Below, one piece after another: positions 1 through 44,368 of a stretch of DNA of 44,368 bases (positions are counted from its first letter, which is position 1; each line of letters begins with the position of its first letter). The translations under genes and the position numbers were made by a program. Source of the stretch: Acidobacteriota bacterium (GTDB lineage: Bacteria > Acidobacteriota > Terriglobia > Acidiferrales > UBA7541); the NCBI GenBank assembly GCA_003223245.1, contig QHYI01000120.1:1-44368 (forward strand). Reading direction: 5' to 3'. The notes below the pieces were generated by a model that made no database searches, was not told the DNA's origin, and was given only the letters and a program-made list of their open reading frames with translations.

Positions 1-168
1 CGGCGCGAAGAACGCATCGGTTCGCTCGAGGTTGGCAAACAAGCGGACATCGCCGTATTCGAGGTGGCCGACTACCGCGAAATTCCTTATTATTTTGGAG
101 TGAACCACTGCTGGATGACGATCAAGCGTGGTCGCGTGATTCACGCCTCCAATGAGTCCAGGAACTAG
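1..168 (+). CDS. hutI: Imidazolonepropionase, C-terminal fragment
   Basis: This is the last 55 codons of a gene that begins before the window. The reading frame is open from base 1 to a TAG at 166-168. The peptide contains IGSLEVGKQADIAVF followed by DYREIPYYFGVNH, which matches the conserved C-terminal end of imidazolonepropionase, the amidohydrolase that opens 4-imidazolone-5-propanoate to N-formimino-glutamate in histidine degradation. The metal-binding part of the enzyme lies outside the window. A gene that would use its product, formiminotransferase-cyclodeaminase, sits 616 bases further on in the same orientation, which supports the call. The stop codon lies inside the next reading frame, so the two genes overlap by 17 bases. 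Confidence 0.85.
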   Translation, partial: RREERIGSLEVGKQADIAVFEVADYREIPYYFGVNHCWMTIKRGRVIHASNESRN

Positions 169-787
169 CTATACGGGCAAGCCCGTCCGGAGACTGAAGC
201 TTCCGAAGATCGGGGCGGCAAAGACCACAAGCCTCTTCGAAGAATATTTTTATATCCTCCTGGCGATGCTCTTTTTTGCTGTGGCGATCCTGGGGAAGGC
301 GGGGGGATTCAGCACATATAACGCAGCGGTGGTAGCGGCCTGGATCGCAACTTTGATTTGGTTTGTGCGCGAGTGCAAGGGCTATTTTGCAGAGAAGTCA
401 AAGACGGAGAACGGCAAAGCCATGTCCACGCCAGCGCCGGCTCCAGCCGCTAGGCAAGCAGCCAAAAGACCTTTGCTTCTTCCGCCAGGCATGAAGCCGA
501 TGATTGGACCACAGTGGCCGGTCAAACCAGGAGCGCGGCCCGGCTGGCCAAAGTTCCGCAAACAGAGGCCAGAACCGGAGGCTCAGAAACCTGTTTCTCA
601 AACGCCAGTGGTTGGAACATCCAGCGTTCAGACGCCACCCAATCAAGCGCCCGGTACGAATTCAAACGAGAAAAAGCGCGCGTTTGTTTACGAGCGGCCA
701 ACGCTGCCGGGTCGCTCGCCAAAATTGCCGAACAACTGGGTCAATCCTGAAGACAAAAAGCCGAACAACAAGAAACCGAGAAAATGA
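152..787 (+). CDS. Uncharacterised two-TM protein embedded in the hut operon
   Basis: I do not recognise this 211-residue protein. Two hydrophobic helices are visible at about residues 31-48 and 54-72, joined by a short Gly-rich turn. The remaining 140 residues are rich in Pro, Lys, Ala and Gln and look disordered, ending in a very basic tail. The ATG overlaps the end of hutI by 17 bases, and the TGA overlaps the next start codon in an ATGA arrangement. Expression is therefore probably coupled to both neighbours. No good ribosome-binding site precedes the ATG, which fits coupled re-initiation. The tight packing supports a real gene. Its job is unknown; a membrane anchor or scaffold for the pathway would be a guess. 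Confidence 0.65.
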   Translation: MSPGTSYTGKPVRRLKLPKIGAAKTTSLFEEYFYILLAMLFFAVAILGKAGGFSTYNAAVVAAWIATLIWFVRECKGYFAEKSKTENGKAMSTPAPAPAARQAAKRPLLLPPGMKPMIGPQWPVKPGARPGWPKFRKQRPEPEAQKPVSQTPVVGTSSVQTPPNQAPGTNSNEKKRAFVYERPTLPGRSPKLPNNWVNPEDKKPNNKKPRK

Positions 788-2322
788 AACGACTGATTGA
801 GTGCGTGCCGAATTTTTCAGAAGGGCGGGACCCGGCGAAAGTGGACGCTATCGTCGCGGCCATGAGCAGCGTGCCCGGCGTGTACGTGCTGGACCGCGAA
901 ATGGATGCAGACCATCACCGTTCGGTGATTACGCTGGCGGGCGAGCCGGATGCCGTAGCCGAAGCAGCGCTGCGGGGCGTTGGCAAAGCGATGGAGTTGA
1001 TCGACCTGACGAAACACTCGGGCGCTCACCCGCGCGTGGGTGCGGCGGACGTGGTGCCGTTCATTCCCGTCGATGGCGTGACGATTGAGGATTGCGTCGT
1101 GCTGGCGCACCGCGTGGGCCAGGAAATCTGGAAGCGCTACCGCATTCCCGTGTTCTTTTATGAGGCAGCGGCGACGCGGCCGGAGCGAGTAAATCTGGAA
1201 AACGTGCGGCGGGGACAATTCGAAGGGCTGCGCGAGGAAATGAAGAAGAATCACGACCGGCAGCCGGATGTGGGGGAGCCCAAGGTTCATCCCACAGCAG
1301 GCGTGACGGTGGTCGGCGCTCGCAAGTTCCTGATTGCCTATAACGTGAACTTGAATACGTGCGATGTAGGCATCGCGAACAAGATTGCCAAGGCCATCCG
1401 CTTTTCCTCCGGTGGGTTGCGGTATGTGAAATCGATGGGCGTGGAACTGAAGGCGCGCAACCTGGCGCAGGTTTCCATCAACCTGACGGATTTCGAGCAG
1501 ACGCCGATGTATCGCGTGTACGAAATGGTGAAGCGCGAGGCGGAGCGATACGGCGCGATGCCGGTGGGCAGCGAAATCGTCGGGCTGGTGCCCAAAAAAG
1601 CGCTGGAAATGACGGCGGACTTTTTCCTGCAACTGGAGAATTTCTCCCCGGCCCAAGTGTTTGAGAACAGGCTGGCAGGTGCCTTGAGCGGCGCGCCGTT
1701 CATAGCTTCCAAAGACCGCAAGCTGGCGGGCCTGGCGCGGCCGTTCTTGGATGCGCTGGCAACCCCGGCCGCGACACCGGGAGGCGGAAGCGCCTCGGCG
1801 TTTGCGGCGGCGCTGGCGGCCGCGCTCGGGCAAATGGTCGCGGGGCTTTCGCGGAAAAAGAAATCGCAGGCCGCGCACGTCGACCAACTTTCGGCCGCTC
1901 TCGATGAGATGCGCAAAGCCGCGGACGAACTCGCTCAGGCAATAGACCGTGATGCCGAGTCATACGACGCGGTAATGGCGGCGTTCAAACTGCCTCAGGG
2001 AAACGAGAAGGAAACACGCGAGCGTACCGAGGCGATTCAGAAGGCCACCAAGGGCGCTGCCGACGTTCCCCTGCAGGTGGCCGAGCGGACGGTTGCCCTT
2101 TTCGAACGCCTGGGACAACTGGATGGTATCGTCGCGGCATCCATGCGTTCAGACTTGCATGTGGCGCGTTTGCTTGCGGATGCAGGGGCCCGCGGGGCGT
2201 TGGCGAACGTTGAGATCAATCTGGAAGGTTTGACGGATGCGGCGTATGTAGCATCCATGCGAGCGAAAGCCGCGGCGCTGCGCAAGCGATTGGGCAGTGC
2301 GCCCCGCGCAACGAGCGCGTAA
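784..2322 (+). CDS. ftcD: Bifunctional glutamate formimidoyltransferase / formimidoyltetrahydrofolate cyclodeaminase
   Basis: This cytoplasmic enzyme moves the formimino group of formiminoglutamate to tetrahydrofolate, then releases ammonia to give methenyl-tetrahydrofolate. Residues 1 to about 300 are the transferase half, beginning RLIECVPNFSEGRD; the KHSGAHPRVGAADVVPF segment carries His82 at the position of the catalytic His of the mammalian enzyme. Residues from about 315 to 505 are the cyclodeaminase half, with TPGGGSASAF at 331-340 and RDAESYDAVMAAFKLP further on. At 512 residues it is close to the animal two-domain enzyme; many bacteria encode the halves separately. The start codon overlaps the preceding stop by 4 bases, so translation is coupled to the membrane protein upstream. 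Together with hutI this marks a histidine-utilisation operon. Confidence 0.93.
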   Translation: MKRLIECVPNFSEGRDPAKVDAIVAAMSSVPGVYVLDREMDADHHRSVITLAGEPDAVAEAALRGVGKAMELIDLTKHSGAHPRVGAADVVPFIPVDGVTIEDCVVLAHRVGQEIWKRYRIPVFFYEAAATRPERVNLENVRRGQFEGLREEMKKNHDRQPDVGEPKVHPTAGVTVVGARKFLIAYNVNLNTCDVGIANKIAKAIRFSSGGLRYVKSMGVELKARNLAQVSINLTDFEQTPMYRVYEMVKREAERYGAMPVGSEIVGLVPKKALEMTADFFLQLENFSPAQVFENRLAGALSGAPFIASKDRKLAGLARPFLDALATPAATPGGGSASAFAAALAAALGQMVAGLSRKKKSQAAHVDQLSAALDEMRKAADELAQAIDRDAESYDAVMAAFKLPQGNEKETRERTEAIQKATKGAADVPLQVAERTVALFERLGQLDGIVAASMRSDLHVARLLADAGARGALANVEINLEGLTDAAYVASMRAKAAALRKRLGSAPRATSA

Positions 2323-2361
2323 AATGGTAATCCCCTCGGCCCTTTTCGAAAGGAGCATTTT

Positions 2362-3387
2362 ATGACCGTTATCAAGGCGATCGGCAAAGCCGGAGTCGCC
2401 ACGATTGTGACCGCTTTTCTGCTTGCAGCGCCGAAGCCTGCCCGCGCAGGCCGCTTGGGCACAGACGTCATTGCACTGTTTCCCAAGAACGTAGGAGAGT
2501 TTGCGTACTGCGATTTAAAGAAAGCGCGGTCTCAAAAATGGTTTCCGCAGTTGCAGGCGCAGATGATCCCGGAGCGGTTCCGGGAATTCGAGAAATTTCT
2601 GGCGTCGGCCGGTGTGGACCCCAATTCACAGGTCGATGAGCTGGCGTGGGGGCTCGTGGCGGAAGGAGTGACCGCGAAGACCGAAGGAACAGGCTCGACA
2701 GCGGTTCCCACGGGAGAAGAGGTCGTGGGCGTCGCACTGGGTAGCTACAACCCGAACTCGACGGAAGCGTATTTCAAGCGGCAGAAGCTGCCGACCTTCA
2801 AAGTGCGCGGCTACACGTTGTACTCGTTCGGCACCGGCTCGGGAGCGAGTGACCTGTTTTTCTTGTTCATCGATTCGAACACCGCCGCGTTCGGGCACCG
2901 CGCGATCCTCGAAAAAATGGTTGACGTGCGCTTTGGTGAAGACGAAAGTCTGCTGAACAACGACAAGCTGTTCCCGCTCATCAATGAAGCGAACGGCAGC
3001 GGCGTCGTGTGGGCGGTGCTGAATCCGGCCTACACGCGGCTGGCCCTGCAGCAGCTTGCTCCAGAAATAGAGCAGTTTCCGGAAGCCGCGAAGCTCGTTT
3101 CGCGCATGCAGAATTTGATCATCAATGTGGACGCGGGCAGCGGCATTAATGGAAAATTCCAGGCGATTTGCGGATCCACCGAAGACGCCAATACGCTAGG
3201 CCAACTGCTCCAGGCGGGATTTCTTTACAAACGCTATCAGGCCCAAAAGGACAACCCGGAGCTGGCGGACCTGCTGGACCAGGCGCGCATCACGCCTGCC
3301 GGAGACCGCGTCACGCTCAACATGTCGCTAAGCGACGACCAGATGACCTCATTGATTCGGAAGAATACCTTCGCGCTGAAGATGTAG
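2362..3387 (+). CDS. Secreted protein of unknown function
   Basis: A strong ribosome-binding site, GAAAGGAG, lies 7 bases before the ATG. The 341-residue product starts with a basic segment and a hydrophobic helix and then the sequence APKPARAG, which reads as a signal peptide cleaved near residue 29. The mature part begins DVIALFPKNVGEFAYCDLKKA and is an alternating alpha/beta sequence with no catalytic motif that I recognise. Its opening resembles large secreted acidobacterial proteins of the DUF3352 type, but that is a recalled resemblance. It is separated from ftcD by 39 bases and could be read from the same transcript. A clear terminator follows. Confidence 0.7.
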   Translation: MTVIKAIGKAGVATIVTAFLLAAPKPARAGRLGTDVIALFPKNVGEFAYCDLKKARSQKWFPQLQAQMIPERFREFEKFLASAGVDPNSQVDELAWGLVAEGVTAKTEGTGSTAVPTGEEVVGVALGSYNPNSTEAYFKRQKLPTFKVRGYTLYSFGTGSGASDLFFLFIDSNTAAFGHRAILEKMVDVRFGEDESLLNNDKLFPLINEANGSGVVWAVLNPAYTRLALQQLAPEIEQFPEAAKLVSRMQNLIINVDAGSGINGKFQAICGSTEDANTLGQLLQAGFLYKRYQAQKDNPELADLLDQARITPAGDRVTLNMSLSDDQMTSLIRKNTFALKM

Positions 3388-3412
3388 GCCGCAAGCTTAC
3401 TGAACCTTATTG

Positions 3413-3460
3413 AAAAAAGATGGGCCGGGTAAAAACCTTTGTCCGGCCTATTTTGTTTTA
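3413..3460. terminator. Bidirectional Rho-independent terminator
   Basis: A ten-pair hairpin (3421-3430 with 3441-3450, core GGCCGG/CCGGCC, some G-U pairs) has a 10-base loop. An A-run lies on the left side and TTTTGTTTT on the right side. It sits between two convergent genes and can stop transcription from both directions. Confidence 0.85.
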
Positions 3461-3467
3461 GAGGCCG

Positions 3468-3893
3468 CTAAACGCTGGGGGCTACCTGGCGCAGGTACTT
3501 CGTGAGCCGGGTCACAACTTCCTTGCCGCGGGTTTCGTGTTGCACTCGGTCCACGCCGGATAACGTTTCTGAGCTCCCGGCGGTTGCCGCCTTCTTTGCG
3601 GCCAAACTTGTAACCCTGCGCGTGCCGAAGGCGGGAGCAACCTCTTCGTAAGAAAGGGAGACTTCCAGGCGGTCGGGAAAACGCGCGAAATCCACTTCCA
3701 AATGAGGATGTTCGGCGGCCAGGCGCTTAAAAGCTTCCGTGCACGCCTCGATGACCGCAGATTGCAATCCGGCGCTAGCCTCATTGTCCAGGCCAGCTAG
3801 ATCGGCCAAGAAGCGCGCTACGCCGCCTGCCGCCGCGGCCAGGCGAACGTCGGCATCCATCGACATGTGCAAGTTTTTCGCCTTAGCGGCCAC
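3468..3893 (-). CDS. Degenerate RsbW-like (HATPase fold) anti-sigma-type protein
   Basis: The 141-residue product has the outline of the RsbW/SpoIIAB family of anti-sigma kinases, which hold sigma factors through a GHKL ATPase fold. The helix AVIEACTEAFKRL aligns with the N-box helix of that family, but the key Asn is replaced by Glu. The following strand LEVSLSYEEVAPAF stands where the DxGxG box should be, and Asp and Gly are missing. ATP binding is therefore doubtful and it may act by binding alone. The start could be GTG at 3893 or the ATG at codon 10. The gene overlaps the small Cys-rich gene upstream by 11 bases, so the two are probably co-translated. Family assignment is moderate. Confidence 0.6.
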   Translation of the reverse strand: MAAKAKNLHMSMDADVRLAAAAGGVARFLADLAGLDNEASAGLQSAVIEACTEAFKRLAAEHPHLEVDFARFPDRLEVSLSYEEVAPAFGTRRVTSLAAKKAATAGSSETLSGVDRVQHETRGKEVVTRLTKYLRQVAPSV

Positions 3894-4062
3894 GGCTGCT
3901 CGCCAGCGCCACGTCGCAGGCCTCCCGGCAATCCGGGCAGTAATAGAGCCCGTCGGCGCAGAGACGGACGCTGTGCTGTCCCTTGCAAATGGTGCAGTAT
4001 TTTTCGCAAGTACAGCGGTCTTCGGTCAGGTCGCATTGCACACAGACAGTTGGACCTTCCAT
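3883..4062 (-). CDS. 59-residue Cys-rich protein, probable zinc-binding
   Basis: This short gene reads MEGPTVCVQCDLTEDRCTC and continues to a TAA at 3883-3885. Its 59 residues hold ten Cys in the order CxxC, CxC, CxxC, C, CxxC, C, spaced as in zinc ribbons or double zinc fingers. AGAGG lies about 7 bases before the ATG on the minus strand and is an acceptable ribosome-binding site. The last 11 bases overlap the RsbW-like gene, suggesting a two-gene operon. I infer metal binding from the Cys spacing. A redox or zinc switch acting with the downstream HATPase-like protein is possible but unproven. Confidence 0.65.
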   Translation of the reverse strand: MEGPTVCVQCDLTEDRCTCEKYCTICKGQHSVRLCADGLYYCPDCREACDVALASSRGR

Positions 4063-4196
4063 GAGCGCCCTCTAGAAAAACTGTACCTGAGGCAATCTGC
4101 GGCGGCAAGGCGAACGTGGGTGCGTCGCTATCGGTCATGCAACTGCCGTGACGGGGCAACCGCGAGTGCCAATCGGTCATTGTTCACCCCACATCG

Positions 4197-4215
4197 TCCC
4201 TCACGCGGTGAGGGA
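4197..4215. repeat. Perfect short hairpin TCCCTCAC-GCG-GTGAGGGA
   Basis: Eight perfectly paired bases with a 3-base loop lie in the 216-base spacer between the M56 gene end and the start of the Cys-rich gene. No T-run follows on either strand, so it is not a typical terminator. It may be an operator or a transcript-stabilising hairpin. Confidence 0.5.
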
Positions 4216-4278
4216 TCTCAGTACCCCGGTTTCGAGACCAGCATTTCGAGGGAGCCGAAAAGAAATGTGCAAGGGGCG

Positions 4279-6354
4279 CTAAGGGTTGACTAGGTGTTTC
4301 TCGTCCGTAAGGCGGACGCGGTCGGCGTTGCCTACGCTAGACATGTCCGAGAGGATGACTTTCTCGCCCTCCTTGAGCCCTTCGAGGACCTCGATGGTAC
4401 TCACCGAAGCGCGGCCGAGCTTCAGGTTGACGCGCACCGCCTCCGTGCCATTGTTGACGATCTTAAAGAGGCTAATCTCGCTGTTCGGAGCGCTATGCAC
4501 CGGGCGTCCGACGAAGAGAACGTCATCCAATTTTCCGATGTCGATGTTGGCGCTAACTTCGAGACCCGCCGTGGTTCCTTGGGGCACAGCATCGAGCGCG
4601 ATGTCTACGGTTCGCGTATTGTCAGATGGCGGGCCAACGCTGCTGACGTGCCCCTTCCCAAGAGGGCCATTCTTCGAGGCGACTACGGCGTTTTCACCCG
4701 GTTTCACGTCGCTCGCCATGGCTGCCGGAACCGTCACGCGAGCGACGAAGGTCGCGGAACCTCCTCCACGCACGAGTGTTCCCAAGCCGCGAGCCTGGAG
4801 CGGCATCGGGCCTCTTTTGACGGTGTCGAGCCAAATCGCGGAAATGTCCATGCTGGGTTCACCCTGGTAGGCGCGCGTGCTGATTCCCCCGGAAATACCG
4901 CCGCTGACCCCGTTGACGATTCCCTTAGAGACTCCATTCGCCACGCCATGCGAATCCCTGCCCACGATATTGCCCGCAATACCTCCTGCAATGCCGCCGC
5001 TAACACCGCCGTCCCGTCTGCCTGGTAGGACGGTTTGCTGATATACGTCAAATTGCAAGACGACGTAATCGGTCGATCGCGGCCAGGGGGACAGGGTGCC
5101 GCGAACTTCGACGGTTACTCCGCGCTCAGCCCAGAAGTCTTCCAGAACTTTCTTCATCTCGTCCACTATCGCAGGGTCGTAGACCGTTTCGACCTTGGAG
5201 CGGTCGAGAAGTTTACTCAGCCTAACCTGCGCGGCATTTACCGCAGCCGTGTTCGGGGCATTGTCGCCGAAATGGTGATAATTGACTTCCACTCTCTGGA
5301 GTCCGGGGACCGGCGTGGGACTCTTTTGTTGCTGAGAACTACCGTCTTGAGGTCCAAGCTGCGCGGGACGCGGCGCGGCTTTGAGGGGGAAAGCCCGCGC
5401 GGCGAGGGCCATGACCAGCGCGAGACAGCAGGAAACGAGACTTAGCGAGACAATCAGTCTTCTTCGGGACATGCGAACCTCCTTGAGCATGAGTGTGACT
5501 CGCTCGACGAGCTGGCGTTCGGCGAGAAAGGGCGGCGCGGGAATGGCCGCGAGGGCTCTGCGGCTGTTGGTGAATTCAAGCAGGGCTTCGAGATAGGGCT
5601 TCCGCGCTTCTGTCAGCCTAACCACTTCGAGATCGACGATTTGCTCCCGCGCGAGCCGGGTGCGCGAGATGAGCCAGCCGATGGCGGGATGGAACCAGAA
5701 CACGGTGCCTAGGACTTCTTCGCCGAGATGATGCGCCCAATCGTGGCGGCGGACGTGGAGCAGTTCGTGGCAGGCAATCGCGGATTGCAAACGCGGGGCC
5801 AAAGATGCGAAGCGCTCCGGAAGGAGCACGAGCGGCGCGAGAAAGCCAAAAGTGACGGGCGAATCCACTTGAGGGGAGAGACGGAACTCCGCCGGAGCAG
5901 CCACCAGAATACGCATTGCTTGGAGAACAGGACCATATTCAGAAGAAGAGGGGATGGGGGAGGAGGCTTGGCGGAGACGGGAAAGTTGGAGAAGGCCGAT
6001 TGCAAGGATGGCGAAGCGGAAGGCGATTCCGGCGAGAATCAGGATGCCGAGAGTCGCAGCGATCGTCTGAAGGCTGGGAAGATGCCAGGGGGTAGCGGCG
6101 GGAATGGATGGCGGGGGAAGCGGAACGCCGACAAAATCAGTGTTGATGACCTTCGCCGCACTAGTTTGTGGGCCATGCCAGGGCTGGAGGAATGGGAGCG
6201 CCAGGCTAATGGCGAGAAGCGCCCGCCAATAGGCGAGAAGAACGCGGGGCTGCCGAAGTTTCCCGGCGCGCGAGAGAAGGGCGGCGGCAAGGACCAGAAA
6301 AGCTACTTGGACGTACCAGAAAGCCAGATTGTGAAACCACAAAGGCATTTCCAT
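4279..6354 (-). CDS. BlaR1/M56-family membrane metallopeptidase fused to an efflux-adaptor-like C-terminus
   Basis: The start at 6354 is chosen because AGGAG lies 7 bases before it and it leaves 31 bases to blaI; a frame extension to 6486 would overlap blaI. The 691-residue product has hydrophobic helices near 11-30, 43-57 and 97-125, the zinc motif HELLH at 196-200 and another membrane helix near 298-320, as in M56 sensors that cleave BlaI-type repressors. After it come a region around 355-440 that faintly resembles a POTRA repeat, a Gly-Ile-Ala-Val repeat tract at about 450-492, and a tail from about 525 on. That tail, with VPAAMASDVKPGENAVV, VGRPVHSAPNSEISLFK and EVLEGLKEGEKVILSD, reads like the end of MacA/HlyD adaptor proteins. 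The usual penicillin-binding sensor domain of BlaR1 is absent. Confidence 0.85.
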   Translation of the reverse strand: MEMPLWFHNLAFWYVQVAFLVLAAALLSRAGKLRQPRVLLAYWRALLAISLALPFLQPWHGPQTSAAKVINTDFVGVPLPPPSIPAATPWHLPSLQTIAATLGILILAGIAFRFAILAIGLLQLSRLRQASSPIPSSSEYGPVLQAMRILVAAPAEFRLSPQVDSPVTFGFLAPLVLLPERFASLAPRLQSAIACHELLHVRRHDWAHHLGEEVLGTVFWFHPAIGWLISRTRLAREQIVDLEVVRLTEARKPYLEALLEFTNSRRALAAIPAPPFLAERQLVERVTLMLKEVRMSRRRLIVSLSLVSCCLALVMALAARAFPLKAAPRPAQLGPQDGSSQQQKSPTPVPGLQRVEVNYHHFGDNAPNTAAVNAAQVRLSKLLDRSKVETVYDPAIVDEMKKVLEDFWAERGVTVEVRGTLSPWPRSTDYVVLQFDVYQQTVLPGRRDGGVSGGIAGGIAGNIVGRDSHGVANGVSKGIVNGVSGGISGGISTRAYQGEPSMDISAIWLDTVKRGPMPLQARGLGTLVRGGGSATFVARVTVPAAMASDVKPGENAVVASKNGPLGKGHVSSVGPPSDNTRTVDIALDAVPQGTTAGLEVSANIDIGKLDDVLFVGRPVHSAPNSEISLFKIVNNGTEAVRVNLKLGRASVSTIEVLEGLKEGEKVILSDMSSVGNADRVRLTDEKHLVNP

Positions 6355-6385
6355 AAACGACTCCTGACATCCGGGCGGCTGACTC

Positions 6386-6760
6386 TCATTTGCTTTCCTC
6401 GACCATACGCACAATGTTTTCCAAGTCTTTTTCCCGAAGCTGGCGTGATTTGACGAGGTGGACGAGTAGAGGTTCCGCCGAGCCATTGAAAACGCGGTCG
6501 ATGAATTCGCGAATCATGCCGCCGATGATTTGATTTTTGGGATGCGCGGGGCGGTAAAGGAAAGCGCGATCCTGGCGGCGCTTCTTCAGATAGCCCTTGG
6601 TTTCGAGGATCTTCATCATGGTCATGACGGTGGTGTAGGCGATTTTGCGGCGCTCGAGCAAGACTTCGTAAACATCGCGGACGGTGGCGGCGCCGCGTTG
6701 CCAGACGAGCTTCATAATTTCGAGCTCCTGAGGGGTAAGCGTGTTGTGTTTCGGACGCAT
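6386..6760 (-). CDS. blaI: BlaI/MecI-family transcriptional repressor
   Basis: The 124-residue protein starts LTPQELEIMKLVWQRG, then VRDVYEVLLERRKIAYTTVM and MMKILETKGYLKKRR, the winged-helix DNA-binding domain of BlaI/MecI repressors. The C-terminal part, ending FNGSAEPLLVHLV and onward, is the dimerisation region and includes the stretch normally cut by the partner protease. The M56 peptidase gene follows 31 bases downstream, giving the standard repressor-protease pair. No ribosome-binding site is visible, but a promoter-like -10 box ends only 6 bases before the ATG, so the transcript may be leaderless. A palindrome inside that promoter is a likely site for self-repression. The target antibiotic or envelope signal cannot be read from the sequence. 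Confidence 0.93.
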   Translation of the reverse strand: MRPKHNTLTPQELEIMKLVWQRGAATVRDVYEVLLERRKIAYTTVMTMMKILETKGYLKKRRQDRAFLYRPAHPKNQIIGGMIREFIDRVFNGSAEPLLVHLVKSRQLREKDLENIVRMVEESK

Positions 6761-6766
6761 AGCAAG

Positions 6767-6795
6767 TATTTAGTACTAATTAATTCGTACGTCAA
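6767..6795 (-). promoter_or_regulatory. blaI promoter with embedded palindrome
   Basis: On the minus strand, TTGACG (6790-6795) and TAAATA (6767-6772) are separated by exactly 17 bases and the ATG begins 6 bases after the -10 box. The spacer holds the palindrome TTAGTACTAA (6770-6779) next to AATTAATT and CGTACG. The palindrome overlaps the core promoter, where an autorepressor would bind. That BlaI binds here is inference. Confidence 0.65.
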
Positions 6796-7146
6796 GCGAA
6801 AAGTGAACTCTTTTTATGTCGCAGGTCGGCAGTCTCATCGTGCCCGTAATTTCGGAGTGCTCTTCGGCAAGCCAGGGCCACACCTGACAGGGCCGCAACG
6901 ATCGATAGCCTTGCCCATCCGCGTCAAAAGGCCTTGTTTGCGTCTAGGCCAGCCGCCAGTTCATTTCCCAAAGTCCGATCCTTTTCCAAAAGGCAGCGTG
7001 GCCAGGCGGGTGGCGAACAGGCCCAGCTGTGTTCCAGGAGAACGCGAATCACGGGACGCGGTTCACGGGTCACCGTGCGGCATTCACGGTTCGTTGCGTG
7101 TTCCGCACCGCTGCGCTACAGTGACTCTCAGGCCACTAATTCAACC
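6796..7146. other. Intergenic region between blaI and the acyl-CoA synthetase gene
   Basis: No gene is supported in this divergent spacer. It holds loosely repeated TCACGG units (near 7049, 7063 and 7084). A reading frame open from 6934 into the synthetase is not used here because similarity to the enzyme family only begins around 7147. Confidence 0.5.
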
Positions 7147-8958
7147 ATGAGCTACGGAACGCTTCCCTCGCGCTTTCTGAATACCGTAGACCATCTGCCG
7201 CATCCGCGCGCGCAAATGGCGCGCCGCGACGGCAAATGGCAAGCGGTTTCTTCGCGAGACTTCCTGCGCCGGGTGGCCGGAATTTCTTCCGCATTGGTGG
7301 AATTGGGCGTAAAGCCGGGCGATTGCGTTGGGCTCTTGTCGACGAACCGCCCGGAATGGCACACCGCCGATTTGGCCATCCACGGCGCGGGGGCGATTAC
7401 CGTACCGATTTATTTCAACGAATCCGCCGACCGCATGACCTACATCCTGAAGCACTGCGGCGCCAAGGTGACATTCGTGGCAGGCAAGCCGCAGCTCGAC
7501 AAGCTGCTCTCCGTGCGCGGCAATCTGCCCGAACTGGAGGATATCGTTGTCGCGGATAGTGGCGCCGACGTTCCGAGCGAATGCCTCCGCTACGAAACGC
7601 TCATCGCCGGCGGTGGCGAAAAGGATGTTGCCGCCTACCGGGAGCGCGCTTCGCAGGTCCTGCCGGGCCAGCTGGCGTCCATCATTTACACCTCCGGCAC
7701 CACCGGCGAACCCAAAGGCGTGATGCTCACGCATACGAACTTTTGCTCGAACGTCGCGGACGTGGGGAAGGTTTTTCATCTCAATCCCGCGGAAGATGTG
7801 GCGCTGTCGTTTCTGCCGCTTTCGCATGTCTACGAGCGCACCGTCGCGTACATGTACATTTTTCAAGGTTGTCCGGTCGCCTATATCGAGTCCATCGACG
7901 CGGTTCCGCAGGCGCTTTTGGAAGTGCGGCCGACGGTCCTTGCAGCGGTTCCGCGCTTTTTTGAAAAGATTTACGCGCGCCTGGTCGAGCAGGGCTCGAA
8001 AACAACGGGTTTAAAGCGCATGATCTTTGACTGGGCGATGAAAATCGCCAATCAATCCGTGCATTGGCGGTCGAGCGCCGGGCATGCCAGCCTCGCGGTA
8101 AAGCTGCAATGGGTGCTGGCAAACCAGCTGGTTTACAGGAAGGTTCGCGCACGATTGGGCGGGCGGGTGCGCATCGTGAGTTCCGGAGGAGCGCCGCTGG
8201 CCAAAGAGTTGGCGGAATTTTTCTGGGCGGTGGGCGTGCCCATCTATCAGGGCTACGGGTTGACGGAAACTTCGCCGATTGTTTCGACGAATTATCCGGT
8301 GAATCGCGTGGGGAGTTCCGGAAAACCGATTCCCAACGTGCAAGTGCGCATCGCGGAGGACGGCGAGATTCTCGTCAAAGGCCCCTGCGTCATGCAGGGT
8401 TATTACAAGAATCCCGAAGCGACGCGCGAGGCGCTCACGCCGGACGGCTGGTTCGGCACCGGCGACATCGGATTTCTGGATCGTGACGGCTACCTGTATA
8501 TTACGGATCGCAAAAAAGACTTGATCAAGACGGCCGGAGGGAAGTTTGTGGCGCCGCAGCCCATCGAGAACTCGCTCAAGACCAGCCCGTACATTCTCAA
8601 CGCCATGGTCGTTGGCGATAAGCGCAAGTTCGTTGCCGCGCTGATCGTGCCCAACCCCACTACGGTGGGCGAGCGGCTGGCCGCGGAAGGCCTGAAGTTT
8701 TCCTCCAATGCCGAAATGGCTGCGCATCCGCGCGCACACGCCTTGATCGAAGGCGAGGTCAAACGTCTTACGGCGCGCTTGGCGCAGTACGAAACTATTA
8801 AGCACTTCGCCCTGCTCCCGGATGATTTCACGTTCGACAGTGGCACGCTTACCTTTACGCTGAAACTCAAGCGCCGCGTCGTCGAAGAAAAATACCGCAA
8901 CGTCATCGAATCGCTTTACGCAGACGTGGCCGAGCCTCGCCCGATCTACCAGGAATAG
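7147..8958 (+). CDS. Long-chain fatty acid-CoA ligase (AMP-forming)
   Basis: The 603-residue enzyme activates fatty acids to acyl-CoA through an acyl-adenylate. The ATP-binding loop YTSGTTGEPKG is at 181-191, the adenylate-binding motif GYGLTETSP at 369-377, the TGD motif at 438-440, and the hinge and C-terminal lysine region DRKKDLIKTAGGK at 454-466. Length and motifs fit the bacterial long-chain group (FadD15/FAA1-like). The ATG at 7147 is chosen because the family-like sequence starts there; no clear ribosome-binding site precedes it. It stands alone, without other beta-oxidation genes nearby, so it may serve lipid synthesis or salvage. The family is certain; the chain length is inferred. 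Confidence 0.92.
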   Translation: MSYGTLPSRFLNTVDHLPHPRAQMARRDGKWQAVSSRDFLRRVAGISSALVELGVKPGDCVGLLSTNRPEWHTADLAIHGAGAITVPIYFNESADRMTYILKHCGAKVTFVAGKPQLDKLLSVRGNLPELEDIVVADSGADVPSECLRYETLIAGGGEKDVAAYRERASQVLPGQLASIIYTSGTTGEPKGVMLTHTNFCSNVADVGKVFHLNPAEDVALSFLPLSHVYERTVAYMYIFQGCPVAYIESIDAVPQALLEVRPTVLAAVPRFFEKIYARLVEQGSKTTGLKRMIFDWAMKIANQSVHWRSSAGHASLAVKLQWVLANQLVYRKVRARLGGRVRIVSSGGAPLAKELAEFFWAVGVPIYQGYGLTETSPIVSTNYPVNRVGSSGKPIPNVQVRIAEDGEILVKGPCVMQGYYKNPEATREALTPDGWFGTGDIGFLDRDGYLYITDRKKDLIKTAGGKFVAPQPIENSLKTSPYILNAMVVGDKRKFVAALIVPNPTTVGERLAAEGLKFSSNAEMAAHPRAHALIEGEVKRLTARLAQYETIKHFALLPDDFTFDSGTLTFTLKLKRRVVEEKYRNVIESLYADVAEPRPIYQE

Positions 8959-8987
8959 GTTTTCAGTTCTCAGTCGCCGGCTTTGGA

Positions 8988-9007
8988 GCGGGTGTCCGGA
9001 CATCCGC
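8988..9007. repeat. Hairpin after the acyl-CoA synthetase gene
   Basis: GCGGGTGT (8988-8995) pairs with ACATCCGC (9000-9007), with one G-U pair, around the loop CCGG, 30 bases after the stop codon. No T-run follows. It could end or protect the transcript. Confidence 0.4.
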
Positions 9008-9037
9008 GCTGAGGGGCTAGGCAGAGCCGAAAAGCAG

Positions 9038-9058
9038 ATCCCTCGCTTCGCTCGGGAT
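9038..9058. repeat. Dispersed 21-base repeat, copy A
   Basis: ATCCCTCGCTTCGCTCGGGAT belongs to a short GC-rich dispersed motif common in intergenic DNA of many bacteria. A related 21-base copy (17 of 21 positions) lies at 13265-13285. The rest of the spacer 8959-9326 has no supported gene. Confidence 0.5.
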
Positions 9059-9326
9059 GATTGGTACTTTCCTTCGCAGCGAACGCACCAAACGTTTTTT
9101 CACGGCTACCGCGCAGGGCCAACGCGGACCTGTTCTTGCGTACAGTTTGATTTTTAAAACAGCGCGTCGTAGGCTGCAAGAAGGGGGCATCCTCTCCTCG
9201 TAGACTGGAATCGAAGAAAACAACGCCTATCGCAATCCCAGGTTCCTGAAAAGTTGTCTTGCTTTGTTGGGGCAAATGCAAGTCAGCAAGCGTAAGAAGA
9301 ACGACAAATCTAGTTTGGAGGCGACT

Positions 9327-10343
9327 GTGAACGTCATTCACGGCTCGACTGGGGAAAGTCGTATCGATCGTGGGGAAAAGAGAATTCATCATGCGAGCAA
9401 CAGGGCGCAGAGCTTGGCATGTGCCGCGGGCGCAGGATTCTTGTGCCTGCTTCTTCTGGCTCTTTGCCCTTTGATGGTGGCGCAAAGCCCTGTACCTGCG
9501 CCCAGCAATCCGTCCAGTAAAGAGTCGGGAGGCTTTTCGCCCGGATGGACGCTGGGCGCGCGATTCGAAGGCACCAAGAGCAGCGACGCGGGGGTCTACG
9601 ACCTGGGGACCGCCCTGGGATACAACTTTTCAAGCCATTTTGGGGTTGACGGGGGCGTTCCGATTTACTTCGTGACGATTCCGTCTTCGGTGCAGCAAAG
9701 CAATCCAGGAGTGGTTTCCGGGAAAGGGATCGGCAGCTTCTTCACGGATCTTTTGCTGACGTATCCCAGCCCTTCGTTGAATTACGCTTCAGCGATTCAT
9801 CTCACGGCGCCCACTGGCAACACCAAGAAGGGCCTCAGCACAGGCCACGCAACGTGGAACATCAACAATCATTTCGATCACGCCTATGGCAACTGGTCGC
9901 CGTTTCTCGACGCGGGCGTGGGCAACACGATCATGGACACGCGGTTTTTCACGCGGCCATTCGCGACTTTTGGTTATAACGCGGCGTTCACCGGCGGATT
10001 GGAGTACGACCAAGGGCCGTTCAGTTTGCAGGCGGGCGCGTACGACGTGGCGCCATGGGGCAACCAGGCGGTGGTGAGCCGCGTGTTTCGCTGCGGCTCG
10101 GCTGCGGCTTGTAATTCTCCCGGGTTCACGCACAACCGTCAGGGGTTTAACAACTCCAACGTAACCACGGGTGGCGCGGATCTGGTGCGGGACAACGGCT
10201 ACGAAGCGGGCATCGACTTCAAGCCGGTTTATTACCTGGATTTCGAATTCGACTACGGCCGCAGCGTGCCGTTGCACCTGAACAACTATTCGTTCGGGAT
10301 TGGCATCAATCTGAGCTCGCTGGTGCGGCCGCACGCGCACTGA
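9327..10343 (+). CDS. Predicted outer-membrane beta-barrel protein
   Basis: The GTG at 9327 is preferred over upstream TTG/ATG codons because GGAGG lies 6 bases before it. After a basic N-terminus and a hydrophobic run (CLLLLALCPLMVAQS) comes a signal-peptide cut near VAQ. The mature protein alternates short amphipathic strands with turns, for example GWTLGARFEGT, LGTALGYNFSSHFGVDGG and FGIGINLSSLV, which is typical of a barrel with repeated aromatic residues. No enzymatic motif is visible. It may be a porin or a transporter of the phenol-degradation MetA-like type, but the substrate is unknown. It converges on the M16 peptidase gene, and a strong hairpin lies between them. Confidence 0.7.
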   Translation: MNVIHGSTGESRIDRGEKRIHHASNRAQSLACAAGAGFLCLLLLALCPLMVAQSPVPAPSNPSSKESGGFSPGWTLGARFEGTKSSDAGVYDLGTALGYNFSSHFGVDGGVPIYFVTIPSSVQQSNPGVVSGKGIGSFFTDLLLTYPSPSLNYASAIHLTAPTGNTKKGLSTGHATWNINNHFDHAYGNWSPFLDAGVGNTIMDTRFFTRPFATFGYNAAFTGGLEYDQGPFSLQAGAYDVAPWGNQAVVSRVFRCGSAAACNSPGFTHNRQGFNNSNVTTGGADLVRDNGYEAGIDFKPVYYLDFEFDYGRSVPLHLNNYSFGIGINLSSLVRPHAH

Positions 10344-10370
10344 CAGTTAACAGTAAACAGTCAGAGGAAG

Positions 10371-10409
10371 AGAAGGAAAAAGCGGGGGCACGGTCTATCG
10401 TGCCCCCGC
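10371..10409 (-). terminator. Rho-independent terminator of the M16 peptidase gene
   Basis: GCGGGGGCACG (10382-10392) pairs perfectly with CGTGCCCCCGC (10399-10409) around a 6-base loop. Read on the minus strand, the hairpin is followed by TTTTTCCTT, so it mainly terminates the minus-strand gene ending at 10466. Confidence 0.85.
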
Positions 10410-10465
10410 GGTTGCAATGAGAATTAGATTCGTTTGCCTTGGAGGCAGATTTTCTGGCCCGAGGT

Positions 10466-13222
10466 TCAGCGGCCTGACACTGCCTGGCCTTCGGGGGTAA
10501 GGAGGCGGAATTCGCCGAGATTCAGCTCCTTCACGCCCGGTTCGATTTTCGAGCGGTCGCCGACAACCACCCAGATCAAATCATCCGGATGAATCACCGT
10601 TTTCGCGGCGTCCTCCAGGTCGCCGACCTTTAGCGCGCGGACTTTGCTTGCGTAAGTTTCGTAATAATCGTCCGGCAATCCGAAGCGCACGAGGTCGAGG
10701 ATGGACTGCCCGACTTCGGCCTGCGTTTCGCGCGAGCCGGGAAGCTTGAGCGTTTCGTTCGCTTGAACTTTCGCGAGTTCCTCGGGCGTAATGGGTTGCG
10801 CGCCGAGGATGCCGCGAAACTGCTTGTTCATCTCCTCGAGCGATTCCTTGGTCTTGTCGGTCTGCACGGGAGCAAGGGCAAAGAAGGGGCGCTGGCCTCG
10901 TGCGGGCCAGAGGATGCTTCTTGCGCCATAGGACCAGTGCTTGTCTTCGCGCAAGTCCAGATTCAGCCGCGAAGCAAACATCCCGCCGAAATCATCGTTC
11001 ATCGCTTCCATGGCGATTTCCTTGGGATTGACCTGTGGCGGCGCAATGGCGCCGGCAATGATGACGGATTGCACGGCGCCGGGCTTGTCGATCAGATACA
11101 CCGCGGACCTCTGAGGAGGAGAAACCGTGCTGATATTTTTCTTCGGGACTTGCGCGGGTTTCCAGTTGGCAAACAGTTTTTCGAGTTTTGGCTTGATTTC
11201 GGCGAGCGTGGTGTCACCGACGATCACCAGCGTGGCGTTGTTCGGGTGATACCAGGTGTCGTGGAATTTGACGAGGTCCTCGCGGGTCATCTTCGAAATG
11301 CTTGGGGTGGTGCCGGAGCCGGTGAGCGGATTTCCATACGGGTGACCGGGGCCGTAGAGCAGGCGCGGAAGTACGCGCAGGGCCATCTGGATCGGCGTGT
11401 TTTCTTCGCGTTCGATGGCTGCGAGAGCCTGTTTCTGCTGCCGCTTGAAATCGCTTTCGGGAAAAGTGGGATGTAAAATCACGTCGGCAAACAAGTCGAG
11501 CGAGGGATCGAGTTTCTCCTTCAGCGCAGAAAGCTCGACAAGCGACATATCCAGATTTGAATAAGCACGGAGCTCGGCGCCGAGCAGCGCAAGTTGCTCG
11601 CTGATTTGCAGCGCGTTTTTTGTGGCCGTGCCGCCATCGAGGAGGCTGGAGGTCATGTCGGCGGTTCCGGGCAGCTCGGACTGGTCGGCGGCGTAACCGG
11701 CGTCGAAAGCCATCCAGAAATGCACGAGAGGCACTTCGTGGCGTTCGGCGAGGATGATTTTTAGGCTGTTCGAAAGCGTGGAGCGCTCGAGCTTGGGCAG
11801 CTTTAACTCTGGGGGCGTACCGGTTTCGGGCGGTTTCGAACGGTCGGCGCCTTTGGCAGCGGCTTGGTAATCCGGGAACGGCAGAACGTCCAGGATGTAC
11901 ACGCCATCAGAGAGCCAGCGATTCGCGGCGGCTTTCAAATCTTCAACGGTGGCATCCTGAACGCGTTTCAGCGAAATCTTGTAGGCGGCTGGGTCGCCGA
12001 GGAACACCTGATTGCGGGCGAGTTGGTCGGACTTTCCACCGAAGCCGCCGATGCGTTCGATGCCGCGGACGAAGTTGGCCATGTAATCGGTCTTAACTCG
12101 CTGCAATTCTTCGGCGGTGGGCCCGTCTTTCAAAAAGCGCGCCAACTCTTCATCCACCTCCTTTTCTACTGGGTCGAGACTCTGTCCCGGGCGCGCGGTC
12201 GCTTGAATGTAGAACTGTCCGCCGATTTCTCGTAGATCGACAAAAGCATTGACGCTCGTGGCGATTTGGTCGTCGTAGACGAGGCGCTTGTAGAAGCGCG
12301 AAGTTTTTCCCGTGCTGAGGACATCGCTGACCAAATCCAGGTAGTCCGCGTCAGCGCTTCCGTACTGGGGGATGTTCCAGATTTTGTAGATGCGCGCTTG
12401 AGGGACACGGTCCTGAACGATTTGCCGATGCGAGCCGGTCATCCTGGCGATCCAAACTTCCTGGTGAGCGACTGGCGGACCAGGAGGAGTGTCGCCAAAA
12501 TATTTTTCGACTTTTTCCTTCGCGGTGTTGGTTTCAATGTCGCCGGCGAGCACCAGAGTGACGTTGGAGGGGCCGTAGTAAGTCTTGAACCACTCCTGCA
12601 CGTCTTTCATGGACGCGGCGTCGAGGTCAGCCATGTCACCGATGGTGGTCCAGGAATAAGGATGGCCGGCGGGATAGGTATTGTGCGCGATGAGCTCGCG
12701 GGTGACGCCATAGGGCTGGTTTTCGCCTTGGCGTTTTTCGTTTTGCACCACGCCGCGCTGCAAATCAAGTGTCTTCTGGTCTAGCGCTCCGAGCAAGTGG
12801 CCCATGCGATCGGATTCCATCCAGAGCGTGTAGTCGAGAGCGTTCCTGGGCACGTCCTCAAAATAATTCGTGCGGTCGGCGTTGGTGGTGCCGTTGAGGT
12901 CGGTTGCGCCGATTTTCTCCATCGCGTCGATGTACCGACCGGGAGCATGCTCGCTGCCGCCGAACATCAAGTGTTCGAAAAGATGCGCGAAACCCGTTTT
13001 GCCGGGCTTCTCGTTTTTCGAGCCGACGTGATACCAGACGTTTACGGCGACGATCGGTGCTTTGTGATCTTCGTGGACGATCACTGTGAGGCCGTTTTTG
13101 AGGATGAATTTTTGGAAGGGGATGTCAATGTCGGCGGCAGTCTGCGCCAGCAGACGGAACGTGAAAATGCCGCATGCGGCGAGCGACAGAACGAGAACTA
13201 GCACGGCTACTCTCGACTTCAT
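10466..13222 (-). CDS. M16 family zinc peptidase, two-unit, secreted
   Basis: The start at 13222 has GGAGG 7 bases upstream. The 918-residue product begins with a signal peptide (MKSRVAVLVLVLSLAACG). The first M16 unit carries the inverted zinc motif HLFEH at 80-84 and the third ligand Glu at about 162 in VVQNEKRQ. The second half, from about 475 on, repeats the fold without the HxxEH motif (the equivalent place reads DAGYAADQSELPGTADM), so it is a non-catalytic partner, as in pitrilysin-type peptidases. It probably acts in the periplasm on peptides. It is monocistronic, with its own terminator, and lies convergent to the outer-membrane protein. The family call is secure; the substrate is unknown. 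Confidence 0.93.
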   Translation of the reverse strand: MKSRVAVLVLVLSLAACGIFTFRLLAQTAADIDIPFQKFILKNGLTVIVHEDHKAPIVAVNVWYHVGSKNEKPGKTGFAHLFEHLMFGGSEHAPGRYIDAMEKIGATDLNGTTNADRTNYFEDVPRNALDYTLWMESDRMGHLLGALDQKTLDLQRGVVQNEKRQGENQPYGVTRELIAHNTYPAGHPYSWTTIGDMADLDAASMKDVQEWFKTYYGPSNVTLVLAGDIETNTAKEKVEKYFGDTPPGPPVAHQEVWIARMTGSHRQIVQDRVPQARIYKIWNIPQYGSADADYLDLVSDVLSTGKTSRFYKRLVYDDQIATSVNAFVDLREIGGQFYIQATARPGQSLDPVEKEVDEELARFLKDGPTAEELQRVKTDYMANFVRGIERIGGFGGKSDQLARNQVFLGDPAAYKISLKRVQDATVEDLKAAANRWLSDGVYILDVLPFPDYQAAAKGADRSKPPETGTPPELKLPKLERSTLSNSLKIILAERHEVPLVHFWMAFDAGYAADQSELPGTADMTSSLLDGGTATKNALQISEQLALLGAELRAYSNLDMSLVELSALKEKLDPSLDLFADVILHPTFPESDFKRQQKQALAAIEREENTPIQMALRVLPRLLYGPGHPYGNPLTGSGTTPSISKMTREDLVKFHDTWYHPNNATLVIVGDTTLAEIKPKLEKLFANWKPAQVPKKNISTVSPPQRSAVYLIDKPGAVQSVIIAGAIAPPQVNPKEIAMEAMNDDFGGMFASRLNLDLREDKHWSYGARSILWPARGQRPFFALAPVQTDKTKESLEEMNKQFRGILGAQPITPEELAKVQANETLKLPGSRETQAEVGQSILDLVRFGLPDDYYETYASKVRALKVGDLEDAAKTVIHPDDLIWVVVGDRSKIEPGVKELNLGEFRLLTPEGQAVSGR

Positions 13223-13264
13223 CCGTGAACCTCCGATAAGAATTGCGACAAGCGCCGAAAGCAC

Positions 13265-13285
13265 ATCCCTCGCGCTGCTTGGGAT
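13265..13285. repeat. Dispersed 21-base repeat, copy B
   Basis: ATCCCTCGCGCTGCTTGGGAT matches the motif at 9038-9058 at 17 of 21 positions. It lies about 43 bases upstream of the M16 peptidase start. Confidence 0.45.
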
Positions 13286-13483
13286 GGCCTGGGGAAAGCG
13301 TGTCGTGCAAGCTCCCCAAAGTCCTGCGAAAGAAGATCGCTAAAGAAGACACCACACGTCTGATATAAGCGATGACCCCCACGGAAAGTTCCAGCGGGAA
13401 TTGCAGTTTTACCCTGGCATGAACGACTTCTATCTGTGATCTTCCGATTGCGAGTCTACACCTCAGCGGCAGAATTGAAAAAA

Positions 13484-13612
13484 CATTTCTGGGGCTAATC
13501 CCTGACCGTTGAGATGACAGGGCTCAGCGCAACCAAGACACACGCTGCGCTAGGGGAAATGCCGCGGGCTGATTTGTTCCGGCGCGTCACAAGGTCTAAA
13601 ATCCCCTTGAGG
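13484..13612 (+). promoter_or_regulatory. Structured leader upstream of thiG
   Basis: CATTTC (13484-13489) pairs with GAAATG (13556-13561) and encloses two further stems: CCCTG/CAGGG (13500-13504 with 13518-13522) and AGCGCA/TGCGCT (13526-13531 with 13546-13551). AGGGGA (13552-13557) can instead pair with TCCCCT (13602-13607), which abuts the GAGG ribosome-binding site of thiG. This is the layout of a switch. It recalls a THI box (GGGG after the first strand, TTGAGA, GCGCTAGGGGAA before the last strand), but the ACCTGA element is not matched. Confidence 0.4.
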
Positions 13613-13618
13613 TTACTT

Positions 13619-14395
13619 ATGCAAGACAATTTGGTGATTGCGGGGCGGGCGTTTCACTCGCGGCTCATCGTCGGAACCGGCAAGTACCGGAGCTTTCAGG
13701 AAATGGCGCGGGCGCATGCGGCTTCGGGCGCGGAGATGGCGACGGTGGCGGTTCGGCGCGTGAATTTGACGGACAAGTCGAAGGAATCGCTGCTCGATTA
13801 TATCGACCGCGAGAAGATTTTCATTTTGCCGAACACGGCCGGGTGCTATACGGCGGACGAGGCGATTCGCACGGCGCGCCTGGCGCGCGAAGTGGGGTTA
13901 TCGAACTGGATCAAGCTCGAAGTCATTGGCGACCAGCAAACGCTTTTCCCGGACACCGAGCAGCTTATTGAAGCGACACGCGTGCTGGTCAAAGAAGGTT
14001 TCGTCGTGCTGCCTTACACAAACGACGACCTCATCGCGGCGAGGAAACTGATCGACGCGGGCGCTGCTGCCGTTATGCCACTGGGCGCGCCGATTGGAAG
14101 CGGGCTGGGGGTGCAGAACCCTGCGAATCTACGCATTTTGCGCGAACGCATCACGGAAGCGCCGATGATCGTCGATGCTGGAGTTGGTACGGCTTCCGAC
14201 GCCGCGATCGCTATGGAACTCGGTGCCGATGGCGTCCTGATGAATACCGCGATTGCCGAAGCAGAAGATGCGGTTCTGATGGCGGAAGCGATGCGCGACG
14301 CGGTCATCGCTGGGCGTAAGTCCTATCTCGCGGGGCGCATGCCGAAGCGGCTGTACGCGTCGGCATCGAGTCCCATGAGCGGTGTCGTGCGCTAA
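13619..14395 (+). CDS. thiG: Thiazole synthase
   Basis: ThiG condenses deoxyxylulose phosphate, dehydroglycine and ThiS-thiocarboxylate into the thiazole ring of thiamine. The ATG at 13619 has GAGG 6 bases upstream and gives 258 residues, the usual length. The sequence begins [19 protein letters not shown]. The lysine that forms the imine with the sugar is K99 in [10 protein letters not shown], and the phosphate-binding [20 protein letters not shown] segment is close to the end. No thiS, thiH, thiO or thiF gene is seen next to it, so its partners must be elsewhere. An upstream structured leader may control it. Confidence 0.95.
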
Positions 14396-14781
14396 ACAAT
14401 TTAACCCTGCTTCTGACGTATCGTTCGGCGGATATCGTGAGATGAGGGTCGTCAAAATGGACCACGAAAAGGTCTTGTGCAATCACAGGGTCAAAGTCCT
14501 AGCCGAATTAGCTCCCAGCTTTGAGGCCTTGGTCCAGAGCACGATCAACCTTGCCAATCGCGCGTAATTTCCTACCACGAGTCCGGCTGTTTCCCGGAGC
14601 CGCCGCGGGCGCAACGGACCTGAACGAAAGGGCTAGGGGGTTTACCTTAATTACACATACGATACCGGGATGGTATACACCTGATGTCCCATCTCCGTCA
14701 TTTGACACTAACTAGAGGGGACGAATTCGCGGGCTTGGCGCGCTTAGAACCTTGTCCCCGGGGTCGAGCTCTCGGACGCTT
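14396..14781. other. Spacer between thiG and the GGDEF gene
   Basis: No gene is supported in these 386 bases. A small inverted repeat ATACC-gggat-GGTAT lies near 14660-14675. Short open frames here have no recognisable content. Confidence 0.5.
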
Positions 14782-16191
14782 ATGGAAAGAAAGTCCAGCG
14801 TGTGGCGTTCGGATTTGCTGAAACCACTGCTCGTCGGCCTGGCCGCCGGCACCACGTACGTCTTGGCCGCGAAGCTAAGTCTCCGTCTGGCCACGGTGCA
14901 TCCAAGCGCAAGTCCCTTCTGGCCGCCAACCGGGATTGCCATCGTCACGCTGCTCCTGTTGGGTGTCCGGTTTTGGCCGGCAATTTTTGCGGCGGCGTTT
15001 CTCGTCAACTTGACGACGGCAGGCTCAGCGCTCACATCCTTGGGCATCGCAGCGGGGAACTGTCTGGAAGCCGTCACCGCTTGCTATTTGGCCTCGCGCT
15101 TTGCCAATGGCAAAGACGCTTTTGATCGAACGCGGGACATTCTTCGCTTTGCTCTTTTTGCAGGAATCTTGAGCACGGCGATTGCCGCGACCTTTGGCGT
15201 GACCGGCCTGGCCCTGGGCGGCTTTGCGGCGTGGCATCAATACGGCGTTATCTGGCGGACCTGGTGGCTGGGAGATGCCGCAGGAGCGCTGGTGTTCGCG
15301 CCGTTCCTGCTCCTGTGGAGCGCTCATCCAATCCCGCGCTGGTCGAAACGCCAGTTCCTGGAAGCGGCGGTGCTACTGATTTCGACGCTGCTTATTTCCG
15401 GAATTGTCTTCGGCCCCCTGCTTCACTCGGAAGTGCGGAACGATCCGTGGACCTTCCTTTGCACACCATTTCTCATCTGGGCGGCATTTCGCTTTGGGCC
15501 GCGCGAAGCTTCCGCGATTATTTGCCTGGTGGGCGCGATTGCGGTTGTGGGGACCATTCATGGGTACGGGCCCTTTGCGCGCCAGTCAGCGAATGATTCG
15601 CTGCTCCTCTTGCAATCCTTCCTCTCCATCTTGGCGCTGACGACGCTGGTCTTTGCGGCAGAAGTTTCCGAACGGCGAAGGCAGGAAGAGCAAGCGCGAC
15701 TGCTCGCTGTGCGCGACCCCCTGACGGGGCTGGCGAACTATCGATTGTTGGTCGACCGCGTGGACGAAGAGATCAAGCGTTACGGGCGCACGGGCAAGCC
15801 CTTTTCGGTGCTGCTGCTCGATTTGGACGGCCTGAAAAAAATCAATGACCAGTACGGGCACCTGGTGGGCAGTTTGGCGATTTGCCGAGTAGCTGAGGTT
15901 TTGCATTTGAGCTGCCGCGAGACCGACACAGCGGCGCGGTACGGCGGGGATGAATTTGCGCTGGTGCTGACGGAGACCACGGCGGAAGCGGCCACGGTGG
16001 TGGCCAAGCGCGTAGCTCAGCGATTGTCGCGGGACGCTGAAGAGCCGCGGCTCTCAATTAGCATCGGTGTCGCCGAATTTCCCCGGGACGGCTCTACTAT
16101 TGAGCACCTGCTCAGCGCTGCCGACTACTCTCTTTATGACGACAAACGGCCACGCCACAAATCTTCGTCGGCATCCGGGGTGGAGAAGTAA
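14782..16191 (+). CDS. MASE1-GGDEF membrane diguanylate cyclase
   Basis: The 469-residue protein has an N-terminal membrane sensor of the MASE1 type (about residues 10-300) with many helices and the characteristic SPFWPPTGIAIVTLLLLG segment. After a short coiled linker comes a GGDEF domain: DPLTGLANYR near 312, LLDLDGLKKINDQYGH near 345, and the catalytic GGDEF at 388-392. RETD at 379-382 stands exactly five residues before GGDEF, the standard product-inhibition site. All catalytic residues are present, so it should make cyclic di-GMP. The first ATG in a plausible place is used; TTG at 14752 is an alternative. The signal sensed by MASE1 is unknown. Confidence 0.9.
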   Translation: MERKSSVWRSDLLKPLLVGLAAGTTYVLAAKLSLRLATVHPSASPFWPPTGIAIVTLLLLGVRFWPAIFAAAFLVNLTTAGSALTSLGIAAGNCLEAVTACYLASRFANGKDAFDRTRDILRFALFAGILSTAIAATFGVTGLALGGFAAWHQYGVIWRTWWLGDAAGALVFAPFLLLWSAHPIPRWSKRQFLEAAVLLISTLLISGIVFGPLLHSEVRNDPWTFLCTPFLIWAAFRFGPREASAIICLVGAIAVVGTIHGYGPFARQSANDSLLLLQSFLSILALTTLVFAAEVSERRRQEEQARLLAVRDPLTGLANYRLLVDRVDEEIKRYGRTGKPFSVLLLDLDGLKKINDQYGHLVGSLAICRVAEVLHLSCRETDTAARYGGDEFALVLTETTAEAATVVAKRVAQRLSRDAEEPRLSISIGVAEFPRDGSTIEHLLSAADYSLYDDKRPRHKSSSASGVEK

Positions 16192-16228
16192 GTAACCCAC
16201 ACGACAACTCAGTTCAAGCAAATTGTGC

Positions 16229-16759
16229 CTAGCGGCCTGCGGCTTTGCGAGCCTGCGCGTCGTCGTAACTCTCGCCGTAGATGGAAGGAACCTTCGCGCC
16301 CATGCAGCGCAAGTAGGAAGAGAGCTGGCCGCGATGGTGAATCGTATGGACCATGCCGAGCAGAGCAAAGGAAACGGCAGGGCGCTGGAAGAGGCCTCGA
16401 AAATCGACCATTTTGACGAGTTGATCGCCGCTGAGCTTTGTCAGCGCTTCGAAATTCTTCTTAAAGCGCTGCTCGTACCAGGAGGCGACTTCCTGCGGCG
16501 TCTTCACCGCATCAGGCAGGGCAGCGGCGTTCGCATCAAAAACGCCGTTGATCACCGTTTCCAGAAAGCGGTTCTCTGCCACGGCGATGTGCCGGACAAG
16601 TTCGATGGCGCTTTTGGATACGGGGTCAGGACGGTGCTCACATTTGTCCGCCGGGACCGCGTCGAGTACCTTCTTGGTGATGCGGCTTTCGTTTTTCAGC
16701 GAGCCAAGATAAACCTCCTGCATCAGGAACACTGCTTGCTCCGCTGTCATTGCGCTCAT
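16229..16759 (-). CDS. DinB-like four-helix protein
   Basis: The 176-residue protein is a helical bundle of the DinB/YfiT superfamily, whose members are metal-dependent thiol transferases or hydrolases of mostly unknown substrate. Candidate metal ligands are His in ELVRHIAVAENRF and the His pair in MVHTIHHRGQLSSYLR, in the usual order and spacing. GGAGG lies about 8 bases before the ATG. It is the last of three minus-strand genes (CPBP protease, small protein, DinB-like) and may be co-transcribed with them. The reaction is not known; a bacillithiol- or mycothiol-like link is family knowledge and not visible here. Confidence 0.85.
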   Translation of the reverse strand: MSAMTAEQAVFLMQEVYLGSLKNESRITKKVLDAVPADKCEHRPDPVSKSAIELVRHIAVAENRFLETVINGVFDANAAALPDAVKTPQEVASWYEQRFKKNFEALTKLSGDQLVKMVDFRGLFQRPAVSFALLGMVHTIHHRGQLSSYLRCMGAKVPSIYGESYDDAQARKAAGR

Positions 16760-16860
16760 TTGCTAACCTCCTTCGCTCTCGCTTGTTTGTGAGATTCCAA
16801 GAGTTTTTGGGACTAGGTTCCTTGCCGTCTTTGATGCGTCAGCCTTATTTCGGTTTCATT

Positions 16861-17115
16861 TTAGCGCGGCCTTTGGCCACGTGGCTTGCTGCCATAGAGG
16901 GTCACTTTGCCGTCAACCACCTTGGCGACGTACTGGCCCGCGAAGGGAAATTGCATAACCTTGTGCCCGGACCGGGCAAGCTGCGCCCATCGTGAGCCCG
17001 TCGCAGGATTTTGCTCCAAGCCACGCAATTCCCGGCCGTCGAAGACGAAATCGGCTTCGCGCAAGCGCTTCTTGGGAGTGGTGCGCCGAGGGAAAGTTTC
17101 ACCGCGCAGCGTCAC
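16861..17115 (-). CDS. Small conserved-looking protein, possibly frameshifted
   Basis: The 84-residue frame starts at GTG and reads LREADFVFDGRELRGLEQNP and then SRWAQLARSGHKVMQF, ending in a strand-rich VAKVVDGKVTLYG. I recall similar short proteins in acidobacterial genomes but no function. The GTG start has no ribosome-binding site. A 25-codon frame at 17099-17176 with a better start overlaps it, and removal of one G near 17115 would join the two into one protein of about 104 residues. So the gene may carry a frameshift, or GTG may be the true start. Confidence 0.55.
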   Translation of the reverse strand: MTLRGETFPRRTTPKKRLREADFVFDGRELRGLEQNPATGSRWAQLARSGHKVMQFPFAGQYVAKVVDGKVTLYGSKPRGQRPR

Positions 17116-17176
17116 CTCGCGAGAGTTCCGAACCAGAGCGGAGCGCCAAACAGTGATACGCTTCTTCCAGGGTCAT
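17099..17176 (-). other. Short frame that may be the true N-terminus of the small protein
   Basis: The frame reads MTLEEAYHCLALRSGSELSR and ends at TGA after 25 codons. GGTGGAAAG lies just before the ATG. It overlaps the GTG-started frame by 17 bases in another phase. Confidence 0.35.
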
Positions 17177-17221
17177 GGTTCTTTCCACCGCCTGCGGGCG
17201 ATGCGGTCAAGGCGACTTGGC

Positions 17222-18193
17222 TCAGAGCGTCCGGAACAGGAAATGCCACGTCGTGTCCACAGCCGCGTGAACGAGCGCGGAGGCAAAAATAGATCCGGTT
17301 CTTCGCCACGTCCAGCCGTAGAAAATCCCTGCAATGGAAGCAAGCACGACGTAGCGCCAGTTCGGGAATCCCAGATTGGTGATATGAGAAAATCCGAAGA
17401 GGACGGAAGCGGTCCACCAGCCGGCAATTTCGCTCTTGGAAGCGCGGGACAAGAGATTTTGCAGCAGGCCCCGGAAGAGAAATTCCTCCGGCCAGGCGGT
17501 GAAGAAGAGAATGCCCAGTCCGGTCAGCGGCAGAGACTTCCATTCGCCCCATTGCGGTTCGAATTGGATGAAGTGCATGCCTGTGCCCAACGGAATGGCA
17601 ATGCAGGCGAAGGCGAAAAAGCTGGCCAGGATGAAAAAGCCCCAGCGGTGGCCCCAGCCAATGGAGTACCCCACGCCGTCGATGTGACGCAGGAGGACGA
17701 ATGCCGCGAGGGCCACGCCGACAAAGAGCAGGATGGTCATGATATAGGCCAGGCGAGCGCCGGGAAACGGCCATAGCCAGTGAGACATGGAGAAGCCCCA
17801 GCGATTGGGAAACGGTTTTACCGCGACCCAAATTCCTGCGACCAGGAGGAAGTCTTGCCACGTGCCTGCGGGCTTTCGTTCCGCGGAAGCCGCGATGGCG
17901 AGTGGAAGGAATACCAGGGCGGCGGCAGTTGCGGCACGGCCGAAAGTAAAAGTGTTTGTCCCCAGCGCATAAATCAAGTAGAGAAGGAATAATGCAGCGC
18001 CCAGCAGATGACCGGCGCTGGTGCCAAAGCGCGCGGCGAGAGTGGTTTCCACACCGCGCGCCGCAAACAGCAGCATGAGCAGAAACAAAAGGGCGAAGGC
18101 CGTAAGCGTCGCGGCAAAGGCGCGCCCCGCGTAACCTTGCCACACGGCGTAGAGTACGCCAGTGAGCGTCAGCACGGCCCAGAGTCCGAGCAT
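17222..18193 (-). CDS. CPBP family intramembrane metalloprotease
   Basis: This membrane protein of about 323 residues carries the CPBP (Rce1/Abi) motifs: EEFLFR at 236-241 (EExxxR), FGFSH at 266-270, and a final His in HAAVD near 309. Around them lie eight or more hydrophobic helices. Such proteins are site-2-like intramembrane proteases linked to protein maturation or self-protection. The start is uncertain: the frame is open to 18340, but the extra part is antisense to the conserved start of the divergent acyltransferase gene, so the ATG at 18193 is preferred although it lacks a ribosome-binding site. Confidence 0.82.
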   Translation of the reverse strand: MLGLWAVLTLTGVLYAVWQGYAGRAFAATLTAFALLFLLMLLFAARGVETTLAARFGTSAGHLLGAALFLLYLIYALGTNTFTFGRAATAAALVFLPLAIAASAERKPAGTWQDFLLVAGIWVAVKPFPNRWGFSMSHWLWPFPGARLAYIMTILLFVGVALAAFVLLRHIDGVGYSIGWGHRWGFFILASFFAFACIAIPLGTGMHFIQFEPQWGEWKSLPLTGLGILFFTAWPEEFLFRGLLQNLLSRASKSEIAGWWTASVLFGFSHITNLGFPNWRYVVLASIAGIFYGWTWRRTGSIFASALVHAAVDTTWHFLFRTL

Positions 18194-18245
18194 GGAGAAC
18201 AGGCCGAGTTGGCGCGTCGCGGGCAAGCAGAAATTGTAACGTAAG

Positions 18246-19445
18246 ATGCATGACCAAACGAACTCGGCAATGCAACAGCCGCAAACCCAGACAGTGGCGC
18301 GCGTGCTGGCGCCGTCCAAGATGACGCGGCTGGCGTACATCGACTGGATGCGCGGGCTGGCGTGTGTGCTGATGTTCCAGACGCACTGCTATGATTCGTG
18401 GCTCAGTGCCGCGGCGAGAAAATCTTCCTCCTTGATTGTTTGGTCGCAGCTGGGCGGCACACTGCCCGCGCCGCTTTTCATCTTTCTTTCCGGAGTTTCT
18501 TTTGCTCTCGTGACCGAGCGTTTGCGCGAAAAAGGTGTGGCACCGAACGCTATCGCTAAGCAAACCATTCGTCGCGGCGCAGAGATTTTCGGCATGGGCC
18601 TGCTGTTTCGTGGGCAGGAATTTGCGCTCGGTTATCCGTGGTCGCCCTGGACCGATCTGCTGCGCGTCGATGTGCTGAATATTCTCGGGCTTTCGATGAT
18701 GCTTATGGGCGTTCTTTGTTGGGTGACGGGCCGCGGAAGTGTTGCGGTTACCCGGATTAGGACGTTTGTCGCGGGGTTATGCCTGGCTGCTGTCGTGGCC
18801 ATGGCCACACCGCCGCTTTGGACGACGCACCGGCCAAGATTTCTGCCTTGGCCGCTCGAGTCGTATATCAACGGCGTGCACATTTTCGATAAGCCGCAGC
18901 CGTGGCTGTTTCCTTTGTTTCCCTGGTCGGCGTTTGCGTTTGTGGGCCTGGCCGTGGGCTTCTACCTGTTCTCCGATTTCGCGAAGCGCAAAGAAGGTTT
19001 GGCGTTCGCGCTATTGGGCGGGACGGGGGTTCTTGCTGGTTTCCTCTCGACCGTCTTTGATTCGTCGCGCGTCCGCCTCTATGCTGTTTACGATTACTGG
19101 CACAGCAATCCGGACTTCTTCCTCATGCGCTGCGGCATCCTCCTTGTGATTCTTTTCCTGGTTTATGCGTGGTGCCGCTGGGGATTCGCGCAAAAAGGCT
19201 TCAGCCCCATCATCCAGCTGGGAAACACTTCGCTGTTGGTCTACTGGGTACACATTGAATTCGTTTATGGAAGATTTTCGATTCTGCCGAAGGGACAATG
19301 CAGCGCGTTGAAAGCTACGGCAGGACTGCTCACGATTATTCTGGCGATGGTGCTGCTTTCGATAGGCCGGACAACGTGGAAAAAGCGGAAGCTCAAGGCT
19401 TCGCGGCGGGGTCTTGCGGTAACTGCTGCGACTGCGGAATCTTGA
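18246..19445 (+). CDS. Membrane acyltransferase of the DUF1624/HGSNAT type
   Basis: The 399-residue protein has about ten membrane helices. The first reads LAYIDWMRGLACVLMFQTHCYDSW, with the R/YxDxxRG pattern of the heparan-alpha-glucosaminide acetyltransferase-like (DUF1624) and acyltransferase-3 families. These move acetyl groups from cytoplasmic acetyl-CoA across the membrane to sugars. A His inside the first helix (QTHCYD) may take part in transfer. Three start codons are possible (18246, 18270, 18321); only the last lies right before the conserved part. The 3' end overlaps the convergent FtsB-like gene by 53 bases. The acceptor is unknown. Confidence 0.75.
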   Translation: MHDQTNSAMQQPQTQTVARVLAPSKMTRLAYIDWMRGLACVLMFQTHCYDSWLSAAARKSSSLIVWSQLGGTLPAPLFIFLSGVSFALVTERLREKGVAPNAIAKQTIRRGAEIFGMGLLFRGQEFALGYPWSPWTDLLRVDVLNILGLSMMLMGVLCWVTGRGSVAVTRIRTFVAGLCLAAVVAMATPPLWTTHRPRFLPWPLESYINGVHIFDKPQPWLFPLFPWSAFAFVGLAVGFYLFSDFAKRKEGLAFALLGGTGVLAGFLSTVFDSSRVRLYAVYDYWHSNPDFFLMRCGILLVILFLVYAWCRWGFAQKGFSPIIQLGNTSLLVYWVHIEFVYGRFSILPKGQCSALKATAGLLTIILAMVLLSIGRTTWKKRKLKASRRGLAVTAATAES

Positions 19446-19755
19446 TGATCACTTCGCCGGGCCTGGCCAAGCCGAGCTCATCACGGGCAATCTTTTCGAT
19501 CTTGCGAGGGTCGCTCTTCAGCTCCTTGACTTCCTCTTCGAGTCGAACATTTTCCTTGTTGAGCCGCTGGATATCGGCGTTCACCTTCTCGATTTCCTGT
19601 CCCGTGCGCCGCATCGCGAGGTAGCCGTGGGTCCCGAAAATGTCGTGGACCACCAGCGCGAACAGCAGCAGGCCCAGGAGCGCGCCGCCATACTGACGCA
19701 GAAAGGGGATAAGCTTTTCCTTCGCCTCTCGTTTTTTCAGTCTTGCAATACCCAT
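19393..19755 (-). CDS. FtsB/DivIC-like septum formation protein
   Basis: The 120-residue protein has a basic N-terminus, one membrane helix (GALLGLLLFALVVHDIFG), and a coiled coil (about residues 50-80, EKVNADIQRLNKENVRLEEEV). It ends in the conserved KIARDELGLARPGEVIIKIP. This is the build of FtsB/DivIC, which works with FtsL and FtsQ in the divisome. The start lies inside the end of the phosphohexomutase gene (19-base overlap), so the two are probably translated together. The far end is antisense to the acyltransferase gene end. Confidence 0.88.
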   Translation of the reverse strand: MGIARLKKREAKEKLIPFLRQYGGALLGLLLFALVVHDIFGTHGYLAMRRTGQEIEKVNADIQRLNKENVRLEEEVKELKSDPRKIEKIARDELGLARPGEVIIKIPQSQQLPQDPAAKP

Positions 19756-21182
19756 TTCGTTGCTTCGTTCGTCAACTTCGTGGAAGCCGCCGCGCTTTCC
19801 GCCTCCACATATAGCCGCAAAAGCGGCTCCGTGCCCGATAGACGCAACAGCATCCAGGAGCCGTCCTCAAAAACGAATTTTGCGCCATCGGTGCGGTCCA
19901 TGGATACGACTTTTCGCCCCAACAGTGTCGAACTGTCCACGCCCACCTTGCGCACGGCATTTGCCTTTTGTTCGTCGCTTAAGTGCAGGTTTTCGCGCAC
20001 GGGCCAGAATTCGCGCCCAAGCTTTTTGTACAACGCGCGAATCTGTTCGCCGATCGAAGCGCCCCGCGCGGCAATCATTTCCGCCACCAATAGGCAGGCG
20101 AGGATGCCGTCTTTTTCCGGGATGTGGCCGCGAATGGTCAACCCCGCGCTCTCTTCCCCGCCGAGAGCAATTTTGTCTTCGCGAATGAGTTGCCCGATGT
20201 ATTTGAAGCCGACCGGCGTTTGATGAACCGTCTGGCCATGCGATCTTGCGACCGCGTCAATCATTTGTGTGGTCGCCACGCTGCGCGCTGCGGGCAATTT
20301 CCATTGGCGCGTTTCGACCAGGTAGTCGTAGACGAGCGCAAGAATCAGATTCGGCTGGATCCAGGCGCCGTCGCGATCCACGATGCCAAACCGGTCTGCG
20401 TCGCCGTCGGTTGCCAATCCCGCAGTAGCCTTCGAATCGGTCACGACTTTGCGCAACGGCGCGAGATTTTCTTCGGAGACGTCCGGCCCCGTGCCGTCGA
20501 ACAGACAATCGCGATCCGTTCGAAGTGCCGCCATGCCTACGCCGTGATCGCTGAGCGTGCGGTCGAGATAACCGGCGCCGCATCCGTGGAGTGCGTCCAC
20601 CACAAACTTTACGTTTGTTTTTTTCAGCGTTTCGAAGCGCACGAGTTCCTCGAGTCGCTTCAAATAGTTTTGGCGCAGGTTCACTTCTTCGCTCGGCTGC
20701 ACGTTGGTCGCGCTATGCGGCAACGGTGGGACGCCGCCTTTCGCCGCAATCTGGGCCGCGCGAGCCTCGATATCTTTGGTGATCTCCGGTAGCGCCGGAC
20801 CGGCATCTGCCGAAGAGAATTTCAAGCCGTGATACTGCGCGGGATTGTGGCTGGCGGTGAAATTGATGGCGCCGTCGAGATTGCGGCGCATGATCTCATG
20901 GGCCACCGCAGGGGTGGGCGTAAACGTCTCGCACAGCAGCGCACGGATGTTGTGATGTTCCAGAATGTCCACGGCGAGTTGAGCAAATTCCTCGGAATAG
21001 AAGCGCGTATCGTAACCGACGAGGATTGATGGTTGCGCGGATTTCGCCTTCACATGTTCCGCGATGGCGGTCAGCGCGAGCCGGACATTCGCGAAGGTGA
21101 AATCGTCGGCAATGACGCCGCGCCAGCCCGAAGTGCCGAACTTGATCGGAGAAGGGGTGCTCAATCCAGCGCCTGTACTCAT
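19737..21182 (-). CDS. Phosphoglucomutase/phosphomannomutase family protein
   Basis: The 481-residue enzyme of the alpha-D-phosphohexomutase family interconverts hexose 6- and 1-phosphates. All four signature loops are present: the phosphoserine loop TASHNP with Ser111, the metal loop DGDADR at 259-264, the sugar loop GGEESAGLTIRGHIPEKDG, and the phosphate loop RLSGTEPLLRLYVE near the end. The ATG at 21182 lies just before the conserved KFGTSGWRG; a TAAAAT box 7 bases upstream suggests a leaderless transcript. Whether glucose, mannose or glucosamine phosphate is used cannot be told. The product feeds polysaccharide and envelope synthesis, which fits the FtsB-like gene translated with it. Confidence 0.92.
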   Translation of the reverse strand: MSTGAGLSTPSPIKFGTSGWRGVIADDFTFANVRLALTAIAEHVKAKSAQPSILVGYDTRFYSEEFAQLAVDILEHHNIRALLCETFTPTPAVAHEIMRRNLDGAINFTASHNPAQYHGLKFSSADAGPALPEITKDIEARAAQIAAKGGVPPLPHSATNVQPSEEVNLRQNYLKRLEELVRFETLKKTNVKFVVDALHGCGAGYLDRTLSDHGVGMAALRTDRDCLFDGTGPDVSEENLAPLRKVVTDSKATAGLATDGDADRFGIVDRDGAWIQPNLILALVYDYLVETRQWKLPAARSVATTQMIDAVARSHGQTVHQTPVGFKYIGQLIREDKIALGGEESAGLTIRGHIPEKDGILACLLVAEMIAARGASIGEQIRALYKKLGREFWPVRENLHLSDEQKANAVRKVGVDSSTLLGRKVVSMDRTDGAKFVFEDGSWMLLRLSGTEPLLRLYVEAESAAASTKLTNEATKWVLQD

Positions 21183-21189
21183 GCGCGTT

Positions 21190-21195
21190 ATTTTA
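21190..21195 (-). promoter_or_regulatory. -10 box (TAAAAT) of the phosphohexomutase gene
   Basis: TAAAAT on the minus strand ends 7 bases before the ATG. No -35 box or ribosome-binding site is seen, as expected for a leaderless transcript. Confidence 0.45.
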
Positions 21196-21250
21196 GCCTT
21201 TCGCGCCAGGCCGAGAAAGCCGTTATTATGTGCTGAACGAACCGGTGAAA

Positions 21251-21592
21251 ATGAATCGCGCAAAAGCAAAAAACACGCGGATTGTACTGGTCACCTGCCC
21301 GAATCTTGTTCTCGCTAGGAAGATTGCGCGCGCCGTGGTCGAGAAGCGCCTCGCCGCCTGCGTCAACGTCGTTCGCAGCCCCGTCGAATCCTTTTACACT
21401 TGGAAGGGCAAGCTCGAATCCGCCCGCGAGCACCTGCTTGTCATCAAGACCTCCACCAACCGTCTGCCTCAATTGCAAAGGGAAGTGAAGCGCCTGCATA
21501 GCTACGACGTCCCCGAATTCATCTCCCTGCCCGTCACCGAGGGTTCGCCCGAATACTTGGCTTGGCTCGGCGAAACTTTGGCCACTCGCTAG
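21251..21592 (+). CDS. cutA: Divalent-cation tolerance protein CutA
   Basis: CutA1 proteins are small stable trimers linked to copper and other metal tolerance. The 113-residue product reads IVLVTCPNLVLARKIARAVV, then KRLAACVNVV, YTWKGKLESAREHLLVIKT and finally LHSYDVPEFISLPVTEGSPEYLAWL, the full CutA pattern including the Cys-Val-Asn segment and the HSYDVPE motif. The ATG at 21251 gives the usual length; GTG at 21230 is an alternative. TATTAT at 21224-21229 could be its -10 box. It is divergent from the phosphohexomutase gene with a short shared promoter region. Confidence 0.93.
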   Translation: MNRAKAKNTRIVLVTCPNLVLARKIARAVVEKRLAACVNVVRSPVESFYTWKGKLESAREHLLVIKTSTNRLPQLQREVKRLHSYDVPEFISLPVTEGSPEYLAWLGETLATR

Positions 21593-21678
21593 ACGGAAAC
21601 GTCGAACGGGCAACCGCAAAGCTCAACCGCGAATCGAACCAGCGTGTTGCGCAGGCGGCTTGCACCGTGTAGCCTGCC

Positions 21679-21706
21679 AACGATACGCGTAAAACGATAC
21701 ACGTAA
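21679..21706. repeat. Tandem 14-base repeat before the secreted-protein operon
   Basis: AACGATACGCGTAA (21679-21692) is followed directly by AACGATACACGTAA (21693-21706), 13 of 14 bases alike. It ends 12 bases before the ATG of the next gene. Each unit contains TACGCGTA or a near copy. The place suggests an operator. Confidence 0.6.
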
Positions 21707-21718
21707 TTGGAATCACCC

Positions 21719-23377
21719 ATGAGGTGCCACTTCTTCCGTTGTGCGATCCCGTCGTTGTCGGTGGTCTGGTACTTTGCGATCCCATCTGTCGTGGCCCAGC
21801 AAACGACCTCCGAATCCTTGGAATTGCGCGGGAGGGTCATCAATAGGGTTACAGGAGAGGCGATTGGCGGCGCCCTGGTGCAAGTTTTTGCTCCGGGGCA
21901 AAAAGTGCAGTTTACTGCCGCCGACGGAACCTTTGACTTCTCTGACCTGCCCCCCGGAAGCTACCTGCCTTCTGTTAGAAAGCCGGGGTTCTTTAATGAC
22001 TTGGAACTTCAGCGGCCGGCAGGCGCACAACCGCTTGCTTCGGGTGACAGCGAGGAAATCATCCTAAAGCTTACACCGGAAGCCATCATTTATGGCGAGG
22101 TTAAGGACGAAAACGCTGCGCCGCTCGAAGGCGTCGCCGTAAGAGCGCAGCAATGGCAAGTGCAGAATGGGGAGAAGCAGCTTGTGCCTGTCGGGAATGC
22201 CATCACCGACGACGAAGGAAACTTCCGGCTCGCGGACCTGCGCCCGGGTCGCTACTATTTGTCCTTCCACTCAACCAACAACCAAGGTTGGTCCAATACG
22301 TATCAGTCGACTTCCAAAAAGCACGGACAGGAGGGATACGCCACTCAATTTTATCCCGGTGTTTCGGATCTGGAGTCTGCCAGTGTCATTGAGATCCGGG
22401 CTGGCGCCCAAGTGCACATCCCGCAAAGTCTGAGCCGACAGCAGCTCTTTGAAGTTGCCGGCGTGGTGCGCGGCGGCGACCCCGAAAGCGGATTTCACCT
22501 CATGCTGATTAATGCTACGGGAGACGCAGGGCAAAAGAGCGTTCGCATTAATCCCAAAACCGGACAATTTCGGATTTCGGGGGTTCCAGAAGGTGCCTAC
22601 TTGTTGCGAGCCACGGCGGACCAACGACCTTTGTTAAGAAGAACGTCAAGCGGTCTGCTGAGCATCGCGGACGAAAACCGCCCAACGTTAACCGCGGCGC
22701 TTATGCTGCACGTCCACAGCGATCTTTCCGGGCTGGTTGTCGTGCTAGGGAGCGCAATTTCCATCCCCGTCCAGGTCCGCGATGAAGTCTCTGAAAACCG
22801 CGGAACAAATAACCCCCATCAGGTATGGCTCCAGATGGCCTCCAAAGAATTCCCCCTGGCTTCCGTGGCCATCACGGTACCTCCGGCCCCTGGCGGCCGC
22901 GGAGTTCCGAACCGCTTCGAAGGTCTGTCCCCCGGGGTGTACGCTGTAAACGGCTCTCCCAACGGGCCCTGGTACATTGCCTCGATGCACTGCGGGAGTG
23001 TGGATCTTTTGCGCGATGAGCTGACTGTCCCACCAGGCGGCGTGCAGCCGATCGAAATCACCTTGCGCGACGACGGCGCGCAGCTGACGGTGAAGGTAGT
23101 GAAAAATGGCCAGCCCGCCGTCGCCGGTGTGGTGCTTTTTTCTCCGGACCACCCGAGGAGGTCCCGGTTTCTCGGCTCAGCGGCTTCGGTCTCCGTCGGT
23201 AGTCTGGCGCCAGGAAGATATTACGTAATCGCCGTAACGAGCGCTGAAAATGTGGAGTTTCACAATCCAGCTGCGATGGAGCGATATCTACCCCATGCGA
23301 CCGAAGTAACCTTAGGGCCGCGAGGCAACATCACCGCTTCAGCGGAAGTGCAAGAGCGCGAGGCCGAGGAGCAATGA
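21719..23377 (+). CDS. Secreted carboxypeptidase-regulatory-like beta-sandwich protein 1
   Basis: The 552-residue product (from the ATG at 21719) begins with a signal peptide ending near VVAQQ. It is then made of repeated beta-sandwich modules of the carboxypeptidase-regulatory type. Typical marks are GRVINRVTGEAIGGALVQVF with DGTFDFSDLPPGSY, a second copy with GEVKDENAAPLEGVAVRAQQ and DDEGNFRLADLRPGRYYLSF, and later ones with FRISGVPEGAYLLRA. There is no catalytic site. Such proteins are common in acidobacteria and are thought to act as surface or periplasmic binding or transport helpers. The stop overlaps the next start by 4 bases (ATGA), so the two genes form an operon. Confidence 0.8.
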   Translation: MRCHFFRCAIPSLSVVWYFAIPSVVAQQTTSESLELRGRVINRVTGEAIGGALVQVFAPGQKVQFTAADGTFDFSDLPPGSYLPSVRKPGFFNDLELQRPAGAQPLASGDSEEIILKLTPEAIIYGEVKDENAAPLEGVAVRAQQWQVQNGEKQLVPVGNAITDDEGNFRLADLRPGRYYLSFHSTNNQGWSNTYQSTSKKHGQEGYATQFYPGVSDLESASVIEIRAGAQVHIPQSLSRQQLFEVAGVVRGGDPESGFHLMLINATGDAGQKSVRINPKTGQFRISGVPEGAYLLRATADQRPLLRRTSSGLLSIADENRPTLTAALMLHVHSDLSGLVVVLGSAISIPVQVRDEVSENRGTNNPHQVWLQMASKEFPLASVAITVPPAPGGRGVPNRFEGLSPGVYAVNGSPNGPWYIASMHCGSVDLLRDELTVPPGGVQPIEITLRDDGAQLTVKVVKNGQPAVAGVVLFSPDHPRRSRFLGSAASVSVGSLAPGRYYVIAVTSAENVEFHNPAAMERYLPHATEVTLGPRGNITASAEVQEREAEEQ

Positions 23378-25056
23378 CAGCCCTTCTTTTCACCTTAACG
23401 CTTCTTTTGCCGGCTTTGGGTCAGGGAAATTCCCAGCCGCAAGCGGGGGGCGTCTATCGCATCCGCGGCGTGGTCGTAGACGCGGTAACGAACGTTCCGG
23501 TAGCGCGTGCGCAAGTGTCGATTTCTCTTAACAACGAACAAACCAATACCGTTGCGCGAGACGACGGACGCTTTGTCTTCGAGGGATTGGCAGCAGGGAA
23601 ATACGCTCTTAGCGCCACGGCGCCAGGGTACCTGTACGAAGCCTACAACCAGCACGGTGGATTTTCCGTTGCGATTGTGACCGGTAAGGGCCAGGATACC
23701 GAGCACCTCCTCTTTCGCTTGCATCCGCAGGCCGTGATCTACGGCAGAGTGACCGATGAACACGGAGAAGCCGTGCGCGGCGCGCAGGTGGCGCTGTTCG
23801 CCTGCGACCTCACAAGGGGCAATCATGCGATATTTTCCCGGGCGCAGACGCAGACGAACGATCTGGGCGAGTACCGCTTCGCGCACCTTCCTCCAGACAA
23901 ATATTACTTGGCAGTTCAAGCCCGGCCCTGGTACGCCCAGTCGCAACTGTCGTCCGAAAGACATAACGCGGGTGTCGTCGGAAGCAGCGCACGGTCTGTT
24001 TTCCTGCCTGGCTCTGGGGAGGATTTGGATCCTGCTCTAGACGTGGTTTATCCAGTTACCTTTTATCCGGGCGTGACCGATCAGAGTTCCAGCACGGAAG
24101 TGGTTTTGACTGCAGGCGAGAAGGAAGAGGCCAACATCACGATGCAGGCTGTGCCGGCTGCTCATTTACGTTTGACAGTCCCACCTGGCGATGCGGGAAC
24201 CTCATTCGGCGTGGGCGCGAGTCAGAGAGTGTTCGGGGCGTTTAGCTTCGGGCTAGACGTGGTCTTGGGCCAAGTCTCTCCGGGTGAGTACGAAGTTGCG
24301 GGACTGCCACCGGGAGAACTAACGCTTGTCGTAACGACGAACAAGGCAAACGAATGGACTTCCCGATCGATCGAAGTGGATAGTCGCTCTGAAGGGACAA
24401 TTAACGCCTCGGAATTGCCGGCAACGGCTAAAGTGTCCGGACGAATTTTTCTAGCCGGAGCAAGCGCGGAAGCAAGAGGCGGAAGTGTGAGTCTTGTGAG
24501 CACCACAGCCACAACCCTTCCCGGCACTACAACTCAATTACATGAAGACTGGACCTTCAGTTTTCCTGACATTCAGGCGGGAACGTATAGAATTCAGGTC
24601 TACGTTCATCCCGGCGTCTACTATGTTCAGAAAATCGTTGCGAAGGAAGCGAAAACGTCCGGCCGCGAGATCACCATTGCCGGAGGAAATGACGTCGACC
24701 TCACCATCACGCTGGGACAAGGAGAAGGTCAGGTGACAGGGGTAGTGCAGTCAGACGGAAAGCCGGCAGCGGGGGTTATGGTTCTTCTTGTGCCCAAGTC
24801 TGGCCAGGAAATGGAAGCGGATTCGCGCCTGGACGAGAGCGATAGTGACGGCACATTCAGTCTGGGAGAAATTCTCCCTGGAGACTACGTGCTTCTGGCG
24901 ATCAAGGATGGCTGGGACTTGGAGTGGGCGAAACCAGGCGTTTTGAAACCTTATCTGTCGGCGGGGCAAAACTTGCTGATTGGCGCAAATCAGTCCATAA
25001 AGGTGACCGTGTCTGCTCAAGGTAAGACCGTGACGTTAGAAACCAAGGCGCGATAG
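23374..25056 (+). CDS. Secreted carboxypeptidase-regulatory-like beta-sandwich protein 2
   Basis: The 560-residue product is a paralogue of the preceding protein. GAGGAG lies just before the ATG. A short signal peptide (MTALLFTLTLLLPALGQG) is followed by modules such as RGVVVDAVTNVPVARAQVSI with DDGRFVFEGLAAGKYALSA, then YGRVTDEHGEAVRGAQVALF, and a last one with GVVQSDGKPAAGVMVLL and DGTFSLGEILPGDYVLLA. The order of modules matches the partner: two N-terminal modules, a middle section and one C-terminal module. Translation is coupled to the first gene by a 4-base overlap, so the two may form a pair. It converges closely on the transsulfuration enzyme gene. Confidence 0.8.
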   Translation: MTALLFTLTLLLPALGQGNSQPQAGGVYRIRGVVVDAVTNVPVARAQVSISLNNEQTNTVARDDGRFVFEGLAAGKYALSATAPGYLYEAYNQHGGFSVAIVTGKGQDTEHLLFRLHPQAVIYGRVTDEHGEAVRGAQVALFACDLTRGNHAIFSRAQTQTNDLGEYRFAHLPPDKYYLAVQARPWYAQSQLSSERHNAGVVGSSARSVFLPGSGEDLDPALDVVYPVTFYPGVTDQSSSTEVVLTAGEKEEANITMQAVPAAHLRLTVPPGDAGTSFGVGASQRVFGAFSFGLDVVLGQVSPGEYEVAGLPPGELTLVVTTNKANEWTSRSIEVDSRSEGTINASELPATAKVSGRIFLAGASAEARGGSVSLVSTTATTLPGTTTQLHEDWTFSFPDIQAGTYRIQVYVHPGVYYVQKIVAKEAKTSGREITIAGGNDVDLTITLGQGEGQVTGVVQSDGKPAAGVMVLLVPKSGQEMEADSRLDESDSDGTFSLGEILPGDYVLLAIKDGWDLEWAKPGVLKPYLSAGQNLLIGANQSIKVTVSAQGKTVTLETKAR

Positions 25057-25075
25057 CATTGCACGACAAAAAGAT

Positions 25076-26215
25076 TCACACATACAGAAGTGCTTGATCC
25101 AGGTCCGCGATGATGTCTTCCACGTCTTCGATTCCTACCGACAGCCGCACCAGCCCTTCGGTGATTCCTACGCGCTCGCGCACTTCTTTAGGCATGGACG
25201 CGTGCGTCATCAGCGCGGGAAGTGAAACTAATGTTTCTACTCCGCCCAGACTCTCCGCCAGCGAGCAAAGCTGCAAATGATTCAGGAACCTGCGCGCCGC
25301 GTCGACCGAGCCCAAATCAAACGAGAGCATCGCCCCGGGTCCTTTTTGCTGCCGCCGCGCCACTTCATGATGAGGGTGCGAAGGCAGTCCCGGATAATAC
25401 ACCTTGCGCACTTTCGGATGCGCGTCCAAATGCCGCGCTACGGTAATCCCGTTCGCGTTGTGCTGCAGCATGCGCACCGCCAACGTCTTGATTCCCCGCG
25501 AGACCAGGAAACAATCCATCGGCGCCAGGCCGGCTCCTGCCGAACGCTGAATAAAGTAGATTTTCTCGGCATCTTCCGGCCGCGTGAGAACCACCGCTCC
25601 GCCCGTTGCATCACTGTGGCCGTTTAGGTATTTCGTCATCGAGTGCACCACGATGTGCGCGCCGTGTTCGATCGGCCGCTGCAAGAAAGGACTCATGAAG
25701 GTGTTATCGACCGCGACAGTAATGTTCCGCTCGCCCGCGACTTTCGAAATGGCTGCAATGTCCGTCACATTCATCGTCGGATTCGTGGGTGTCTCGATAT
25801 AAAGCATCTTGGTGTTCGGGCGCAGCGCCATGCGCACTGCTTCCAGCATCGAGGTGTCGACAAAGCTGAATTCCAGCCCAAAATGCACCAGCAACTGCGT
25901 GGAGAGCCGGAAGACTCCGCCGTACACTGCTTCCGATAGAACCACGTGATCTCCGGGGCGCAGCAGCCGGAAAACCGCATCGATTCCAGCCATCCCCGAG
26001 GTGAAAACGTAAGCACTATGCCCACCCTCGAGCTTTGCCATCGTCCGCTCGAGCGCCTTGCGGTTCGGGTGATTCGTGCGCGCGTAGTCGTATCCCTTGT
26101 TCTTTCCGAGCTCTTCGTTGACATACGTCGAGGTCTGATAAATCGGGGCGACGATCGCGCCGGTGGCGGGATCCGGCTCTTGGCCCACGTGAATGGCATT
26201 GGTGGCAAAACCCAT
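25076..26215 (-). CDS. PLP-dependent transsulfuration enzyme (cystathionine gamma-synthase/lyase family)
   Basis: The 379-residue enzyme belongs to the Cys/Met metabolism PLP family. Conserved marks are YARTNHPNRKALE near 44-56, the FTSGMAGIDAVFRLL segment near 71-85, ETPTNPTMNV near 141-150, the PLP-aspartate VDNTF at 169-173, and the PLP lysine K195 in HSMTKYLNGHSD. Near the end comes SLGGVETLVSLPALMTHASMP. These features do not separate cystathionine gamma-synthase, gamma-lyase and homocysteine synthase, so no symbol is given. AGGAGAG precedes the ATG. A long hairpin-rich leader lies upstream. Confidence 0.9.
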   Translation of the reverse strand: MGFATNAIHVGQEPDPATGAIVAPIYQTSTYVNEELGKNKGYDYARTNHPNRKALERTMAKLEGGHSAYVFTSGMAGIDAVFRLLRPGDHVVLSEAVYGGVFRLSTQLLVHFGLEFSFVDTSMLEAVRMALRPNTKMLYIETPTNPTMNVTDIAAISKVAGERNITVAVDNTFMSPFLQRPIEHGAHIVVHSMTKYLNGHSDATGGAVVLTRPEDAEKIYFIQRSAGAGLAPMDCFLVSRGIKTLAVRMLQHNANGITVARHLDAHPKVRKVYYPGLPSHPHHEVARRQQKGPGAMLSFDLGSVDAARRFLNHLQLCSLAESLGGVETLVSLPALMTHASMPKEVRERVGITEGLVRLSVGIEDVEDIIADLDQALLYV

Positions 26216-26288
26216 GATGCTCTCCTAACTGTTTCTCACACCTTTGTGAGGCAGGCAGCCTGAGGTTGGCTGCTGACCGCCCGCGGGC
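26216..26288 (-). promoter_or_regulatory. Hairpin-rich leader of the transsulfuration gene
   Basis: Going upstream from the ATG, three hairpins follow each other: CTCACA/TGTGAG (26235-26240 with 26245-26250), GCAGCC/GGCTGC (26255-26260 with 26268-26273) and the palindrome GCCCGCGGGC (26279-26288). No known S-box, SAM-II or cobalamin pattern is recognised. Confidence 0.45.
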
Positions 26289-26504
26289 ACTTCCAGCGTT
26301 CAACTGTGCCAGTATTGCGTTCGGAGCAGGTTCTTGAAAACTTACAGGAGCCTCGCAAGTCCGTCAATTAGGCTACCACGGAAATTTCCCGCGATTTCGG
26401 ACCGGGCCAGTCCGGGAAAATTATCGCCGGGCGGCAGTTCTTTGCCACCCAGCATCCAATTTGAGGAGAGACAGGCTTGACCTTTACCCGCCCTTCCCTA
26501 GAGG

Positions 26505-26948
26505 ATGGTGTTCACGCAAATGAGGAACTTCTCGCGAATTCTGCTCCTGTCGTGTGCGCTTCTGCCGGCAGCGCTAACCTTCGTAGGCCAGATCGCGGCG
26601 CAAAACCCGCCGGCTTCGTCGCCCGAGCCAAAGTCTTCTGCGACCAAGCCCGATCCGCAGTCGCGCATCACGATTGAGGTTACCGGAGGCGAAAATGAAA
26701 CACCCGTTGAAAACGCCAGCGTGTACTTCAAATATGTCGAGGAGCATAAGATCAAGAAAAACAAAACGATGGAGTTAAATGTAAAGACCAATCGGGAAGG
26801 TGTCGCGCATGTTCCCGATGCGCCCTTGGGCCGCGTGCTCATCCAAGTTATTGCCGAGGGCTGGAAGAGCTACGGACGCTGGTTCGACATCACCGACCCC
26901 AAACAAAAGATCAAAGTCCATCTTGATCGTCCGCCGAAGTGGTACTGA
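26505..26948 (+). CDS. Small secreted protein with one beta-sandwich-like domain
   Basis: The 147-residue product has a signal peptide (NFSRILLLSCALLPAALTF, cut near IAAQ). A Pro/Ser/Lys linker follows, then one domain with TIEVTGGENETPVENASVYF and NREGVAHVPDAPLGRVLIQV. The pattern (a strand, 'PVENASV', then a turn and 'G-A-P-x-G') is that of a single carboxypeptidase-regulatory-like module. The start may be the ATG at 26505 or at 26520; neither has a well-spaced ribosome-binding site. The nearby operon at 21719-25056 carries longer proteins of the same type. No function is known. Confidence 0.65.
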   Translation: MVFTQMRNFSRILLLSCALLPAALTFVGQIAAQNPPASSPEPKSSATKPDPQSRITIEVTGGENETPVENASVYFKYVEEHKIKKNKTMELNVKTNREGVAHVPDAPLGRVLIQVIAEGWKSYGRWFDITDPKQKIKVHLDRPPKWY

Positions 26949-27409
26949 GCGTACGTTCCTTGGCAGAAAGTTCATCGGGAAGGGATCTGCTCCTGTTTTT
27001 TGTGTTCGCTAAGCCTGTTGTAGAGAGAAATTTGTTCGCTCTGCGACTAATTTACGTCGAATCTGAAGTTTTTGCCTACAACTTTAATTCCGTTTCTTGC
27101 TTTAAATTCCAATTTTGAACATTTTTGAATTCTAGAGAGGTGGTCGTTAACCCTTTGCTTGAGTCGGTGAAGCAGGAAGAGGATTAACTTGCACACAAAT
27201 AGTGCAATACGCGCAAGAATGTTGAACTGCCGGAAGTTACGGCACGCGGGGGGTTGATTTCCACAAACTTATCAACACTTGTGTTGAAAACTTAACAAAT
27301 CCGAAACGTTGTTTTGGATTTTCGGCACGCGGCTTGCTTCGCAAGTGGCCTTGCGCGCTTTGACCCCAACAAAATCAGAGTGTTACAGTGCAATTTTGGT
27401 TTGTAGCTC
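26949..27409. other. AT-rich spacer with several dyads and DnaA-box-like words
   Basis: No gene is supported. The spacer is clearly AT-richer than its surroundings. It holds TTGCAC-acaaata-GTGCAA (27189-27207), TCAACAC-TT-GTGTTGA (27272-27287), the word TTATCAACA (27269-27277, one base off the consensus DnaA box TTATCCACA) and two CGGCACGCGG words (near 27240 and 27323). The permease gene follows. Confidence 0.5.
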
Positions 27410-28528
27410 ATGAACGAGACTTACGAAGGCCCCTTTTCCCTGCTCCAAATGTTCTGGGGCAGTATCACCGCGCGCCCTCTACGCTGTTTTCTCAGCGTGA
27501 TGGCCATTGCGATCCAAGTAATTCTTGTTCTTATGATCGTTGGTCTTACTTCGGGGGTCGTTTCCGAATGGGGAAAACGCGTGGAAGGAGTTGGCGCGGA
27601 CATTCTCGTGCAACCGCCGAACTCTTCGATTTTTTTCGCTTTTTCCAGCGCCGTCATGCCGGAATCGCTCGGCGACCAGATTGCCCAGGTGAGCAGCGTC
27701 GATGAGGTAGCTCCTACCGTTATCCTTACCGAACCCAAGAGCTTAGTGATCGTCTATGGCATTGACTATCAGCGGTTTAACGCTTTGAGCAAAGGATTTA
27801 TCTTTCGCGAAGGCCGGCCCTTCGAAGGCCCGGACGAGGTGATTGCCGACGATGTCATCGCGCAAACGCGCCATTTACATGTCGGCAGCAAGGTCACTCT
27901 CCTGAATCACGAATTCACCGTCAGTGGCATCGTGGCTCACGGCAAAGGCGCGCGTTTTTTCATTCCCATTCGCACCGCACAGGAGATTGCCGGCGCGGAA
28001 AAGCGCGTCTCGATGTTTTACGTTCGCAGCAAAGGCGATACGGAAGCGACGCGCGCGCAACTCGCGAAGTTGTTCCCGCAATACAGCATTCGTTCGCTGG
28101 CCGAATACGTTTCTCTCATGAATTCATCCAATCTGCCGCAGCTTCGGCCCTTCACCCGCACGATGGTGGCCCTCGGTATTGTTATCAGCTTCCTCGTCGT
28201 TCTACTCAACATGCATACGATGGTGATGGAGCGCACGCGCGAGATTGGCATTCTGAAAGCTCTGGGGTTTTCCCGTTTTGACGTCGTGCGCATGCTTCTG
28301 ACCGAGACATTTATCCTTGCGCTCTTCGGAACGGGCCTGGGCATTGGCCTTACCTTTCTTACTCAGGTTATTCTGAAGGAGACTAAGCCCGACCTCCCGG
28401 TCCTCATCACCACGGCCTGGATTCTTTCTGCGACGGCTCTCGCTTTGGTCGGAGCCACCGCTGGTGCGCTTTATCCCGCGTTCCGTGCCGCCACCTACGA
28501 TCCGGTCGTCGCCCTGGCCTACGAATAG
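27410..28528 (+). CDS. FtsX/MacB-like ABC transporter permease
   Basis: The 372-residue protein has the FtsX-family plan: one N-terminal membrane helix (about 25-48), a large extracytoplasmic domain (about 55-240), and three C-terminal helices with the conserved ERTREIGILKALGFSRFDVVRMLL loop between the first two. These permeases normally need an ATPase of the MacB/LolD type, but none is encoded in the window. The protein ends in the common YDPVVALAYE. The start has no ribosome-binding site. The reductase-like gene follows 52 bases later and may be co-transcribed. Confidence 0.88.
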   Translation: MNETYEGPFSLLQMFWGSITARPLRCFLSVMAIAIQVILVLMIVGLTSGVVSEWGKRVEGVGADILVQPPNSSIFFAFSSAVMPESLGDQIAQVSSVDEVAPTVILTEPKSLVIVYGIDYQRFNALSKGFIFREGRPFEGPDEVIADDVIAQTRHLHVGSKVTLLNHEFTVSGIVAHGKGARFFIPIRTAQEIAGAEKRVSMFYVRSKGDTEATRAQLAKLFPQYSIRSLAEYVSLMNSSNLPQLRPFTRTMVALGIVISFLVVLLNMHTMVMERTREIGILKALGFSRFDVVRMLLTETFILALFGTGLGIGLTFLTQVILKETKPDLPVLITTAWILSATALALVGATAGALYPAFRAATYDPVVALAYE

Positions 28529-28580
28529 CGTTCACGTGACGGAACCGCGGGAAACCAAGCATTGCAGGGAAGCAAGGTAG

Positions 28581-29372
28581 ATGGCCATTTCTCCGGACAA
28601 ATATCACCAAGCGCGAATCCTCGATCGCCGCGACGTCTCCCAAGATTTGTGCATCTTGCATGTGGATCCCGGCGGCCCCTTTGCATACCGTGCTGGACAA
28701 TACGCCACGCTCGGCATCGAACGCGACGGCGTTCGAACCGAGCGTCCTTACTCCATGGTCTCTTCGCCTTACGAGGACGCGCTCGAATTTTTTGTCGAGC
28801 TGGTTCCCAGCGGCGGCTTGACTCCAAGTCTTTTCCAGTTGCAGCCCGGTGACTCGCTCCTCTGCCGCAAAATTGCGAAGGGCCGTTTCCTGATCGACCT
28901 GCGCAGCGGCCGCAAAAATCATCTGCTGATTTGCACCGTGACCGGTGTCGCTCCCTTCGTTAGCTACGTGCGCACGATCTATCGTGATTGGAAAAACGGT
29001 GCCGCTCCCTTGCCGGACGAACACAAATTCTTCTGCCTTCAGGGAGCCAGCCGCTCTTTCGAATTCGGTTATCGAGAGGAGCTCGAGCGCTGCGCTTCGG
29101 AAGCGCCTTGGTTCAAATACACTCCTACGGTGAGCCGTCCCTGGGAAGATGCGCGATGGTCCGGCGAAACCGGTCGCGTGGACGATCTCTTGAGGAAGTC
29201 CATCGAAGCTTGGGGGCTGCAGCCGGAAAAGACCACCGCCTACCTCTGCGGTCATCCGAAAATGATTGAAAACTGCCGGGGGATTCTAGAGCGTGCCCGG
29301 TGGAAAAGGGAGGCGATCCTGGAAGAGGCGTATTACCAAGTAGCGGCTCAGGAGGCCGGCGGCTCCGCCTGA
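28581..29372 (+). CDS. Ferredoxin-NADP reductase-like flavoprotein
   Basis: The 263-residue protein has the two-domain build of the ferredoxin reductase family. The FAD domain carries RPYSMVS at 55-61, and the NAD(P) domain begins with TVTGVAPFVSYV near 119-130 and ends with YLCGHPKMIENC at 221-232. These bind FAD and NADPH. The product would pass electrons between NADPH and ferredoxin or flavodoxin in the cytoplasm. AAGG lies shortly before the ATG. The closest match by eye is the bacterial Fpr type. No ferredoxin gene is adjacent. Confidence 0.9.
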   Translation: MAISPDKYHQARILDRRDVSQDLCILHVDPGGPFAYRAGQYATLGIERDGVRTERPYSMVSSPYEDALEFFVELVPSGGLTPSLFQLQPGDSLLCRKIAKGRFLIDLRSGRKNHLLICTVTGVAPFVSYVRTIYRDWKNGAAPLPDEHKFFCLQGASRSFEFGYREELERCASEAPWFKYTPTVSRPWEDARWSGETGRVDDLLRKSIEAWGLQPEKTTAYLCGHPKMIENCRGILERARWKREAILEEAYYQVAAQEAGGSA

Positions 29373-29413
29373 AGGAGGCTCTTCGATCTACCTAGCTCAA
29401 AACTGCGTCTTGG

Positions 29414-29851
29414 TCACGCTGGCGGCGCGCTTTCTTCGATTTGGTCCACTACGTCGTCCAGCGTGCTCAAAGGCACCTGCAGATGCACGTTCCCGTCGGG
29501 ATCCTCTACATCGATCTGCAATTTCCCGTCGTGCGTGCGAATTCGCGCGTGCTGGTCGCCATCCTTGATTTCTACAAAATCCGTGTCAGGGAGTTTCTTC
29601 ATCCCCTTGAACAATGCGTGTGCTGCCGGCAGAAATTCGCGGGCCTGCCCCGCCGCCTCGCGGAAGTGATGCTTCGGGACGAAGTGCATGGCCATCGGCA
29701 CCATCGCCGCCGGCACCCACATGTGAATGTGCGAACCTCCTGTGCGGAATTCATCCACGTCCACGCGAATCACGCCTTCGCGGAAAGTGTACGCGCCTGC
29801 CAAAACGAGCGTTCCACCTAACCCTAAAGCGGCTTTCGCCAGCAGCATCAT
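29414..29851 (-). CDS. Secreted or anchored small protein sharing a domain with its upstream neighbour
   Basis: The start at 29851 has GGGAGGG 5 bases upstream. The 145-residue product begins with a hydrophobic helix (residues 4-21). The rest repeats a pattern also found in the gene upstream: a VP motif (residues 46-47), a helix, EIKDGDQHARIRTHDGKLQIDV near 94-115, then VPLSTLDDVVDQI at 126-138. Acidic turns (KDGD, DPDG) alternate with strands, giving a small alpha/beta unit. No family is recognised. It lies 50 bases after the related gene and is probably in the same operon. Convergent with the reductase gene. Confidence 0.6.
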   Translation of the reverse strand: MMLLAKAALGLGGTLVLAGAYTFREGVIRVDVDEFRTGGSHIHMWVPAAMVPMAMHFVPKHHFREAAGQAREFLPAAHALFKGMKKLPDTDFVEIKDGDQHARIRTHDGKLQIDVEDPDGNVHLQVPLSTLDDVVDQIEESAPPA

Positions 29852-29901
29852 GTTTCCCTCCCGCGCATTTCCGCTCAATATGCGGGCAAACGGCAAACTG
29901 T

Positions 29902-30534
29902 TTACTCCGCGACGCTGTTCGAATCGAGCCAAACCTTCACTGTGTTTTCGCTGTCCTTGACGGAGACCAACTCGGTATCGCCCTGTGCTTCCAGAACGTG
30001 GAGCGCTGCGACCAGGTCTAATTCATCCTTGCCAGCGGAAAGCAAGGCTTCAACCACCTTCATGGGCATCTTGACTTCCACATGCGACTTCTTTGGACCG
30101 TTCTTGTCCACCACATGAATGATCAAATGGTTGCCCTCTTTGGCCACGCGTACATCATTATCATCGCCCTGCACGGTGACGTATTCGCCCTCCTTGGCGG
30201 TGCGGATCGCGTCCATCACGGCGCGTAAATCCACATCGTTCACGTCCGAAGAATCAATCCGGACCTTGCCATTGTGCAGCCGGTCGTGATTCACGGCGGG
30301 TAGCACCTTTTCCGCCAACTCCAGCGGCATGTTCACCCGCACCGTTTCCCGCTTGCCCTGGGTGCAGATTACCCGCACGTGCAGCCAGCGTTCGCCTTTT
30401 TCGGAAGTCGCGGAACTCGCTGGCTGAGAAGCCTTTGCGGCAGTCTGCGCCAAGGCCCCTGCCGGCAAAAGCAGCAAAGCGAACCCTGTGGAAAGCAAGG
30501 ACTTAGGGATAAGCGCTCGATTTACATGGGACAT
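29902..30534 (-). CDS. Secreted protein with two copies of an unrecognised domain
   Basis: The start at 30534 has AGGAGG about 10 bases upstream. The 210-residue product has a signal peptide (to about ALAQ, residue 30) and then two copies of one unit. Unit A, residues 66-141, has VNMPLELAEKVLP, DLRAVMDAIRTA and VTVQGDDNDVRVAKEGNHL. Unit B, residues 153-206, has VKMPMKVVEALLS, DLVAALHVLEAQ and VSVKDSENTVKVW. The 145-residue neighbour downstream holds the same order of motifs. No catalytic motif is visible and I know no name for the domain. It is probably an operon with that neighbour. Confidence 0.62.
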   Translation of the reverse strand: MSHVNRALIPKSLLSTGFALLLLPAGALAQTAAKASQPASSATSEKGERWLHVRVICTQGKRETVRVNMPLELAEKVLPAVNHDRLHNGKVRIDSSDVNDVDLRAVMDAIRTAKEGEYVTVQGDDNDVRVAKEGNHLIIHVVDKNGPKKSHVEVKMPMKVVEALLSAGKDELDLVAALHVLEAQGDTELVSVKDSENTVKVWLDSNSVAE

Positions 30535-30794
30535 GGCGGATTGCCTCCTGGTCAGCTTGGGGGCTGTGGTAGCAGTCTTCGCTTTTTGGCACCACGAGAG
30601 TTCCCGGCTGATGGTTAAAGGTACGAGACAGCCCGACAAAATGTTTCCCCAAAATCGGCCTTTCCTCTTTTCCTTTGGCCCCGGCCAACGTTCCCCACGA
30701 CATTTGCAGCGTTTGCGTGCGCCTGGAATCGCGCTAGCGGGGTGGGCCTCGGTGGGGATCGCTCTGGCTGGCTCGTTTCCATTTTGGATTCCGG
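30535..30794. other. Upstream region of the two-gene secreted-protein operon
   Basis: No gene is supported. The promoter of the minus-strand operon should be here, but no clear -10/-35 pair is seen. Confidence 0.4.
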
Positions 30795-31038
30795 TTTTGC
30801 ACAGCCGTGCGCAGCTTTGCACAGACAAAATTGCAGACTCCCTTGCCAAGAAAAACCTGCGGGTCTACCCTCTCCGCCAGATTGAGCCGGGAAGCCCAAA
30901 AAACTTAACGGCACAATTAAAAGAGGGCGCAGCCGCCGCGAGGCCGTTGCGCCCTCGATTTGTTTTGCCTATTTCGTAGCGCCGGCTTGTCCTGGGCCTG
31001 CCGAAGGGCTTCCAGTTTATCCAGAGCGTCGAAGGGCC
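30795..31038 (+). repeat. Intergenic repeat, copy 1
   Basis: This sequence matches copy 2 (32633-32873) in the same orientation with several small gaps. Shared words include TTGCCAAGAAAAAC, GCCGGGAAGC, AACTTAACGGC, CAATTAAAAGAGGGCGCAGC, CGCGAGGCCGTTGCGCCC and CCTATTTCGTAGCGCCGGC. Copy 1 has about 31 extra bases near 31000. Confidence 0.85.
30843..30966 (+). ncRNA. Candidate small RNA, copy 1, with terminator
   Basis: The core of the repeat ends in a hairpin GAGGGCGCA/TGCGCCCTC (30923-30931 with 30948-30956) followed by ATTTGTTTT, a proper plus-strand terminator. No plus-strand gene lies upstream, so it has no coding transcript to end. An inner stem CTGCGG/CCGCCAG (30857-30862 with 30874-30880) keeps its pairing in copy 2 with different bases. 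This suggests an RNA gene, not a simple repeat. The promoter was not identified. Confidence 0.5.
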
Positions 31039-31138
31039 GGCTCGTTTTCCTCGCTGCCTTGCTGCGCCCGCTGCGGCGTACTCGCGCACCGGTCGCTCGG
31101 CCGTTACCTTACTTCACTCGCGAACCTGAAGTATCCCT

Positions 31139-32353
31139 TCAGACTTTCTCTGCAGCAGCCTCACGCGCAAGGGAGGGCTTCGTTTGTCGTGTTTCCGCCA
31201 GCGGAGCTTCTCGTCCGCGCGCCGTCACCTTCTCCAGCGATTCGATCAGGCTGTTCCGCACCCATAGCGCGCAATCAAAATTGTTCACGGTAGGGCAAAC
31301 ATGGCGCGGAAGCAGGTAGAGCACCTCGCCGACCCGTGGCCCTGCGCCTTCCCCCGCGACCGCCATGGGCAGATGCTCTTCGCTGGGTGCGAGGGGCGTA
31401 AGTTCCGGATGGCCAGCGACCAGGCACGTGGGCACGCCCGCATCGGCAGACACCGCTTTGTGCCCGGCATCGCAGGTAACCACGCCTGTGCGCGGGCGGC
31501 TGACGACTCGGGTTAGTACCAGCACCGCCGGTCGGTAACCGTACTCGGTGGGCAATTGCGCCAGACTCGTCGCATCGTTGTAAACGACGGTCCCGGGCGA
31601 CACGCGGTGCACGAATCCTTTCCCGCGAAAGCCTTGGTAGGCCAGGGAACATGGCAGCGTCGGTGTGCCCGCGGTGACCACTTCTGTCACGCGTGCCCCG
31701 CTGCGCTCAATCTCGCTCACGATTTCCAGCAGGGAATCGTAGCCGGCATGTGCCGCTGCAGTCCTCTCGCGCTCTGCGAGCCCGCCATATTGCCCGTCGT
31801 AGTAGTGCAGGCCGCGGAACTCCAGCCCGGCTTCTCTCAAGCTCCGCACGAGCTTAAGAACCTCGCCTTTGTGGCTCTGCTCGATGCCCGTGCGATTCAT
31901 TCCTGGATTGATGTCTAGAAACACGCCGATGGAGCTGCCTCGCCATTGCCGCACTTGCTCTTCGTTTTCGGCCAAGACGGAAATGCTTACATCGGGAAAC
32001 GCCCCGGCGATTTCTCGCACGCGGCGTGCATTCGCCCCCACGGCCGGATAAGCAAACAACACATCCCTCGCGCCGCTGCGGCACGCGACCAGGAGTTCGA
32101 GCGTCGTCGCGCACTTGAAATTGAGGATGCCGCGTTCGATGAGCATTCGCAACGTGCACTCCAGCTTCGCCGTCTTGATATGTACCCGCCAGCGATTTGT
32201 GTCGCCACCCAGCAATTGCAAAGTCCGCGCAATGTTGGAGGCAATCATTTCCCGATAAAATACGAGCGCAGGTGTAAGCACATCTTCGACGCCCGATACG
32301 CGATACCGTTCGTCCCAAGAAAACCCGTTCAACATGGATTTCTGTGTAGTCAT
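31139..32353 (-). CDS. D-threonine aldolase/D-serine dehydratase-like PLP enzyme
   Basis: The product from the ATG at 32353 has 404 residues. The N-terminal alanine-racemase-like barrel carries a PLP lysine in HIKTAKLE (Lys60), where the family has HVKTHK. FLDINPGMNRTGIE and LHYYDGQYGG follow. The C-terminal domain has EEHLPM and LLPRHVCPTVNNFD, the His and Cys metal ligands of D-threonine aldolases and D-serine dehydratases. These act on D-3-hydroxyamino acids. A TAATAT box ends 10 bases before the start. The gene lies alone between two copies of an intergenic repeat. The exact substrate is not clear. Confidence 0.85.
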   Translation of the reverse strand: MTTQKSMLNGFSWDERYRVSGVEDVLTPALVFYREMIASNIARTLQLLGGDTNRWRVHIKTAKLECTLRMLIERGILNFKCATTLELLVACRSGARDVLFAYPAVGANARRVREIAGAFPDVSISVLAENEEQVRQWRGSSIGVFLDINPGMNRTGIEQSHKGEVLKLVRSLREAGLEFRGLHYYDGQYGGLAERERTAAAHAGYDSLLEIVSEIERSGARVTEVVTAGTPTLPCSLAYQGFRGKGFVHRVSPGTVVYNDATSLAQLPTEYGYRPAVLVLTRVVSRPRTGVVTCDAGHKAVSADAGVPTCLVAGHPELTPLAPSEEHLPMAVAGEGAGPRVGEVLYLLPRHVCPTVNNFDCALWVRNSLIESLEKVTARGREAPLAETRQTKPSLAREAAAEKV

Positions 32354-32363
32354 CGCAGCTTCG

Positions 32364-32369
32364 ATATTA
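32364..32369 (-). promoter_or_regulatory. -10-like box (TAATAT) of the D-threonine aldolase-like gene
   Basis: TAATAT on the minus strand ends 10 bases before the ATG, leaving almost no leader. No -35 box is seen. Confidence 0.35.
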
Positions 32370-32392
32370 GCGCAAACGGCGTCGCACCTCAC

Positions 32393-32632
32393 CCACGCGC
32401 AGCCCTAAAAGTCTAAATCGTGCAAATCTGGGCCTCGCCATTGCTGCGCCGGCGGGCCACCGAATTTCTAGTTTTCTTTTTCGTTTTCTCGCAATTCCGA
32501 TCTTCGAGTTTCCACAGTAATTTCAATTTTGGAATTTCCAAATTCGAATTTCGTTCTCCATTTCCTAATTTCGCTTTTCCATTTTCGCTTTCCGGAATTC
32601 CTCTTCGAACCTCCAACCTCTAACATCTGCCT
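32393..32632. other. Pyrimidine-rich AT tract
   Basis: A low-complexity stretch rich in TTTC and AATTTC words (about 32460-32600) with small inverted parts such as GGAATTTCCAAATTCGAATT. No gene is supported. Confidence 0.45.
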
Positions 32633-32873
32633 TTTTGCACAGCTTTCCACAGTTGAATTTTCAGATTTCTCTTGCCAAGAAAAACGGCTGGGCCTACTCT
32701 CTCGCCCAGATTGCGCCGGGAAGCCTCAAAACTTAACGGCCCAATTAAAAGAGGGCGCAGCGGTCGCGAGGCCGTTGCGCCCCTCGATTTTTTGCCCTCG
32801 CAATCGCGGCCGTCTTCGCGGCTCTTATTTTGCCTATTTCGTAGCGCCGGCTTGTCCTGTGCGTCGAAGGGCC
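32633..32873 (+). repeat. Intergenic repeat, copy 2
   Basis: Same orientation as copy 1 (30795-31038). It has about 34 extra bases just after the terminator, before TTTGCCTATTTCGTAGCG. The two copies lie 1.6 kb apart and bracket the D-threonine aldolase-like gene. Confidence 0.85.
32672..32793 (+). ncRNA. Candidate small RNA, copy 2, with terminator
   Basis: The core repeats copy 1. The stem CTGGGC/GCCCAG (32688-32693 with 32704-32709) is perfect here, where copy 1 has CTGCGG/CCGCCAG. The final hairpin GAGGGCGCA/TGCGCCCCTC (32751-32759 with 32776-32785, one bulge) is followed by six T (32788-32793). The nearest plus-strand gene upstream ends 3.3 kb away. Confidence 0.5.
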
Positions 32874-33016
32874 ACTTTCCTCTTCAGCGCGCCGTAGGCG
32901 CGGCACCCACTGGGACGGCACCATCTCCGCTGCAACCGTCGAGGCCGCTCCCCGCTCTCCGGCCGCCCTTCAGAATTTTGTCATGCTCCTTGGCCTCCTG
33001 GCACCATCCCTCGAGA
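32874..33016. other. Remaining spacer before the ADOP gene
   Basis: No gene or clear element is seen in this part. Confidence 0.4.
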
Positions 33017-33038
33017 ATCTACACTCCCCATTGTAGAT
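33017..33038 (+). promoter_or_regulatory. Dyad ATCTACA-N8-TGTAGAT upstream of the ADOP gene
   Basis: A perfect 7-base dyad with an 8-base centre lies 53 bases before the ATG. GATAAT, a good -10 word, overlaps its right arm. The spacing is like that of PadR-type operators, but no regulator gene is adjacent. Confidence 0.5.
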
Positions 33039-33091
33039 AATCATGGCATGGAAAACCGAATGCTTGCAAAATAGAGTAAGGAGTTGCTGTA

Positions 33092-35758
33092 ATGCGGTGG
33101 CCTCGACGATTCTGGCTGACGTTTCAAGCTCTCTTCCTGCGCGAACGGAACACGCAACGGTTAAACGACGAAATTCAGTTTCATCTCGACCAGCAAATCG
33201 CCGAAAACCTCGCCGCCGGAATGAGCCCCAAAGAAGCCCACCACGCCGCCATGCGCACCTTCGGCAATCCCACCTTCCTCAAGGAAGAAGCACGCAACAC
33301 CTGGGGCTGTACCTGGCTCGAACAAATCACCCAGGACCTCCGCTACGCCGTGCGCATGCTCGGCAAGTCCCCCGGCTTTGCCGCCATCGCGGTCCTAACT
33401 CTCGCCCTCGGCATCGGCGCCAACACGGCCATTTTCAGTGTGCTCGATCGCGACCTTTTGCGTCCTCTGCCGTATCCTGATGCCGATCGCCTGGTATTCT
33501 TCGGGATGCTGATTCCCTCGTTCGACTCCCGGCCCTTCTTGTTCACCTCTTCTTACTTTCAACTCGAGGCTGGCAGCACGCCGTTTGAATCTGTCGCATC
33601 CTTTAGACCTGGAGTGGCCGGATGTGACCTCACCGAGGACCATCCCTCACGGTTAGCTTGCGCGCGGGCAGAATCCACCTTCCTCGCGACTTTCGGTGTC
33701 TCCCCAATCCTAGGAAGCAATTTCAGCACCGAGGAGGACGGACCTAACGCTCCCCAAGTGTGCTTAATTTCCTACGCATTGTGGAAAAGCCGGTTCGGCG
33801 GGAGCACGGCAGCGCTGCGTCAAACCCTGTCGCTCGATGGGCAGGCGACCAGAGTCATTGGCGTTCTTCCGCAGAATTTCGAGTGGCCAACGCTCGCCCG
33901 TGTCGACGTGATCCTACCTGAGGCGATTTCAGCTGCCGAGAGAACGAATCCCATTGCGGGAGTGGTGCGTGCCTACGCACGATTGAAACCTGGCGTGACA
34001 ATGGTTCAGGCTCGAGCACAGCTTGCGCCAACCCTGGAGAAGTGGAGAGCGTCTACGCCCTCAATGTTCCGCAAGGAGATGCGGCTGGGATTGCTTTCTG
34101 TGCGCGAGGACCAAGTCGGCTCGATACAGCTTGCGCTGTTCGTTCTTTTCGGGGCTTCACTTGCTTTTCTTCTTCTTGCCGCCGCGAATGTGGCTAACCT
34201 GTTTTTGGCGCGCGGCACCTCGCGAGAGCACGAACTCGCGGTGCGCGCCGCGCTGGGGGCTAGCCGCAGCAGACTTGTCGTTTTGCAGCTCGCCGAAAAC
34301 ACCATGCTTGGTGCCTTCGGAGGAATGCTAGGTGCGGGGATCGCACTCGCATTGCTGCGGTTGTTCGTCGCACTTGCGCCAGCAGGCATTCCACGTGTTG
34401 CGCAAGCCGGATTCGACACATCGGTCATGTTCTTTGTAGTGGGAGCATCGCTGTTGTCGAGTCTGATTTGCGGCCTTGTATCGGTGCTTGCCCCACAGCC
34501 GGTCCGGGCGCTAGCGCCGGGGCCGTCGCTCGGCCCGCGTCGAGCGCCCCTCGGAGCGGCGCTGGTTGCCGCGCAGGTGGCCGTCTCAATTATATTGGTC
34601 ATTGGAGCGGGACTGTTTCTCGAAACCCTCCGAAATATTGAGACGATTCCGCTGGGCATGGACACGAGCCACATCGTTACTGCTGAAGTTACGCTGGGCC
34701 GGGCCTACGGCCAAACGCGGGCATCGGCTGAATTCTTTGACCGTCTGGACACACGCCTACGCAAACTGCCCGGAGTCACGGGCGTCGCAGTGAGCGACTC
34801 TGCGCCGCTGGCAGGACCGCATCGCGCTCACGAGTTTTTTGACATTCGCGTTGACGGGCGTCCGCCATTTCCAAGAGGGACGGGCGGGTTGGTTGGCTGG
34901 TGCATTGTTACTCCCGGTTATTTCGAGACGCTGGGTATACCTATCCTCGAGGGCCGCGGATTTCTCCCGAACGACCAGGATGAGCACGCCGCCGTAATCG
35001 TGGTGAGCAAGAAAATGGCGGACCGGCTCTTTTCGGGCGAGAGCCCGGTTGGACAGCGTGTTCAACTCTCCGTGCCATCCGGACCTTGGTACACAGTTAT
35101 TGGAGTCGCCGGAGATGTGACGTACCTGAACGAATCAGGGCGGGTCGGGCGCACTGATCCGGAATACTACGTCGCGCGCAAAAAGCTGTCAGCGCTTGGG
35201 ACATCGCCGGAGGACGCAGATCGACATGCCTTTTTTCTTGTCCGCAGTCCGATGAAGCCAATCGCAGTGGAGCGCCTCGTTCGCGATGAGATCGCTTCGC
35301 TCGACCCTATGCTGCCGGCGGAGATATCCACTCTTACGGCGCGGCTCAACCTCCTTCGCGTGGAACCACGATTCGACGCGGCGCTTATCAGCCTATTCGC
35401 CGCGATGGGTTTCCTACTTGCTATGATCGGACTGTACGGGGTACTCGCGTTTTTAGTTTCGTCAAGGACTAGAGAAATTGGTGTGCGGATGGCGCTAGGC
35501 GCCAAGCCAGAAAGCGTGTTAGCGATGGTCGTCTGGCGTGGGGTGCGCCTAATGTTGATGGGTTTCGTCCCGGGAGCGGGCATTGCTTTCGCCGTCGCCC
35601 ATTTCTTGCGCGGATTGCTTTATGGGGTCAGCCCGCTGAATCCGGCGCTCGCCGGCCTGGCCGCTCTGCTTCTGCTGTTCGCGGGCCTTGCCGCATGTTA
35701 CGTCCCCGCGCGCCGCGCCACTCGCGTCGATCCCATGGAGGCTTTACGCTACGAATAA
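33092..35758 (+). CDS. ADOP-type permease (two FtsX units, MacB-like)
   Basis: GGAG lies 8 bases before the ATG. The 888-residue product starts with a short cytoplasmic prefix domain ([40 protein letters not shown]). Then comes [20 protein letters not shown] followed by [14 protein letters not shown], the standard opening of acidobacterial duplicated orphan permeases. Two periplasmic MacB-type domains and two FtsX helix groups follow, the first with [19 protein letters not shown] and the second with [20 protein letters not shown], and the end reads [13 protein letters not shown]. No ATPase is adjacent. These proteins probably work in export or envelope stress, but their cargo is unknown. Confidence 0.93.
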
Positions 35759-36154
35759 TCCGTCGCGGAAGTCGATGTCCTGGCTTGGACTCGAACGCAG
35801 CCCTCCCGGCTGTTGAACCTTCGACGCTTTGACCGTTTGACCCTTAAACCTTTTGACTTTTCAACTCTTCAACGCGGCTTCTTGGATCCCAAACCAGTTA
35901 GTACTGTAAAACGATTTCCTGTCTCATTTCGCGATTCCACTTTCTTTTCTTCCACTTAGCCCGCCATTTTTCCCTCGAAAGTATCATCGCCCTACTTTCG
36001 ATCCCCTTGCCCAGTGCGCCGCAAGGCGCATCCGTGCTCAGCTTTTCCCAGCACGCGTGCGGCGATTCTTCCATTGCGTCGCCAGCTTGCCGCGAGCTTC
36101 GAGGGGTCAGGGGGCACCAGTCACAACCTACGGGTCCCAGGTGGACTCTTGTCG
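35759..36154. other. Spacer between the ADOP and SDR genes
   Basis: No gene is supported. It holds an eight-unit octamer repeat (35811-35873) and a hairpin TGCGCC-gcaa-GGCGCA (36015-36030). The rest is pyrimidine-rich. Confidence 0.5.
35811..35873. repeat. Degenerate tandem octamer repeat, about eight units
   Basis: The units are TGTTGAAC, CTTCGAC, GCTTTGAC, CGTTTGAC, CCTTAAAC, CTTTTGAC, TTTTCAAC and TCTTCAAC. All end in AAC or GAC and all but one are 8 bases long. It looks like a decayed minisatellite. Confidence 0.6.
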
Positions 36155-36160
36155 TAAGAT
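36155..36160 (+). promoter_or_regulatory. -10-like box (TAAGAT) of the SDR gene
   Basis: TAAGAT ends 6 bases before the ATG and no ribosome-binding site is seen, as for a leaderless transcript. Confidence 0.4.
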
Positions 36161-36166
36161 ACCGCC

Positions 36167-37030
36167 ATGAATAAGACGCAATCGTTCTTTCGCGACAAAT
36201 CGGTGCTGGTCACCGGAGCCTCTTCTGGGATCGGCGAAGAACTGGCATGGCAATTGGGACAAGCGGGAGCGAAGTTGACGCTGGCCGCGCGGCGTAAGGA
36301 ACTACTCGAAAACCTGGCGCAGAAAATTGCAGCTGCAAGTAAGCAGAGACCATTGGTGGTTCAATGCGACGTCGCCGAAGATGGCGATTTGCAAAAAGCC
36401 GTCGCTGAAACGGTGAGGCAATGGGGAAAACTCGACGTCGCCATCGCCAACGCTGGCTTCGGCGTGGTCGGCCCTCTGAAGAAACTCTCCATTGACGACT
36501 ATCGGCGGCAATTCGAGATCAACGTGTTTGGCGTTCTGCGCACCATTTACGCGGCCCTTCCCGAGCTCGCAAAGAATAAGGGCAACATTGCCATCGTCGG
36601 GAGCGTTTCGGGCTGGACGGCGTCGCCAGGAGCTTCGCCCTACGCCATGAGCAAGTTTGCCGTACGCGCGCTGGCGAATTCGATTACGCCGGAGCTGCGC
36701 TTGTCCGGTGTGACAGTGACGCTCATCAGCCCGGGTTTTGTAGCCAGCGAAATCCGGCGGGTAGACAATCAGGGCAAGTTCCATGAAGATGCCAAGGATC
36801 CGATTCCCGCTTGGCTGGTGATGCCAACCGAGAAAGCCGTGCGCCAGATGCTTCGCGCGATTGCCCGAGGAAGACGCGAAGCCATTATCACCGGACATGG
36901 CAAAGCTTTGGTCTTCTTGGAGCGCTTCATGCCTTGGGTGCTTCGCGCCGTGGGCAGGAAAATGTCGGCAGGCAGAGGTGGCTACCGCTCCGAGCCGAAA
37001 AGCAATTCAATTCGTGCGGGGGGAGCATAG
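36167..37030 (+). CDS. SDR family short-chain dehydrogenase
   Basis: The 287-residue protein has the Rossmann motif TGASSGIG at 16-23, NAG at 95-97, and the catalytic Ser146, Tyr159 and Lys163 (SVSG, then YAMSK), the classical SDR order. It should be an NAD(P)(H)-dependent oxidoreductase of the classical SDR type. The C-terminal part has an extra basic helix (LERFMPWVLRAVGRKMSAGRGG), which may lie at the membrane, as in DltE/DhbA-like members. The substrate cannot be told. It stands alone, convergent with the PilZ gene. Confidence 0.9.
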   Translation: MNKTQSFFRDKSVLVTGASSGIGEELAWQLGQAGAKLTLAARRKELLENLAQKIAAASKQRPLVVQCDVAEDGDLQKAVAETVRQWGKLDVAIANAGFGVVGPLKKLSIDDYRRQFEINVFGVLRTIYAALPELAKNKGNIAIVGSVSGWTASPGASPYAMSKFAVRALANSITPELRLSGVTVTLISPGFVASEIRRVDNQGKFHEDAKDPIPAWLVMPTEKAVRQMLRAIARGRREAIITGHGKALVFLERFMPWVLRAVGRKMSAGRGGYRSEPKSNSIRAGGA

Positions 37031-37103
37031 AGAAAGGAGAACCGAGATCCGTTGACCTTGCTGTTTTCCGTTTTCCGGAGCAGCCGATGCTGAAGATTGA
37101 AAC

Positions 37104-37991
37104 TTACTTTTTCGGTGGCTCGGATTTTCCCGGCTCCTTCTCCGGCTCCCCTTCGGGGAACTCCACGCGCCAAATGTCTTTCTCGTTTTGTAACCCGAAG
37201 ATGCCAACCTGATTCGCCTCGCTTGTGCCAACGTGGCCGATCCAAATTACGCGGTACTTCTTTTTCCGCCACAGCCGGTGTACCTCGATGGTTTGCCCGG
37301 GAGAGGTCAGAAAACCAATGCCGTCGAGCCGCGCGCCATCCTGGCTCAGGTCGATGGTATAGCTGCTCTGCTTGAAAGGATGTCCTCGTGAGTCCGTGCC
37401 TTTCACCACCACGCGCAGCATCTTGGGGACACGGTGTTGCTTGCGGGACCTGCGCCAGAAATCAGGGATGGGATGCTTGAATGCCAGGCCAACTTTGGTT
37501 TCGCGGTCCGTATAAGCATCGAGATAGACGACGCGCACTTCCTGCTCCAGGCCGCTGCCCTTTTGCATCAGAAATACGGAATCGCCGAGAGCCAACTTGG
37601 TTTTGAGCATTACCAGGGCACCGCTGCCGTTGACGGTTTGCGTTTCCGTTTCTTCGTGAAACGCGCCGCAGTTTTTCGTGAAGCCGTAGATCACCACGGG
37701 AATGCGAAGAGGCATGCGTTCGCTGGAACGGGGAATTCTCTTGGTGGTCTCCGTGGAAATAGGGTTGCCAAACGTCAAGGCTGATTTTTGCGTGGAGGGC
37801 GGTGGGTCGTCGAGCGGAGCCACTCCAATCACTTCTTTAGGAGCGCCGCGTTGCGCGCCGTGCTCCCGGCACTTGAAATCCCAGGTTTGTTTCTGGATTT
37901 GCTCGTAGGTTTCCTGACGGTCTGCGAGGGTAACCCAAGAGTCGGCTTCGCAGAGAGGACAACGCAAGCGAATGGCAAAATTTCCAGGCAT
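37104..37991 (-). CDS. Tandem PilZ-domain protein with N-terminal zinc-ribbon-like part
   Basis: The 295-residue product has CPLC at 11-14 and CREH at 41-44, a possible zinc site. Two PilZ-like units follow. Unit 1 (about 88-178) has RSSERMPLRIPV and TVNGSGALV, a weakened motif. Unit 2 (about 182-275) has RKQHR at 183-187 and DLSQDGARL from 214, which is the full RxxxR...D/NxSxxG signature for cyclic di-GMP. The tail is Glu/Pro/Lys-rich. AGGAAG precedes the ATG. It could read the output of the GGDEF cyclase at 14782-16191, but that link is inference. Confidence 0.78.
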   Translation of the reverse strand: MPGNFAIRLRCPLCEADSWVTLADRQETYEQIQKQTWDFKCREHGAQRGAPKEVIGVAPLDDPPPSTQKSALTFGNPISTETTKRIPRSSERMPLRIPVVIYGFTKNCGAFHEETETQTVNGSGALVMLKTKLALGDSVFLMQKGSGLEQEVRVVYLDAYTDRETKVGLAFKHPIPDFWRRSRKQHRVPKMLRVVVKGTDSRGHPFKQSSYTIDLSQDGARLDGIGFLTSPGQTIEVHRLWRKKKYRVIWIGHVGTSEANQVGIFGLQNEKDIWRVEFPEGEPEKEPGKSEPPKK

Positions 37992-38307
37992 TCCGTTCTT
38001 CCTGTGATTTCAGGATACCTTGAAGCGGGCTCTTCGACCGGTGGTATCCATCGAAAAAGTAACTGGTCGAGGCGAGAGAACTCGAAACGAGGACGATGAT
38101 AGCTAAGCTAAGATCGTTCTCGGAAATTAGGCCTGTCCCTTCAGAAAAAGCCGCAAGGAAAAGAACCGTGCCTGCCTCTCGCCTGGAGTTTCACGGGCAC
38201 TTTTGCACAGTATCGACTGGCATCAGGCGCATTGCCAGACCTGCAAGGTCCGGCCGAAAAAGGCAGCAGAAAGGAGACACTCAAGACATTTTGTGAATAG
38301 AATGGCC
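37992..38307. other. Divergent spacer between the PilZ and M49 genes
   Basis: No gene is supported. It contains a long hairpin GGATACC/GGTATCC (38013-38019 with 38043-38049) with an inner GAAG/CTTC stem, and a hairpin GACCT-gca-AGGTC (38238-38250). A structured element follows at 38308. Confidence 0.5.
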
Positions 38308-38373
38308 ACTGCCGAAAGCGGAGGCGCAAAGCGCCTGGGAAGAATGGAGCGAAGGGCGTTTCCGCCCGGCAGT
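38308..38373 (+). promoter_or_regulatory. Three-way-junction leader of the M49 peptidase gene
   Basis: ACTGCC (38308-38313) pairs with GGCAGT (38368-38373). Inside are AGGCGC-aaa-GCGCCT (38322-38336) and GGGCG-tttc-CGCCC (38354-38367). The last stem directly abuts the closing stem. The joining strand GAAAGCGG and the word CGCAAAGC recall, but do not complete, a GEMM-type cyclic di-GMP aptamer. The start codon lies 36 bases downstream. Confidence 0.5.
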
Positions 38374-38409
38374 TGCGGCGAACGGCTAGGCTGTAGTTGA
38401 GGAGGGAAA

Positions 38410-40473
38410 TTGGGCCAGCGGATTGTTCTACTGGATGTGGTTCTTTTGTGTTGCGTTACGACAGCGTTCGGTCAGAGCAGCGTGCACCGTTCGCTCGTCG
38501 AGCGTGTCGGGGACACCGGGTTTGTGCAGGTGGACGCGGGAAGCTTTGCGTCACTGGACGTGAAACAGAAGGAACTTGCGTACTGGCTGACGCAGGCGTC
38601 GATTGCAATCGATCCCATTGTCTACGATCAATTCTCACGATTCGGCTTGCGGCAGAAGCGCTTGCTGGAGGGCATCGTTGTGCACTCCCAGGGGATCGAT
38701 CCAGGCGTCCGAGCGAAAATCATTGATTTCACGAAACTGTTCTGGGCGAACAAAGGCAATCATAACGAGCTGACTTCACAGAAATTCCTGCCGGGGTTCA
38801 CGTTTGACGAACTCCAACAAGCTGCGCAGATCGCTCGGAAGGATGGGGCATTCTCGACTCCTTCCGGCGATCTTCCAGCGATCAAGACTCAGAAAGAGCT
38901 GGATTCCGAGTTGGAAAATCTGCGTGCCTCGTTGTTTGACGCCAGTTTCGAGCCGATGCTTACCGCCAAAAATCCCAGCGGTGGGCTGGATGCCATTCAG
39001 GCAAGTTCGAATACGTTTTATGAAGGCGTAACGCTGGCAGACTTGAAGAATTTTCACGATATTCATCCGCTGAATTCACGGGTGGTACGGGGCCAGGGGG
39101 GCAAACTGGAAGAAGAAATCTATCGTGCAGGAACACCTGACGGGAAAATCCCTCCCGGACTCTATGCAACCTACCTGAACCGCGCCAATGAATATCTTGC
39201 AAAGGCGCAGCAGGTGGCAGACCCACAGCAAGCCAAAGTAATCGGCGACCTAATTCGCTACTACCAAACCGGGGATCCCGGAGACTGGCTGCAATTTGGA
39301 ACCGACTGGGTGCAGAACAACGCAATCATAGATTTTGTCAATGGTTTCGTCGAAATTTATCGGGACGCCCGGGGAGCGAAGGGCAGTTCTCAAACTTTCG
39401 TAAGTATCACGGACAAACCGGTCACCGAAACGATGATGCGCCTGGGCGAGAACGCCAGCTATTTCGAAGAAAAGGCCCCCTGGGATGCGAAGTACAAAAG
39501 GCAAACGTTTCGGTCGCCGGTAGTGAAGGCCGTCGAGACGGTCATCGAGGCGGGCGACTTTAGCGTGACCGTGATTGGCGATAACTTGCCGAACGAAAAC
39601 GAGATTCACGAAAAATACGGCACCAAGAATTTTCTGTTCACCAGCAGCACGCGGGCGCTCAATAGCGCCACCGGCGATGTCATGGCCAAGGAGTTTAGCG
39701 CCAGCAAGGAAATTGCCGAGCGCAGCGCAAAGTACGGGGACGAAGCCGAGGACTTGATGACCGCGCTTCATGAGGTGATTGGCCACGGTTCCGGAAAGCT
39801 GAGCGAGCGCTTAAAAGGCGGCGCCGAACCGTACTTGAAAGGCTATTTCTCGACGCTCGAGGAAGCGCGCGCAGACCTCAGTGCGTTGTGGAATGCGTGG
39901 GATCCGAAGCTGAAAGAGCTCGGGCTGGTCAGCAATCAAGAGAAGGTCGCGAAAGCAATGTATGACAGCGCCGCCGTAGCTGCTCTGACGCAATTGCAGC
40001 GCATACCGAAGGGCGACACCATCGAAGAGGATCACCAACGCGATCGGCAACTCATTGTGAACTATATCCGGGCGCACGCGCCGGGCGCTATCGAACAATT
40101 CGACCGTGACGGGAAAACTTACATTCGCGTGCAGGATTACATGAAAATGCGCCAGGGCGTGGGGATGTTGCTGGCCGAATTAATGCGCATCAAGGCAGAG
40201 GGCGATTACGACGCCATCAAAGCTCTGGTGGACGAATATGCCGTACACTTCGATCCCCGGCTGCGCGACCAGGTGGTAGCCCGATACAAAAAGCTGAATG
40301 TTCCGACGTATTGGGTGGGCATCAATGCGAAGTTGACCGCGCAGACCGCAAGTGATGGGCGCATACGAGAAGTGGCCATCAGCTATCCAGCAGACGCAGC
40401 GCAGCGGTATCTAGAGTACAGTTCCATGTACGACAAATCCCTCTTGCCCGCGCGTGAGCCGGGAAAAGAGTGA
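38410..40473 (+). CDS. M49 family (dipeptidyl-peptidase III-like) zinc peptidase, secreted
   Basis: The start is TTG at 38410 with GGAGG just upstream. The 687-residue product opens with a hydrophobic segment ending AFGQS, a likely signal peptide. The zinc motif HEVIGHGSGK (HExxGH, 454-459) and the second motif EEARAD at 484-489 are those of family M49, which removes dipeptides from peptide N-termini. The sequence around 385-412 (VIGDNLPNENEIHEKYG) is also typical. The length is close to the family norm. A structured leader lies in front. It may serve peptide scavenging in the periplasm; the export is predicted. Confidence 0.9.
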   Translation: MGQRIVLLDVVLLCCVTTAFGQSSVHRSLVERVGDTGFVQVDAGSFASLDVKQKELAYWLTQASIAIDPIVYDQFSRFGLRQKRLLEGIVVHSQGIDPGVRAKIIDFTKLFWANKGNHNELTSQKFLPGFTFDELQQAAQIARKDGAFSTPSGDLPAIKTQKELDSELENLRASLFDASFEPMLTAKNPSGGLDAIQASSNTFYEGVTLADLKNFHDIHPLNSRVVRGQGGKLEEEIYRAGTPDGKIPPGLYATYLNRANEYLAKAQQVADPQQAKVIGDLIRYYQTGDPGDWLQFGTDWVQNNAIIDFVNGFVEIYRDARGAKGSSQTFVSITDKPVTETMMRLGENASYFEEKAPWDAKYKRQTFRSPVVKAVETVIEAGDFSVTVIGDNLPNENEIHEKYGTKNFLFTSSTRALNSATGDVMAKEFSASKEIAERSAKYGDEAEDLMTALHEVIGHGSGKLSERLKGGAEPYLKGYFSTLEEARADLSALWNAWDPKLKELGLVSNQEKVAKAMYDSAAVAALTQLQRIPKGDTIEEDHQRDRQLIVNYIRAHAPGAIEQFDRDGKTYIRVQDYMKMRQGVGMLLAELMRIKAEGDYDAIKALVDEYAVHFDPRLRDQVVARYKKLNVPTYWVGINAKLTAQTASDGRIREVAISYPADAAQRYLEYSSMYDKSLLPAREPGKE

Positions 40474-40562
40474 ACTTTAGTACAGTACGACGCGGCTTTC
40501 CTTTCTCACGCGCGTCATTTGAACCTGAAATTCGAAATTGGAAGCGTGTTGAAGGGGTTTCC

Positions 40563-40630
40563 TCAAGATTTCGGCGTCCGATGAACAGCGGCAAGGGGCG
40601 GAAGCTTTAGTAGGGCGAGGGCGGGCAGCG
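40563..40630 (-). pseudogene. glgB: Remnant of a glgB 3' end
   Basis: On the minus strand the sequence reads ALALLKLPPLAAVHRTPKS and then TGA. The intact glgB gene at 42049 ends [17 protein letters not shown] and TGA. The DNA shares the 18-base word AACAGCGGCAAGGGGCGG and GATTTCGGCG; the remnant has lost six bases in frame. It lies 66 bases after the end of the phosphatase gene. Only the last 20 or so codons can be aligned. Confidence 0.75.
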
Positions 40631-40641
40631 CTTCTGTGGTT

Positions 40642-40663
40642 GGGACGCGGCACGGTGCGTCCC
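40642..40663. repeat. Hairpin GGGACGC/GCGTCCC after the phosphatase gene
   Basis: Seven perfect pairs with an 8-base loop, 33 bases after the stop of the minus-strand phosphatase gene. No T-run follows, so it is at best a weak terminator. Confidence 0.45.
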
Positions 40664-40695
40664 TAGCTGTCCCTATTCAAGCGAAAGCCCTCAAA

Positions 40696-41955
40696 TCATT
40701 TGCACCTGGCGACGAGCAGGGTAATGTCGTCACGCTGTTCGTGAGGGCTGAAGCTGCGAACCCTTTTGACCAGGGAGGCAAGTAAGTTCTGCGGGGGCAA
40801 GTCGCGATGCTCGTACAAAGCGTCGACCAAACGAGATTCCCCGAATTCTTCGCCTGCGTCGTTGAACGATTCCGTCACGCCATCGGTATAGAAAGCCACC
40901 GTATCTCCTGGAGAGAGAGCTCGCTCGCCGGCGGAGCAGTCCCAACCTTTGAAAAGCCCCAAGACCGTGCCGGTAGGTTCGAGGCGCTCCAGATGATTGT
41001 CGTGACGCAGAACCAGGGCGGGAAGATGGCCGCAATTCACATAGCGCAAGCGCCGTAACCTGTCATCGTACTCTCCAAAGAAGAGAGTGGCAAAAGCGCT
41101 GTCCGCGGTATTCTCGTAGAAGAGCCGATTTACGGAGATTAGGAAGCGCTGCGGCTGTTGCATTACAAACGGAACGTAGGGGCGGCTCGAATAAGTTGCA
41201 GACTGATTTCGGAGGTGCGCCTGGAGATTAGCCATCAAGAGAGCCGCCGCGACTCCTTTTCCTGAAACGTCGCCGATGACCAGCCCGAGCTGATTTCGGC
41301 CGAGTTCGAGAAAATCGTAGTAGTCGCCGCCTACCTGTCGAGCCTGGATGCAAACGGCCGCACACTCGAGGGTCGAAAGAGAGGGCGTGGTCTGCGGGAA
41401 AAGCCTTAATTGCACTTGCCTGGCCAGCTCCAACTCCTGGCTAGTGCGGTGCTCGGTTTCAAACCTCTGGGCATGCTCGCGACGGTGCGCCTGAACTTCG
41501 CGAGCGATTTCCTCATAACTGAGAAGCGTAAACGAGTTTCCGTCCAAATCTTCGAAGCTTGTGGAGACGGCGCCCCAGGATTGTACCTGAGGCGGATGGT
41601 GGAACCGGACGCCGCGCTTGCTCCACGCCTCAAACTTGGCAAAGACGTTTTCAGTCAGGAAGACGATTTGCGTGGGGCGGCCGATGAGTTTGTATTCTTC
41701 CGACCCTGGTTTGGGAGCCACCAGGGAAAGCACGGCCGTGCCATCGGGGGGCGTAACTGCTAGCGTCGGATCAGCGGATTGCAGCGGAGCATCAAAGGCC
41801 AGAGAGAACCCCAGCTGGTCCAAGTAGAATCGGCGGCTGCGATCGGGATCGCGAACGAAAACGGTAATGGTGCCGAGGCGGAGGTAGGGGTCCTCGCGGT
41901 CCGGATGAAAACTGCAGCGGTGCGCCAGAAACGGTGAAGGGTGAGCAGCAGCCAC
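40696..41955 (-). CDS. VOC (glyoxalase-like) domain fused to a SpoIIE/PP2C phosphatase
   Basis: The GTG at 41955 gives 419 residues; GTG at 41982 would add nine. The N-terminal part (about 26-150) reads LGTITVFVRDPDRSRRFYLDQLGF, ending in DLDGNSFTLLSYEE, the build of a vicinal-oxygen-chelate domain. A helix-rich linker follows. The C-terminal part is a PP2C-type serine phosphatase of the SpoIIE/RsbU group: GGDYYDF, VIGDVSGKGVAAALLM, FYTDGVTESFN and RDDITLLVARCK supply the metal-binding aspartates. SpoIIE-type phosphatases usually release anti-sigma factor antagonists, so it may act in a partner-switch. The sensor role of the VOC part is inferred. Confidence 0.88.
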   Translation of the reverse strand: MAAAHPSPFLAHRCSFHPDREDPYLRLGTITVFVRDPDRSRRFYLDQLGFSLAFDAPLQSADPTLAVTPPDGTAVLSLVAPKPGSEEYKLIGRPTQIVFLTENVFAKFEAWSKRGVRFHHPPQVQSWGAVSTSFEDLDGNSFTLLSYEEIAREVQAHRREHAQRFETEHRTSQELELARQVQLRLFPQTTPSLSTLECAAVCIQARQVGGDYYDFLELGRNQLGLVIGDVSGKGVAAALLMANLQAHLRNQSATYSSRPYVPFVMQQPQRFLISVNRLFYENTADSAFATLFFGEYDDRLRRLRYVNCGHLPALVLRHDNHLERLEPTGTVLGLFKGWDCSAGERALSPGDTVAFYTDGVTESFNDAGEEFGESRLVDALYEHRDLPPQNLLASLVKRVRSFSPHEQRDDITLLVARCK

Positions 41956-41961
41956 TGCGTA

Positions 41962-41967
41962 AGTATA
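41962..41967 (-). promoter_or_regulatory. Extended -10 box (TGCTATACT) of the phosphatase gene
   Basis: TATACT on the minus strand, preceded by TGC, ends 6 bases before the GTG at 41955. No ribosome-binding site is seen. This favours the shorter start and a leaderless transcript. Confidence 0.45.
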
Positions 41968-42048
41968 GCAGAGCCAAGTCACTGCAGGGTTCGGGAGAAA
42001 AAGGAAGAGCTGCCCTGCTCGCTCAACCCCGTGATTGGATGACGTTGG

Positions 42049-44337
42049 TCAGGATTTCGGCGCCCACTTGAAATAAACAGCGGCAAGGGGCGGCAGAGTG
42101 AGGACGAGCGAGTGAGGGCGGCCCTGGGCAGGCTGGTCAGAGGCGTCCTGGCCGCCAGCGTTGCCAACATTCGAACCACCGTAAATGGAAGCGTCGGTGT
42201 TGAGGATTTCGCGATAGTAGCCAGGCCGTGGAACGCCAAGTCGATAGCCCTCGCGAACGACGGGAGTTGCATTGACGACCGCAACGATCAAATCTTCCGG
42301 GTTTTTGCCGCGGCGAATGAAGCTCAAGACGCTATTGTCGGCGTCATTGGCGTCAATCCATTCGAAACCGTGCCAATCGAAGTCGATTTGATGGAGTGCA
42401 GGCTCGGAAATGTAGACGCGATTCAAATCGGCGACTAGCCGCTGGATCCCGCGATGCGAATCCCACTGTAACAAATCCCAGTCTAGACTGCGCGCTTCGC
42501 TCCACTCGTGGCGCTGGGCAAATTCCTGGCCCATAAAAAGCAGTTTCTTGCCGGGATGCGCGTAGTGATAGCCATACAGCAAGCGAAGATTGGCGAACTG
42601 CTGCCACAGGTCGCCGGGCATTTTGTGAAGCAGCGAGTTTTTGCCGTGGACGACCTCATCGTGGGAGAAGGGAAGAACGAAATTTTCCGTGAAAGCGTAG
42701 AGCATAGAAAAGGTGATCTTGTTGTGCTCGTATTTACGGTGCACGGGATCGTGGGAGAAATAATTGAGCGTGTCGTTCATCCAGCCCATGTTCCATTTGA
42801 AGCTAAAACCGAGACCCCCGAGGTAGGTTGGGCGGGAGACCGCAGGCCAAGCGGTGGATTCTTCGGCGATGGTAAGGATGCCGGGGAATTTGCCGTGCGT
42901 GACTTCGTTCATGTGCTTGAGGAAATCGATGGCTTGCAGATTTTCGCGGCCCCCATATTGATTGGGAATCCACGCGCCTTCTTTGCGCGAGTAATCGAGA
43001 TAGAGCATGGAAGCGACGGCATCTACACGGAGACCGTCGATGTGATATTTGTCGAGCCAGAAGAGCGCGTTGGAAAGTAAATAATTTTGCACCTCGTTGC
43101 GGCCGTAGTTGTAAACCAGCGTGCCCCAATCGGGGTGCGCGCCTTGGCGCGGGTCGGCGTGTTCGTACAAGTGGCTGCCGTCGAAATAAGCGAGGCCATG
43201 GGCGTCGCGCGGGAAATGCGCGGGCGTCCAATCGAGAATCACGCCGATGCCAGCTTGGTGGCAGCGATCGACAAACTCCATGAATTCTGTGGGTGCGCCA
43301 TAGCGGCTAGTAGCGGCGAAATAGCCAAGGGTCTGGTAGCCCCAGGAGCCGTCGTAAGGATGCTCCATGACGGGCAGCAACTCAATGTGTGTGTACCCGA
43401 GTTCTTTGACGTAAGGAATCAGCTGGTCGGCGAACTCGCGGTAGTTTAGCCAGCGATTGTGGTCCTCGGGAACGCGACGCCACGAGCCGAGATGGACTTC
43501 GTAAATGGAGAGGGGAGACTGGAACCAGTTTTTGCCAGAGCGTTGCGAGAGCCAATCCGCGTCATGCCAACGATAAGTGTCGAGATTGGTAACGACGGAG
43601 CCGGTGTTGGGGCGCACTTCGGAACGGAAAGCGTAGGGATCGGCTTTGAGGGGAAGCATGTTGTCGTCGGGGCCGATGATTTCGAATTTATAGATCGCAC
43701 CTTCATCAAGTTCGGGAATGAAAATCTCCCAGATGCCCGACGAGCCGCGCGCGCGCATGGGATGGACCCGGCCGTCCCAATGATTGAAATCGCCGACAAC
43801 GCTGATGCGGCGAGCGCTGGGCGCCCAGACGGCAAAGTAGACGCCGCGAACGCCTTCCAGGGTAACGAGATGAGCGCCAAGCTTTTGGTAGGTGTCGTAG
43901 TGGCGGCCCTCGCCCATGAGATACAAATCAAACTCGGTAAGGAGGCAGGGGAAAGCGTAGGGGTCGTAGACCTCAAAAGATTCGCCATGATAGGTGCGGC
44001 CCTGAATTTTGTAGCTGCTGGGTGTCGGTGAACTGGTCTCGCCCGCCTGCAGCATGGCTTCGAAAAAGCCTTCCGGGCGCAATTTCACAGCTTCGACGAC
44101 TTTGGCAGGGCCAGGCGCAGCGCTTTCCGAAGAGGCCGGTTGCAACGAAATGCGCCCTTCTTCGGCCCAAGGGATGAAAAAGCGCACGGTCCAGCCGCCA
44201 TCCCCGGGATGCGGCCCGAGAAAACTAAAGGGATCGGAATGACGACCCGCCACGACCGCGTCGATTTGCGAATGGAGACGGGGATCGCGGGGCGCGATTG
44301 GTTTCGAGGGCGAGGCAGCGGCGTGATGTTCAGGCAA
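42049..44337 (-). CDS. glgB: 1,4-alpha-glucan branching enzyme
   Basis: GlgB makes the alpha-1,6 branches of glycogen. The 762-residue frame holds the N-terminal carbohydrate modules, with the CBM48-like [23 protein letters not shown] at about 167-189. The GH13 barrel has DWTPAH at 369-374, the nucleophile Asp439 in GLRVDA, the acid-base Glu492 in TIAEES and Asp560 in [10 protein letters not shown]. The C-terminal all-beta domain ends [13 protein letters not shown] at 44337 with GGAGG 8 bases upstream is used, but the frame stays open to the window edge (reading [10 protein letters not shown]), so the gene may begin outside. A copy of its 3' end lies at 40563-40630. Confidence 0.94.
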
Positions 44338-44368
44338 CGGCGGAGCCTCCGCAAGTTGAGCGACGCGC

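Follow-up and report, generated by a model that had tools for sequence, protein, structure and literature searches.

The window analyzed here, a stretch of 44,368 nucleotides of acidobacterial DNA (contig QHYI01000120.1), carries two related segments that are real and, judging from their sequences, look like paralogous genes of one structured RNA. We consider it almost certain that the copies of this family are RNA genes, and we found the family in one acidobacterial family only. As to what such an RNA would do, the best explanation we can offer overall, and a tentative one, is a stand-alone structured RNA family of modular binders, possibly controlled by DnaA. An earlier note on this DNA had described long words shared by the two copies in the same order, and the alignment bears this out: four blocks, of 20, 64, 55 and 38 nt, appear in both copies in unchanged order, with identities of 80, 81, 95 and 95%. 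The observation behind that note is partly confirmed and its interpretation partly supported.

Both copies lie on the plus strand. Copy 1 opens with three DnaA-box-like CACA boxes phased by 10 bp (TTTTGCACAG-CCGTGCGCAG-CTTTGCACAG, positions 30795-30824), which recur upstream of the family, followed by a promoter-like element recognized in an alignment of 28 copies (30843-30871), with a -35 of TTGCCA (30843-30848), a 17-nt spacer and a -10 of TACCCT (30866-30871). The predicted RNA of about 88 nt (30878-30966), whose start we infer at about 7 nt past the -10, folds into a 5′ hairpin (30880-30918) that is the counterpart of the helix closing the 5′ and 3′ ends of longer relatives, and an intrinsic terminator hairpin (GAGGGCGCA, 30923-30956) with a T-rich tail to about 30966. 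Copy 2 retains two of the three boxes (TTTTGCACA and CTTTCCACA, 32632-32652; the middle box is absent), a promoter-like element in the alignment (32672-32700) with a -35 of TTGCCA (32672-32677), a 17-nt spacer and a -10 of TACTCT (32695-32700), a predicted RNA of about 88 nt (32707-32794) with the corresponding 5′ hairpin (32709-32746), and the GAGGGCGCA terminator hairpin (32751-32785) with a T-run to 32793. Hairpins followed by plus-strand T-runs had been proposed for both copies and are indeed present. Covariance model R1 matches 30876-30965 with 100.5 bits and 32705-32794 with 91.9 bits, scores that come from a model itself built with both copies included. The predicted RNAs fold better than dinucleotide shuffles (z of -5.9 for copy 1 and -5.1 for copy 2, 0 of 500 shuffles in each case). 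A strict terminator scan called the hairpin of copy 2 and not that of copy 1, and a strict consensus sigma-70 promoter scan called nothing at either copy.

The presumed gene ORFs on either side (29414-30534 and 31139-32392) both lie on the minus strand, and we found no convincing plus-strand gene upstream of either copy, as the earlier note had stated; a mechanical plus-strand ORF (30488-30979) traverses copy 1. No tRNA or tmRNA was found in the window. The genome that contains the window has four copies of the RNA: a search of it with copy 2 recovered the RNA part at three other sites and the downstream part at copy 1 only, and the downstream segment (from 30960 and 32825, respectively) is a separate repeat, apart from the RNA part. 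Two further proposals were not confirmed. The transcript had been expected to measure 120-150 nt, and the predicted RNA has only about 88 nt. An inner stem (CTGGGC/GCCCAG) had been read as suggesting selection on structure; longer pieces folded in isolation are able to form it. Its six pairs are, however, all retained in just 2 of the 28 copies aligned, copy 1 retains 2 of 6 when read in the register of the alignment, and the stem coincides in position with the promoter spacer, the -10 element and the putative transcription start. We therefore reject this stem as a part of the RNA.

Homologues place the window copies in a wider family. R1 has matches in 29 of 36 genomes of the genus, and a second model, R2, built from 38 hand-picked rows, matches 40 of the 89 genomes from a single acidobacterial family (Gp2 / Ca. 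Acidiferrum), spread over five genera; genomes without an R2 match number 6 of 36 in the genus and 43 of 53 in the remainder of the family. R1 matches outside the family (G102, G271, G359 and G391, one inspected in each, which in G359 is one of two) proved to be terminator-like hairpins only, as did one inside it, in G289. The proposal of a structured small-RNA family is supported by these homologues, by their recurrent promoter-like region and terminator, and by covariation in the long forms. Seven genomes, that of the window among them, carry the single-unit form in 3-5 copies (G000, G018, G032 and G024, four each; G030 and G008, five each; G012, three). Protein coding is rejected, since the plus frame is open in 0 of 25 long RNAs; an open frame in 18 of 28 single-unit copies is unsurprising at 90 nt.

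The region upstream of these RNAs has a recurrent layout of CACA boxes (in most cases three, repeating every 10 bp), about 20 bp, a -35, 17 bp and a -10, with the RNA start presumed near CAGATTG; many array-bearing relatives carry TTGACG-17-TATCTT. The boxes were found at up to two mismatches in 31 of 36 genus genomes (one match for a reversed control) and at up to one mismatch in 31 of 399 genomes of the class, all from this acidobacterial family (control, none). The box search exposed an array in G004 that R1 had missed and that R2 later matched; at least two box matches, in G001 and G017:C14, have no recognizable RNA behind them, and three further box matches occur in G006:C99, G011:C509 and G019:C9. 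Of 59 promoter rows, two of them second entries of loci whose first entry stayed unparsed, 47 could be parsed; the other 12 were cut inside the first box, lacked boxes or had other spacing. The DnaA-box consensus is TTWTNCACA. Among the parsed promoters box 1 is a perfect fit in 41 of 47 and box 3 lies within one mismatch in 45 of 47; box 2, which copy 2 lacks, fits poorly, with 1-4 mismatches. In the 430 bp before the estimated start codon of dnaA, 31 genomes together contain 54 such boxes where about 0.8 would be expected, and the boxes upstream of the RNA match this lineage's own DnaA-box type as found before dnaA. The gap between boxes is 1 bp in all 47 parsed promoters, for which the parser allowed 1 bp at the first gap and 1-2 bp at the second; unparsed rows have gaps of 0 bp (L145 and L148) and 2 bp (L027). 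The spacing here, mostly 1 bp, differs from the 2-3 bp that E. coli DnaA favors between paired boxes (PMC11317965). From the sequences, transcription may be under DnaA control through the upstream boxes, a putative link that we hold with more reserve than conviction.

In many relatives a similar promoter precedes an RNA of 240-540 nt made of units of about 76 nt. Neighboring units of these long forms pair with each other, the 3′ half of one with the 5′ half of its successor, to give long arms. The arms are predicted to radiate from a multi-way junction that the two ends of the RNA close, and a single genus contains forms with anything from 0 to about 6 of them. In arm alignment A7 (47 arms from 13 arrays) 83.4% of cells are paired, double changes occur in 22 of 30 pairs, and 88 double-change cells compare with 40.9 ± 5.6 in shuffles (0 of 500 reaching the observed value). 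In A8 (22 arms from 4 arrays) 77.9% are paired and double-change cells number 50 against 25.9 (0 of 500), although the count of pairs changed on both sides was matched by 21 of 500 shuffles. These counts were made on the same alignments on which the arm structures had been predicted, and related sequences may exceed shuffles even without structure. The arm alignments exclude L072, L112 and all long RNAs of other genera. The closing helix is supported by 18 of 25 long RNAs, in which nt 1-17 share more than 7 expected pairs with the pre-terminator segment; in L149 it does not form in silico. Taken together, it is highly probable that the arms and the closing helix exist in the long forms. The RNAs of the window are the zero-arm form, the armless core of these molecules.

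Other arrangements of the units were considered. Pairing in the ring register, of each unit with the next, exceeds pairing within units in both alignments (80.4% against 68.8% in A7, 75.8% against 66.3% in A8; 0 of 5000 within-array permutations in each), and does so in 16 of 17 arrays, with a tie in L069. Arrays of repeated identical hairpins are accordingly rejected: the intra-unit register is the poorest of seven in A7 (68.8%, the next being 68.9%) and the second-poorest in A8. A rod, in which unit i pairs with unit N+2-i, was hinted at by several 3- and 5-unit arrays whose MFE folds come out as rods or mixtures; it is not preferred because divergent arrays (L071, L072, L079, L080, L083, L084 and L085) favor the ring (permutation p of 0.0001-0.044), and the two are indistinguishable for arrays whose arms hardly differ. 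Mean duplex energy favors a register other than the ring in 8 of 18 arrays. A rule of odd unit numbers (1, 3, 5, 7) is not strict, as 2-unit (G033) and 6-unit arrays exist. Covariation among homologues, whose absence the earlier note had named as evidence against itself, is seen in the long forms and only to a small extent in the single-unit alignment, where 12 double-change cells all fall within the terminator. Alignments A2 and A3 hold 28 of 31 rows (L016, L017 and L018 excluded). Of 120 segmented units, alignment A4 omits 36 (two that duplicate singles, plus the units of L071, L072, L080, L083-L085 and L112); one unit start in L083 and three in L084 were missed by the profile and added by hand. 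A consensus fold of 84 single units retained the capped hairpin only, with no 5′ helix, which likewise speaks against arrays of one repeated hairpin.

Comparison with known RNAs yielded no identity. The entire window yielded 0 matches to Rfam 15 that reach the gathering score, and neither Acido-1 (RF01686) nor Acido-Lenti-1 (RF01687), with which the copies had been tentatively associated, appeared at E≤10 over 30700-33000; that identity is rejected for want of a match in the window. PMC2864571 tabulates both as acidobacterial candidates for structured RNAs without a cis-regulatory role, and in kind the present RNA resembles them. Among 12 homologue loci scanned at E≤0.5, Acido-Lenti-1 was recognized beside the RNA of L148, on the other strand and as a separate element; two sub-gathering matches were to atpB, elsewhere in the loci (24.7 against 37.4 bits), and to HepC_CRE, over the 3′ part of the L148 RNA (21 against 140 bits). 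GOLLD, ROOL and OLE had no match in the same scan. PMC12286853 describes these three as large ornate bacterial RNAs with structures backed by covariation, and in that respect the long forms resemble them; unlike them, the present RNA has 0 to about 6 arms within one genus and a minimal form of 88 nt. A search of the literature within reach, which left out most subscription journals and bioRxiv, found no description of this RNA.

CsrB, RsmY and RsmZ are protein-sequestering, stand-alone RNAs built of repeated hairpin modules with terminators. Repeated modules are a trait of our long forms only, the window RNA being a single unit. A CsrB-like sponge for CsrA is rejected because CsrA (PF02599) was found in 0 of 36 genus genomes (the search control was positive in 3 of 14), and visual inspection shows no GGA-loop motif common to every unit. 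Qrr is a multi-copy sRNA family, and the 3-5 paralogues per genome with a common upstream region are reminiscent of it; the sigma-70-type look of the promoter and the large multi-arm members of the family set the present RNA apart.

No neighboring gene is common to the loci beyond a few orthologous ones, and we therefore infer that the RNA acts in trans; its proposed role is that of a modular binder. Each unit, made up of a closing helix or an arm together with its junction linker and capped hairpin, would offer one place for a protein or RNA partner to dock. Dosage would then depend on the number of arms per RNA in the long forms and on the number of gene copies (3-5) in the single-unit genomes. 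Exceptions to this dosage pattern among R2 matches are G016, G021 and G346, with one each, and G033, with nine. DnaA at the upstream boxes might govern transcription and tie the RNA level to the replication cycle, which is the weaker step. We put forward a free-standing, trans-acting, modular partner-binding RNA as a possibility that falls a little short of an even call.

A base-pairing sRNA acting in trans, whose loop or linker would pair with mRNAs with the aid of an Hfq-like protein, is rather unlikely. Size, terminator and several paralogues per genome suit ordinary sRNAs, the single-unit form has a conserved loop region (GGAAGCnUnAAAAACUU), and at E≤0.001 an Hfq-like protein turns up in 33 of the 36 genomes of the genus, with 7 of the 36 passing the curated cut-off; yet loop and linker sequences vary between clades and between arms, and most of the sequence in the long forms is predicted to pair. 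If instead the DNA itself mattered, with the boxes titrating or reloading DnaA in the manner of datA or DARS, the clustered DnaA-box-like sites in their recurrent layout would be explained and the transcript would be incidental; the RNA part downstream, however, covaries over hundreds of nucleotides and ends in a terminator, which is not expected of an incidental transcript, and we regard this reading as very unlikely. Single-unit molecules might also join head to tail into an ornate assembly. Since the 3′ half of a unit pairs with the next 5′ half in the long forms, halves of different units can fit each other; co-folding the window RNAs as homo- or heterodimers brings a gain of 5.1 kcal/mol, and GOLLD, ROOL and OLE form homo-oligomers (PMC12286853). 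That gain is small and was computed without control RNAs, the intramolecular hairpin satisfies the same pairs, and we regard such self-assembly, too, as very unlikely.

The least credible possibility, to which we give hardly any weight, is a functionless dispersed repeat or mobile-element remnant. Several genomes have 3-5 scattered copies, there is local duplication around one gene, and an additional repeat follows both window copies. Against this stand the box-to-terminator layout present in five genera, the covariation in A7 and A8, and the lack of a transposase among 26 neighboring proteins scanned (7 of the 26 without a Pfam match). Viral contigs were scanned twice for exact patterns drawn from the single-unit form and its boxes, with no hits, and a phage origin is rejected on that account. 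Homologues that are pieces of a mobile element or a degraded gene, which the earlier note had named as evidence against itself, were looked for, and within these limits none was found.

Returning to the stand-alone modular binder, a bolder version of it is distinctly unlikely as a whole: an ornate RNA class with an exchangeable number of arms (0 to about 6) in one closing helix, switched by DnaA in each replication cycle, in which arms would be traded for armless gene copies and armless molecules may assemble through unit-to-unit pairing. For this soil lineage the result adds an RNA family missing from Rfam 15. Its size runs from 88 to about 540 nt by the addition of whole arms, helices not being elongated, and therefore the minimum needs of a multi-way-junction RNA become visible. 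If DnaA truly binds the upstream region, the family would link replication initiation directly to a noncoding RNA.

The window's two plus-strand copies have in common, in conserved order, blocks of 20, 64, 55 and 38 nt. Their predicted transcripts (30878-30966 and 32707-32794), about 88 nt long, fold stably when taken alone (z = -5.9 and -5.1; for each, none of 500 dinucleotide shuffles folds as well). The genome holds four copies: these two and one each on contigs C211 and C56. Their anatomy was read from an alignment of 28 copies from the genus that carry a single unit, a module of about 76 nt. At most three direct repeats, phased by 10 bp (TTTTGCACAG, CCGTGCACAG, CTTTCCACAG), are followed after about 20 bp by a promoter-like part (TTGCC or TTGAC, 17 bp and, in most, TAnnnT) and, about 7 bp further on, by the RNA part, presumed to start near CAGATTG, in which a short linker separates the 5' hairpin from that of the terminator. 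The inner stem (CTGGGC/GCCCAG) that the earlier note took for selected RNA structure overlaps the spacer, the -10 and the presumed start point, and is able to form if longer pieces are folded alone. Because all six of its pairs are intact in just 2 of the 28 copies, we take it as putative promoter sequence. A strict consensus scan called no promoter at either window copy, whose -10s match TATAAT at only three positions; TTGACG-17-TATCTT is present in many array-bearing relatives. A strict terminator scan called copy 2 and missed copy 1.

Identity with Acido-1 or Acido-Lenti-1, which the earlier note could not exclude, was not borne out: a search of the whole window against Rfam 15 gave nothing at gathering score, and nothing of relevance at E<=10 within 30700-33000. 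The RNA itself has no above-threshold Rfam family, including at 12 homologue loci, and literature searches did not find it described, an absence that is no proof. We rate it a new family with an unusual modular architecture. At homologue locus L148, Acido-Lenti-1 (RF01687; 2133-2178, minus strand; 45.3 bits against a gathering score of 37) adjoins the long RNA of genome G202 on the opposite strand.

R1, a covariance model built on the RNA part only, matched 29 of 36 genus genomes and 43 of 399 in the class, 39 of them in the same family. The other four matched weakly, and the one match inspected in each was merely a terminator-like hairpin, as was that in G289, one of the 39. R2, a second model built on the last unit and terminator, matched 40 of 89 family genomes: 30/36 in the window's genus, 4/5, 4/20, 1/6 and 1/2 in four other genera, and none in eight further genera. 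Exact pattern matches among named records fell in Gp2 Acidobacteria MAGs and Candidatus Acidiferrum typicum. The box pattern alone was found with up to two mismatches in 31 of 36 genus genomes (reversed control, 1 match) and with up to one in 31 of 399 class genomes, every one in the same family (control, 0). Through it a divergent array was located in G004, missed by R1 and later matched by R2. Box matches in G001 and G017:C14 proved to lack a recognisable RNA; the latter (L104, G017:C14:3341-3367) is a perfect three-box match with TTGACG downstream, possibly a decayed gene.

In many relatives the matches stand in series, about 76 nt apart, with a single box-bearing promoter before the first and a single T-run after the last. 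Folding of the long forms pointed away from a simple reading of these arrays as repeated hairpins. It predicts arms that span unit boundaries: the 5' hairpin of one unit gives its 3' half to a helix with the 5' half of the unit that follows, and the capped hairpin sits inside this helix. A closing helix would join the 5' half of the first unit to the 3' half of the last. Covariation is seen in arms cut across unit boundaries (alignment A7; 47 arms, 13 arrays), where 83.4% of cells are paired, against 33-43% in slid versions; 22 of 30 pairs show two-sided changes, and double-change cells number 88 versus 40.9 in shuffles, none of 500 reaching 88. A divergent subgroup (A8; 22 arms) gave 77.9% and 50 versus 25.9 (0/500 shuffles), its count of pairs changed on both sides being equalled in 21 of 500. 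These structures were predicted from the very alignments counted, and relatedness can inflate the counts. For the same columns, ring partners (in the next unit) exceed intra-unit partners (80.4% versus 68.8% of cells in A7; 75.8% versus 66.3% in A8; 0 of 5000 within-array permutations reach the ring value in either), and do so in 16 of 17 arrays, with equality in L069, in a comparison biased towards the ring by alignment in that register. When 84 single units (A4) are folded to a consensus, without recourse to the ring register, the capped hairpin is there but a 5' helix is not. Duplex energies across 18 arrays favour the ring in nine (permutation p < 0.05 in seven), tie in one and favour another register in eight, namely seven 5-unit arrays with closely similar arms and L069. 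Seven long RNAs of 455-516 nt, from three other genera, stand outside the covariation, register and duplex-energy tests; six of them are predicted to place the 5' end on the pre-terminator segment (exception, L149), and 18 of all 25 long RNAs have more than seven expected pairs between these parts. From this, the RNA of the window is best understood as an armless version of the long RNA, consisting of closing helix and terminator. In A4, A7 and A8 the cap switches between clades among GCAA (GNRA), UAAC and GGGUAAAACC types; exchange of GNRA-like tetraloops could be a sign of tertiary docking.

Single-unit forms occur in at least three places, one beside 7-unit RNAs, when 31 congeners are arranged by a tree of their DnaA proteins (rooted at the midpoint, with good support for 11 of 28 inner branches). 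Since they are so scattered and long forms are present in three other genera, arms have probably been lost or gained repeatedly. Seven single-unit genomes, including the window's, have 3-5 R2 matches each, and 18 of 21 array-bearing genus genomes have one array (tally of the R2 list); the exceptions in copy number are G016, G021 and G346, with one single-unit match each, and G033, with nine. Single-unit copies L121 (G346) and L159 (G033:C144), from two genera, have upstream coding sequence similar by eye, hinting at shared synteny or transfer. Same-strand pairs of RNA genes 1.1-1.8 kb apart are frequent (window 30878-32794; G008, G018, G024, G030, G032) and flank a racemase-fold gene in G000, G018 and G030. 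A separate repeat, TATTTCGTAGCGCCGGCTTGTCCTG...CGAAGGGCC, comes after each of the window copies (30960-31038 and 32825-32873), with a similar string, CTTGTCCTGAGC, near L146; the repeat seems to be a dispersed intergenic one, duplicated together with the RNA. Immediately before copy 2 (32460-32620) and, by eye, before L008, L011, L027, L030 and L031 there are decayed pyrimidine-rich TTTTCGAATTTCCATTTTC-like repeats.

The upstream boxes resemble TTWTNCACA, the DnaA box consensus. The 430 bp before dnaA in 31 congeners, with start positions estimated, contain 54 perfect boxes against about 0.8 expected for uniform bases; TTTTCCACA accounts for 33 of the 54. Among the 47 RNA promoters that could be parsed, 41 carry a box 1 without mismatch and 45 a box 3 with no more than one, and box 2 has one to four. 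The remaining 12 of 59 rows did not parse, in some cases because boxes are missing or differently spaced (0 bp in L145 and L148, 2 bp in L027). All 47 have a second gap of 1 bp (the parser permitted 1-2), the first was set to 1 bp by the parser, and box 3 lies 20 bp from the -35 in 37 of 47, an earlier TTG apparently having been taken as -35 in most of the other ten. According to PMC11317965, E. coli DnaA prefers gaps of 2-3 bp, whereas those here are mostly 1 bp. Because of this difference, and because window copy 2 is without the middle box, DnaA control of the RNA promoter is a fair guess and not a result.

Neighbouring genes vary between loci, except at a few orthologous ones. One of their products combines Ala_racemase_N and D-ser_dehydrat domains; further assignments include MacB-like permease, ThiS-MoaE, nucleoside phosphorylase, DUF3089, aminotransferase, TIM barrel, HD-CE and SIMPL. 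Of 26 scanned proteins, 7 had no Pfam match. This lack of conservation speaks for action in trans. A classical sponge RNA would call for CsrA, and its absence from all 36 genus genomes searched counts against one. Base pairing may be an alternative mode of action, Hfq-like proteins being present in 33 of the 36, mostly under the curated cut-off. The other congeners' Hfq-like matches are weak beside a strong one in G034 (C118:69-251; 95.5 bits), which lies at a contig end and is possibly a contaminant or transfer. Because the structure and the capped hairpins are kept while the exposed sequence drifts, we favour a modular RNA that would bind a partner.
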